DNA of 64,000 bases from Polytrichum commune. Lineage: Eukaryota > Streptophyta > Polytrichopsida > Polytrichales > Polytrichaceae. The notes under the pieces are model-generated. The model made no database searches. It saw only the letters and a list, made by a program, of their open reading frames with translations, and was not told where the DNA came from. The stretch spans positions 8,680,001 through 8,744,000 of the forward strand of contig OX485809.1 in the NCBI GenBank assembly GCA_950295325.1, in the 5' to 3' direction. The position numbers and the translations under genes were made by a program. This document shows, piece by piece, positions 1 to 64,000 of this stretch (its first letter is position 1; each line of letters starts with the position of its first letter).

Positions 1-486
1 ATATTAAGTGCGCTTTGGATGAGTTTAGAAGGAGTGGAATAATATATTTTGAATTCGTCCGGACTCATTAGAGTGGTGTCATTAGGCATGGTGATTTGGT
101 CTAGTGTGGTTATATTATGTACTAGTAATTTGTATAATAATTTAAGTGAGATGTTGGGATTGAGGTCATGGAGTGTTGGTGCTTCCTGCATCCATGCATT
201 TTCAAGTGGGGATGGGGTTAGTAAGAAGTTATGTAGTGTACTTTTTAGATGGACTCCGGCTTTATGTTTGAGCAGGAATAATGTTCTAGTGATGGGCGAC
301 CTAACACAATGATGGTATTTAATACGAGTGATATCCTTAGAACCCCCATATTTGGCGAGTATGAATTGTAGTAGCCCGGCATATATCTTCCCAATTCGAC
401 CTTTATCGTTGAGGGCGTTTTGTAGTTGTTCTCCTATGCATCTTAAGTAGGCATTTTGTAATGAGAATGCTTCAATTCCGAATAGA
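1..486. other. no recognisable gene
   Basis: I see no supported feature here. An 87-codon frame at 49-312 lacks any motif I recognise. The stretch lies directly upstream of the copia remnant and may be more of that element, decayed beyond recognition. Confidence 0.4.
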
Positions 487-2045
487 TTGTGTGGGAGTTG
501 GGTAGCGATGGATTGTGATCCAACTACTATAGCTGAGGCTTGTAATCAAAATGATTGGCCCATGTGGGAAGTGGCAAAGAGATCTGAACTAGAGTCTTTG
601 ATATCAACGAAGGTGTTTAATCCAGTTGAAACAACGCCAAAAGGGGTTAACCCAGTGGGTTGTAAATAGGCATTTGTAAAAAACAAGACATGTTTTGAAA
701 TGTTTCCGGATACAAGTACAACTAATTGCCCAAGGTTTCATCCAACGTCCAAACATTAATTATAAAGAGACATATTTCCCTATGATGGACTTAATTATGT
801 GCAAATATTTCTTTAGTTTTGTAGACGATAAGAAGTTTGAAACAAAATTGATGGTTGTAGTTATCACAAACTTATATGGCAATTTGGATACTAACATAAA
901 CATGAAGTTCTTTGTGGGGTTGGAATTCCAAAACTCTTAAAAACAACCACAGTGCCCTAAACTTGAAAGGGCATTGTGTGGCCTTAAACATGCCGGTAGT
1001 ATGTGGTACAACTGTCTAGGAGATTTTTTAATAGAACGAGGTTTTAAAAATGATGAGGTTTGTCCATATATCTTTATTAAACGAACTATCACAAAACTAG
1101 TTATTGTGGTTGCATATGTTGATGACCTCAACATCATCGGCACGACTTGCGTCATCTTCGAGATTGTTTCTCAACACAAAGGACAATTTGAGATGAAAGA
1201 TCTTGACGAAACCACCTTTTGTCTTGGCCTACAGGTTGAAAAATTAGTTGTAAGTATTTTTCTAGATCAGAATTTGTATACTCAAAAGCTACTCAATTGT
1301 TTCTCAATGGATGTGGTTTACCCACTAAGTTCCCCGATGGTGGTACGGTCATTGAATCTAAAGAATGATGAGTTTAGACCATGTGATGAGGGGAAAAAGT
1401 ATTTGAGACCAGAAACTCCATACTTGGCAGCAATAGGTGCATTAATGTATTTGGCAAATTGCACCAAGCCTAACATTGCATTTGCCATTAATTTTCTGGC
1501 TAGATTTAATGCTAAGCCAACAAAACAACATTGGAATGGTGCCAAACATCGTATGATACCTCAAGGGCATTAAAGATCTAGAATTATTTTATTAAGTTGG
1601 AGAAGATAGCAACATCAAAGAATATGTGGATTACCTTTTCGATCTACATAAATGAAAATCACAAACATATTATCTTTTCCTTAAACGAGGAGCAACAATG
1701 TCTTGAAAATCAATGAAGTAGAGCCTTGCAAGAACATCCTCAAACCATTTAGAAATCATAGCCCTACGAATGCGTTTGGTTGAGATTGGTGGATGGCTTC
1801 ACCAAAGGTTTTTATGGTTTTTCCCAATGTTCCAAAATCTCCAATAGTGATCTATGAAGATAATGCGGCATGCATTACTCAGATAAAGGCGGGCTACATC
1901 AAAGAAGACCGAATCAAGCACATCTTACCAAAGTTATTTTTCACTTATGAGTTATTGAGATAAGATATTGATATGATGCAATTTAGGTCTTCTAATAACC
2001 TAACAGACTTATTCACTAAATCATTACCAACAACTGGGTTGGCTA
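487..2045 (+). mobile_element. degenerate Ty1/copia pol fragment (reverse transcriptase-RNase H)
   Basis: This is the 3' part of a Ty1/copia polyprotein, broken by stops and frameshifts. Seen in order: the start of the copia RT domain (W..A...E..SL, then VGCK) at about 540-670; a frameshifted continuation with LIAQGF and a decayed Y-P motif at 695-940; then the longest open piece at 974-1573 with ALCGLKHAGSMWY, the catalytic YVDD at 1115-1126, and the palm/thumb tail ending in GALMYLANCTKPNIAFA. RNase H remnants follow, including an EDNAACI motif near 1855-1880 and the usual LTDLFTKSLP tail near 2000-2030. The catalytic aspartates survive, but the frame cannot make a protein. No gag, integrase or LTR is recognisable around it, so it is a truncated fossil. 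Confidence 0.88.
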
Positions 2046-2113
2046 CGGGGCAACTAGACCACCCGGTGTGGCCATGGTATGAGAGAGGCTCATCCCTATA
2101 CTCTTTAAAAGTG

Positions 2114-2480
2114 GGCTACTACACTAAATATGGCATATAGTGTCACCAATTCTATTTGTCTTGCTCACTACTCATTACAAACCCCTTGTGTAGTGTCACC
2201 AACACTAAATGTAAACTTAACACTATTTGCTATTTCTTGTAAAAACATTTGAGCATTATAGATTTCATAATGTTGTGATTTATTGTCACTAAGAAAACTT
2301 TTCATCCAAATTTCAATCATCCATGACATTCTTTCGATACAAAAATATTAGGATGCATAATTTACCAAGTCTTGTTCCACCAATTGACTTAGATTTCATT
2401 CAAATTTCAATCATCTGTGACAATACAAAATTTGATGTAATAATTAAAATGAGGATTCTTTTGGCATGAAAGGGTTACAG
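2114..2480 (-). repeat. MITE, family B (CACTAAAT / TTTAGTGTCAC ends)
   Basis: The segment begins CTACTACACTAAATATGG and then reads ATAGTGTCACC, the subterminal palindrome shared by a family of short non-coding elements here. Its interior (the TTCTATTTGTCTTGCTCA block, then CATCCAAATTTCAATCAT) is the reverse complement of the copy at 12819-13176. The right border is unclear because another MITE starts at 2482. Confidence 0.6.
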
Positions 2481-2481
2481 A

Positions 2482-2982
2482 GCTACTCCATTTCTAGTAT
2501 TTAGTGTCACATGCATAATAAATGTCTCTTACCCTATTTTGAGGCATATACTAGGTTACAAGAATGATCAACAACTTCACCATCAATATCACCTCATGAA
2601 ACTTGGTGTTCAAGTGCACTCCCTAATATCCTAGCATGAGGATGTTCAAGTGTTCATGAAGTGTATCATGATGTAACACAATGGTCTACAAGTTGACTAA
2701 AGTGTACACAAATGACAATTGGCATTAGTATGATCAAGAATATCTTCCCCCTACATACGAAAAATGTAAACACAAGACACTTGCCAATGGTATGCCCCTT
2801 ACATACTAAATTGCAAAACTATCATCTCCAACATCCCAAATGTGAATAATGTTTGGCTTAAAGAAGTTACTAATGTTGACAAGTAGAATCATTGTGACAA
2901 TTAGCAGACGTGACAATAGGAATCTAATTTAGGCCTTCACAAATAGTGTAAGTGACACTAAACACCATAAATGGTGTACTGG
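2482..2982 (-). repeat. MITE, family C, about 500 bp
   Basis: The left end (CTACTCCATTTCTAGTATT, then TAGTGTCAC) and the right end (GTGACACTAAACACCATAA, then ATGGTGTA) are inverted repeats. The interior, including ACACAATGGTCTACAAGTTG, matches the reverse complement of the element at 14019-14526. No coding potential. Confidence 0.65.
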
Positions 2983-3389
2983 TTATGGCAGAACGCAATT
3001 AGTATTTTGCGTACACACTATAGCTTTCTGACTTATTTCCTAAGTTACTGGTGTATGGTGGAGGCTTTCAGACATGCCAAGATGACACAAACAGGATGAA
3101 TTTGAGGTGTGGAATTTCCAGTTGGACCTCCATGATAAAGCAGATTGTATACTGCATTTGCAGAGTGAATGATACAGCCGCACCAGAAGTTCTTATCAAC
3201 ACAAAGCTTGCCTCAAAAGTTTATCATTAAGATATCACAAGCACATACTATTACGCGCAATTGTTTGTGGAAGTTATAAATAACTACAAAGGATTTTTAG
3301 GCAGACTCGGTGTTGAACACAATTTTACTTTTGATCTCAGGACATCATGACTCTTAAACGTTTGAGAGGCCCAGACTGGGACGTCAGGT

Positions 3390-4490
3390 CATTGACTGCT
3401 TGCAGACACTTTCTGTTTGAGGCTCTCATTCTCAACCCACAGCCTTCCCTCATCACCCGACCTCCACAATATTTGATCAGTATAAGGAATGTGGGCACTT
3501 CCAACCTCGCATACTATTTAGATCTTTGAATCAAATGAGGACTTTTCTCATCCAGTTGACAATTAGGAATCATGCAATTTGTCATTTCAAGTTCCAACAT
3601 CAGAGTTTAATGCACTAGTCATATGAGGTAAATGAAGATTCTCTTTCTCTTTAAGTGATCACACAAGCCATCCCAGTTGATTTAACAATTAAACCTATGA
3701 TGGATGATTCGTTTTGAGCACATAGCCCACTCTCATCATAGCACATGCCTTTTTGGTGTCTAATCTTTTCTACAAACCTTGCCATATACCACTCAAATAA
3801 AGGCTTGCAAGCAAGAGGACTGACCACGTAAGGCCCACATACCTTGGTCACACTTGAAACAGGACTCCAAATCTCTAGGCCCCTGCAATGTGGAAGAGGG
3901 AAAATATGAGCTGCACCTTTGGATATACTGCACCCCAGAATTATAAACATTTGAATTTAATGTTAATGTTGTCTCTACATTTGGAACTTGGCTCACCCAA
4001 GAACACAATGGATAAAAAGAAAATCTACAAACCTCAACTAACATTCATTGCTTAAATCATTTGAAAAACAGAAAAAACTCTTTCACGCCACTAAGCAGCA
4101 GATTTCCATCAGGAGAATTGGATGGCAACGCTTGTTACTCCCTGTAAACTCTTTGATTTATAGCTCCAACTCTTGTCCCCAGTTGGTGGAGCAATTTGGA
4201 AGCTTTCATCTCCACATCCTTAAACATTCCAACAGGCCCTATTGCCCAGGTTCCCATTGCTCGTCTTCAATGAAGATAACAATAAGTGAAGATGAATCAA
4301 ATATAACTCTCAAATTTGATAATTTGGTGGATTTCCACCATCAATTCAAGACATGATGGTGTAGAGTAGGTAACCTCGCATCCACAAGATTGACAATAAT
4401 CTCCATGTCTCGTTTCTCCAAGGATTCTGATGTAAAATGGCAACTCATTTGACGAGTGGAAGATCTTCCTCAAGGAAATTCAAAAAATGC
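3390..4490 (-). pseudogene. exon-like segments of an unidentified minus-strand gene
   Basis: Several minus-strand stretches look coding but I cannot name the protein. From 5' to 3' on the minus strand: about 4487-4297, an open frame of about 60 codons containing RILGETRHGDYCQSCGCEV, a possible zinc-binding CxxCxC cluster; about 4240-4135, preceded by an AATAG acceptor-like site and reading VGMFKDVEMKASKLLHQLG; 3920-3651, a frame open for about 85 codons containing KPLFEWYMARFVEKIRHQK; and about 3500-3400, a piece with ENESLKQKVSASS. Some edges have plausible GT/AG sites (GTATGT near 3850), but I could not assemble one continuous frame. It could be a real multi-exon gene downstream of GET1, a pseudogene, or chance. 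The remainder of 2983-4896 shows nothing else. Confidence 0.28.
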
Positions 4491-4896
4491 CTGTGCATAT
4501 CATGATTGCAATGCTCTTCATACTCTTTAATGACACTGATTTAAATGTCACTACAATGAACCTACATCTTGACAGACCTCCTACACTACAAGACATGCGT
4601 TCCACACTCTTGAAAGGTTTGAACTGAACAGTCCGGGGACTGGCTCATACATGGTTGATCAATTCAACCTTCATACCTGCCAAAAGAAAAAGTGCAGATA
4701 GTAAAGGTGCAGCAGATGCTAGAGTCCAGTCTCTTGTGTAACAATAAGCCTATGTGAAGTGAGCCTATAGGACTTAAAACCCATTAAACAGAGTTTAGCC
4801 TGTCTACAAATAAATAGCTAACCAAGTTTTGTAACAAGAAATAAATTGGTCACTGACCTGTGCCATTACGGTTTTATAATCCTCATATCAATCTCA

Positions 4897-7800
4897 TCAT
4901 CTTTGCCACACATTGGCGACCAAGTAGCTGGCAACCTGCGTGCTCAAAACTAGCCATGGCATCATGCTTACCTGCACCATCCTCCGATCAAAACATTCCT
5001 ACTTCAAGATTTGACCACATGCTTTTCCTCACAAATGCACCAAGTCTTGAAATAAGAACAATAAGCTTAGATTGTGAAATAATAAATTTCCTTTCATGGA
5101 TGATTTAACTACCAGAACTTTTTGCCATTTCGTCAATCTGCTGCTTTTTGATATAACGACTTCTAGAATTACATGTCTTGTGGAAGGGTAATATATGCAG
5201 ATTCATTCCCATCGGTATTGAGATAGTACTCACATTGAGCAGTATTGGGTCACCTTGTAAAGATCCCCGTTTTGCCAGCATTCCGCCTGTTTAATCAGGT
5301 CAAAGAAGAAAGTGGAAGTCACAAGGAGAGAGCAGAAAACATGGTACAGTCCCAGTTCCAGTGAACTTCATGCTTCACTTGCAAGAAACTTGAGATTACA
5401 TACCATGTCTAAGGATTCCAAGGTGTTCACAAATAGTAATAATAGAACCACAAGATATTGCCATATCATTGTTCTCACTGCCGGAGTGCTTCATTGACAT
5501 TGCCATCAAATTCCAAACGTATACAACATGTACATATTGGATGCCACAACCTGTACAACATTCATGCCAAAACTTCTCATAGGCCCACTAGATCACTTAA
5601 AAGCACTTCGTCACTATGAAATTTGGTTGAGGACTCCTACCAAAGGGCTGCAGCAAAGATGCAGGAACAGAAGCCACTGATGTGTGTCTGAACCATCCTC
5701 CCAGTCCAAGGATAATAATTCCCTATATTGCATCACAAATTGAATACTTCAGCCCTTCGAGGTCCGAGCCAGCCAACTTTAAAAATTAAAAATTAAATAA
5801 ATAAATAAAAAGGTCCAATTCTAAGCTTAGCAATGAAATACCGTCCTTCTAGCACATGCTGAATATAGACCAGACTTGTCATCAAGGATGGGTAGTTCGA
5901 CATATACTTTCCTTTCTCTGATCATGTTACAATAAGTATAGTATTACATGAAATTGCCTGCAAAGACTACACCTATTGACAGTTGATTAAAGAAATACAG
6001 CAGACAAAAGATAGCGATGCACCTTCAGTAGTAGCGATGGAGAAAGTTGTCTAGCAACCCAACTGTAGTCTATACCACTTGATGATTTCACTGCAAGGAA
6101 ATACCAGTCATGCATCATCACCTTACGGCTGATTTACACCTAAGGTCAAGACCAATTTTTCTTGGTGCCTATGCAATGAGATTTCAGCCCAATTAGCCTT
6201 GAGGCTGGTCTCAAGTACTCATTAGAATAGGCCAATCCTCCGATGTCTAATGGCTGTGAAGCCAAACAACGGAGGCCATTACATAAGCCTTCAAGGGAAG
6301 AGAAGAGAGGGAGCCGTTTACATTTCCAATCAATCAAATGACCTAAAAAGCTTCAAAAATAATAATTTTATATTCAGATCTGATATTGGTCCCAAGGCCA
6401 AGAATCAGCCTTCCATGAATGATGCACTCCTTTGCTTGAGCTCAGACCATGTCAGATGATGTCTTTTGTGAATAAAAAACATCTTTTGAAAAAATCAGCT
6501 TCACCCTAGATGTAACATGGTTGGGACCAATTTCAGAAATTGAACCAATGAGAAGCACAGTTTCCAGCCTTATGACACAAAAAATCAGTCTTGGATCCAA
6601 GTGTCAACCAACCCATAATGTCCCCTAAGTTGTGAGTTACTAAGTTCTGCTTGTGTGATGTACATTCAACTGGTTCTATAAGAACTCAATGAAAACTGCT
6701 ACATTCTTCCGAAGCCCTGAATCTTAGGGTACAAGGGTAGTGCATTCATATCTGTCCTCATCCGATCATGCATTATCACCTTAGGTCCCCTAGCTTATGG
6801 AACATTAGCTTGTGTTATGTACATTCAACTGCTTGTATAAGGACTCCTTAAAAACGCCTGCATTCCTTCAAGGCCCTGAAGCTTAGGGTACAAGGGTAGT
6901 ACATTAATGTCTGTGCTCATCCGGTCATGCATCATCACCTTAATGTCCCCTACCTTATGAAACAGGGGAGGCATTGTTTCAGTAATCAATGCTGCCCTTG
7001 TGATGTACATTCAACTACATAGTTCTCTAAGAACTCCATGAAAACTCCTACACAATTCAAAGTCCTGAAGCTTAGGACTATAATGGTAGTACAGTGATAT
7101 CTGAGGTCATACTTGCAAGAGTTAGATTGACACTTACACAGGGCAAGCTCCTTCTCTTTCGCCACGGCAGCACGCCTCAACTTTGAAGACTTGGCAAAGG
7201 TTGCTGGCCTGACAATCATTCGACAATCACTTACAAGAAAGTCCGGAAAATTATTCAATAAAATAAAATAAAAATCTCTAGATGAGCTATGCAAGGCATT
7301 TCATTGCATAAATCAATAAATGCAACTGATAAAAACCAGCTCATAACCGTAACGGGGAACAAGGAACATGCATACATAGAAAGTGCATCAGCGTCCCGAT
7401 ACAATTGCTTGATCTCGTTCACCAGTTCGCTCTCTTTCGCTGACACTCGCTTCTTCTTCTACACATAACCCCCACATCATCACTACTCACACTACATCTG
7501 ATGAAATACTTCACATGATCCCTTCTCTGGCCAAGAGCCATGCACAATATGAGGTTTCAAAAATTCACTGTTCATTCATACAGCAATCGCATCAATCAAA
7601 TTGAATAATTCAATAGCCTTGTGTTTTCCATGGAATTGGTGATAACATAACCCCCACATCATCACTCACACCACACTGAGGGTCTACTTCAACACAATCA
7701 CTTCATTGAACAAGGGCAACAACAAATCTTCATGCCTGGAATCAACATGCGGTTCTACCAAAGAATTGACTCCAGTAAAGAGAATTCAACGGCGGAGAAG

Positions 7801-7941
7801 GAGGCCGGGATAGGGGTAAGTCCTTACAGCAGGGGCAATGAAAGGAGCTAGGAAGCGCAATGCGAGTTGTAGAAGCAGCATGAGCAAAAAGAGCTGCACA
7901 GCCAGTAATCCTCCATTTTCCTTCTCAGCCTCGACTACCAT
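4897..7941 (-). CDS. GET1: GET1/WRB-like tail-anchored protein insertion receptor subunit, 7 exons
   Basis: Seven minus-strand exons join into a 190-residue protein: 7941-7828, 7458-7376, 7208-7138, 6090-6023, 5722-5641, 5286-5234, 4998-4897 (TGA at 4899-4897). Every intron is GT-AG (donors GTAAGG, GTATGC, GTAAGT, GTGCAT, GTAGGA, GTGAGT) and all phases match. Residues 13-36 form a hydrophobic TM1. Residues 39-98 are a charged, probably coiled-coil cytosolic region with SAKESELVNEIKQLY and PATFAKSSKLRRAAVAKEKE. TM2 spans about 101-123, followed by LLQPFG (135-140). TM3 (about 166-188) contains MMPWLVLST. This order (TM1, coiled coil with an SxFAxxxKLRR-type motif, TM2, QPFG, TM3 with PWL) is that of plant GET1/WRB. 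Known for the family: an ER-membrane receptor that, with a GET2/CAML partner, docks GET3 carrying tail-anchored proteins. The length is normal, there are no internal stops, and the gene looks intact. Exon 6 has an alternative donor at CAAG/GTGACC, but only GTGAGT keeps the phase. Confidence 0.88.
6640..7110. repeat. three degenerate tandem repeats inside GET1 intron 3
   Basis: Three successive units start near 6652, 6811 and 6997 with TGTGATGTACATTCAACT. Each then contains AAGAACTC..TGAAAAC, CCCTGAAGCTTAGGGTAC and TCATCCGATCATGCATTATC variants. Spacing is about 159 and 186 bp. The repeat inflates intron 3 to 1047 bp, against 167-369 bp for the other introns. A stray TCATGCATCATCACCTTA also occurs near 6110. 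Confidence 0.75.
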
Positions 7942-8380
7942 CTTCAAGGATGAATCTCCTCGCCCTGGCTCGACCTCCTTCTATACAACGACAACTAACC
8001 TAATTGTAGGTTGACGATGAGGAACAGCCTTATGATTGATTGAAAAGCTTCTGAAGCATCATAACATACTAAGTGCTTTACAGTCCTTCCGAGAAGATGT
8101 TGAACACTACTTAAACAAGGCCGACTTCAATTGGGAACCGAAATTCAACTGCGTAGCTCGAAACTTGCGCAAAAAAATTCAATTCCTAAGTCACTGCGAG
8201 GTCTGTCTGAAAAGGTCACGGTTGTAGGGTTTGGGTGTCTTGGGAGAGACGAAGTTTCCGTCCACGTTCCCTAAGTTCCCACACGGGAACGGGTCCATCG
8301 TGGAGTCACGCCCGCCAGCACCACATAGAAGAGTCTAATAGTGTGGGCCACATTATTATCATTCCATACCCCACACTAAC
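7942..8380. other. 5' flank of GET1
   Basis: This should hold the GET1 promoter and leader. I see no convincing TATA box at a sensible distance. The 63-codon plus-strand frame at 8036-8227 has no recognisable motif and is probably chance. Confidence 0.4.
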
Positions 8381-8383
8381 TTA

Positions 8384-8888
8384 TGCCCCCTCCCCACTTG
8401 ACATTAGCTAAGCCTAAAAGTGGGTTCTTAAAAATGAGTGTTCACACCATCGACATTATCTAGTGCCGAGCCTAGTTGGCAAATGATGTGGCATGGCTTA
8501 AAAGTGGAGGTTTAAAACTACCGACCCTCCCATCAGTACCTAGACATGAGGCAAGAATGTAGGACCTCTAAAAGTGTTGCCTCCCGCTCTTGTGATTGGT
8601 TGCTTTTAGTCTTAGCTATGAGGGCACGAGGAGCTTCATTAACAAAAACCGATGGTAAGTATTAAGGCATTTGGAGATGGGACAAAATCTATCCAACATT
8701 CATTGGTTGGTAGATAAAACAATGAACACGTGTGAAAGCTACTTAACTAAAACCTACTTGGAAATCTCCGGAGCAAGTTCTTGTAGGTGCATTGGGATAG
8801 CCGGACGTGTCCGCTATAACCGAGGGAGCTTTACCCGGGTTTTAGGGAACTCTTTGGTTATTTGCTAATGTCAAGTGGGGAGGGGGCA
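8384..8888. mobile_element. PIF/Harbinger-like MITE, 505 bp, TTA target duplication
   Basis: The ends are inverted repeats: TGCCCCCTCCCCACTTGACA at the left and its complement at the right, ending GGGGAGGGGGCA. Both flanks are TTA (8381-8383 and 8889-8891), the target type of PIF/Harbinger elements. The interior is closely similar to the elements at 11121-11651 and 40839-41358 (TGTGAAAGCTACTTAACTAA, CCGGAGCAAGTTCTTGTAGG). The 65-codon frame inside is not a transposase. Confidence 0.85.
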
Positions 8889-9019
8889 TTAGTGTAAACT
8901 ATTGCAGCATGCTAGGTAAATTAATTGTCCAATATGCATTCACAACCGAAAGCAGCCTACGGGTGAAGAGACTCTTCATTTGCGCTTGCTTTCCCATGTA
9001 GCTATCATTCTTATTCTAT

Positions 9020-9640
9020 TCTTATATGCAACATTCAATGTTCCAATCCGGAAGTTTTCCATGTAAGTTGAACATTTGTACCTGATTGCCACATAAAGTA
9101 GGGTACAATCCTAAGATTAGTCAATATCTAACGATAAAGACATTACAACTCTCAAGCTATGTACATAGTTAAAGAAGATCAAACACATGGGAGACATCCA
9201 GTCCTTGTTTTTCAATCAACATTCTCTAAGGGTCATTTTAAAAAGAGAAATCTCATATGTTTGATCTTCTTCAACTATATAATACACTACCTAATATGGG
9301 CGTGTGCCATCTTAGCCCATTGCACCTATGCATGTGAACAAATTGTGGTCACATCATTTTAATGAGGTCCTCATGTGGTCAACCACCCCCCCCCCAACAC
9401 ACACACACACAAAGAAAAGAAAAAGAAACCAAATTAATGAGTCAATGGTCTCAACATCCATGCATGTCCTACGTTGTATAGCATATAACTTGAGAGTAGT
9501 GTTGTTTTTAAATTTTGATGTTTGCCAATCTCAATAGTGGGCCCTACTTTATGTGGCAATCAAGAACAAGTGTTCAATTTACAAGGTTGACCTCCTTTGG
9601 AGCATCGAATATTGAATATTGGAATAAAGGAGCATCAATT
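9020..9640. repeat. foldback element with about 150-bp arms
   Basis: About 9020-9170 and 9470-9640 are reverse complements with moderate divergence. The best-conserved block is TGATTGCCACATAAAGTAGG in the left arm, facing its complement at about 9545-9566. The loop of about 300 bp contains a C-run followed by a short CA repeat near 9386-9410. No clear target duplication and no coding potential. Confidence 0.65.
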
Positions 9641-10468
9641 CGAAATATCACTTGCTTATATGAGAAAATATGATTTAGGATTTCTCTTGGTCATGACTAT
9701 GGACTAAGGGCTCTAACCATGAGAAATCCACATCTCTTTTTGGAAGTCTTGGTCACACGATATAATGTAAAGTTGACTTAGATCATATGAGAAGGAGCTC
9801 CATAACTTTTATAATGTCTACGTGGAAGCTCCTATTAAAATAAAGTAAAAGATCTCAATTCTTGTGTGTCCCCTAGTGCAGTGTTAATCAATTATTCATG
9901 ATGTACGTTGGTACCCAGTCCGACAAAAAAACTCTCCCAAAAGGAGATGCCAAATAACGATGGAAAATATAACCACGTTATATTGAAAATATTTAACTTA
10001 TCCTTTCTCAATTGCTTTTTTTTTTTTGCAAAATTGCCACTTTTCCCAAGAATATGTGGATGTTTGTGGGTAATGAAGTTGTAGCATAAGATGCAGACGA
10101 GGAGCTCATATTGCAATCAAATACATTCAATCTCATCTCCAAACTATATAGGTTAACGGCCAATTGCAAGGCTATGTCGAACTTGGTTAAAATCTTCCTT
10201 TTAACTACACATAGATAGTGAACTAGATTGAAAATTTGTCCAACCAAGAGAAGTTGCAAAATCAAACAATCTACCATTTCTTGCAACATATTTTAGTAAG
10301 CTTTTCCAAGACATGTAGGAAGTTCAATGAAGAAAATGTGTTATTAAGAAAAATTTCACCCTTTATAAATAAATTTGGGGTTAAAGTACTTTTCCATGAG
10401 GGTCATTTACAAATACATAGAAAGAGGCTACCAGGGCTCCCTTGCCCTACATCTCAAGTTTGTCATTA
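9641..10468. other. no recognisable gene
   Basis: AT-rich sequence with only short, motif-free open frames (for example 93 codons on the minus strand at 10008-10289, which runs through a T-homopolymer). Nothing supported. Confidence 0.4.
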
Positions 10469-11120
10469 TCCCACATCTCGGGGGGTGCACTGTACTAAAC
10501 ATGTACGAGTATACGTGAGTGCACATGAGGTGTATTGATTTGGACCTTGCCATATTACGTATACATATGGTATACATGTTATAATTTATAGTTATGTACA
10601 TATATGAAAGGCCTTTAAAAAGTATACAATAATTGTACTTGTATGGTAGTGTTACTATACTACATATCATAAGTTTTCATATTGGATGAAATTAGGATTA
10701 ACTAGGATTAACGAATTTTGTTAGCAACCTTATAGGGTAGTATGAACCATGTACAAGGTATCAAGGTAATATCGGGGAAAGAGGCAGTATTAGGGTTCTG
10801 AAATGATTCGTTCAGCTCAAAGTAACAAGGACCCTTTTCCCCTCCCATCCCTAGGTTTTTGTTTTCTCTTTTTGTTGGGCGCCGAAGGTTTTTGTTTTCT
10901 CTTCTGGCATAGCCTGCTTCTTTTGCCGACAACTGCTTTACTTTTCCTTCTTTCACCTGTTGCTTCCAGTGCTTCTCGGCGTCCCTGCTGCCGTGGGAAT
11001 CACCGAAAGTCCTGACATTGTCATGGCCTCGTTCTGAAATTCCCTCTCTATCAAATGCAAAGTTTGTTGTGGCTTATGTAATGGTAGGGGAGTCTAGAAT
11101 TTTAAAAAATACACTTGTTA

Positions 11121-11651
11121 TGGGGCATTCCCACTTGACATTAGTTAGAAGTAGTTTTAGTCTAAAAGCGGTTTTAGTTATCTAGGGTTCACACATACGG
11201 CTCTTTTTAGTGCCGAGCCTAGGTGGCAAATGATGTGGCATGGCTTAAAAGTGGAGGTTTTAAGCCTCAACCACCGACCCTCCCATCGGTACCTAAACAT
11301 GAGGCAAGAATATAGGAACTTTAAAAGTGTTGCCTCCCACCCTTGTGATTGGTTGCTTTTTAGTCTTAGCTATGAGGGCACGAGGAGCTTCATTAACAAA
11401 AACCGATGGCAAGATAGGTGAGTAGTAAGGCATTTGGGGATGGGACAAAAACTACCCAACATTCATTGCTTGGTAGATAAAACCATGAACATGTGTGAAA
11501 GCTACTTAACTAAAACCTACTTGAAAATCTCCGGAGCAAGTTCTTGTAGGTGCATTGGGATAGTCGGATGCCTCCGCTATAACCGAGGGAGCTTTACCCG
11601 GTTCTTAGGAAATACTTTGGGTCTTAACTAAAGTCAGGTGGGAATGCCCCA
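11121..11651. mobile_element. nested PIF/Harbinger-like MITE, 531 bp
   Basis: Inserted into the TIR element at a TTA (11118-11120, duplicated at 11652-11654). The termini are TGGGGCATTCCCAC and its complement, extending to about 24 bp with two mismatches. The equivalent position in copy 2 of the host element (about 44280-44282) is an uninterrupted single TTA, so the empty site proves the insertion. Same family as 8384-8888. Confidence 0.92.
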
Positions 11652-11699
11652 TTAGTCAATTGAATGGCAATCCTTCTTTGTGTAAAGATCGGTTGACTC

Positions 11700-12154
11700 A
11701 AATTAGAGTTGGCATATTATATATGAAGCCTAAACTCCTGAGTGCTGGAAACCATGACACTTTGTTAAAGCTTGGTTGTGACTGTGTTATGTGTTTTTTG
11801 AACACACCTGAAGCTAAAACTGTGAAAAAATGAGGTAGGCCAAAAAAATCTACTCGAGTCAAGGTTTGGTTTGTTGGGAGAGTTTATAGGATGCGGAGGA
11901 AGTTTGGTAATCGTGGAGTGGAGTATAGGGATCCAATTGACTTGATGGACCGTCCATCAAACGTGAAGATTGGTTTATGTTGGTATCAAAAAGGGGCTAA
12001 CAACAAGTGGACATATGATCTTACTGATCATTTGATGGTAGACTTAGAGACAATAATTGCATTGGCTATAATGAAATATATTGGTGAATCAAATATTTAT
12101 GAGTTACATCCGGGAGATGAAAAAATTTCCAACGACTTTGTTGATGAAAGCTAG
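11700..12154 (+). pseudogene. AT-hook reading frame of the TIR element, copy 1 (interrupted)
   Basis: The frame reads through LLKLGCDCVMCFLNTPEAKT and then hits an in-frame TGA at about 11831-11833, where copy 2 keeps CGA within a KKRGRPKK AT-hook. It continues open from there to a stop at 12152-12154, with YRMRRKFGNRGVEYRDPIDL and TDHLMVDLETIIALAIMKY. The nested MITE separates it from its upstream part. AT-hooks bind the minor groove of AT-rich DNA, but I do not recognise the protein family. It could be a captured host fragment or an accessory element protein. Confidence 0.6.
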
Positions 12155-12405
12155 GATATTTTGTTATACATATAATAGGGGTTGATTGTTGTTCAAAAAT
12201 ATATTTGTATACTTATGTTAATGACTATATATGAATGGATGTTTTTTTGTGTATACATATTGTTACTTGTATATTTATTGTTGCAATTGTATGTGTATTA
12301 CTTCATTTCACAAAAAATAACTTGTATATAGGGGGTTTTTAGAGTATGCAGTGAACGCACGTGATTCTAGGTTTTAATGAAAGGTGCACCCCCCGAGTCC
12401 CACAT

Positions 12406-12818
12406 ACATTTTGGCTACTACTCCACTTGTACAAAGGGTAGATCATAATTCATAAATGAATACATGTACATTGATTGCTTACTAACGAACAATCCAAATT
12501 GATAATTTTTTAAGGGAAAAAATAACAAGATGAAAAAATACTTACACCTTTAAGGTTGTTGGCAGTTTTCTTTTTTCTTGGGGGTCGTCCTCGTTTTCCA
12601 TTGAGACAACATGTTTGAGTTCTCTTTTGTAAAATCCAGTTGCCACCAAACATTCTCTATTTCATAATTGTATGTAGGGTTTTGTTTCACTTTATCGCCT
12701 ATGCTCATACAAAGTAAATCGTATCTTTGGTGGCATTTTGTAAAGCATAGTGGGACCACCATCCATCTCTCACTCAACCAGTCAAACATATTTTGAAATG
12801 GTGTACAAGGCCCTTGGT
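12406..12818. other. no recognisable gene
   Basis: Intergenic spacer between the TIR element and a MITE. The 79-codon minus-strand frame at 12550-12789 shows no known motif. Confidence 0.35.
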
Positions 12819-13176
12819 CACTACACTAAATATTATATTTAGGGTCATATGGGATTTTATATCACTATGGTAACTTTTTAAATGGCACTTCTAAAGAATG
12901 AGTGATACAAGTATGGTCAACTTAACTTTTTGTTTTTAGTTCATCCACTTTTACTTTGGTATATTATGTATCCTAATATGTCCATAATGAAATGTTCTTA
13001 GGAATGGTTGAATTTGGATGAATAATCACTTAGTAAGTGATAATAATTGCAACATTGGCCCAATTTTTTCTACAAGAAATGACAAATAATGTCAGGTTTA
13101 CATTTAGGGTTGATGACACTATATTGAGCAAGACAAATAGAATTGGTGACACTAAATACAATATCAAATAGTGTAT
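12819..13176 (+). repeat. MITE, family B
   Basis: The left end is CACTACACTAAATATTAT and the right end contains GGTGACACTAAATACAATAT. The interior (GGATGAATAATCACTTAGTA, then GACAAATAATGTCAGGTTTA) matches 61691-62096 in the same orientation and 2114-2480 in reverse. The terminal CACTA is suggestive of CACTA-class elements, but the outer right end is degraded. Confidence 0.65.
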
Positions 13177-13369
13177 TCTAAACATGCCCTAAATTATCAC
13201 ATAGAAGATGTTGACATATGTTTCAATAATTGGCATTTGGATGAACTAAAAGTAGGTTGGGATGACAAATACTTGTAAACATTAGTCAACGGAAGAGTCA
13301 TTGGAAAAGTCACCATGGTAACATATGGTAACATACCATATGACATTGAATCTATTTGTTAAGGTGTAT

Positions 13370-13760
13370 ATTTGTCTAATTTGGTTACTTATCTAAATTA
13401 GATGTCTTTATTTGAGTGGTATGTGGTTAGGTGTGGCTCCAAGAATAGACACAAAAAGAAATAAAGAAATAAATGTTAATAAGAGATTGGACAACATGCT
13501 CAAAATATGATAACCATTCTAGGCTCAAGAATCATTGTAATTGGGGGTGGGGGACCTATATGAGCATTTAATGAGCACAAGAATCTTCACTTTGATAATG
13601 AATAAGGTGTATTTATATATGAGCTCCAACAATTATGAGGAAATTGACAATGACCTCGATTTGAATGTGCTAACCTTCTTGTACTAATTGTGTGTTTCAT
13701 ATCTTAGGAGTGTGGGCCAATTAGAAAAAATAACCATTCATGACCCATCTACCTTATTGC
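13370..13760 (+). repeat. dispersed repeat family, copy 1
   Basis: Contains GGTATGTGGTTAGGTG, ATAACCATTCTAGGCTCAAG and CTTCACTTTGATAATGAATA in an order repeated at about 42100-42730 and 59760-59998. Non-coding; ends not defined. Looks like an old interspersed element. Confidence 0.5.
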
Positions 13761-14018
13761 ACTTTTCAATCACAAATGTAACAAGGGAATGTGGCTTCAC
13801 CACAAGAGGCTCCGTCCTAAAATGACATATATAAAGTAATTATATGTAATTACTAGCTCTTGCTCATTTATTGCAAATCCCACTAAACTTCCACTAAGAT
13901 TCACCAAACCTTATCCATTAGGTTCTGACATTACCCAAAGCCTATTACCACTCAGAGGCAATCTCCACAATGCCTTCATCCCATGATAGGGGAGTAAGCC
14001 AACAAACAAGTGTCTAGA

Positions 14019-14526
14019 ACTGCACCATTTATGGTATTTAGTGTATCATACACTATTTGCAAATAGATCAACTAGATGCCTAGAGGTCTCAAAGTATCAA
14101 AACCTGCTAATTTCTAATATGATTCCATTCACCAACATACTAACTCCTTTGATTGAAAAATAATCTACATTATGACATTTAGAAAAGCACATTAGGTTAC
14201 ATTTGATGATAGTCTTGCATTTTAGTATGCAAGCGGAAGAAATTTTTGAGCGTACTAATGGCAAGTGTCATGTGTTTACATTTTAGTATGCAAGAGGAAA
14301 ATATTCTTGAGCATACTAATGGCAAGTGTCATTTATGTACACTTTAATCAACTTATAGACCATTGTGTAATATAGCATGTACCTCACAACACTATTGAAC
14401 ATGCTCATGCCAAGATATTAAAAATCACACTTGAATGCCAAGTGTTATGAGGTGACAATTATGATGAAATTGTTAATCATCAATGTAACCTAGCATGTGA
14501 CACTAAATACCATAAACGGTGTAGTT
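14019..14526 (+). repeat. MITE, family C, with internal 61-bp duplication
   Basis: The ends are inverted: CACCATTTATGGTATTTAGT at the left, ACTAAATACCATAAACGGTG at the right. The middle carries a near-perfect 61-bp tandem duplication (about 14218-14340, each unit starting TTTTAGTATGCAAG and ending GGCAAGTGTCAT). Reverse complement of 2482-2982. Confidence 0.75.
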
Positions 14527-14748
14527 CAAAGCTTGACTCTATTTTGTCTATCTAGATGTCCAAAAGTATTCCCTTGTCTTAGTGCATCTGTAACTAACAG
14601 CCGGTTCTCCATGTTAATTGTCCTTGTAGATATATGAAACCAAGCAATTAGTGCGAGATGATTAATGGAATCTAAATTGTGCCCTATTTTTAAAGAGCTC
14701 ATGTGAAAATCTGATGCATTATCAAAGTGAAATACTCTTGCTCATTAA

Positions 14749-15175
14749 GGGCGTCCCCAGCAGCCTCGCCATGGGGCATGCCAACGCCAAAAATGGGGCA
14801 TCCCGGGTTCTTAGGTGGCGGTACCGGCATAAATTGAGCCCCACCAATGTCCGGTCTGCCATAATTTAGAACCGGCCCGGGTATAGTAAAGGCCTTCCAA
14901 CGCCATAAATGGTTCATATGGCGACCCTCCTCCGGCCCGCCAAGAGATTACTTTAATATCAGATACTCCGATATCCTACTTTATCCCATGTTAGATAATA
15001 GGTGTCGTTGTCTTATTGATTGCTTCCTAATTATACCGGGGGTATGCCTAGGCTTTGGTGGGCTCTGACTCAAGATGAGATGCCCCGCCCAAGATGGAGG
15101 GCTCCCCAAACACCCTAAACACCATATAAAACATTATTTTTGGCGGGTTGCTTACTATCTCTCCTGGGCATGCCC
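14749..15175. mobile_element. PIF/Harbinger-like MITE, 427 bp, TAA target duplication
   Basis: The termini are GGGCGTCCCCAG and CTGGGCATGCCC, imperfect inverted repeats, flanked by TAA at 14746-14748 and 15176-15178. The GC-rich body contrasts with the AT-rich surroundings. The end sequence resembles the GGGC/GAGCATC-type ends common in plant Harbinger MITEs. The 72-codon minus-strand frame inside is non-specific. Confidence 0.8.
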
Positions 15176-15178
15176 TAA

Positions 15179-16490
15179 GTGGTTATACATGCCCCCCAAA
15201 TCATGTTGACTATATTTGAACATAGAATGATTAGCATATTTTGAGTATGTAGAGTAGAGGGACCCATAGCCGATCATCTTAAGAGATTTTGTGCCATATT
15301 TGGAGAAGTATAAGGAGGTGCAAATTTTTGTGTTGAGGGAGATAGAAATAAGGAGGATTGAATTTTTTGATAAATTTATTCCTCAAATTGAAAATATAAA
15401 GAATTTTTGAATATTTGGCCCAAATATATTACCAATGTTTACGGTCTGCCATAACCACTCATTACTCCTTACATTAGCACTCAAAACCATGACATGTTTC
15501 ATGGCATTATTGATTCCATCATGATTGAATTTCAATCCTAGCCTAATTGAAATTCTAGGACCCTATAGATTGCTGATGGGGTCCTAATTGGGAATAGGAA
15601 CCTCTACTATAGTTCAATCTATTTTAAACACATGTTCTATTTCAACCTTATTTGTGTTTGTTTTTAGATCCACACCTAACCACATACCATGCAAATAAAG
15701 GTGTCCAAATGAATGCTACGTTTGATTGAGGCACGTGTATCTTGGTGGTGGTGGTGACCACTTCTCTACCTTTAGAGTCGCCATTTGGTTAGCAATACAA
15801 TCCAATCCAATGCATGGACATCAATAATTTGCATCAATCCTTACTTATAACCCAATTTATTTGTGGGTGCAAGCATGGTAAAGTGGACCAAAAAAGTGCT
15901 ATGGTATACTAAAACCATAATTTTTTTGGTCAAAGGCCTAAAAGTAGTAGCAAAGAGTTATTTAAATTGGAATTTTTTTATGATGACCTCTATTGTTGTG
16001 TTAAATACTCAAATGTAGAATATCAAGTTGAGATCTTCAATACTTAGCATCAAAAGTGATGCTAAAAAACAAATGGTTGAGTCTGGTTTTGGATGTAGAT
16101 TTCATGACCTTAACTATTTTGAAGTTAGATTTTTTTTCCTTGAATTCATTATCTACTTGAGGGCATCACCACAAACTTTGTAAAAAATCATCAATTTAAT
16201 GTAATTTTATCATATTTTAAACAAATTTTAGACAGTCACTTATCACCTACTTGCACGCCACTTGCACCGTCTTCTAAAATAGGTAGACTTTTCTTGGAAT
16301 TCTTTTTGTCATCATAAATTGCTTGGCTTTGTAGATCAAGATGTTTTTTAAATGTCTATGGTTTATTTCTTCACAAAATTCAAAGTTAGTACATAAAATT
16401 GAATCACTTTCACTTAAACACTAGGCAGGGATCAGGAGTTGTCCACTTTACCGTGCTTGCACCCTTGTAACATGGGCCACTATTGGTACA
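15179..16490. other. no recognisable gene
   Basis: AT-rich. A segment near 15540-15720 resembles, in reverse, the dispersed repeat with the CACACCTAACCACATACCAT block, also seen in weaker form near 53590. No supported coding region. Confidence 0.4.
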
Positions 16491-16718
16491 TGTTGACTAG
16501 AACTAAGATAACGGTAGTCTAGAATAAGTTTAAAGTAAAAGCATAGAGTTCATTATAGTTGAACTTGCTTTTTACTTCGGTTAAACTTAAGATAACCGGG
16601 CATGGTGGGGGAGATATATAAAGGGCTCTTGCGTAAGAGTAAGGGTCCTTTATCTTATCTCATGGTTGGGTGGTTCATGCCAAAGAAACTTCCAACAAGG
16701 AAGCAGAGTTTTGTTACA
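16491..16718 (+). mobile_element. short LTR (228 bp) of an LTR retrotransposon
   Basis: Begins TGTTGACTAG and ends GTTACA (TG...CA), contains a TATATAAAG promoter box at 16615-16623, and is followed within a few bases by a primer binding site. This is the expected layout of a 5' LTR. The internal region starts with an ATG at about 16757 whose frame stops after about 20 codons. I found no matching 3' LTR. Confidence 0.7.
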
Positions 16719-16722
16719 TTTT

Positions 16723-16734
16723 TGGTATCATAGC
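16723..16734 (+). promoter_or_regulatory. primer binding site-like sequence
   Basis: TGGTATCATAGC lies just downstream of the LTR end. It differs by one base from TGGTATCAGAGC, the typical plant retrotransposon primer site complementary to initiator tRNA-Met. Confidence 0.7.
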
Positions 16735-16739
16735 GGGTT

Positions 16740-18418
16740 TTAATTTCAAGAGGAAGATGGCATCTCTTGAGATGAATGATAAATCTCAATCACACAATTC
16801 TTTATTCAGATGACACGAGGCCCAATATTGAGAAATACTCCTTGCTCTCATAACATTTGCTTCCTACCAACACTACACCAATCCTCACTCACCACAATGG
16901 ACTCCAACTACCCTAAAATGTTTTGCATTGGCATTAAGCCATACTAGTCACACATTGGTATGCCCAACCCATAGTTAAAGCTAACCATAAATCACTCAAC
17001 CACATTACTATTCCCCTCCTTAAACCCAAGCTTAAACCCTAACTAATCTCCTTCCCAACCATTACTTAATATTCTAGCCTCCCCTGGTCCACCAGTTTAC
17101 CACTGGTTCCGTGGACGCTGCCCATGCTCTCGGCTTTGAGAGCCGACCTCTTGATTTGAATTGGGCTTCCCTCTAGCCAAATGGTCCCTTCTGCTGAGAG
17201 GCAGCGTATCCCAAACAACCAACTCTTCAATTGGTCACTTGCTTCCGAATTCCCGACGCCCAAGTTCGATGCTTCTACCCCCCCCCCCCCCCTGTTCCCT
17301 CCATTCCTCACTAGAGGCTGATGCCCACATTACAATGTTGCCCACTTGACTTGTCTCGCAAGCCTTGATCTTAGACTTATCCATTGAATGCAGTTGCCAC
17401 AAGGCCATATGTCGCCAAGTTCGGCCCTCAGCTAACGTTGTTTCTTCGACAGGTTGCGAATTTCCAATCCCTTCATGCAGTTCATAAGTTGGATGCACCC
17501 AACATTCCTCAGTCGGTTGCATCCTTGGAAGCCTTCCGCATGATGAGTAGTTGACCCCCCCCTTAGGCATAGATTCCAATACAAATCCCTTCACTTTAGC
17601 TCCTTCTTCAGGAATAATTCATTTTAGATCACAACAATTGTGGCAGAGCAATTCAAGATGAGGGTTTAGACAAACTTGATTTGATACATTGGCCTAAAAT
17701 ATGAATGCACTCAACAGGGCAAGCCCCCGGCCCCTCGGCAACCTCTTGCCACCTCCGCGCTTCCTCTCGCCGCTTTGACTCACTACCGGCAGACACCACC
17801 TCATTCATTCTGCATCCCGAGCTTGAGCTCAGTTGCTTCCGCTCCTTCACCGCCGCCAGTTGTCTCTTGACCCAACTTTGCATGCTTAACAACCTTCTCC
17901 AGGCCCCTCATGATCCCATCCTTCCGCTGATCCCTTCCCAGTACCATCATGCTTAGCGCCTAGAGGCCGCAACCATCCCCAACCAACCTCTACCACCACC
18001 TGTCCCGAGATTGTTGCCCACACGCACCGTTCCAAGGGCCTCTTCTTCCCCGATCTGAGAATCAGGATCCTAATCCATTCGGCAGGGCCCCCCTCCCCTC
18101 TAAACAACTAGACACTCAGCCTAAAATGAACAATTAACCTTGGCTCAAGCCACAAAAACCAATACTAACCTAAATCCTAACCCCGCTAACTCTAAGCTTA
18201 ACCTAACCATTAATTAACCCCCAAATCAATTCTTCTAGCCTCAACTCAAAATAACACCTACACAAGTCTTTAAACTCAACTCAAACCTAAACATAAAAAC
18301 TTCATTCTTTTTATCTTTTTGAAAATTCAATGCAAATCTAAAGCCTAAGTTTTCAATGATTTTAAGGTCAAGAACACATGTGGGCATAATATTGGGCTCA
18401 CACTGTACATACCGAGAT
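16740..18418. other. retroelement-derived, partly GC-rich, no intact gene
   Basis: Beyond a 20-codon gag-like start nothing continues. The section 17040-18110 is C-rich with an exceptional C-run at about 17280-17293. Open frames here (up to 119 codons, minus, 17235-17594) have no recognisable motif. It may be the untranslated 3' part of the minus-strand retroelement at 18419-21420. Confidence 0.4.
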
Positions 18419-19375
18419 TTATAACGAGGATGGTTCCGCGACCTCTCCTTGTTGATTCTTGTTGGATGCCATGTGCCCTCGTATACTCGCTCTAACTCTG
18501 CTGACTTCCTTGGAATTCTTTCCCAATTCACCAACTATTCCGGGCTTGCTAATGGATGACCCTTCCCTTTGCGATGAACACCCTGCTACTTTCAAACTTG
18601 TCTGAGTTATGACAGACTTGATTTTTTTCTGTTCTCGTGGCATGTTTTTTTCCAGTTCCTTGAATGGGTCCCAAATACCCGACTTCCGTTCTTGCTCTAC
18701 TGTCATGTGGCCTTGGACAGCTAGTAATATGACCACATGGGAACCTAACATGGTTTTTGTGATTTGAGTTTCTTCTTTGAACAAAGCCTGGTGCAGAGTT
18801 AACAACTCTACTCTCAAATTATCATACAATTCCTCTCTCTAGTCCACTTTTTCCCCATTGAGTACATTAATTAGTTTTTGTACAAACTGGGATGGAATAG
18901 TAGTTGCATCCGTCCTCAAAAGCGATAAATAGTTCAATAACCTTAAGGATATCTTCCATTCTCCCACCTTGCAATCACTAATCTTAAGGTTTTCTGGCCT
19001 TCTTTCTGCACCTTTGAGGTTAGGAAACAATTGTTGAATACTCATCTGATGTGCATGGTTTGTGACTTCAGTGCTTCGTTGATGCGGCGTGAGGTAGAAA
19101 ACCGACTGCATCTGAATCTTCCAATCTTTTTGGAAAATGCTTATTTTTTTGCCATTGAGCTGAGTTTCAAACGTTGCCGTCGAAAATTCCTCTACCACCT
19201 CCGCCATTACTTCTGGATTATTGACTCCCCATGTTACGATAGATAGAAACCTATATAATCCCAGTTGTTGCATGAGTACCTCCTCCTCCATAGAGAACTT
19301 GTATTTAAGAACCCCTAGTTCTTTCTGATACACTATATCAGCCGCGGACCTCATTCTTTTGGCCTTACCCTTCAT
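18419..19375 (-). pseudogene. plant retroelement-associated ORF with one in-frame stop
   Basis: A single minus-strand frame runs from 19375 to 18419 (about 318 codons) broken only by a TAG at 18841-18839. The N-terminal half has LYRFLSIVTWGVNNPEVMAE, EEFSTATFE and a KDWKIQMQSVFYLTP region, a style I associate with uncharacterised ORFs spread through plant genomes by retroelements. The C-terminal half is charged (EQERKSGIWDPFKELEKNM). It lies downstream, on the same strand, of a gypsy integrase tail, so it may be the extra 3' ORF of that element. No enzyme motif seen. Confidence 0.5.
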
Positions 19376-20838
19376 GGTTCTTCTTGCCTATAACTTTGTC
19401 CTAGTCTGTGATTCACCCTCTGGACCGATCCTTTGGCTACCTCTTGAAACCGCCCTTGGTTGTTGTATGAGTACTAAACTGCTATCAATATCTCTCAACC
19501 TAGTTCAAAATAACAACATCCTTTGTAATGTCAGCTCTTGCTTCCTCCCTTGTCACTCTATGTTGTATCAGTTGTTGTTGATCGAAACATGTCCCTAACA
19601 AGTTATCTCAATCAGCCTATCAACAAAACAATCTCCTTACAACCCTGCTTGTCTCCCTCGTTCTTGCACACCTTGAGGTAACCGACGCCTAAGTGAGATG
19701 GCCATTGTTGCTGTCCTAGTTGGATTAAATACCTTCTTACTTTGTTCGTTGATTTCATGGGAACAATTTTAGCTGAATATGTTTCAATGGTTATCAACAG
19801 TTCCCTGTAACTAACTCAAGCAAACCCTCTTGGTCATTATGAACTTCTTGTTTGAGTACTAATACTCTTAGTGGTAAGTGCTGTGGTTAGGACTTCATCC
19901 ACAACTAGGAGATCCGGTTCACCCCGTTGGTCTTTGCCCCTTTTCTTGGGGTCTCATTCGTCATACCCCTCCAATATAATTCCAAATTGGAGAATGAATT
20001 TCTATCTAAAATACATGAATATTTGATTCATCCTTATAAAGATAATTTTTGTGAAGGCCTGCTTCCCTTCATAATTCATGTATATATCATCCTCAATGGC
20101 ATACCTCATCCATAAAATAACTTTCATTCATTGTTTATTCCATCTATTGTAGTTTCCATCCGCTAAACTTTTATCCAATGATTATCTATCCTTTGCAATT
20201 TTTAATCACTGCAGTTTTCATTCACTAAGAAATTCATCCACTACAATTCTATCTCCTGAAGTTTTCATCCAATGTACTTCATTGACATTCATTAATCTAC
20301 TCAAAACCTCTTATCTTTTGCTTGAATAGTTTTCTCTCAAGTGTACCATCTTAATTCTAATCCCTACTTAAATATACTCTTAATATCAATTCCTTGACAT
20401 TTTATTTACAAAATTTCTAATATTCACGCGATCCTTTAATTCTTGTATTTCACTAGATCAATTGAGACTCACCCTTCTTTGTAAACATTATTTCTATTTT
20501 AAGTAATTATGTGCCCTACTATCTACTATCTTCCTTTTTGATAGATTATGATCCTTTGGTTGGTTCAAATTCCTTCGAACATTTTTGAAATTGTTTTATA
20601 TTGCTTGATGCCAATATCAATTGTAAGATTTCTTTTCAAAAAGTAAAAATTCATTACTTCACCGCTTTCATCCACGTATCTTCCCATTTATAATTATTGA
20701 TTTTGATTTTTTGATTTCTTTAATTTTTAATGTCGTATTGAAGAATAAACGTTGTTTATTCTAAAGTTGAATATTTTGGTAAGGCCTCTTCCTCCTCATT
20801 TTGCTGTTTGTCGATGGAAATTTGAAAATTCTAATTGA
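19376..20838. other. no recognisable gene
   Basis: Probably decayed internal sequence of the minus-strand gypsy element. Region 20110-20300 has loosely repeated CATCCACTA/TTTTCATCCA motifs. Nothing codes convincingly. Confidence 0.35.
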
Positions 20839-21420
20839 CTAATACTCCATCACCATTTGGTAAACTTCTATGTCTTCTTGCACTTCGTCACTTAGACAAT
20901 TCCATTCCACCCTAGTTTGTTTAGCTTTCACTTTGTGTTCTTTCTTTGTATGAATGTTGTACTCATCACACTTCTTTAAGTCTTCGAGTTTCACTAGGAT
21001 TTTTACTTTTTTTCCTTGTAAATTGACTAACTCCACTTGTTGATAATGTATTCCGTTTACAATGAAAGACACTTTCCACTCATCTTTTTATTTTCTGATG
21101 ATCTTTTGCCCACGGTAAAACATTAAAGAGGTTCCTCCTCCGTCGGTGGTTAATCGCATACTACGATTATTCTTTTTAAGTTGCAATAGTGTTTCGGCCG
21201 TGTTATTTGTTTTCTCTTATTTCTTCAATTCTTCTTTTAGATTGCGACATGCTAGTGCTTGTAAAGTATATGCTGCGGCCGTTTCGGGCTCATCGTATAG
21301 TATAATTTTAATCATGTTTACTCTTCCCAACTTTCGGTGTTCAAAAGTAGTGACATCTACTATGCCGTTGTTGTAAACCTTCTTGATTATATAAGGTCCG
21401 GCCCATCTAATTTAGAATTT
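20839..21420 (-). mobile_element. Ty3/gypsy integrase C-terminal remnant
   Basis: The minus strand from about 21413 to 21217 encodes RWAGPYIIKKVYNNGIVDV, then LGRVNMIKIILYDE, ending at TAA. The WxGPY..KK.Y.NG pattern is the GPY/F module at the C-terminus of Ty3/gypsy integrases. A further 77-codon frame (21072-20839) containing GKKVKILVKLEDLKKCDEY follows. The upstream catalytic core and RT are missing or unrecognisable, so this is the tail of a decayed element. Confidence 0.62.
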
Positions 21421-22639
21421 CCTTTGTCATGGCTTCTTTTATTTCAAGTGCCATAAAATCCGTTGATTGGGGTAGCCCCCTTCGAGGATGAGTTTGACCT
21501 CATTGAAGCTAACTGTCGGGGCGTGAATGAACAAGTCAACGTTAAGGTCTAAATTAAAGACTTTGACAAAGATGAAGTAGAGGTACTTATAATGTAGAAT
21601 TTTTTTTTCTTGCGGCCTGTGAACCTCTAGAATGGTCTACCACTCCGTATGATTATTTTTTATTTAGGATAATAACATTAAAATTTATAACTGATAGGGA
21701 ATTTAGGGAAAATTAATTCATTTAGCATTTAGCTTAGAAAAAAAAAGACGAATTATGGAGGACTTCGGGCCTTCAACTAGAAGAATAAAAAATCTAATGA
21801 AGAGTAAGGTTGGCCAAAATTGAAATTTAGTGTTAGAAAATAACGAAGTAGAAAAAATATGGTAGCTAGTAAAAACAACTAGCTAAGATTTAAGTTAGTA
21901 GATGCTAGCTAAATAAATATTAGTTTATTGATTAATATGGGCCACATAAGACAATTGAAGGTATTTGGAGTAAGAGGGCGAAATTGGCCTGAAAATTTTG
22001 GAAGAAAAAAAAAAAAGGACAAAGGGGCTACTTGCCCACTTGATGGTGAAATTTAGAAATATTTTTAAGGTCTCCTTTCGGAGCCATCTCGACGAGAGGG
22101 TGGCAACTTCCACCGGGAAAATTTCCGAGTCTAAATTTTGGAAAATGATTCAAAAAATGGAGCCAGTGGTGGAGGGGTCCAACTCTTTTTTGAAAGGATT
22201 TAAAAACCTTCTCCTTTCACTTTATACTATCTCTCTCTTCTAAATGCTGGAGCGAAGCCTTGCTTCTATGTAGTTAGGAAAAAATTCCTATCTTGCATTG
22301 TTAATGGCCTAATAGTAAGGTTTGAAAAAAATTCTTTCCTAGTTAGAATGTGTGTTTGTTAACATAAAAAATTCTTCATTTTTTTTGTAGAGATATATTA
22401 GATTGTATGATTACAAGCGGAGGCATTATAGACCTTAGCCGCCGATGGTCTGAACGCTTAGTTCATGATTTAAGAAAAAACAAATATCATTCTTTCTCTT
22501 ATAGAAATTTTCTATAGCTATATGTAGCCATTTTCCATTTGTAATTTGGTTAAGGTAGCAGTTAATTATGATTTTTTAAAGATGAAATAGAAAAAATGAT
22601 GTTTCTTTGGGTAACGGCTGCTGGATCAAATCTGCTAGC
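21421..22639. other. no recognisable gene
   Basis: AT-rich, short motif-free frames only. Likely upstream remains of the gypsy element or intergenic sequence. Confidence 0.35.
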
Positions 22640-23170
22640 CCAATAAAAATTCTAATTTTGCAAAATTATATTTTTTCCAAGTAGGTATTTTGTCTACCTT
22701 TCAAAGATTGTTTAAAATGTTTTATTTGAATAAGACATGAATTAGATATGAATGTTTGAAGGCAAATACGTAGTTTGAGATTTCCTGGTTGACTTTTGTA
22801 TTACAGGGAATCTGTTGGATTCATCTTGGCTTAAGTTGCTAATAATATATTTTATCAAATACATCTTCTTAATATCTTTTCAAATTTATTTAGAACGTTT
22901 GATTTGAATAAGAAATGAATTAGATATAAATTTTTAAAGACGGGATACGTAGTTTGAGACTTCCTGGTTAATTATTGTATTACAAAGAGGTTGTTGGATT
23001 CATCTTGGCTCAACTTGCTGATATCATATTTGCATCAATTAGACCTTGTTAATAGGTTTTCAATGGTGTATTAGAAGCCTAGATCCAAGTAAAAATGAAT
23101 TTACTATGAATTGTTGAAGTTGGAAGTTGGATAGGTAGACTGGAATTATCAATTGAATCGACCTCGTACT
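22640..23170 (+). repeat. three tandem units of about 178 bp
   Basis: The anchor TTTGAATAAGAAATGAATTA recurs at 22725 and 22903, and in degenerate form near 23081 (AAGTAAAAATGAATTTAC). The shared block TACGTAGTTTGAGA-TTCCTGGTT and the TTGGATTCATCTTGGCT block follow in each of the first two units. The third is most diverged. Non-coding. Confidence 0.75.
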
Positions 23171-26100
23171 TCCAACCCTCATAAGTTTTGCATTTTTTGT
23201 CCGATTGAAATGATTTTCTGATCGTTAGAAAAATAATTATGTGTACCAAGTAAATTTATTATACTTAGGCCTAAATTACAGTGCACAAAAATGATGTTTT
23301 AATCGTTAACTAACGTAAGTTTTACAATCAAACTAGCTACAAAGAAGAAAACAATATCAACATCCGGGACGTGGAACAATGAAGGAGGCAGCGGCTCGGC
23401 CTACATCGAGCTCAATCAACCGAGGAGAATTGAGGTAAAATAACTAATCGTAGCCTTTCATTTAAGGTTGGAAGGAGCGCGGCCAAGGTATGCATCCCTA
23501 AACCCATTTGCCTATCTCGTAAGGTTAAGTGGCTTGACCACTTGACCGCCAAGGGGGTACCTAACTTCATTGTTTTCGGGCATCTTGATATGTTTTGTGG
23601 TAGTAGTTTTATTTATTAGGAAGTTCCGTATGTGGTAAGTTGGATTAATTACCAACACGATGTGAGCCCAAGTTGGGGTTCATAATTGTGGTTAACCTTT
23701 AGAACGGTTAAAATTTAGGCTTTAATTTTTCATTATATTATTTAAAACATAAAAAAATTGTGAGTTGAGTGGAAGTTGAATTTAGCTTCATTAGGGGTTG
23801 GCTTGTGTTTTTGTGAGTACTGCATTAGTGGAAGTTAGTTTGAGCTGGGTTAAGAAGAACTCAGGGCAAGTAGGTAGGTATGGGTTAGGCTTAGAGTTAA
23901 TTGTTTTCTTGAGGTAGTCAGGTGTTTATTTTAGGCACTTGGTGGCTTCGTGAAGGGGTTGTAACCGTTTCCAGTTGGGTGAGGTGTTGGAATCCCGGAT
24001 CTGAGAAGGGGAAACTCTCTATTCGGTTGGGAAGAACACTGTGCACACTCTCTCGAGGTGGCGGCCGAGGTTGGCTGAGAACGGCGATGCCTTGTAGGTT
24101 GGGGGCTCCAGCAGAATCGTTAGGTTGTAGCAGTTAAATTTGGTTAGGGGAGTAAGTGGCCGAATGCGGCAAGGCTAAAGCAGGGGCGCTGGGAGGGAAT
24201 AGTCTCTTCCGTGAGAAAAGGGCATGAATCACACTAGAGGCAGAACACATAGTCGGCACAAGGGCTGGGAATGTAGGAGGCTGAGTTCTGAGAGGTTGGC
24301 ATCGAACAACAAGGGCTGGGAGGAATGCGCAATGCAAGTAGAGGAGGCTTAAACCCTACTGATCTGCACCAAGGGAAGGGAATTCGTGAGGTTGGAAGAG
24401 ACTCCAGCTGCCAGAAGGTGGCACGGATTAGACATGTTACAAGAGAATCGAATTCCTACACAATGGGTCAGTTCAAGTTGCTAATGCTACTGAATTTTGT
24501 GACTTGTTAAGTGAAAAGGGAAAGGCATCAACGATGAATGGATGCACTGGGTTCGGCTTCCATTGCTGGAATTGGGCTTCAGGATAGATCTGCCTTTGCG
24601 GCAGAGAGAAAAATTATAATGCCACGAGGCTGTATGATGATCTGTAGTCAGTAGCAATAGTAGCGGTGAAGGATTGCTCTGCAATGGGCAACAAGGTTTT
24701 GGAGGATGTGGCCAAGGAGCTTGCTGCGGAATCTACGTAGCTGAAGACCAGTGCAGATACCGCTCTCAGAGTCAGGTGTTAGGCTGGTGTGGACAGTGGT
24801 TGAGCTCGCTGCCTCGAGCTACGGGAGCTCCACCCTGTGACGGGTTCTGAAGGGCAGTGAAGGGCATTGATGAGCTTAGGCCCAGGAGGAACAACGTAGT
24901 ATCATAGGCTAACCGAGATGACTGAAGGCTTCGGGCTTAGCTTAACTTGAAGGGCATATAACCGTGCATCCATGGGTGAAAATATTACAATTAATGGATA
25001 GTTGGAATTAGGGATAGGGCTAGCTTAATTAGTGGGATTAGAGGTTTTGATTAGGTTAGCGGAGCATTAGCGGAATGTGTGGCCATAATGATTGTTTAAG
25101 TGGTGTTTTCTTATGTGTTATGATATCAATGTGGGTGTTAAGCGATCACAAGGTGCCAGAGTGTTTGTAAACACTAATTACCTTGTGCGCTCTAAATAAA
25201 GTTGAGAGATTTATAAATGCTTCCATTAGAACTAGCATGACTCAAGGTCACTAGATCAGGCATAAGGATTGGGTGTATGTTAGCCTTAGCTCTCACTTGC
25301 ACTATGACATATTAAGGGTAGAGGTTTAGGGTTGACACACGACCACTCTGAATGTTGTTGGTGGAAATGTGAGATTAATGACCCGCAATTTCACTATTAT
25401 GTTGTTGGCCCTGTGCATAATGAGTAATGGCGCCAATTTTTTAAAGATTGTGCAACAGGTTGAACCTACATGTTGTTCGTCATTCTAGTCCCATTAAGTT
25501 GCATTTCGTGATCTATCCTGTATAAACATACCTAACAATTAAGAACATAAAAAAATCATAAACCCTTATTGGAAAGAGATCCGTATCGAAAACTTAATTC
25601 GGTAGGATGATACCACCCTTCGGACCGTTGAAGTCCGAAGGGTTTGAGATGTCACTCGACCTTCAAAGGACCTGTACGAGGCCTTAGAAGATTCCGAGCT
25701 AAGGAATGTATTAACTATGTAGGGGTGATGCCTAATATATGAATGTAGTAAGGTAGGATATGTAAACAAAATTAACTAAATAAGAAAGAATTTGTGTAAA
25801 GGGTGGGATTTAGGCCAAGTCATCCCGCTTAGGAAATTAAATATAACTAAGTAAAGAAATTAAAAGAAATTGAATGGTCCATCAAATCGTCGTTGTTCCG
25901 TTCATTGAGCTAGGGGTGGTATGAGTTACACTCGGGTGGTGTGTATCAGAACCATCTCAATTTACAAGTTAAGATTGTCTTGGTTCCAAAGGTGTGTCTA
26001 CGCTTAGAATAAGTTGTAGGTTTAGATTAGAACTAGATATGAAGTTGGTTAGTGGAGTGTTAAGCCACAATAGTAAAAAACTAAGGTCCAACCTCCGGAG

Positions 26101-26473
26101 GTACTATAACGCATATTTAATTCCCCTCCAAAAATCTAAGTACTCACGTTGTACACCTATCATCCGGGTTCGGCTTGGGCACCTGCAAGTGCATGTCATC
26201 TTCACCGAAGGGTTTGTGTGATACTTTTAGGCTCCCTCGGAAGGGGGTGGCCTTAAAGCGCCACACAAAGCCAAGTGGCTTTGATGGTAGAACTCCCCCG
26301 CCGAAGTAAAAAACATGAACAAATTTTCCTCTGCTCTTCCTCTCAGGGAGAAAATTCTCGAAAATTGGCTCAACAAAGCTTCTTTCTGGGTTCAAGTGCA
26401 TCTACAATTTCTTCTTATCTATTTGTTCTTTTTTCTACTTCACATTTTTACCTATTGATTTTTCTTATCATAG
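23171..26473. other. no recognisable gene
   Basis: Includes a moderately GC-rich part (23900-24900) with scattered short frames, none with a motif I recognise. A small perfect hairpin (10-bp arms CCCTTCGGAC / GTCCGAAGGG at 25616-25625 and 25633-25642, 7-nt loop) is the only clear structure. Upstream exons of the gene remnant at 26474 may be hidden near 25990-26400, but I could not show it. Confidence 0.4.
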
Positions 26474-28354
26474 TTGGAAAAGGGGGTTGAGGCTGAGATC
26501 CCATCATTTGAAAATGAATGTTCCGTTGACATTGAGTGGGGTTCTATAAAGGATATTTTGCAACCTGCCAATTATATTGAGTATTGGAGGCTCATTATGT
26601 GGGACAAAGCTTTCTGGGTGTATTTTGATGACAAGGGAATTTTGAAATTTATTAAAGACCTTGATCTCATGGAGTTTGAGGAAGGCCCCATAGCAATCAA
26701 ATGCGTCGCTTACCGGTAATCTTTTGAGTTGTTATTTAGTTTATACTATCTTTGTTTCGTTTCGTTTCCACCACTGTTTTTTTTTCTGATGTTCTTCATT
26801 TTGTAGGTACATTCACTGTGGGTTCGTTGTGAAGAATGTTTTGCCTTCTTTGTGCTTGCCTACTTTCCTTCTAGATTGGGTCGACAACAACTCCAATCTT
26901 TGTGTGTATACGGGCATGCAACTTGCAAAGTTTCCACTCATGCACTTGGTGGTTGGTACTTGGATTGCTCTCGTGGATTCGTGCCCGAGGTGGAAGAAAC
27001 CCTTTACAATAGCCTTGTAAGCTCTGCCCCTGAGGTGATTGAATTAGAGAAAAAGCCGGAAGAAGATAACCCAACTCCTCCATCCAATGAGAAGGAGGTT
27101 GCGCCAGTGAAAGACAAGGGCAAGGGTAGGAAGGTTGCCGCACAAGCATAAAACGTGGCCCATTATTTTTTTGTAAAATTAATATAGGGGCTGAAGATAA
27201 GGATCCTAGAAGGTATGTTTAGTATGGTATGTAAATGGGTTTAGGATTCACGGAGATGAATGATAATTGGGATTTCCGTCTGTCCAAAATTACTTAAAAT
27301 GAATATATAGTACAAAAATTGCAGTGACTTGGACAATATATGTAATAGAAGGGTGCAAACAAATGGGTCATTTTTGAAATTTAAGTAATTGTAGGGAGAC
27401 TTTAATTCAATCCTAAAAGGTAAATAACCCCAAAACAAAAAACCCCCAGCCGCACGTGGTGCACAAAAATGCCTTAGAGTGATCTACCCGTGATCCATTT
27501 TTTTTATACCCTTGTCTTTTGCATGCATGTATTTCTAACTTTCCCTTGGACATTTCATGTAGACCCGCAAGTTCTTCATCAAGGTCCTCATGCGTAATGA
27601 ATTCATTTTGAATGTCCGTACCTCGGACTTTGAGGACATGGGTTACAATCTCAAGAGAGATAGTTGGCTCGACAGTTTCATTGATGAGAAGAATCAAACG
27701 ATAAGGGAAGACGGGGTGCCTTGGAGAGGTGCTCGTAAAAAATGACACGAATTTTTCTCCATTCATTTCTCCGCCCTCACAGACAAGGACGATATTATCA
27801 TGGATTGGCAATGTGGCGTCGGTTCATTCTTTATTTTTTTGAGTTTTTTTTTTTCCATTTTCTATGTTCTTATTGCATTTCCCATTCATTCCCTTATTCT
27901 TACATTTTTTTGATGTTTTAGGGGGTTCCGTCATTGCTTGCCGTTCCATTCAATACCATATTGTGGTGCTCGAATCGGATATCGACATCTTCAAGTCTCT
28001 TCTCATCCCCATGCGTGAGCCTAAGGATGATGGCGAAGCAGAATTTTGATTTGTTGTGTGCATAACTTCGATTTTGGCTTCCAACTTGTTTGTTTGCATT
28101 TCCATATTCTCGGATCACAGTTTTTTGCATGTGTTCATGTTTATTTTTTTTCGGCTTGTATGTTCAGAGTTCCAAAGGAGAGTCCAATCCATGTCCTCAC
28201 TGCGGACATGTTTGCAACCCCTTGAACAATGTTTGAGCTCCCTTCGTATGCTACTGAGTTTGCCCGTCATTTCGCGGAGGCACCGTCCCCACCTCCTTTT
28301 CGCACCGGCCCTTTTAACAAACCAGTCTTGGATTTCCTAGACATAGAGGCCAAG
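26474..28354 (+). pseudogene. decayed spliced gene resembling an N4/N6-type methyltransferase
   Basis: Exon-like pieces in order: 26474-26715 (preceded by CATAG; contains YWRLIMWDKAFWVYF and ends CG/GTAATC); a 91-bp intron; 26807-27020, which restores the frame exactly (CG+G, then YIHCGFVVKNVLPSLCLP) and then appears to frameshift into an acidic/lysine-rich tail stopping at 27151; 27563-27828 after CATGTAG, with LNVRTSDFEDMGYN, VPWRGARKK, a TGA, then IIMDWQCGVGS; 27922-28049 after TTTTAG, with SVIACRSIQYHIVVLESDID; and 28169-28354 with two stops. The order WRGxR, a D-x-x-CGxGS-like glycine loop, then ACR-(10)-VVLExDxxIF resembles the AdoMet-binding region of amino-methyltransferases of the N6_N4_Mtase type. 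I see no intact DPPY-type catalytic motif. Multiple stops make it a pseudogene; the family assignment is tentative. Confidence 0.42.
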
Positions 28355-28399
28355 TAGGGCAAGGATAATGATAGACACGATAGTCCAAGCTATTGATTA

Positions 28400-30480
28400 G
28401 GCCTTGTGGATTTGGAGACTCAAGCTCGTATGCTATGTTTTTATTTGAATTCTTTTGAGTTCATCTGTTTTGTTTCCATCTACCTTTTGCAAATCCCCAT
28501 TCCACTCGTTCTTTATGTTATGTTGATGTTTCATTCTGCTTGCTGATGTCAATTCTAATTTAATCCTAAATCATTTAGAAACCATACTACAAGAACTTTT
28601 ACAAGAAACACATTCTTCCACGACTCCACGTTCTACTTGCTGGTGGAATTAGATAAAGTTATAATCTCCATGGGATTGGGGTATTTTTTTTAACAAATTG
28701 AACTCAAAACATCTCAAAATTCCACTATCATATGCACTCCTTCTATCAAATTTGTCCATCATAATTCAAATTCTTCCCTTTCCAAAATTCGCTTTCCGCT
28801 CTTTGCTCTCCACTCTCCGCTCTATGCTCACACTATTAAGTTTCCCTCTCCAAAGGAAGGGGAAGATGATGGTGTCCAGGCACCCGTTGGGGGGGGGGTT
28901 CTAGACACTCTTGGTGAGGTTGCCATTGACAAGGATTGTCTTATGAGGGCTAGGCCACTAGTGGGCGGAAAAACTGTGCAATGTGGGAAGGGGGTCCCAA
29001 AGCTTGGACTTTGAGAAATTGTTGCCCACCACCCCCACTCACCTTTGGGACTAGCTTGCCCCTCTTGTTGAAGAATTCATCACAAGATTCTCGCCCGAGG
29101 GTGAGGCAAAGGGCGTGATTGCAGTACAAGAATAAGACAATGGTATTTGTGTTATTTAGCCTCATGAAACTCCACACTATCACGTGAACTAAGTCTTGGA
29201 CCTCACACAAAAAATGCCACAAACCGGGACGAACTCATACAACCTTATGGTTCAAGAGAATTTCCCCATTATAGTCCATTTCAGTTGGTGAGAATGCTAC
29301 AAATGTGCTTTCGTGAATTGAATGGGCATTCTTAGAGCTAGGTTATTTTGTCATCATGAGGAGGGACCTTGTCATCGGATCAATTAGCCACACCCTTCTC
29401 CACAATTAACAAAGGTGCGTTCGTAACATTTTCCTCAATGAATGCCTCTACCACAATCTCCATGTCCATGAGATTGTCATTTGCCTATTGGGATTCCTGT
29501 GTCTCAAGGATGGGTTTAGTGTCATCGGTAGTTCCTCTAGCTCAAGAATGTTCATATGTACAATCTCAATTCTTGTAGAGGCTCCGGTCTCCTTAAACTC
29601 CATCTTGTTGACACCTTTGTAGTCATTGGATTCTCTTACGTATCTTTCACATTGTTTGTGATTTGTGCACTACCATCATCCAACCTAACTATGACCATGG
29701 GAAAAGTTGTGAATGTAGTTGTGTCCATTTTTGTAGAAGGTAGAGCTTTAGATTGCTCGTATTCAATGGAAATGTAAAGGAAGAGGCATGAGAAACAATA
29801 AGGTTAGAATAAGGCTATAATGCTAGTCTAAAGAGGGATAAAAATTATCCCATATTGTTTGTATAAACCAATGAAAAGAAGAAAAACAATAAAATGTAAA
29901 GCAAGGAGATCATGAGACCATCTCACTCCAAGCATTGCTCATATGCTTTTGTGTATGTGTAGATACTTGTCCAATCTCATCTCTAGTCCTATTGACATCC
30001 AATAAGTTATGGGCTTATCATGCAAGTGAAGTGCCTTAGAAATTTGATTGCATTGAGGTTGCGGAATGGATTTTGAGGGGTTGGCACTTTGGAGCTTCAT
30101 ATGTTGGAGGTGTCTGAGGGCGCATTTGGTTGTTATAAGTTTTGTTTTTGTTTTTTTTGCTTTTGCTTAAATGTATGTTTGATGCAAGAATATATGATTT
30201 GAGTTTTTTGAGTGTTGAGAGATTTGGAGGTGTTTAGATTTCAAAAACATTTGATTGGAGTGTTTTGAGCGTTCAAAGGATAATTTGAGAGCTTTGAAGG
30301 TGTTTAGACTCCAATAGAATATGACTTGAGAGGCTTGAATGTTTAGAAATTGATTTGAGAGTGTAAGACATATTTAAGGTGAAGATGACCTTATTTGACT
30401 GATTTGAATGTCTTAAGAACACTCTTGAGGTGCAGAAAATCTAACTTGAGGCAATTGAGAGTGTTAGGTATTTGAGGTGA
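28400..30480. other. no certain gene
   Basis: Contains a 90-codon minus-strand frame at 28950-29222 (FLYCNHALCLTLGRES) and a minus-strand stretch near 29470-29380 reading MEIVVEAFIEENV. These look coding but unassignable. They could belong to a second decayed gene on the minus strand. A region of loosely repeated TTGAGAG..TTTAGA motifs spans about 30180-30480. Confidence 0.3.
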
Positions 30481-30493
30481 AAAAAAATCTAGA

Positions 30494-32045
30494 GATGGAT
30501 CCAAGTGGGAGAAATGAAGGCCCTACAATGGTCGTTTTGGATGAATATTTCAAACCATCTTTGTGTGATGACGGTGAGGAGCGCGAAAAATAAGTGGGAG
30601 ATCACTTGGTTGCAAATGAAGAAACAATCGAAATAACCGTGAAGAATCACGGTCGCATTGATAGATTTGGCATAGATGGAAAATGTCCTAAGAGGGAGCG
30701 GCGCCTAGTTGGAAAGTGGTGGAAGAATCATATTCTACCCCAACACGCCGAAGAACGGACCAATGTGGAATTTTTGGACGATCTTTTGAATTTGTGCAAA
30801 ATGTTAAGATCCGAAAATGCAAGCAAGTGGGAGGCTGCAATGCAAGAGGAATACAACTCACTAATGGCCAACGGTCTATGGAATTGACCAACCTTTATAA
30901 GAATCGCAAGAGTGTAGGATGCCAATGGGTGTTCCGCACCAAAAGGGATGCATAAGGTGAAATTGTTAGATATAAGGCGCAGTTAGTAGCAAAATGATAT
31001 TCTTAAGTGGCCAAAGTGGATTTCAATGAGACATTTATCCCTGTGGCCAAATTTATCACCATTAGGTGCATTATCACAATAAGAGTGGCTATGGATTGGG
31101 AGATCCACCAAATGAACGAAAAGACATCATTTTGAATGAAATATTGGATGTGAAGATTTACATGGATCAACCGGAGGGTTTCATACAATCACCTTGTGTG
31201 CAAACTCAAGAAAACTTTGTACATGTTCAAGCAATTATCGAGGGTGTGGTACATTATATTGACTCATTCTTCATCAACGAGGGCTATTGTAGGATCATTC
31301 ATTATAAGTCAAATAAGTAGGTGAGTATTTGTTGGCGACAATCCTCTACGTGGACAATTTGATCATATTGGCAAACAATGTAGCCCAGTTGAAGTGGCTC
31401 AAATTGGAACTCGAGAAAGAATTTGAAATGAGCAATGTCTAAGAGTTGTATTATTACCTAGGAATGGAATTTGAGAGGAATAGGGAACCCCGTATCATTA
31501 CCATGAACCAAAGGAACTACATTGAGGAGGTCCTTAAGCATTTCAACATGGAAGAATGTAAACCGGTTGGAACTCCATTCGATGCGAATTCAATATTGTT
31601 ATTATTTTCGGATGAGGAATTTTGGAATGTACAAAGAAAAATGGAAGGTGTTCCATACAAGGCCAGGGTAGGATCTCTCATGTATGCAATGGTGGCCACA
31701 ATGGCTAATATTGCATTTGCGGTGAGTACGGTGAGCCAATTTATGTCGAAAGCCGGTCCACCGCATTGGATGGCCATAAAATACATCGTGAGGTATTTGA
31801 AAGGCATTTCAAATTATGCCTCATAGGCTAGATATCACTTTTAGAGGATTTTGTGATGCGGATTGGGGGTGATATGCAAACAACTAGCAATCCATCACAG
31901 AGTATGTGTTTTTTGTTGGCGTTAGAGTCATTTTGTGGAAATGCAAGAAACAACCTACCATTGCATTGTCTACGACGAAGGCAAAGTACATGGCCACTAT
32001 CCTCCCCAAGACACAACAAAAATTATGGGAGAAACAACTAAGTAT
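30494..32045 (+). mobile_element. degenerate Ty1/copia pol fragment, second element
   Basis: The RT-RNase H part of a copia polyprotein, with several stops and frameshifts. Visible in order: ENASKWEAAMQEEYNSL at about 30812-30864, SVGCQWVFRTKRDA to 30952, VDFNETFIPVAKF near 31020-31055, IYMDQPEGF near 31155-31185, the active-site region LYVDNLIIL at about 31341-31370, YYYLGMEFERN at 31446 on, GSLMYAMVATMANIAFAVS near 31670-31730, and an RNase H section with FCDADWG near 31847-31872 and LSTTKAKYMA near 31965-32000. The active site reads YVDN rather than YVDD, so a catalytic aspartate is lost. It is not closely similar in detail to the copia remnant at 487-2045. A LINE abuts it. Confidence 0.85.
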
Positions 32046-33735
32046 ACTTCATAACATTTGAAAAGCAATCCACACCACTTGTAGTTATCCCCACACACAA
32101 CTACATAATTACCTAGACATGTTAGCCATACAATCGCCAAACGTCCCCAATGTCCCATCAACCCTAAATCCAACAAATCTCGCACAATAGATAGAAACAA
32201 TAGCTAACATTGGAAGAACCGCCAAGAAAGAACCCAAAAATTCCCTCAAAACAAACCGCAATAAAGTGCAAGAAAACCATAACCAAATACCAAACCCTAC
32301 TAGAGAAAAAACCAAAAATAATACACAAACGTATTCCAACCCACTACCAACACCACTCTTGATTGCCTCAAAGATCCAAATAATAACATCCTTAGAGCAT
32401 CCTCAGCCCACACAAGGTACTCGCTCCCGGCATCAAAGTTTGCAAGGAGCCCGGCGAATGGGAGGGAGGAAGAGGCGGGAGGGGGGTCCAGCCGTGCGCC
32501 CGGCAAGCGCCCCCAGCACACAAGCTTCGCTCCTCCTCATGCCATGGTGGCCTCTGCTAGTACAGTAGCGGGAGGACAAATTCTCACTGCAAACTCGAAA
32601 AAAGTGCTGAGAGCGGGAGTGCTTTTGATGGGACCCGCTCCATAACGGGACGGGTAGCGAGGCCGTTGGCCCGAACCCCGGGCACCCTAATCCCGGCAGT
32701 TACCGTTGCTGGGAGAACACCATGTCCGACTGAGGATGCTCTTACAAAACCAACAAACATAGCCAATGAAATATACCGCTCTCAACAAGCATCATTCCAA
32801 AGACAAACACACATATGAGACGATACTACGGATCACCCCGATACATGCATGTGTGCCATCCAAAAATACCCATGGCATACCCCCAATGGCATTATTTTAG
32901 AAAATAATGCCCAATGGACACACTCTTATATAACAACTTCTCCCACAAAATATATGATCAAAGCCCCAAACAACTAGCACGTGAAAAAACTCCAGGATTA
33001 GACAATATCCCAAACAAAATAATGAAAATACTTCCACAATCCTGCCAGGTTATGCTCTTCATGTTCTTACAACAATGCTACAAACAAAAGGAAATCTTGA
33101 CCTTCTGGAAACACAACAAAACCATTCTTTTAAACAAGAAACGACCCACTCCTCCTTACCAACTATAGACCTATCGCGCTAGCCAACACAATATACAAAT
33201 CTTACATTAACACACTAACATCACTCCTCAAAAGTTATGGAGAAAAACATAGAATATTACACTTTAGTCAAGAAGGATGTAGACCTCAATGCAATACCAC
33301 AAGGCAAATCCAAACAATCATCGCAACCCTCGAAGATGCACAACTCACAAATAAAGACATAAACCTAACATATATCGACTTTTGAAATGCTTGAGATCCA
33401 TTGACCACACTAGACTACTAGCCCTAATGGAAGACCTAGGCTTCCCCCATGATGCAGTAGAATAATAGGTTGCATTTATGTAGACTCAACTACATCATTC
33501 TCAAGAAACCACTTCTGCAACATGTTACCAATACAAATAAACAACGGATGGAAAGTAAACCCCCTCATAACTGTCACAACCGGAGTAAGAGGCGCCATAC
33601 ACAAATACTCAATAAAAAAAAAACTCAATGACCTCACCATTCCCAAACCCACCATTAAAGCTCTCATGAGAAAAATACACCAAAATGCCATCGAATACCT
33701 CATATACATGTACTCAATAAAAGAAAACTAGACAA
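32046..33735 (+). mobile_element. degenerate LINE (non-LTR) reverse transcriptase
   Basis: The A-rich sense strand encodes non-LTR RT landmarks in shifting frames: KTPGLDNIPNKIMKILPQ near 32985-33045, CYKQKEILTFWKHNKTILLN near 33078-33140, YRPIALANTIYKSYINTLTS near 33168-33228, QEGCRPQCNTTRQIQTIIA near 33270-33325, and LTYIDF near 33367-33384, where the catalytic F/Y-x-D-F block would sit. The TPGxDxIPxK and RPIALxNxxYK motifs are diagnostic of LINE RTs. Beyond that it degrades quickly. The stretch 32046-32394 is the decayed upstream part. A GC-rich MITE interrupts it at 32395-32741. Confidence 0.75.
32395..32741. mobile_element. GC-rich Harbinger-type MITE nested in the LINE, TTA target duplication
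   Basis: The ends are perfect 12-bp inverted repeats GAGCATCCTCAG / CTGAGGATGCTC, flanked by TTA at 32392-32394 and 32742-32744. GAGCATC-type ends with TWA duplications are typical of plant PIF/Harbinger MITEs. Its high GC stands out sharply from the A-rich LINE on both sides. Confidence 0.88.
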
Positions 33736-34249
33736 TAGACAAACCAACACCCCCCCCCCCCCTTACAAACATACAAAGAACTCACCTTCCGAAAGGAAGG
33801 CAAAACACCTTAACCTGCATCATGGATAACCATGATCAATTCAAGGTCAATAACTTGAATTCAATGGACTCACATTCACGCTGGTACATAACTCCAACGT
33901 TATTATTCTTTTTCTTTTTCTTTTTTTGGGAATGCATGGATCAATGTAGTTTAGAAGTGGAATCCACCCAAACTAAATTGATCTACATATTCCCATATGA
34001 AGCTGAATTGTTTCATGTTGCAGTCCTCAAGGTAGGTTTCAATCGGCTCAAACACAATCAACACAAAACCTGCAATAGGGTGGGAATAACATCGTGGTTT
34101 GAAACCGCATTTATTGTACATATAACCAGAATCTGCCAGTTTTTTCTTTATTGTTTTTGTTTCCGAGGGAAATCCTTTGCTACACGCCAATTCACATATA
34201 ACTTAGTACACGGAATTCAGACTTGCATTCCAAGAGTTACTGAACGTAG
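33736..34249. other. uncertain 179-codon open frame, otherwise nothing
   Basis: Starts with a 14-base C-run (about 33750-33763). A plus-strand frame at 33822-34361 is open for 179 codons but includes a phenylalanine run translated from a T-tract, has no recognisable domain, and overlaps the tandem repeats at its end. I consider it most likely chance. Confidence 0.3.
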
Positions 34250-34715
34250 ACCGGAAGTATGTGTAAGCGTCGTTGTGGATAGTGAAACAGCAAATTTCTA
34301 CTCCAGCTTTTGCACAAAACTGTTGTCTCCGACACGAACATCATCTACTTACACTTGCTAGGTATATGCTACGTTTTAATTTCAACACTCCCCAAGGCCT
34401 GCAGCAATTCTACTTCAAGAGGTGAAGTATGTTACAGAGAGATGTTAAGTATGTTACAGAGAGATGTTTGTGTGATCACCTTATGGTCCACCGCATCGTT
34501 GTAGACAGTGAAACGACAAAATTTAACTCCAGGTCTTCCATAAAAACTGTTGTTTTTGAAACGAACATCACCTACTTACACTTACTATGCAATATGGGTA
34601 TCCTGGTTTCAACACTCCCGAAGGCCTAGAGCAATTGTACTTCGAGAGATGAAGTATGTTACAGGGAGACGTTTATGTGATAACCTTATGTTCCATCACA
34701 TTGAGCATTCAGTAG
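34250..34715. repeat. tandem repeat of about 226 bp, 3' of the minus-strand histidine-rich gene
   Basis: The anchor CGTTGTGGATAGTGAAAC (34271) recurs as CGTTGTAGACAGTGAAAC (34497). The block TACTTACACTTGCT/TTACTATG and the ACTTCAAGAGGTGAAGTATG block recur in step, with a partial third unit ending at the stop side of the gene. It also includes a local GTATGTTACAGAGAGATGTT duplication (34427-34470). Lies immediately downstream of the stop codon of the minus-strand gene, so it may be its 3' UTR. Confidence 0.7.
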
Positions 34716-34720
34716 TTTCT

Positions 34721-35395
34721 TCAGGGCGAGGGGTTGATGTTGTCTTTGTCGTTGTTTTTCTCGTCGAGTGCCATGACAGCCAGTGCTTCATTGGCTTCCT
34801 CCACGCCCTCCGCAGTGACAGGGACGAGGTTTTCGACGTCGTTGATCGGTACATTAGTCGTGGCGGAGCTGCCTCTCTCACCAGAATGGCAACAACGATC
34901 AGGAGGTGAAGCGCATCGCCTCATGCCGACATGGCGGTTCAAGTGACCGAAATGATGACATCTCTTAACTATATGGTGGCCGCCATGGCGTTTCTTATGG
35001 CCACAATGTCGGTGTGGAACAAAGTCGAGAAAAATCATCTCGGTGATAGCAGGCCCTTGAGAAGGACCTGAATCGTCGTTTCCGGTTTCTGGATGGAGGC
35101 AATGCTCTTGTTCAGAACTGGATGATGGAACCATGCCGACATGGCCGTTGAATATCAAGTGGCCATGGTGATAGTGGCTGTGGTGACCATGATGGCCACG
35201 GTGGTGCCGCCCGACAAATCTCGGAGGTCCAGAAGAAGTTGGACAATGGTGAGGATGGCTGCCATGAGGAGGAAGGACAAGTGGATGTGATCTGTGGTGT
35301 AATTTGAAGTGATGGTGAGGGCGGAGACGACATCCATAACCGTGTTCTCTTTCTCCCGAAAACGGCGTTAGTATCATCGTGTCTGCAGCCACCAT
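34721..35395 (-). CDS. histidine-rich protein of unknown function, 224 aa (paralogue of 37398-38462)
   Basis: One uninterrupted frame with no intron in the coding part. About 35 of 224 residues are histidine (some 16%), concentrated at 27-80 in H/G/R clusters such as GHHGHHSHYHHGH and again at 128-155. No signal peptide or membrane segment. The start is supported because the paralogue shares M-x-AADTM from the first residue. Also shared: CLHPE (99-103), GPAITE (114-119), HSGERG (170-175) and an acidic C-terminal block (170-211) with PINDVE and ALAVMALDE, ending NPSP. Metal binding, or a disordered stress protein, are possible readings of the composition only; I recognise no family. It is transcribed away from its paralogue, with about 2.0 kb between start codons. 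It is shorter than the paralogue mainly in the centre. Confidence 0.8.
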   Translation of the reverse strand: MVAADTMILTPFSGEREHGYGCRLRPHHHFKLHHRSHPLVLPPHGSHPHHCPTSSGPPRFVGRHHRGHHGHHSHYHHGHLIFNGHVGMVPSSSSEQEHCLHPETGNDDSGPSQGPAITEMIFLDFVPHRHCGHKKRHGGHHIVKRCHHFGHLNRHVGMRRCASPPDRCCHSGERGSSATTNVPINDVENLVPVTAEGVEEANEALAVMALDEKNNDKDNINPSP

Positions 35396-35520
35396 AATTT
35401 GATTTTAAGGCACGAAAGCTCCTAGAGAAAATTCCTTAAAAGAGTCTCACAACAACGCGATGCAACTGGTACTGAGGAGAAAAGTCTGATTTCGAGATGG
35501 GCTATGGTATTAAAGAGGAG

Positions 35521-35800
35521 GACTCAGATAAGTCCCTCTGATCGCAATAGCTTCCGATCGGAATTGCGAGGCAAACTTATTAAGGAGAGCCAACCTGGGA
35601 AGAAATTTGGTTAATAGGCAAGCTTCTAGTCTCCCTTTGAAACTTCGCAAGAGAAAGAGTTCTCAAATTAAAGACTCTCAGCACAAAGTGCAAGAGATAA
35701 AGAACAACCTGATCTTCAGATGGCTGTGGTGTTGACGAGAGAATGGTGCCGACAAGTCCCGTGGCAATAACAGCTTCAAAAATTGTGAGGCAGTTTCGTT
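35521..35800 (-). repeat. duplicated leader block upstream of the minus-strand histidine-rich gene
   Basis: A block reading, on the minus strand, GCCTCACAATTTTTGAAGCT then GGGACTTGTC (35791-35747) recurs 219 bp downstream in that direction as GCCTCGCAATTCCGATCGGA, AGCTATTG, GGGACTTATC (35572-35525). The plus-strand paralogue has a single copy, GCCTCCCAATTCTGAAGCTG then GGGACTTGTC (37200-37239). So the duplication arose in the minus-strand gene after the pair split, or was lost from the other. Confidence 0.7.
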
Positions 35801-35878
35801 AAAGAGCGGATTTCTTCGTAACAAAGGAGGAGAATCTTCCCGAACTCAACGATGAATTGCTGGTGTGAACACACGGGG

Positions 35879-36018
35879 CTTTCATAGGGGGTTCGGAGGA
35901 GAGCAATCGTGCTACTCAAGGCTCCCTTAAATAAAAAAAGAGAGTCGGTGATCAGCCTCGTGACTTGTGTGGCAAGCATCGTATCATTAGGAGTGGGCCA
36001 GACCGGAAAGGAAGCTTC
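35879..36018 (-). promoter_or_regulatory. promoter of the minus-strand histidine-rich gene
   Basis: Minus-strand elements: a TATA-like CTATGAAAG (35887-35879); upstream a conserved block CACAAGTCACGAGGCTGATC followed by ACCGACTCT (35970-35942); and a perfect heat-shock-element core GAAGCTTC (36018-36011). The first two are aligned with the promoter of the paralogue. The TATA-like box differs from the paralogue's TATAAAA by one base (TATGAAA), which may weaken it. Confidence 0.6.
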
Positions 36019-36901
36019 CACACTTCTTGCTGGTATGTATACTACTTGTGCTTTCATTTTAACAGGTATTAGCATATTTCAATAAGAAAATGAATAGTTG
36101 TTAGATCAATCATCGCATCTTGACGTGCAAGGATTAATCTTCTCACTTATTCGACCTGGAAAGTTTCTATGTAAGTAGTGTGTGGTCATTTGCAGGATTA
36201 TGAGTAAGTTCCAATACACCGAAGTCACTAGAAAAATCATGTTTAGAAACGAACTGGAACCATGGAAGTTTGATGGCCAGGAATCCTGTGCTTGAAGGGC
36301 TCTAATCTGTGGAGTTGTTTCCAAGGTTCTTCACGTCTGGTAGATTTGGTAATTTTAATTTAGACAAGAAATACAATAATGCGATTAGGTGAGTAGAGCT
36401 TTTCCATAAAGATGTATCAGATTTTCCAATTAGGGTTTCCCCATGACAAGAACTCTGCAATGTCGAGTCTGCGATTGTTCTTTGTGCAATAAACTTCTCG
36501 GATTTTATGAATTTTAGAAACCTTTGGTACGTAGAACTTCAACTCTGAGCCAATTGATGTCGCCAAGAAATTGGTCAGTGAATGTGAAGTTCAGGAATTA
36601 TATTGGAAGCCTTCTTCTATGTCTCATCAATTGGACTTTTCCCTCTCGGCAGGGAAGAGCCTCACGCAGTCCCAGATTATTTGAAACTTGTTCCTGTCCT
36701 TTTTGGTGCAATTGTCGATAAAATATTTTGGAAGCTGATCAAACACTGCAATCCTTACTATATTTGAGGTCTTCCATATATTCTGCTTGTTTGCTTTATG
36801 AGCTAAATATCGATTGTTTCCAATTTTAGCTGATTACAATAATGAGTAACTACGTTCTGACTCTGCACGCAAGCGAAAGAATCCATAGAAAAGTCTCCAA
36901 G

Positions 36902-37080
36902 TTCAAGAAATTACCTCTGACGCTCTGATATAGTTCTTGGGACACAAGTTACGAGGCTCATCACCGACTCTTGTTCTTTTCGTCCGGAGGACGAGCCTTG
37001 GCTACCACGTTTTGCTCCATCTCCTCCGAAGTCTATAAAACTCCCATGCCCACACCACCAATTCATCTTTGCTTCTCAGG
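36902..37080 (+). promoter_or_regulatory. promoter of the plus-strand histidine-rich gene
   Basis: From 5' to 3': heat-shock-element core TTCAAGAA (36902-36909); the conserved block CACAAGTTACGAGGCTCATC then ACCGACTCT (36943-36971); CCTCCGAAG; TATAAAA (37034-37040); then CCCACACCACCAATTCATC, which has a close match just downstream of the TATA-like box of the mirror-image gene. Spacing from the heat-shock core to TATA is about 125 bp in both genes. Confidence 0.68.
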
Positions 37081-37397
37081 ATTTACATCCTCCAGCTTCT
37101 GATTACTTCTCATCTTACTCCTCGCTGTAAGTACAGTACCTTCAATCCTGGTGAGTGCGCTCTTTGTTAACGGAGAATCCCTCTTTTTCTACAAGTCTGC
37201 CTCCCAATTCTGAAGCTGCTATCGTCGAGGGACTTGTCTGTCAATAGCATAACCATCTGGACATCAGGTTACTCTCCTGTCAGTGCGATTCGTCGAAGTG
37301 AGACTCTTTTAAGGAATTCCCTCTCTTGCGATACCAGATCTCAGTTGGTTTCCGGGTTGTTTGTTTGTTTTGAAAGTGTAAGCTGCATCCAGTATCC

Positions 37398-38462
37398 ATG
37401 GCTGCTGCAGACACGATGATGGTGGTGAGCCCCATGGGTGAAGGGGGACGCGGTCATGGTTGCGGATTACTCCATCATGATCGCCTCCGCCCACACCAGC
37501 ACCGCTTCAAACCTCACAGACCGCATCCGCTCCTCGTCCCTCCTCCCCATGGCAGCCTCTGTCCACCTTCTTGTGGACCTCCCAGGCCTTTCGGGTGTCA
37601 CCACCACCCTGGCCATAGCCATGGTCGACACCTGATCCCCCATCACTCTTGCCCTCATGTAATGGGAGGTGAGCTGATTGGCTTGGATGATCAGGATCCT
37701 ATCGTGCCTCCTCATCATCACCATCACCCTGGACCTCCGGCTTTCGCTGGATTTCTTGGCCCGCACCTTCACCACCCTGGTCACCGCTCTCACCACCGCC
37801 GCCATGGCCGCGTTAACCCTGACGCACATGACGTCGGTGGGCTTGATCCCTCGGTGGCTGACTGCTCCTTATCTGGTTCTGAAGAAGAGGATTGCCTCCA
37901 TCCAGAACCCCGGAATACCGATGGATTCCCCCTGGGGGGTCCTGCAATCACCGAGAACTTTGTCGAGAATTTCCGGCCGCCGCCGCCGCCCCCTCCTGCC
38001 CCCATGCATATGATGATGATGCACTGGGGACATGCAGGTCGATTTATGCATGCAGGTGAGCTACCGTTGCGTCATAGGGGTAGCGAAACTCCACACGACT
38101 TATTAGCTGACTTAATACGAATACGCGATGCGAACTCTTCCTTCGATCATGACCTCGAAAAGGCCCTCCGGATTCGTTTACTGCGACATGGTGGCCGCCG
38201 CATGAGGCACCATGGCGGCAGGCGATGCACTTCAGTACCTCATGGTACTCCTCATGGTTGCCACCCTCACCCGGATGCCGCAGTTCTCATGCGTGGCCAT
38301 TCCGGTGAGAGAGGCAACATTGCCACGACTAGTGCACCGATCGATGATGTCGAAACCCCTAACCCTGGAGCTGCAGAGAAGGGTGTGGAGGACACCAATG
38401 ACGCACTGGCTCTCATGGCACTCGACGACACTACTAAAACCGACGTCAATCCCTCGCACTGA
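37398..38462 (+). CDS. histidine-rich protein of unknown function, 354 aa (paralogue of 34721-35395)
   Basis: One open frame, ATG in a good context (CCATGGC). About 47 of 354 residues are histidine (13%), with proline and arginine also high. Regions: H/P-rich 20-115 with an H5 run at 106-110; H/R-rich 122-145; an acidic EEED at 162-165; CLHPE (166-170); GPAITE (181-186); a P7 run (194-200); MHMMMMHWGHAGRFMH (203-218); a possible short helix 233-262 (DLLADLIRIRD); an H/R/G segment 263-292; and HSGERG (301-306), leading to the C-terminal block with PIDDVE and ALALMALDD, ending NPSH. No signal peptide or transmembrane segment. The C-terminal block (301-345) aligns closely with the minus-strand paralogue; the middle (about 195-295) is largely private. 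Possible heat-shock control from the promoter; function unknown. A GTAAGT at about 37127 could mark a leader intron. Confidence 0.82.
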   Translation: MAAADTMMVVSPMGEGGRGHGCGLLHHDRLRPHQHRFKPHRPHPLLVPPPHGSLCPPSCGPPRPFGCHHHPGHSHGRHLIPHHSCPHVMGGELIGLDDQDPIVPPHHHHHPGPPAFAGFLGPHLHHPGHRSHHRRHGRVNPDAHDVGGLDPSVADCSLSGSEEEDCLHPEPRNTDGFPLGGPAITENFVENFRPPPPPPPAPMHMMMMHWGHAGRFMHAGELPLRHRGSETPHDLLADLIRIRDANSSFDHDLEKALRIRLLRHGGRRMRHHGGRRCTSVPHGTPHGCHPHPDAAVLMRGHSGERGNIATTSAPIDDVETPNPGAAEKGVEDTNDALALMALDDTTKTDVNPSH

Positions 38463-39339
38463 TCCATGATACTACTATACACATAATCATATTGTATAGT
38501 GCAATCACTTGAACATCTGATCCCTACAACGCCGATCTTCATTCTCTTCGTATTTGTGCACATAAATATCCGTCTGCAAGCTACCATGTTGTTGTCTATA
38601 CCAACATTGTGGAAGCTCTGGAACAGGACATTGATGTGTTCCGCCCTGACTATACTGCATGATCCACTTTGGCCTTCACTGGAATTCACGTGAAATTTTA
38701 CCATCTGCTCAATTATCACTACAATAATATGCGGATTTAATCCGCGACTTTCCCAAACTTGTGCTGCATTTGTATGAATGGTGTATGAAATTCATTTTTT
38801 GGGAGTGCATAATCTGTAGTTAAATTTTGTAGGACTGACTGCACGTTTTCTTCCGGAGGAGTGCACTCATCCATCTGAAGTAGTTTATATCTGCTTGCTT
38901 GTGTAAGAATTCTTGAATCGAAAAGCTGAATCTTAAGGTCAGGTTCTCCTTTGTGTCAGTATGGTTTTTGCTGTGGCTCTTGAGTACATTTAGGTTACGC
39001 ATACACATACCAGCAAGATATGAAACCGGCTCTTGATCATGCGCATACAATTTCGCAACTTATACTCTGATCACAATTTTCAACCTCTTAAGACGGATGA
39101 ATTGCAACTTCTCCTCGATAGTAGGAAACCCCATGATCCATCCAGCATATTGAAATTAGGTCTTCATTATTGACAATTGGAACTGCGTTGATCTGCACTA
39201 GTAGCCTGTTATCTGCGTCACGAATTTCCATATTCTTGCACTTCGAATGTTCTGGAGTTATACTGTGTCTAGACTCTTCAATGCCTGGCCCGTCCGTATA
39301 CATGAAAAATTGCTACAACATCTTATCAATTGCACACAA
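38463..39339. other. 3' flank of the histidine-rich gene, no further gene
   Basis: Presumably the 3' UTR followed by intergenic sequence. Minus-strand frames of 71-76 codons at 38820-39303 lack motifs. Confidence 0.4.
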
Positions 39340-39918
39340 CATCACACAATAGAGTTATCTTTCAATTCCACCGGAGATTTGGGTCGGAAGTAGGTTGTTT
39401 TGCATACAAAACTTTGCATGTTCGGTATGTTTTTGGTGCAGCTTGACGCTGGTTTGGAAGTTGGAACGAAGAACATTCTATATCGATTCGTTGGAGGCCA
39501 AATTGATTTTGATTGCCCAATTTGGAAGAGAGACTTGAGCCTCCCAAGTACCACATTCTCCAATAGTGAAGGGAGCTTATCTCTAATGGAGTTGTAGAGG
39601 AGCCACTCCAACAAAGAATGTGCCTCATTTCCAACTACACTGTAAGATCAAAAATGGCATGATGTGCTAGCTCGAAGGATTGGAGATAGTCAACCACTTG
39701 CCAATTTCAATGGCAAGTCTATGATGCGAGGCGAGGTAAGCAACAATGATTTTGGGCTCGTATGGTGTCAATGGTTGCTTCGAGGATGCTCTACATTCAT
39801 TGAGGTGGAGGTCATCTAATTTCTTTTCTGTGAGGTGGAAAGAGTTTTGACTCTTTAGCAAGAAAGGCCTCTTTGAAAGCATCAATGTGCTGCCACTAAC
39901 TTTTGGATACTTAACCAT
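39340..39918 (-). mobile_element. 3' end of a LINE ORF2
   Basis: The minus strand encodes, with stops and a frame break, YEPKIIVAYLASHHRLAIEI and then GNEAHSLLEWLLYNSIRDKL followed by LPSLLENVVLGRLKSLFQ. HRLAIExGxW followed by a C..C..N.E.H..LECP.Y..IR block is the zinc-finger-like region downstream of the RT in plant LINE ORF2 proteins. The second cysteine region is altered (LEW for LEC). Truncated at the 5' side. Confidence 0.65.
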
Positions 39919-39919
39919 T

Positions 39920-40838
39920 TTAGAGTCAGGAATTGTGCATTTGAAGCCTGCACAAACAATGATCAGTTACGCCGTCTTACTATATTCCCTTTTGCGCAAC
40001 AGACTTTTGTTTTGCGGCAATTCCAGTTAACCCTTGAAATTCGCACAGATTTAGCTTCAACATATTCACGCAGACTCATCTGGGGAAATTCAAAGTTGGG
40101 TACTGTGCACATCAATTAAAACAATCCAACAAAATCCGTTATACCACATGTGTTTTTGGGATGGAAGAGTAGGTACATAACTGAAGCATGAACAACTACC
40201 ATGATGATAATGAATGTGATTGGGATACCAGTTTGTATGCCACCAAGTTCGCTGCCCTGGTGTAGCTCAAACTAATGGAAAGAAGTGCAATGTGTCCTAG
40301 ATGGAGTTACAAATGATTGAACTAAGTATGTTGAAGCGGGGAGTGAAAAGTTGACATGAATTACCAAGTCAGTGGCCAGTTCGCTTTGAATCTTGATGAA
40401 TATCTCAGTTGCATGAACCTATCATATACTGTGACCTATAATGAATGGATTCTAGCATATAGATACCATAACATTATTGAGTGTGCAACTCTCAATCTGT
40501 GGGTCCTTAGAATATAATAGTGAGAGATGTTCAAAAAGCTATGCAAGGAGACTCAAATTCAGATTGAACTCCAAGCATCTCACTGTTATACTCTGAGGGT
40601 CCACGTCACTAGGTAATGTTATGACATTATATCCAAGTTTCAAATATACATTTCTAAAAGAAAATCACTATAAATCATTGTGACTTTCATTCGGGAGTGT
40701 AGAAGAGAGTCACCTTGACTCCAAAACTAGAAGCTTACACTCATGTTCACCATTTGGATTTGTTAATGTGTGTGTGCAACATTTATTGTGCTATCAAAAG
40801 TCTACACATCATGTTGAAATGTAAAATATCAACAATAA
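39920..40838. other. no recognisable gene
   Basis: No supported feature; short motif-free frames only. Confidence 0.4.
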
Positions 40839-41358
40839 GCCCCCTTCTTCCCATCTGACTTTAGCTTAGCCTAAAAGTTTGGTCTAAATACATGACCTTC
40901 ACACCCGTTGATGCTATCTAGTCTTAAGCCTAGTTGGCAAAGGGCATGACATGCTTTTAAAGTGAAGGTTTTAAAGCTCAAGCACCGACACTCCCATCAG
41001 TATGTGAGGCAAAAGTGTAGGACCTTTAAAAGTGTCGCCTCCAGCCTGGCTTATGATTGGTGGCTTTTAGTCTTAGCTATGAGAGCGCGAGAAGCTCCAT
41101 CAACAAAATCGATGGCAAGATAAATGAGTGATAAGGCATATGGAGATGGGACACAAACTATCCAACATGTCATTGCTAGGTAGATAAAGCAATGAACTTG
41201 TGTGAAAGCTACTTAACTAAAAGCCTACTTGACAATCTTCGGAGCAAGTTCTTGTATGTGCATCGGGATAGCCAAGTGCCTCCGCCCTAACCGAGAGAGC
41301 TTCACCCGGTTTTTGGGAATGACTTTGGTTGTTTGGTAAAGCCATATGGGGATAGGCC
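40839..41358. mobile_element. PIF/Harbinger-like MITE, diverged third copy
   Basis: Begins GCCCCCTTCTTCCCATCTGA and ends near GGGGATAGGCC. The interior follows 8384-8888 throughout (GTGTGAAAGCTACTTAACTA, GGAGCAAGTTCTTGTATG, CTTCACCCGG). The ends and target duplication are no longer exact, so this is the oldest of the three copies. Confidence 0.75.
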
Positions 41359-41649
41359 TATAGGTAGGTACACTCACCTTCACTACTAACGTGTGAGTTC
41401 TTGTTGGTAGTCGTCATGTGTTACTTGAGGAAATATGCAGGTCTATGATTGTGATCGATTTATATATTTTCTAGTAACATAGGACAATTTTCTAGTGACG
41501 CATGTCAATGACCCATGACTCATATGCTTGTAGTGCTTACACGGGCTTTCTTGGTTGAGATGCTCAGATCCACATGTTGATGTCCACACTACTATTAGGC
41601 AATTGAACAATCAAACATCCAAGAGGAAATCATCTTTTAGTCATGTACT

Positions 41650-41884
41650 AGTAGCACTAAATATGATAATTTAGTGTCACTTACTATTTGGAGTTACACA
41701 ATGTTGTATCTTTTGTATCATTAATGTAATTTATTTACCAAGTAAAGATGTTAATGTTCTATAATGTCCAAACAACCAATTCGACCCTTTTTCAGCAAGA
41801 AACATATATATTTAGTAAAATATTTTAGTCTTCTGTAAATTCAAATAGTAAGCGACACTAAATACAATATTCTAGTGTAGTTAC
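41650..41884. repeat. MITE, family B, short copy
   Basis: The left end GCACTAAATATGATAATTTA then GTGTCAC and the right end GCGACACTAAATACAATATT then CTAGTGTAG are inverted repeats, each itself palindromic. 235 bp, non-coding. Confidence 0.6.
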
Positions 41885-42099
41885 TTACAAACGATTTTCA
41901 AGACATTTTGGCTTGAACAGCCACATCTGCATCTTCCGAACGTATAAAACAAGACATAATATGCGGACTCTACTCCATGACATGATCATCAACATCGACT
42001 CAGACTTTGGAATGAAACTTGGATCTTATAACAAGACCATCAAAATGATGGGGCTTTGAAGGTGGATGGGTCTTGAGTAGCTCATGTTCTCAATTGGAT

Positions 42100-42730
42100 C
42101 CCTACATGTATTTGATTGGTATGTGGTTTGGCGAGTATCAAAGAGCAACCATAATGAAGACACATGTTTAAAAGAGATTGAACTATGTCTTTAAATATTG
42201 ATAACTACTCTACACTTAATAGTGAACATAACTGGGAGGATCCATGTATTCAATTAAGAAATCAACAAACATGCATTTTCGATAACCATAATTGAATCAA
42301 GGAAAATCTGATTTTTCAATTTGGTTTTTGCGTATGTTTCAACGTAGATTTGCTAATGCGATATGAGCTTCGATGTGCAAATCTAATAAGTGGAAATCGA
42401 AGAGCATATTTCTATCAATGATGTTTTAGTGAATATTGCTTACGGATGAAAAGAAAAGACTATGGCTGAAAAAGTTTAGAGCACAAGTACTCACTAATGA
42501 GCATAACCTAAGGACGTATATGGTCAATCAAGGAGAAAATAAATCTTCACTCTGATAGCGGATGAGATTTCATACGGGCTTTGAAAGTAGAGGGAAATGG
42601 TCATAGGCTTCATGTAAATTTGCTACTCATCTTATACCAATTGTGTGTATATTTGAATTTGTACTAATCATTGTGTGTTAATTTGGATTTGCTACTTGAT
42701 CATCTTGTACCAATATTGAAAGGTACATCA
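42100..42730 (+). repeat. dispersed repeat family, copy 2
   Basis: Shares GATTGGTATGTGGTTTG, GATAACTACTCTACACTTAA, CTTCACTCTGATAGCGGATG and ACCAATTGTGTGTATATTTG in order with 13370-13760 and 59760-59998, but is longer. Non-coding. Confidence 0.45.
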
Positions 42731-43528
42731 CCTTCAACAATAATACCAACAATTCTTTAACATCCTCACCATGAACGTTGATTCAAAAGTGGTCGGAAGA
42801 CACTACCAACATATGAGTCCCATGCAATTTTACTCCATAAGGGACAACTATGTGCATATTTACCATTGTCTTAAATGTACAAATTCTTCAATGACGTATG
42901 GTAATAATTGTCCAAGTTTCAGATAACTAGTATTTAAGTATATTTTGGATTTATGCATGAATTTTGGACAATTTCAACCGCCAGTATGACGTACACTAGA
43001 TTGCAAAATTACACAAAAACGGTGATTGATGAACATGGAATACAAACATTTGAAGATGTGGTTGTTGTGTTGTTTCTTTTGTTGTTGTCATTTGATGTTT
43101 TTGTTCCCACAGGTGCACTTGTAACCCTTAATAATTTTGGACAATCGGTTTGTCCAAATACACTTAAAATGTCATGCTTGTGGTGAGACACTAATTGGAG
43201 GTGGACAAAATTGGCACAAGTAGCACACCTCATGCATTGTGCAAACAATCAAGAAACAATCACAACGGAAGAATGAAATGGAGAAACATTGGGCAACCTT
43301 TGGGATATCGGATAATTCAAGTGCAAAAGATGAATGTTCGACAACTACTTTAGGAGAATGAAGTCAAGTTTCGTGAAGGGAGAATTTGAGCCTATAGTTT
43401 GCTCAAATTAGATAGAACTTAGAGCCACTTCACAAATGAGCCAAGAGTTGTGACCTTGTAATGGTGAGGACCCTTGACTCTCATCCAACGGCTGTACCAT
43501 GGGTGTTGGGAAAGCCATTTTATGTAGT
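42731..43528. other. no recognisable gene
   Basis: Overlapping 77- and 79-codon frames at 42953-43248 have no motif. Nothing supported. Confidence 0.35.
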
Positions 43529-43536
43529 CTTGGGCC

Positions 43537-44955
43537 CTCGGGGGGTGCACCTTTCATTAAAACCTAGAATCACGTGCGTTCACTGCATACTCTAAAAACC
43601 CCCTATATACAAGTTTTTTTTTGTGAAATGAAGTAATACACATACAATTGCAACAATAAATATACAAGTAACAATATGTATACACAAAAAAACATCCATT
43701 CATATATAGTCATTAACATAAGTATACAAATATATTTTTGAACAATAATCAACCCCTATAATATGTATAACAAAATATCCTAGCTTTCATCAGCAAAGTC
43801 GTTGAAAACTTTTTCATCTCCCGGATGTAACTCATAAACATTTGATTCACCAATATATGTCATTATAGCCAATGCAATTATTGTCTATAAGTCTACCATC
43901 AAATGATCAGTAAAATCATATGTCCACTTGTTGTTAGCCCCTTTTTAATACCAACATAAACCAATCTCCACGTTTAATGGACGGTCCATCAAGTCAATTG
44001 GATCCCTATACTCCACCCCACGATTACCAAACTTCCTCCGCATCCTATAAACTCTCCCAACAAACCAAACCTTAACTCGAGTAGATTTTTTTGGCCTACC
44101 TCGTTTTTTCACAGTTTTAGCTTCAGGTGTGTTCAAAAAACACACAACACAGTCACAACCAAGCTTTAATAAAGTGTCATGGTTTCTAGCACTCAGGAGT
44201 TTAGGCTTCATATATAATATGCCAGCTCTAATTCGAGTCAACCGATCTTTACACAAAGAAGGATTGCCATTCAATTGACTAACAAGTGTACTTTTAAAAA
44301 TTCTAGACTCCCGTACCATTACATAAGCCACAGTTGACTTTGCATTTGATAGAGAGGGAATTTCAGAACGAGGCCATGACAATGTCAGGACTTTTGGTGA
44401 TTCCCACAGCAGTAGTAACCACAGGGACGCTGAGAAGCGCTGGAAGCAACATGTGAAAGAAGGAAAAGTAAAGCAGTTGTCGGCAAATGAAGCAGGCTAT
44501 GCGAGAAGAGAAAACAAAAACCTTCGGCGCCTGACTAGAAGAGAAAACAAAAACCTTCAGCGCCCAACAAAAAGAGAAAACAAAAACCTAGGGATGGGAG
44601 GGGAAAAGGGTCCTTGTTACTTTGAGCTGAACGAATCATTTTAGAACCCTAATACTGCCTCTTTCCCCAATATTACCTTGATACCTTGTACATGGTTCAT
44701 ACTACCCTATAAGGTTGCTAACAAAAATCGTTAATCCTAATTTCATCCAATATGAAAACTTATGATATGTAGTATAGTAACACTACCATACAAGTACAAT
44801 TATTGTATACTTTTTAAAGGCCTTCCATATATGTATGTAATTATAAATTATAACATGTATACCATATGTATACGTAATACGGCAAGGTCCAAATCAATAC
44901 CCCTCTTGTGCACTCACGTATACTCGTACATGTTTAGTACAGTGCACCCCCCAAG
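43537..44955 (-). mobile_element. TIR DNA element, copy 2 (inverted, 8-bp TSD CTTGGGCC)
   Basis: A 1419-bp element with ends CTCGGGGGGTGCAC and, at the other side, GTGCACCCCCCAAG (one mismatch in 14). Exact 8-bp duplications CTTGGGCC lie at 43529-43536 and 44956-44963. It is the reverse complement of 10477-12397 along its whole length but lacks the nested MITE. It has three copies of the AGGTTTTTGTTTTCTCTT motif near 44587-44505, where copy 1 has two. Confidence 0.86.
43790..44382 (-). pseudogene. AT-hook reading frame of the TIR element, copy 2
   Basis: Open from 44382 to 43945 on the minus strand, about 145 codons with no ATG at the 5' end, so an upstream exon is likely. Then a CAA-to-TAA change at the GLCWY/Q position, and a second stop in a glutamate codon further on. 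Shows RIRAGILYMKPKLLSARNHD, the cysteine cluster LGCDCVVCFLNT, the AT-hook KKRGRPKKSTRV and YRMRRKFGNRGVEYRDPIDL. The AT-hook is intact here but stopped in copy 1, while the region after GLCWY is open in copy 1. So the two copies carry different disabling changes. Family unrecognised. Confidence 0.6.
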
Positions 44956-45240
44956 CTTGGGCCCTCAAGCATAGTGTGAAGTAAGAATGAACCACATTGC
45001 GGGACCATTGCATATTTTGTTGGCAGAAAAAGAGGGGAGGATTTGGTTAAATATAATATGTTTCAAACTTTATCAATTTAAGAGAACTATTTGGTGGTGT
45101 TTGTCTATCTTGGAATCTGTTCTAGAATCTTCCATGCATTCTGTCTTGAAATTTGTCCTACTGGAAGAAATATATTGAAATAGTCATGGTCTCCCGGAAG
45201 TTGCATCAGGCCCACCTCTTGGAGACATTAACATTTAATT

Positions 45241-45549
45241 GTCACATTAACTAAATGTTTACCCCACATAATTTGTCATTCCTTGTAAAAAATTTGGGGG
45301 TAGAAGATTGATAGTGTTGCAATTACTGTCACTTAATAGGTATTTTTTCCATCCAAATTTCAATCATTCATGCCAATATTTCATCATAAGTTGTTGACAA
45401 GAGAAGGTAGGGTTTTGGGCAATAGATGGACTCATCCATCATCCATGACATATAGACTTGTTCACTTATTCATAAGAAGTGTCATCCAAAAAGTTACCAT
45501 AATGACACTAAATACCATATGATACTAGATATCATAATTTAGTGTAGTT
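45241..45549 (-). repeat. MITE, family B
   Basis: Starts near CACATTAACTAAATGTTTAC and ends with GACACTAAATACCATATGAT then CATAATTTAGTGTAG. The interior shares CATCCAAATTTCAATCATTC with 2114-2480. Confidence 0.5.
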
Positions 45550-45879
45550 TTAGGGTTTAGGGTAAACAAGGGTAATTGGTGCAACCTTGTCAATGACCAA
45601 CCTAAACCATGTCCACATTTGGGAGCTATCACAAGTAAAGGCCAAGCAAAGTGCACACGTCCACATTGATGTGGCTTGGGATGGAGAAGTAAAAAGGGGT
45701 CATTGGTTTACGTTGGTGGAATTATACATCATATCATAGTGATGGGTCGTATAGGTGGTATGGGTTTCATAGTGACCTCAAAAGGTGAGAACGACTCTAC
45801 AAAAGCTTCCACACCTACTATACCTTTCAATAAAGTGGTGAGAGCTCAAGGCAATGTGGACCACTACACCGTTTTAGGT

Positions 45880-47105
45880 AGGTAAGCGGGACCACGACAC
45901 CGTTTATGGTATTTAGTGTCACTAACTCTTGGGAGGTATGCTAATTCTAGTGTAATTTCTTACCAAGTAAAGATGTTGTTGTCACATAGAAAAGATGTTG
46001 TTGTCGAATAGGTCTTATTTGTATCATAATTTAGATTTTATATATGAAGTGGAGCCATTTATCACACTAAATTGAAAAGCTTAGTATAAATACATGGTCC
46101 ATATTCTAACTTGCCATTAGTACATGTACATTTATTTTTCTCTATAATCTTCATGTATGTAGGGAGTTTAATTTCATAGCGACCCATGCACATCATTTAG
46201 GTTTTTGATGAAGAGTCCACCTCCAGGTAAAAACTCTTCTAACATCTTCATACATAGGATGTAAGTCATGATAATCCAACCCTAGAACACATGTCCTTGA
46301 AGCTAAGGCAATAAATGACAATAGATGATTCAAGTAAATTGGATGAAGCAAGCACATCTATTGTCATCTTTACCTCTGAACTTTGGCCCACTTCAGTACA
46401 TTGTTTTTTACTTCAAAGTTCTTGATGGTGTTTTTAAGTGTACAAATTGGAAAAAAAAAATAAACATTACCTCTCCCTTATGTATACTATGTACACCAAT
46501 GCCTCAAATAACATTCTTGAACTACACTCACATTAGAATGTACATGGTATGAAGAATCTACTCATTGGGAATTTTAATCTTAAGTTAATGTTTTGAAAGA
46601 ATCGAAGTCATTCCTACAACCAAAATGAAATGGAAAAAATTATCCTATCGGGTGTCTCCGAGAAGGAACCATCGTAAAGGAAGGGGGAGCCGGGGGTGAG
46701 GGGTGTGGGGCATGATAACTTCCACTATAGGTGAGAGAAAACAGCTTAAATTTTAAGGTGTATGCACCTCAAATGTGACACTTACAAGACAAGTTTAGCA
46801 ACTTCTTGCCAAGTGAAATTGAGCACCAAGATTTTGACACATGTCAAAAATGAGGGGTCTTAACCTTAACACTTACTACAATCATATGCAACAACACCGT
46901 TCATGGTATTTAATTGGGAGTTATGGATTACCAATGTAAATTCTTACCAAGTAAAGATGTTCTTGTTATATAGTGTTCAAACAACCAATTTGACTTTTTA
47001 TTTATCAAAAAATGAGATCCATAGTGAAAAGTTATAGCACAATAACTTCAAGTAATAAGTGACATTAAATACCATAAACGGTATAGTGGTCCCGCTTACC
47101 TGCCT
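45880..47105. mobile_element. 1.2-kb TIR element, family C ends
   Basis: The left end GGTAAGCGGGACCACGACAC then CGTTTATGGTATTTAGTGTC is mirrored at 47055-47100 (GACATTAAATACCATAAACG, GTATAGTGGTCCCGCTTACC), an inverted repeat of about 42 bp with few mismatches. The flanks allow a TA duplication. No transposase is visible inside; only short frames. The sequence GACCACTACACCGTTTT just left of it (45859-45875) is a partial extra copy of the terminus. Confidence 0.72.
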
Positions 47106-47826
47106 AATTAGACATGTGTTGCACCAACCTCTAAAGCAAACACCCTTATCATTTTCTAATATAAGGTGAATGCACACATGTTATGGATGTTTTTAGCATT
47201 TCACCATATATAGAAGTTTTGTTTTAAAAACATATCAAATGAGCACATGAGCATTCACACATGAGAAATCTCATAATTGATGTTGTTGTATTTGGAGACA
47301 AAGTCAATTTTCTGTGCATTTTCTTGAGTGAAAGTCATAGATGATTTATACTGAGTTTCATTAAGTGCATTTCCATACGTCAGATCCAGGTCACACATGG
47401 TCCCAAGTCCTAAGGCTCAATTCACTTGAGGTCTATCTATGCAATCTCAACCGTTGAGGGCATGGAAGTTGGGACTTACCACTTCACATGGGGTCCCAAG
47501 TCCTAAGTCCCAAGTATGACATGGATGCCTTCATGTAATTGGCCCAGCCTTAGAACCAATGAACGGAGACAATCAACACTAGTTACAGATGCACCAGTTA
47601 AGTTTGAGAAGTAACAGGTTCTTGTTCCAAGACTCCAGAAAATTAATTAATCATTATTTAGGGATCTATGGAATACATTTCAAATTACTAAAGAAAAACC
47701 AAACGATCACAACATGTAACCGGTTGGACTTGGAAACACTAGGGTTTTGACCGATCATGTCCTAAAATTTCCATAGACACTGCTTAGAATTAACTCATTA
47801 GTTTAACCCCCAATTTGGTTTACAAC
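47106..47826. other. no recognisable gene
   Basis: Contains a local direct repeat of GGTCCCAAGTCCTAAG (about 47399 and 47502). Nothing codes. Confidence 0.4.
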
Positions 47827-47829
47827 TTA

Positions 47830-48158
47830 AGGAGCCGATTGGGTGTCATGCGATTGTGTTGGAATTTGTTTTCCCTCAGCATTCTACTGGAAAATTTGAT
47901 ACTCTTGGCCAAGATATGATAGCCCACCCACACAACTGGTGTGGGCCACCAGTGAACGGTTTCTACAAGCAAGGGCCACTTTTAGAGTTGGTTTAACTAG
48001 TGAGAGCCATTGGATGCAACCAATGTTGGTACTCCCTGTTCACTAGTGACCCGCACCAGTAAGTGTGGGTGGGCTATGAATGAAAAGTTGAACAATTTCG
48101 GAATGTGTGTGGGAACCTGTAAATGCACGGAATTCCAGATTAACAGCCAAACCGGACT
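47830..48158. mobile_element. Tourist-like MITE, 329 bp, TTA target duplication
   Basis: The outer ends AGGAGCCGATTGGGTGTCAT and its imperfect complement (CAGCCAAACCGGACT) are flanked by TTA (47827-47829, 48159-48161). An inner, better-conserved inverted pair, ATAGCCCACCCACAC facing GTGTGGGTGGGCTAT, lies at 47919-47933 and 48063-48077. The layout suits a PIF/Harbinger MITE. Confidence 0.7.
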
Positions 48159-48557
48159 TTAGAGGGGAAATAGCTTGTTTGTTTTAGTTAGGTTAGGGGA
48201 ACTTAGGGTAGCTTAGTTGTTTTAGAAAGTAAGTCTTTGTACATCCGTCCGGCGCAATAAAATGGTTAAAACAGACTCTTTAGCCAGGCCGGAACTGGAC
48301 CGAAAATACCATTAGATAACTGCCAGTTCCGGAGTGGCCGGAATGATGGCTGTTGTACAGAAACAAAACGGTTACCACAAACGGTTATGAAGCCGGACTG
48401 AAGGAGGAAGGAGGCACTTAAGGAAGTCAACCGCCCCCTTAGAGCCATTTGCGCTGTGCGGTATTGCAGAGAGAAAGAGTGGTGAGGAATTCTTTTCGAA
48501 TCATCAGCAGTTGAATTGCTGGGATTCTGTTTTGGGACGGATAGGGTTTGTCGCACG

Positions 48558-50577
48558 ATGCCGGAGGTTAGGGAGGAAGATGAGGTCTTCCCGATTCCAC
48601 TTAGGAATGTAGTGCCCGCCATTCCAAAGCGGGAGTCGGAGATGAGAGAATTAATCGAAGACCTCTCCTGGATGGGATGCGAAGGTCTCCTTGCAAAACC
48701 CTGGAACCTACAGAACGAGGCGATGCTCAGGGAATTTTTGATCGAGAGAGGGAATCAGTGGGAGAGGACAATGAGGCAGGAGCCGGAACAGTGGACCGTA
48801 GAAGTGTGGGCGGATGTTTATGGGTTCGCACCGAAGAAGGGAGAAGGGTGGGCAAGCTGGAAGGACACTTACTTCGTAAGAAAATTCAGAGCAGAGCATG
48901 ATCCGAAGGATGGGTTCTATCCGGTAGATTGCAGAAATCCTAGGGAGCGTAGGGTAATAGAATTTCTCCTCCCAATCCTCTACCCAGAGAAGCCCAAGAG
49001 GTTGAGTGTTACAATGGCCAACACCATCTTCGGGGCACTGTCCAGAACACGGGCGATCAATTGGGGGCGACTCATCCAAGCATTGGTGGAGAAATCGATC
49101 CCCCACATCGCCAAGAAACCCTCTCCTCTCTCCTCGTACATTCTCCACCTCTACCAGCGGAATGGGTGCATCAACGAGGCGGAGGAGGATGCCTTAACAA
49201 TTGCAGAAGACGATGTCGCCTACAAGCTGGGACCGGAGATCGATCCAACGGAGGCGGGAACAGAGGAGTTGTTGAGTGACCTCACCGTCCCTGAGCCGCC
49301 TCCTGCTGCACCCACCCCCGATTCAAGGAAGACAGCTGCTCCTCAGCCCCGAGACGAGGCAGGCCCAAATTAGGGGACTGCACTGGAGGGACATCGACTT
49401 GTCCTCCTTCGAGTATCTGCAAACCCCCTTCAAGCGAGTCCGGGATGAGCTGACCAACCTTCAGAATCAGTATTTTAGGCTGGAGCACATCACCCGCGGC
49501 GTAAGCAGGGTGATGGACAACTACGAGCCCGAAAACATTCTCCGGGAATTGGCCAAGAAGACAAACCGGTCAAAAGTGGACGCACTGGAGACTGAAAAAG
49601 CTCAATTGGCCGTGCAGGTGGCAACGATGACTTAGGAGCTTGTGCAAAAAAGCGAGGAGATCTACCGCTATCAAGCGGAACATACAGTAGTGCTGAATCG
49701 AGTCCGGAACCTAATCGGACATCCCGGAGAGATTGTCAACAAGGCTCATCTGTATGACAAATTCATGGAAACGGCGGATCCCTCCTCGGCCAGACAGACC
49801 TTGCGGATCATGGTCAAGTACTCGAGGTCGATGAAGGACCTACTGAGGGAAATACAGAAGTTCCTACCCCCGCGCGGAACCCCGAGGCGGATGATAGACC
49901 CAGGCATGCCCGGATCACCCACGGCCAAACTTTACAAAGTGATAGGTGAGGTAGAGTTCGTCCCAACCTCCCAGGCCATTGCCAAGCCCAGCCAAGCCGC
50001 AGGGGCATTGAAGCAGCAAAAATCCGGCAGAGTTCCGGATCGTGAGAAGACTCCAATTCCGGAAAAGACCCAGTTGCCTCCGATTCGAAGAAAGAGTACA
50101 GAGCGCTCGGCGATGTCAGGGCGGGTCCAATCCCCAATGCCGGAAAGGGCTAAGACCCGGGAAAGGGCTAGGACTCCGGAGCGAGCCAAAACCCCGGATC
50201 GCGGGAAGGCCCCTATTGCGTCAGTTTCGCAGCCGCCCACACCCGACTGCATGATTGTGGAACCATGGGGGCACCCACCTCCTCAAGCATTGACGATCCG
50301 GAAGCGAAGGATCGCCCCAATCCCATGTGACCGGAATAGGGAGAGGACGGTGGAAAACAATCATTCAGCACGGCAGGGCTCCAGAAAGAAGAAGAAGAAG
50401 AAGAAGAAGGTGCCTATGAGGAGGTCACCCCCTCTCCTAGCATGCGCAAGATCTTCACCCGACTCCAGGAGGGAGGCTCCTGACTCCAGGTGGAGGGGCG
50501 TCTGGAATCAGTGGGCCAGCAGGCCAGCAGGCCAATCCAAGGTCGGGACGGCGACAAAGAAGCACCGAACCACTTAA
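48558..50577 (+). pseudogene. gag-like ORF of a plant retroelement, one frameshift and one stop
   Basis: The frame from the ATG at 48558 runs to 49373. The adjacent frame then continues (about 49320-50577) with one TAG at 49633-49635, about 670 residues in all. Residues 1-230: YPVDCRNPRERRVIEFLLPI, PEKPKRLSVTMANTIFGALS and PLSSYILHLYQRNGCINEAE, a pattern I associate with uncharacterised retroelement ORFs of plants. The middle part is likely coiled-coil (VRDELTNLQNQYFRLEHI). The C-terminal part is basic and repetitive: PERAKTRERARTPERAKTPD near 50137-50200 and a K8 run from a GAA/AAG microsatellite at 50386-50410. No zinc knuckle, protease or RT is seen. GC content is higher than its surroundings, suggesting it is younger than most elements here. 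The leader 48162-48557 holds an AATAAA (48256) but no clear LTR. Confidence 0.6.
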
Positions 50578-50693
50578 GTCCGGAATAGGATAGCATGTAG
50601 GGACGAGGTAGTTCAAATTTTGTGTCAGCGTAGAAATAGGATATGAGATCCGGAAATCCCGCAAAGGTGCTGTTCTAGGACACTATCTCAGCT

Positions 50694-51856
50694 TGTTGCA
50701 ACCCTTGCTAGTCCCCTTAAAAAACTTGCCAATTTCCATTCCTAGCAAAGGTTACGAGTGCTAACCCTTTGCATACCGCCATGCTAATGGTTAGCTCCTC
50801 CTACCCTGGACCTTATAGTTCATAGGAGGGAACCAACCCTCCTATTTTGCTTTCGGGATTCACCCCTTAATCGGTAACCCATTCCTAGATGTGGACTTCC
50901 ATCCATGGAAGTCCAATCCCATGTTGATCATCGCATTGCCGGAGCAACACTACAACAACCCGAACCATACTAGGCAACTATGGCCTCACATTGGGCCAAT
51001 GCCCATGGAGGCCGTGCCGTTCGGCCTCGGGTGGGTGAGGCCACACCACCTCACCCATATAAGCCTCTAGGACTCTACGCAGGGCCCCTACCCCACCGTC
51101 AAGAGACCTCTTGTCTCTCTACCAAGAGTTGGGGCCAAGTAGACATATTCCCTTAGTTGTTGGGCCTAGAAGCCCCCAGCAGCTTTAGACCATCATAACT
51201 TCCTTGTATGATGTCTGATGCTAACAAGCGACCACTCCATCTTCATCTACGCTTCACGTAGATGCTGATGGACTCCTCACTTGCCCCATTCACGCAAGTA
51301 TTAAGGAAGTTATTCCTGTTTGAACCTTGGCAGTCCCGGGAATCACACCCAGGCACTGCTGTACCAGGGCGCTGTCCCGGGACAACGCCCCACTCAAATG
51401 GCCATAACTCCTAGCTCACACCTCCGATTGAGGTGTTCTTGAGCATTCTAGAATCAAAACGCCATGAGCTACGCATAGCTCATGGCCTTACCCTCATGCC
51501 TCCTAGTCTCCGTGGGTGGGAGTCGTTCCCAACACCCGGGGCCCTCACCCACACTAGGATCACTTGGGCCCTCTCACCAACGGCGCCACAAGTCCCGGGT
51601 GTCACTCCGGGGTCCCCCTTGTGCCCATGGTGTTTTGGGCACTCCTCATGGAGAGGTGCGCCACACAACTAGGGTTTTTCACCACGGCCAACTGCGTTGC
51701 CACTTTAGTTAGGGATAGGAGCCACTATTTAAGATGTTGTGAAGTTGGAGAAGGTATCTTCTTCTCTCTTGTTGTTGTTTTGTGCTTTCTACTCAATAAA
51801 ACTCTGATTCTCTAAAGCCCTGGTGTGTTTGTGCACAAATAGTCCGGAGAATGTCA
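50694..51856 (+). mobile_element. probable long LTR (about 1.16 kb)
   Basis: Starts TGTTGCAACCCTTGCTAG, carries a TATTTAAG box near 51725 and AATAAA at 51795-51800, ends ATGTCA, and is followed by GTATCAGAG (51859-51867), which matches the core of the tRNA-Met primer binding site. This is a promoter, polyA signal and primer site in the right order. No second LTR was found, and the short frames inside (around 51433-51815) are not genes. Confidence 0.5.
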
Positions 51857-51932
51857 AAGTATCAGAGAGAATAGAAGGCTTAGGAAGCCAGGACAGAACA
51901 AGGGGGAAAGGCCCGGATGGATTCCGACTACC

Positions 51933-52720
51933 GGATTGGGTTGATCACTTTTGAGGTGTAGTGGGAGTGAAGCCTCGCTATTTCGTTTGCATGTATAACT
52001 TCTATGTAGGAAAACCACTGTTAAGACTAGGTAAGGTTGCGAGGGGTACTCAAACTTACGCCATCCGACCTTCTGATGAGGTCCCACAGTACATGGGAGG
52101 GGTAGTACAGAAAGCGATACGGGTCGCTCAATTATCCCAGATTTATTAGACCCCAATCACCTGTAGCTGGAATGGTCTGTCGGAAGAGGGAGAAAAACCA
52201 GATAGGTTAAGATGCTGGATCGGGTTGATCACTTCTGAGGTGTAGTGGGAGTGAAACCTCGTTGGTTCGTTTGCCTGTATAATTTCTATGTGGGAAAACC
52301 GCTGCTAGGACTGGGTAAGGTTGCGAGGGGTACTCGAACTTACGCCATCCGACCTTCTGATGAGGTCCCATAGTACCTGGGAGGGGTAGTACGGAGAGCG
52401 GTACGGGTCGCTTAGTTATCCCATATTTATTAGACCCCAGTCACCTGTAGCCGGAATGGTCTGTCGGAAGAGGGAGAAAAACCAGATAGGTTAGGATGTT
52501 GGATCGGGTTGATCACTTCTGAGGTGTAGTGGGAGTGAAACCTCGTTGGTTCGTTTGCCTGTATAACTTCTATGTGGGAAAACCGCTGTTAGGACTAGGT
52601 AAGGTTGCGAGGGGTACTCGAACTTACGCCATCCGACCTTCTGATGAGGTCCCACAGTACCTGGGAGGGGTAGTTTGAAGAGCGGTACGGGTCACCCAGT
52701 TATCCCATATTTATAGACCT
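51933..52720 (+). repeat. tandem repeat, period 284 bp, about 2.8 copies
   Basis: Units start at 51933, 52217 and 52501 with GGAT(T/C)GGGTTGATCACTT. Spacing is exactly 284 bp both times and units are highly similar. 284 is not a multiple of three, and the 62-codon frame of unit 1 does not stay open through the others, so the array is non-coding. It sits just inside the putative LTR element, as subrepeats in untranslated regions of gypsy elements often do. Confidence 0.9.
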
Positions 52721-55121
52721 TGGGCAGATTTAGATCAATTTTTTGTTGTAGTTCCAAGCATACATTACGGATTCTCTGTGTGACCTGCCAGGCCGGATTA
52801 AGTTGATCCGGACTTGTTGTGAGGGGATACCAGAACGTGGCCACAGTGGGGCATCTTTCTCAGATGAGCCAAATCACCATCGGAGGTAGGAATTGAGGAG
52901 GTAGGAGTAGGAGTAAGTCTTAGCTTTAGTGGTTCATCTGGAAGGTAAGTCCCGGAAGTGAGGATTTCCAAGTAACCATCCGGAAACGGAAAGGCCATTC
53001 CGCCCGGTGGTTGATTTTCAAACAAGGAAGGAGAGGAGCTACCATCTTACACTTCACAAGGTCACTGGAACAATACTCGGATCATCCGGACAACCGGATT
53101 AAGCACTAAAAATGCTTAACCGGATCCTTTTGTCGATCTCGTGTTCCGACAATGTGGCATTCAAAACTACCGACAACACTGACCCAAACAACCAAGATGT
53201 AAAGAAAATTACACATGCATATTTAAAAACTTTTGGAAATGATAATTTATTCCCATTCACATTTTGTCATCCAACTTAGGTATGTTGTTGTTGTTTGAAT
53301 CATCTATCATGTTCTTCATCTTCTATTTGACCAACTATACATTTTCGAATGTGAGTTACGTTAGCAAATGTATGATTCGGAAACTTCAGCAATAATTTGC
53401 AAGATTGACAACCAAGTTCTCCTAGATTTAGTATGATTGTCATAAGTGTGTGTTTGAAGATTCTTTAAAGGAATATATAGGCCCTCCCATCTGTGTTCAT
53501 TATTGAAGGTGGAGTGGTTAAAGAAGTTTGAAGAGGCAGTCTAATCTCTACTAAACATATGCCTTTATGGATTTTGTTTTTTTGATCCTTGCCTAATCAC
53601 ATACCAAAAAGCCAAAGCCAAATTCAATAACCTTTATGTGCTTTACTATTATGCAGGTAGGTTTAATTTATCACTTGAGTATGTGGACTTCAAAATTCTA
53701 AAATGTGGCTATCTGCCAGTGATTTGCGATTCTAGAAATAGGAATTAAAATATATATTGATTATTCCATGGCTTTGTGGATGAAATAACCAAGAACATAC
53801 CTAAAATTTATAAAAATTAGATGAGATTGCCCATTTTTAGATGAATGTGTAAAAAAATTGGATGAAACTTTGTATACTCATCCATATGTGGTTTCATCAT
53901 TGTAACAGTCGTAGCCAATGCATTTCTCTTCAAAACTTGACATAAAATTCACTGGTGGAGTTAGGTGAAGAGAAGTTGGAGGAAAAAAAGAAGTATTTAT
54001 GTAGGTGGAGTTATTACTACCAACATGTATTTTTGACAAAGTATTTGCAAGTTTTTGACATTTGACACGCAAACTCTTGCACCTCAAAAAAAAAGCACAC
54101 CCACAATTTAGAATCTGACGTGTAGTGTGACTTGTGAAAAAAGTCTCCACACATCAATTGACACTTTAGAAATGGAAATGACACGTACTATTATGCATGT
54201 GACATTGAAGTGACGCTTTAGAGAAACCATAGCTGTCAATTGACATTCATTTTTGTTTTTGAGAATGTCACTTGACACTTTGGATTTAAAGATGAACGTC
54301 AAGTGAAATTTGTCAAACATACACAAGGATTACTACATACTACACAACGGTTTTGGGATGGTCCAAATTTTGGCTTTTAATAGAAAAATCCAAAAGTGTT
54401 GAAGGAGTCAAGTCCTGCCTGTGCAAACTACACATTAAATAGTGGAATATACTCTGCATTATTCTATAAATAATGTACAATGACATGTAATATATTCCTA
54501 CTAGCAATTTTTTGTTGCCCATGCAAGTTACAGACCAACCTGTTGCATATCCAATAGAACAAATACTCTTTCTTCTATTTGTTGTGGGTTCCTAAATAAT
54601 GTGCCATCATATAAGGGTTGTGTGTTATGATTTAGTTACATGTATATGATTAACAATGACATATGTTTGGTAAAATGAAGTGGTTCAATAAAACAATTGT
54701 TGCTTGCATAAGTCATTCCGCCAACACCATTTTTTGGCAACCACTCCTTGCACATGGTCATCAATCCTTGCAAACAAATGTTGCTATTGTCAAAGTGGAC
54801 AATATCTTTACAAACTATATATTAAGATCACTTGTCATGCCTTGAAGCCACCACTAGTTGACGTGAATAGTGAGTTTTGACCTTTTATGGCGGTTAAGTG
54901 TGTGCTTGAGGACTCCATCCTGCATTAAATTATGAAATGTATTGTCTCCAACACCACAGTTATTATAACATTGACACATGTCATTGTTATGATTTAATTA
55001 CAATCATGCCATCTACAGTACAAACAACTACAATCTTTAGACATGTGGTGATTGTTTTGGACTTAGAAGTTGGAGGAGGCAATGAGAAGGATATAGGCTG
55101 AAAGTAAGAGGAAGTTGCACA
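52721..55121. other. no recognisable gene
   Basis: Up to about 53150 there are retroelement-like CCGGAT motifs (GGATTAAGTTGATCCGG, ACCGGATTAAGCACT). Beyond that, AT-rich sequence with motif-free frames. A partial match to the dispersed repeat lies near 53540-53610. Confidence 0.4.
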
Positions 55122-55124
55122 TCT

Positions 55125-55370
55125 CACTAGAAGAAAACTTGTCCATTACAATCGTCTATTTCGGCTTGGCCATTGTGACTCGTGGCGAGAATATGCGTAA
55201 ACAAATCATTTTGGTTGTCAACCGAAGGTTTTTGGTTGTAGTTTTTGGATAATTGACAACCGCAACCCTTTGGTTGACAATGAAAATGATTTGATTATGC
55301 ATTTCCTCGCCATGAGTCACAATGACCAAATCACAAAGGATGGTTGTAATGGACAAGTTTTCTTCTAGTG
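55125..55370. mobile_element. CACTA-type foldback MITE, 246 bp, TCT target duplication
   Basis: The ends CACTAGAAGAAAACTTGTCC and its complement are inverted; the arms extend almost to the centre. Flanks are TCT at 55122-55124 and 55371-55373. The start is one base from the CACTACAAGAAAA terminus typical of plant CACTA (En/Spm) elements, and 3-bp duplications are the rule for that class. Non-coding; transcripts would form a long hairpin. Confidence 0.9.
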
Positions 55371-55373
55371 TCT

Positions 55374-56839
55374 CCACCCCCAGTGAGTGGGTGAGATAAA
55401 ACATAGTCCTAAGTTGGTAGACAATGCATATGAGAGGACTATTGAGTGGATTATAGCGAGATGTTTTGATCTCCTGTGATAGGAGACAATCTTTAACTAG
55501 TATTTACAAAATGTAGCCAGTAAACAATGCATCAAAGATTTGTATATGTGTATTTATGTTGTGCATACTTTAGCGTGTGGAGTTGGTGTGTTGTCACAAA
55601 GAGTGACCTTGTGGAAATGTTGCAAAAATGTATGAGCATAGTCATTGAGAGAGTTGGACTAAACATCTATGTGAGAAAGAAGGCTTGATTCATGAGAATC
55701 AAGTACGCAAGCAAGAAGGAGAGGGAATGGGAACTTGAAGAGCAAGGAATGAATGAGGCTGGGGCGAACCAACCTGTACACTAGTTCTTTGAAAGCAAGG
55801 CTTTAGGCATCTAACAAAGAACGAGTGTATGGATTGGTTCGTCCAAATCAAATGAATGAGCAGGTATGAATTCAGAGGGGAGTGATTTGCAGTTGGGCAT
55901 TTTGGAGTACGATATTCAATTTTTCAAGTTTCATTTTTCAGGTTTCTTAAATTTTAGCCCTTCAATTGAAGGGTTGGTTCGAATCCAAAGACGTCAATCC
56001 AAGAATATAAAAATGAAAGACAAAACTCATATTAAAATTGTGCATGAATTATATGGTACATGTTTTTAGTACAATGTGAAGAATTAAGAATCAACCATCT
56101 AACTCCACTTTTGTAGTGACAATGCCCCACGCTTGTTGGTTTTTGTAATGGGCAAATTGTACTGAAGACTTCAAGTGATGCCTTCATTTTCAATTTGGGG
56201 TTGTGTTTTGAAGGACTATTTTGAGAGAGGTATGTTTTGAAGGGCCAAATCGCGTTTGAAGGCCATTGAAGACTTCAATCTTGAATGCTTGTAGCAACCT
56301 ATCTAAATAGTCTACTCCTTTCCCTCCCATCCAATCACACCTACCGCCACCCACACACCTTTACATTCAATAGTTCGGTGTTTTGACCCACGTGCCAACC
56401 CCGGGAAAGCTTGGCAAAAAGCTTCCAAATAGACTAGGCCCACTCCGCGGGTTGGGTAGAAAGGGAACCACATCAAATCCAATCTCAACGGAAATCGGCT
56501 CTTTTGTTGCACTTGTGTGTATCTCATAGATTAGGATATTCTTCACTCAAGAGAAAGAGGGTAGGGTCCAAAGGTAAGATCACATAAAACACATTACAAG
56601 GTCAATATTCTCAATATCTTTTCAAAAATCATCATGGAAAAGAAAAGTTGTGGTTTAGCATGAATGGCAACACAATCACATGCTCAATCAATGAAAGAAC
56701 TTCTTCCAAGAAACACATATTCGAGTAAAGTTGGACCAAAGCCTAGTCCTCAACAATGATCACATGTTGGCGTCCGTGAGGTCAAGTCACCTCTTGTGAT
56801 GATGACAATGAAGATGTGAAGTATATACCCAAAAACATC
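55374..56839. other. no recognisable gene
   Basis: Short frames at 55866-56069 and 56312-56527 have no motif. Nothing supported. Confidence 0.4.
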
Positions 56840-56847
56840 ACATGACC

Positions 56848-57258
56848 CACTGGGAGGTCACTCCATTGTCAAGTTGAAAACCACGTGCGAACAAAGTTTG
56901 CTACCCCTATATTATATGCCATAGATAATTTTTAAATTTATGATAATTTTTCTATATATACATATCCATTGATAATATCTTTTGTATATTTTTTTGAAAT
57001 TTTTAGTCATCTCCATTTTTTCTAGTAATTTTTTTGGTTCAATTTTGCGTCATTCCAGTTAGAAACGGTATGTTTTCTAGAAGAAAAAAATTTATCAATT
57101 TTGGTTATCAATTTTTACTATGTAATAGATACCATGTATATGTACTCATAAAAAAATTTGATAAAATTTTGACCCATTTTATTGATGCAACTTAAAAAAA
57201 GTAGATTTTTTTTGTTCGCACGTGGTTTTCAACTTGACAATGGAGTGACCTCCCCGTG
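56848..57258. mobile_element. MITE with about 47-bp TIRs, 411 bp, 8-bp TSD ACATGACC
   Basis: The left terminus CACTGGGAGGTCACTCCATT and the right terminus (complement CACGGGGAGGTCACTCCATT) match for about 47 bp with one mismatch, through GTCAAGTTGAAAACCACGTG. Exact duplications ACATGACC lie at 56840-56847 and 57259-57266. The AT-rich interior is non-coding. An 8-bp duplication suggests hAT; the long TIR would also suit a Mutator-like MITE. Confidence 0.9.
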
Positions 57259-57266
57259 ACATGACC

Positions 57267-57769
57267 ACGTCTTGTAAGTCCGATGTTTTACATATGAGTG
57301 AATGGACATGATCAACCCCTGATGAATTGTGAGGTCAATTGTTATTTTGCAGTTGACATGGTGATTGACTATTACCTAGCAATTGACATAGTGGTCAACT
57401 TCTAAGTCGACTATTATTTGTAGTTGACATGCTAGTCGAATGTCAAATTGACTATTATTTTGCTGCTACTTGACACAGTACTCAACATCGTTGTTAACTT
57501 TTAAAAAATTAATTTTCTAACATTAGGTCTTTTTTAATGCAAACTCTTATAGTCTATAATTGTCGTTGATTTTTTTTTGGATTTTTTGGTCTTTTTTTGA
57601 AGTCAACTACTAGTAGTAGTTGTCGCAACCCAAACCCACACTTAGTTTAGAGGCAACATGTTTGTGTGATAATGACAATCGCCAAATAGAAACTAAATGG
57701 AATCGCAAAGCCACAAATGAGTTAGTTTCAATTTATTCACTAACCTAAATGCAACATAACATTATTCAA
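57267..57769. other. no recognisable gene
   Basis: Contains irregular repeats of a TTGACATGGT..TCAACT motif at 57350-57480 and a run of T-tracts. No coding evidence. Confidence 0.4.
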
Positions 57770-58190
57770 CTGCATGGTTGTATTCCATTTTATATTTAGC
57801 CTCTAAGATGACCTCCACTATCTTACCTTCATGGGAAGAATGTTAGATAATAGGAAGAAACTAACGCCGGTAGGAATAGTGATTGATGCTGGTATGAATA
57901 ATATGGATATTGTGAATAGTTTCGGTATTTTTAGTGAATGTGCGGCTATGAATAGTATTTTTAGTGAATGATGCCTGGATGAATAATACTTCATATGAAT
58001 AACACCAAGACGAATAGTGATTCCTATGAGTAGGCAGGGAGTATAACTCCACCCAAATTCTAGTGTCAGCCTAAATGTATGAATAGCAAATGAATGTTAC
58101 TACTTTGTTCGAGGTCCCAAAAAATATAATTAGCATATTTTATGGTCAATGGAACTGGCCCATATGGCTGAATAATATTATGGAGTGCAT
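57770..58190 (+). repeat. diverged direct repeat, copy 1
   Basis: Shares TTATATTTAGCCTCTAAG, CCACTATCTTACCTTCATGG, TTAGATAATAGGAAGAA, an ATGAATA-rich tract, and the AATGTATGAATAGCAAATGA then TACTACTTTGTT block with 62215-62615 in the same order and orientation. Confidence 0.55.
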
Positions 58191-59759
58191 GGTACACGCG
58201 CCACTACAAGATACCTTGGATCCCAATGTTAACATGGTTTTGGGGTCAGGACCCACCGTGAACCATGGTCCTAGGGTCATGTCATGAACTTCCCGCAAAG
58301 CTACCAATAACACTCATTAGCTACGAGACTCTCTCTTCAAAATTTGGGACATGCCCTTATTGGTGCGGGTTGCCAAGGAGCACAAACGGCTCCACCAGGA
58401 CTAGCCACACAATACACTAAATATGGGAGTGGGGGATGTCCTAGGAAACTGCCCCTAACTCCACTATCCTTCTCCACTCATGTAACCCTTGATTTATGTA
58501 ATACTAGGTATAGAGATAGAAACACAAGGTTCATTGTTCCTCCAAAAGGTGAGCTTTAGGAATAATCAATATCATCCTTTAAAAGATAGATCATTTTCTA
58601 AGAGGTACATGAGATGCTTATGTGGACGACCTATACGCCATTGTGGAAATGCGTCTAACAAGATGAAGATATAGATGGTGGGGAGGTGGTGCTTTCGGAC
58701 AATGACATCCATTGTTGTGTCTAGAACATACATGTTGTACTTATTAGCACATTACTTACGTAAACTTTGTTTGTGATATGATGCCTCTACTATATACAAC
58801 TACGAATCAATAAAGTATTAGTTCATGTAGATAGCATCTTAAATTCTATGCAATTATACATAACATAATAAGTCCCCTTATGAGTTAAAATTACCTATAG
58901 AATACAAAAAATATATAGAATTTCAAGTAGTTAATCCCCCCAAAACACACAAAAACACACAAAACACACACTTAAATACCTCATCCTTGGATATGAAATT
59001 TTCAATCTTTTACATACATGCAATGTTGACAAAGGGCAAGGCCAAATCTCTGTAGTAGGTATACATGTCCCACATGCACATTTTAAAATATCATGATCCT
59101 TCTGCATGCGGATAATATTATCACACTTATTATCTTGTATGTGTGCCATGCAATAAGAGAGACAAAGGGACTCAAGAGATCTAAAATTCCACTTGCCCCA
59201 AAGTCCTCTAAGAAGAAATCCTCTAAAAGTTCCAAGGGCACTTGTGCTTGTGGTTGAATTTGCAAGTAAAGTAGACGTGCCTAATTCGACCATAGCCATA
59301 ATATGGACACCTCTATTTAAGTGGTATGTGATTAAGGTTGAGGCATTCATGGTCAACCATGTGCATTTAGCTGCTCACTAGGGTCATGTGATCTCAACAC
59401 GGATGAGATCTATGTTTTTTAGGTGAACGAAGTTAAGGTTTATGTGATGGTGATGGCTTGTGATTGATTACCCTCATGAGAATTTTGACAATTGTCGTAG
59501 ACAAGCATTAGCATTTAGATGAGAATTTATGGGTTACCCTATAGATCAACTATGTGTTACTTTAACTTTACCAATTTGAAATTTGTAGCATTTTCCATAT
59601 TCATGAAAAGTAAAATAAAAGATTGCAATCTTTTTAGAATTTGTTTCACTTTGCAAGAAAAATAGTTACTTGCTATTACTCATCCTAAACAAATGCAAGC
59701 TCTCTTATCTTATTGGTCATAGATGCAACAACCTCATGTGTGAATCTAAGCACAAATAG
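58191..59759. other. no recognisable gene
   Basis: A 141-codon minus-strand frame (58931-59356) has no family I recognise and no supporting splice or start context. CCCCAAAACACACAAAAACACA (split by mismatches) near 58938-58970 is low complexity. Confidence 0.35.
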
Positions 59760-59998
59760 TCACCAAAAAGGACATGTGTTACAAAAATATTGGACTACGC
59801 TTTCAAAATTTGTTAACCATTCTAGGTTTAATAGTCAAACATGATTAGTGGGGACCTATATGACTACTTGTTGAGCTGGAGAATACTCACTTTGATAACG
59901 AATAAGATATTCATATGAATTTTAAAAAAATTCCAAGGAAAATGGTTACATGCACGATCTAGATTTGCTAGTCATCTCACACTCAAATAGTATACATG
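59760..59998 (+). repeat. dispersed repeat family, copy 3
   Basis: TTAACCATTCTAGGTTTAAT, GTGGGGACCTATATGA and CTCACTTTGATAACGAATAA match 13490-13620 in order. Non-coding. Confidence 0.5.
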
Positions 59999-60006
59999 TT
60001 TCATAT

Positions 60007-60374
60007 TGGCACCACGGGCCTTGGCTTGGTGGTTAGGGCTCATGGCCCCCAATGAGGAGGTTGTGGGTTCTATTCCCCATACCGGCGTGGTGCTCACCAC
60101 CTTAGTCCACCCAACTATGGTGGGGGGTCCTTGGACCTTGTTGTATGGGTACCTCAAAGCCCTTTGGGGGGATACCATGTCCAGTATCTTCAAGGCACTA
60201 GTGGCTAGCTAGGAACTAGTATAGTGTGTCACTATAGTGTTCATCCTCGAAAGGGGAGAGTAGTATTTGTCCCAATGTCCCCTTGTCCAGTGGGCATCGG
60301 GTCATTGGCATTACGAACGGACACTTTATTCACGCCGGCCCCTTGCTTGAAAGGGACCGGAGTTTCTATCTATC
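60007..60374 (+). mobile_element. tRNA-derived SINE, full-length, TSD TTTCATAT
   Basis: The 5' part is tRNA-like: an A-box TGGCTTGGTGG at 60022-60032 and a B-box GGGTTCTATTCCC at about 60065-60077, the internal RNA polymerase III promoter. The body then continues to a TATC-type tail (CTATCTATC). 8-bp direct repeats TTTCATAT lie at 59999-60006 and 60375-60382. The body is shared with the inverted copy at 63221-63894. Short frames within are not genes. Confidence 0.85.
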
Positions 60375-60382
60375 TTTCATAT

Positions 60383-61216
60383 CCTATGAGAAGTGGGTGC
60401 AAAGAGAAAAGTATCCAAATAACACACTTCTATCTTGAAACAGGGTGGGAGAAAGAGCGACTTGAATATTCATAGTATGTATGTTATCAAATGTATCTAG
60501 AAAGTTAGTATATGCTTCTTAAATTGCATTTTTTTCCAAAAAAAACTCAAATGAAAACTTTCAAATTTATGAGCGGCACTTCAGCATTTCAAAATGCTAC
60601 ATGTTGGCTCTCCAAAGGGCAAGTCAAATTCGTTTGATTTTCATTTGGTTTTCCCACCATCATATAGAGAGCATTTAGATTTCAAGAGCGAATCTTATGG
60701 ACCCCTAAAAGGTTGTTTACATAATGGATTATGAAGTTATCCCAAGGTCCTATAAAATATGTGATTGGTTGTTGAACTCGTCTTGGGACCACTTTGGTTT
60801 ACACCAAAGAAAAAATGTCAAAGTGACCATGAAGTTTGAGGTCCCCAAGAGACATATCTTAAGGCCTACATTATCCACTGACATGATCCAACGGGTTTTG
60901 CGGTGGGAGAGGCAAAAGAGGTGCTCTAGTAGGAAAAGGCAAGGGCCAATGCTAGAATAATGTTGTTATAGTGAGCTTTTAAGAAAACAAATTCGGGGAA
61001 GAGAAGATGAAGACAAGAGGAGACAAGAGAACGATGAAATTTGATTATTTATTTATTTTCAAAACTACCTTTTTTAGGCATATATTTAGAAAATCTGCAC
61101 ATTCACATTTTGGTACATGGTCATTCCTCTTGGTCCACATTTGGTTTACACCTAATGAGGAGCCCAAAGGCTTTGTAAATTGATTTTTTTTTTAAAGAAA
61201 TCGGACCATGGAAATA
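60383..61216. other. no recognisable gene
   Basis: A 78-codon frame at 60724-60960 is motif-free. No other structure seen. Confidence 0.4.
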
Positions 61217-61274
61217 GGACCATGAAGTTGGACCATGGAAAAAGGCCATCTTCCATGGTCCGACTTTGTGGTCC
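61217..61274. repeat. short foldback, 24-bp arms
   Basis: GGACCATGAAGTTGGACCAT then GGAA (61217-61240) pairs with 61251-61274 with three mismatches and a 10-nt loop. Further GGACCATGG copies flank it. Confidence 0.7.
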
Positions 61275-61430
61275 ATGGTGCAAACCGGCCCTAAGTATGG
61301 TAGTAAGCAATGTTGTCCAATCAATGCAATATTCCCACTACCATGTATATTGACTTCTTTAAACATGGGTCTTATGAAAATAAGCAATGTTGTCCATTCA
61401 ATGTAATCCTTGAATCTATATAACATACTA

Positions 61431-61574
61431 TAGAAGGCTCTCTATTTCACCTTTACCTGTGCTGGAATGTAGTTTCCACTCGGAATACAATTGGGTCTTA
61501 GCAAATATGTGCATGACACGTGACAAAATTTGAAGGGAGAATAATACATTTGTGTTGAAATAGAGAGCCCTCTA
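61431..61574. repeat. small inverted-repeat element
   Basis: TAGAAGGCTCTCTATTTCA and TGAAATAGAGAGCCCTCTA face each other 144 bp apart end to end. MITE-like; target duplication not certain. Confidence 0.5.
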
Positions 61575-61690
61575 TGATAATGTCCACACCATATATGTTT
61601 AATGGGCAAGCCATGTGGATAACGAAGGCTCCCACGTGGTTATTTGGTGTCTAGTTACGCACAAACCTCCGAGGCGTAGCAGAAGGAGAG

Positions 61691-62096
61691 CACTGCACTA
61701 AAAATTGTGTTTAGTGTCATATGGTAATCTAAGCCACTGTGGTCATTTTACTAATGATGTTTCTTATGAATAAGTTTACAAGTATTGTCATGGATGAATG
61801 ATATTTGGATGAAGTTGATGCCAATTATAGAAATAAAGTTTGGAATATTTTGCATCCTAACGATTTTGTCAATGAAAATATTGTCATGGTTGATTAAACT
61901 TTGGATGAAAATTCACATAGTAAGTGACAAGACTTGCAACATTGTAAATCTAAAATGCCCAAAAAATTTAGGCATGGAATGACAAATAATGTTAGGTTTA
62001 CAATTAGTGTGGGTGACACTACATGGGCAGTTTAGGGTTAGAATTGAGCAAGACAAATAGAATTGGTGACACTAAATACAATATTTAGTGTGGCTT
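61691..62096 (+). repeat. MITE, family B
   Basis: The left end CACTGCACTAAAAATTGTGT then TTAGTGTCA and the right end GTGACACTAAATACAATATT then TAGTGTGGC are inverted. The interior shares GGAATGACAAATAATGTTAG and GAGCAAGACAAATAGAATTG with 12819-13176. Confidence 0.7.
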
Positions 62097-62214
62097 AGAC
62101 ATGGAAATCAAAGCTTGGATCACTTTGGTAGCAACCATAAGTCTTAACCACTATTCCAAAGGCTTGAACATGTTTAGCATTTGATTACTTTCGTTATCTC
62201 ATAAGATTATTCAG

Positions 62215-62615
62215 CCTTATGGTTGTTACGTTTTTATATTTAGCATCTAACAAGGGCCCCCACTATCTTTCCTTCATGGAAAGAACTTAGATAATAAGAA
62301 GGAATTGGCAACACTATGAATAGTGAATAGAGTCCATATGAATAATATGAATAATGTCAATATTTCAGTGAATAATGTTGCTATGATTTTTTATTTTTTT
62401 GAGTAATGTCAGAATGAACATGCTACATAAAGAACAGTGTAGGAATAAACATTGCTTCGTGCAAACGTGTCATGAATATGCCTCCATCCAAAATTTCAAG
62501 TTTCAACTTGAATGTATGAACAATAAGCAAATACTACTACTTTATTTGGAAGGACCACAAAATATAGTATTTAAATTCTAAGATCCAATGAACGAACAAC
62601 TATGGCTGAGCAAAG
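62215..62615 (+). repeat. diverged direct repeat, copy 2
   Basis: Counterpart of 57770-58190 about 4.4 kb away: TTTATATTTAGCATCTAA, CCACTATCTTTCCTTCATGG, TTAGATAATAAGAAGGAA, ATGAATA-rich tract, TACTACTACTTTATTTGGA. Non-coding. Confidence 0.55.
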
Positions 62616-63209
62616 CTCACTAGAAATGTCAAGATATTATATTTTATAATAACTTTTTGAAGTTGGTTTTTGTTCAATCTTAATTTAATCTACACCGATC
62701 TATTTCTTAATTATGTATAATTTTGAATCGCATAATTTTAGTCCATTGTTAATGCTCAAAGTTCTCGTTTCAAGAGACTCCTCATAGCAAAGCGGGAAGG
62801 CAGTTCTTGAATACCCACATATTAGGGTTAATGTTGGACCACACCCATGCATGCAGTTAGGGATTAATCAGCCATAAATTATCGTTGCATGGTAAGCAAA
62901 TCTCTCACTTAACAACAATGAAAAAAAGTGTTCTTCAATATAGTACGTGAATTGTCAATACTTTCTACTTTTTTATATAAAAAGTCAAAAAGAGAAAGTG
63001 ACAAGAGAATAAGCTTCAAATACCCCGAATCCCAATTTATGATGAAAGCTTGCATAATCACTACAGTCTAACCCTGATAATATGACACATTTCCCATCGA
63101 CCAAACTTTCTAGTGTTAATTTACCCCGACATTATAATTACGATGTTCGTAATGTGGCATTTGTTATGATCAAATTGTCATGTAATAGAGGTAATTAATG
63201 TGTGCATGT
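62616..63209. other. no recognisable gene
   Basis: AT-rich; nothing supported. Confidence 0.4.
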
Positions 63210-63220
63210 GATGGGATCCA

Positions 63221-63894
63221 TATATATAGATAGATAGAAACTCCGGTCCCTTTTTAGCAAGGGGCCGGCGTGAATAAAGTGTCCGTTCGTAATGTCAATG
63301 ACCCAATGCCCACCGGACAAGGGGACATTGGGGCAATACTACTCTCCCCTTTCGAGGATGGGCACTATAGTGACACACTATACTAAGGTAAGGGTGGCAA
63401 TTTCCGTGCGGGTCCTAAAGTCGACCCCTATGTCGGAAGCACCTATTTAGGTGCTTTTACCTGGGTTTACAAAAGCACCTATCAAGATGCTTTTACCGTT
63501 CACAGCGCTGCCAACATTTCATTGGTTGCCAGCGGTCGGTTTTAGAAATCCACCCTGTGGATATACCACGTACCCTATGTGCGAGTGTTGGTCACTCTAC
63601 AAGGTATCCTTTAAAATTTTGTAGGAAATCATAAACATGCTGGAAAATTTTGATGTTTTCATAGTTGCTCTTGCACCAGCTTTGCGGAGCGCTCAAAATT
63701 TATAAAAAAATAGTTTCAACATCCCAACTAGGCACATCTGAAATTTGGACGGAAATTGCCACCCCTACCTTATTTCCTAGCTAGCCACTAGTGCCTTGAA
63801 GATACCGGACATGGTATCCCGCCAAAGGGCTTTGAGGTACCCATACAACAAGGTCCAAGGACCCCCCACCATAGTTGGGTGGACTAAGGTGGTG
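63221..63894 (-). mobile_element. 5'-truncated SINE copy with 11-bp TSD, split by a nested element
   Basis: Reverse complement of the SINE at 60007-60374 but lacking its tRNA-like 5' part (the A and B boxes are absent). Flanked by exact 11-bp duplications GATGGGATCCA at 63210-63220 and 63895-63905. The tail (GATAGATAG on the plus strand) lies at the low-coordinate side, as expected. 5' truncation with a target duplication is the signature of LINE-mediated reverse transcription. The remaining 63906-64000 shows no feature. Confidence 0.85.
63386..63770. mobile_element. MITE nested in the SINE, 385 bp, TA target duplication
   Basis: Termini AGGTAAGGGTGGCAATTTCC and the complement AGGTAGGGGTGGCAATTTCC, one mismatch in about 22. 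Inserted at TA (63384-63385, repeated at 63771-63772). The SINE at 60007 has the uninterrupted sequence (CTAGCTAGGAACTAGTATAG), proving insertion. The TA target suggests a Tc1/mariner-type (Stowaway-like) origin, although GGGTGGCAA ends also occur in hAT elements. Contains a small palindrome AGCACCTATTTAGGTGCT. Confidence 0.85.
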
Positions 63895-64000
63895 GATGGG
63901 ATCCACATTAAGTATATACCTTGGGATCGGGGAGTGATTGGTGAATTCATCAAATGGTTAACTTAATTTAACTCAAGTTCATTGCGTTAAACTCCGGTTT

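Follow-up and report, generated by a model that had tools for sequence, protein, structure and literature searches.

At this locus two histidine-rich open reading frames face away from each other, and the question is whether they are genes at all and, if so, what their products would do. The window analyzed, i.e. the whole stretch of DNA of 64,000 nucleotides, contains 172 open frames of at least 70 aa, the pair included. The original prediction described divergent single-exon coding regions of 224 and 354 aa, and both frames are indeed present, back-to-back with approximately 2 kb of intergenic space, and single-exon as far as the coding part is concerned. The coding features, derived from the open reading frames and their translations, are as follows.

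34721-35395, minus strand: coding sequence of gene A (224 aa, 35 His)
37398-38462, plus strand: coding sequence of gene B (354 aa, 47 His)
34761-34893, minus strand: conserved block at the C-terminus of A, from HSGERG to ALAVMALD, 77% and 90% identical to B at the DNA level in the inverted pairs I1 and I2
38293-38428, plus strand: conserved block at the C-terminus of B, from HSGERG to ALALMALD, 77% and 90% identical to A in the same two pairs

The proposed paralogy was confirmed by blastp of A on B, which with the low-complexity filter and the composition correction switched off gave 130 bits (E 5e-41) and 120 identical columns out of 358 over near full length. All the islands named beforehand (M-x-AADTM, CLHPE, GPAITE, HSGERG, PI[N/D]DVE, ALA[V/L]MALD and NPS[P/H]) are common to A and B. 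At the DNA level the homology continues upstream via the leader into the promoter, and no homology was found by blastn (E 1e-3) beyond the stop codons when about 440-500 nt of downstream sequence were included. A and B, presumably both functional genes, would go back to a single gene that was duplicated long ago in inverted orientation, together with its promoter and leader. Just downstream of A, where its 3' untranslated region may lie, there is a tandem duplication of approximately 180 bp (34267-34446 and 34493-34673, 79% identical).

For evaluation of the coding capacity, gaps no more than 15 columns apart in the A-B DNA alignments were merged into clusters and their lengths summed, with the same rule applied to the leaders. 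The net indel was a multiple of three in all 8 clusters of the coding part vs 1 of 9 in the leaders, and for unmerged gaps the corresponding numbers were 6/12 and 1/16. Together with the ATG-free leaders and the relatives that keep the frame, both described below, these in-frame net indels argue that A and B are genes, and very probably they are real genes born by duplication.

The original prediction also held that the conserved islands, the C-terminal one included, reflect selection on the protein. In a codon alignment that is uncertain in the His-rich linkers, omega for A vs B was 0.48 (0.34-0.65) over all 220 aligned codons, 0.41 (0.25-0.60) for the 167 that remain when the C-terminal block is left out and 0.69 (0.32-1.54) over the 52 codons of the block alone, an interval that includes 1. 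The claim is thus borne out for the pair as a whole, where selection is purifying overall, and not for the block by itself. The synonymous divergence of the block is 0.28 vs 0.59 elsewhere (permutation p 0.0008, equalled by 17 of 220 circular contiguous blocks) and its non-synonymous divergence 0.21 vs 0.35 (p 0.0036; 8 of 220 such blocks), and in the 49-nt piece encoding GVE..ALAxMALD (34761-34809 vs 38380-38428; 90% identical) the 15 codons carry one silent and four residue-changing differences. Because of the low synonymous divergence the similarity of the block seems to come at least partly from less-diverged DNA, as might be seen after local gene conversion or under a DNA-level constraint, and by itself the block does not show protein selection. 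The case for constraint on the protein would then lie with the codons outside it. Residues 301-342 are unchanged at 39/42 positions between B and P0001, 28/42 between B and P0002 and 39/41 between A and P0003 (relatives described below), no clear excess of constancy over the remaining residues.

Three non-circular tests for shared site constraint, which used sequences other than the pair compared and had little power, were all negative (p 0.79, 0.81 and 0.81), the changed positions in the three tests being 6/103 vs 8/111, 21/167 vs 5/51 and 46/192 vs 5/26. Island-versus-variable tests in which the islands were set by identity of A and B returned p values from 0.0006 to 0.03 and were rejected as circular, since the compared sequences help define the islands.

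The upstream regions of both genes contain the following features.

35396-35882, minus strand: leader of A, free of ATG; nearest upstream ATG at 35885, inside the TATA-equivalent TATGAAA (35886)
37049-37397, plus strand: leader of B, free of ATG; nearest upstream ATG at 37046, 12 nt past the first base of TATAAA (37034)
35941-35976, minus strand: promoter block of A common with B, containing ACCGAC (32/36 identical; inverted repeat pair I3)
36936-36971, plus strand: promoter block of B common with A, containing ACCGAC (32/36 identical; inverted repeat pair I3)
35851-35859, minus strand: CAATTCATC, presumed start-site block of A, 27 nt past the TATA-equivalent (pair I12)
37059-37067, plus strand: CAATTCATC, presumed start-site block of B, 25 nt past the TATA box (pair I12)

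Nowhere in the window does the minus strand have a longer ATG-free gap than the 490 nt between the last upstream ATG and the start codon of A (next longest 400), and the same holds on the plus strand, by a thin margin, for the corresponding 352 nt of B (next longest 349). Dinucleotide shuffles gave p values for zero ATG of 0.003 for the A leader and 0.006 for the B leader; the stretches were picked after the ATGs were seen, and therefore the ranking within the window is the fairer measure. In both genes the ATG-free leader begins at about the TATA position, which counts for the gene reading, and the last upstream ATGs would lie upstream of the expected start site. The RNA structure of the leaders was no more stable than that of 100 shuffles (z 0.89 for B and -0.22 for A). 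The leader of A contains two diverged copies of a segment (35516-35585 and 35741-35805) that occurs once in the leader of B (37186-37245), and some of the extra length of the A leader could be accounted for by a tandem duplication long ago.

Besides CAATTCATC, a further smaller upstream block, TCTCCTCCGAA, is common to the two genes. The ACCGAC in the shared promoter block is presumably the core of a DRE/CRT element, with which it fits, but with six bases a chance occurrence is possible. Counted without a chance level, there are two occurrences of ACCGAC or the reverse-type core, five heat-shock-like GAAnnTTC/TTCnnGAA sites and one ACGTG/CACGT core upstream of A, compared with one of each upstream of B. 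TGCRCNC, which we take to be a metal-response pattern, has two sites upstream of B, one of which is in the leader, and none upstream of A, again counted without a chance level, so it lends no shared support to a role in metal handling.

A word-based, not exhaustive, search of protein databases produced three relatives, all of which keep the reading frame: P0001 (349 aa, 86% identical to B), P0002 (377 aa, 72% identical to B, with a frame extending 14 residues further upstream) and P0003 (225 aa, 90% identical to A over 94%). Their records carry no molecule type and thus do not prove transcription. The islands are looser in these proteins, with CLHPD in P0003, GPATTE, HSGEAC and PINEAE in P0002, and MALN instead of MALD in both. 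The search seeded with the C-terminal region, as originally proposed, gave six candidates and returned P0001; it missed P0002 and P0003, which carry the region, and a lack of distant relatives can therefore not be concluded from it. The assertion that the pair belongs to no known family agrees with the libraries searched: A and B had no match in Pfam or NCBIfam, a PDB search by sequence gave a single row at a meaningless E of 4, and when all five members were run against Pfam with E allowed up to 1, the sole family named was DUF6988, for B (0.31), which falls short of its cut-off. Two peptide patterns each, run against prokaryotic and viral contigs, yielded 45 and 27 matches, none of them confirmed. 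A published description of the protein was not among the literature matches listed; the main text of a paper on the moss YAN gene (PMC5908804) does not contain the word histidine. Text on RIN4/NOI (PMC3661340) had no bearing on A and B. The family thus appears to have very few recorded relatives and no described counterpart in the libraries and papers covered by this non-exhaustive search.

As for the surroundings, Pfam on 30 flanking open frames found only one family passing the cut-off, RVT_2 at 941-1570 (E 1.3e-20), a Copia reverse transcriptase fragment, while DUF7695, DUF3481, Sen15, DASH_Dad2 and HDV_ag were named below it. Further Copia-type RVT_2 pieces at 680-937 (3e-6) and 31443-31823 (1e-4) are likewise below the curated cut-off. 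A dispersed inverted repeat (10477-12397 and 43537-44955; two pieces, 89% and 97% identical) has the look of a recent mobile-element pair, and the 246 bp at 55125-55370 match their own reverse complement at 80%, like a fold-back element. Long open frames of 295, 119 and 313 aa in the G+C-richer segment 48486-50574 have no Pfam family at cut-off and are perhaps, we assume, a retroelement gag, and at 51933-52719 a 284-bp unit is repeated 2.8 times in tandem (92% matches). Rfam at the gathering threshold and ARAGORN each gave zero hits in the window. To judge from the look of the sequence and from the Copia fragment, the DNA may come from a land plant, perhaps a moss.

With such neighbors the pair might itself be part of a dispersed repeat, or be captured by a mobile element, rather than form a host gene family. 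We consider this very unlikely, as self-blastn at E 1e-10, the repeat-copy check confined to the 64-kb window, shows no third copy, as A and B have a promoter and leader anatomy in common, and as only the three relatives above turned up in the word-based search. Hardly credible is the other way of denying the genes, namely that the frames are non-coding and merely open by composition in a duplicated non-coding transcript. It could appeal to the other long open frames that overlap B on the opposite strand and to the omega interval of the C-terminal block, but it is at odds with the in-frame indels in every coding cluster, with omega below 1 outside the block, and with the relatives, which are 72-90% identical and have similar frames and lengths.

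If A and B are genes, what would their protein do? The protein is rich in His, Pro and Gly, His amounting to 15.6% of A and 13.3% of B. AlphaFold2 on the five-sequence alignment gave a mean pLDDT of 39 with no residue at 70 or above, i.e. no confident fold; the protein is probably disordered, with which the low pLDDT fits, five sequences being few for such a prediction. No strong hydrophobic segment was found by hydropathy. HH pairs exceed composition shuffles in all five relatives (p 0.008-0.026; the sequences are related and the tests dependent), HxH is enriched in none of the five, HxxxH reaches p < 0.05 in A and P0003, and CxxC-like and C/H patterns are not above shuffles. In the pairs B-P0001 and A-P0003, pooled after the data were seen, His is kept at 79/82 positions vs 432/489 for other residues (p 0.03). 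In the same pool Gly, kept at 61/62 (p 0.01), does no worse than His, and such retention is thus not peculiar to His. The differences were not significant for B-P0002 (38/46 vs 226/302, p 0.35) or for A-B (21/34 vs 92/186, p 0.20).

The most likely mechanism, which we tentatively put at a probability of about 0.35, is binding of Zn, Cu or Ni by the clustered His residues at many sites with low affinity. A and B would encode a taxonomically restricted, probably disordered protein, which would be expressed in the cytosol or the nucleus, would respond to stress and would then act as a metal buffer and scavenger, the two copies being divided by expression or capacity. For this explanation we count the homology with its in-frame indels, omega, the leaders, the HH pairs, the pooled His retention, the absence of a strong hydrophobic segment, the lack of a confident fold and ACCGAC, as well as the Zn binding of two dehydrins (Kd 45 and 26 uM, from part of the text of PMC4215689). 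Against it count the retention of Gly, the non-significant His retention in B-P0002 and A-B, the HxH result, the absence of TGCRCNC at A, omega of the C-terminal block and the site-constraint tests.

A metal role and a condensate role are both possible from the composition, and the latter would make the protein a pH-switched polyampholyte: the fixed charges nearly cancel, His would set the net charge, and acidification of the cytosol in heat or drying would shift that charge and then solubility, giving a reversible stress condensate. Calculated with pKa values from textbooks, and with P0002 counted from MAAADTMM onward, the net charge goes from -4 to +29 for B and from +1 to +26 for A between pH 7.5 and 6.0, and from -10 to +3 up to +23 to +30 for the other three, all five having about -10 to +10 at pH 7.0-7.5. 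This curve and the lack of a confident fold are in line with the idea, as is the pH-dependent phase separation of His-rich squid beak proteins, but the same curve is expected of any His-rich protein, and a squid-derived peptide loses phase separation when one of its two Tyr is changed to Ala, where the present proteins have 0 to 2 Tyr each (both squid results from part of the text of PMC6884462). We regard this role as unlikely, though worth keeping in mind. Somewhat less likely still is nucleic-acid binding via the Arg/Gly/His-rich segment, RIRLLRHGGRRMRHHGGRRC in B, with the remainder as a spacer; B and P0001 have the same sequence here, and P0002 departs from it by one change, but A and P0003 retain only a reduced basic segment in a different order, and none of the five proteins has a Pfam family at cut-off. 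It is more doubtful again that the pair represents a new lineage-restricted disordered family of a non-seed plant, in which selection-held His would serve as a combined metal and pH switch, a condensate would form or dissolve on drying or heat, and expression would start from a stress promoter, itself duplicated, that is followed by a long leader for scanning.

Returning to the preferred explanation of metal buffering, it concerns a pair of orphan genes for His-rich and probably disordered proteins, a kind already known and not a new type of system. In the early cold response of the moss Physcomitrella orphan genes are over-represented, 157 responding orphans (40.2%) being unannotated according to part of the text of PMC4301180. 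If the pair belongs to such a plant, it would be a clearly bounded object for testing: the genes are complete in their anatomy and have a promoter block in common, close relatives are already recorded, and simple biochemical predictions follow from the composition.

Dehydrins with His-rich stretches (group 2 LEA), e.g. AtHIRD11, are disordered, hydrophilic and His-containing. The A/B family appears alike in these respects, and for dehydrins metal binding is known or proposed. It differs in having no Pfam match at cut-off and no K-segment, since without gaps none of the five proteins agrees with the consensus at more than 3 or 4 of its 15 positions, whereas dehydrins are defined by at least one such Lys-rich segment (part of the text of PMC4215689). 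The likeness to metallothioneins is limited to the proposed metal buffering, the proteins of the A/B family, 224 to 377 aa long, having 7 to 12 Cys each, with CxC in one of the five (P0002, once). With the squid beak His-rich proteins the family shares the richness in His and Gly, the lack of a confident fold and a pH-sensitive calculated charge, no homology being claimed; unlike them (part of the text of PMC6884462) it has, with so few Tyr, no GHGxY repeats. A coacervate-like way of working is still conceivable without these repeats, as other contacts could serve.
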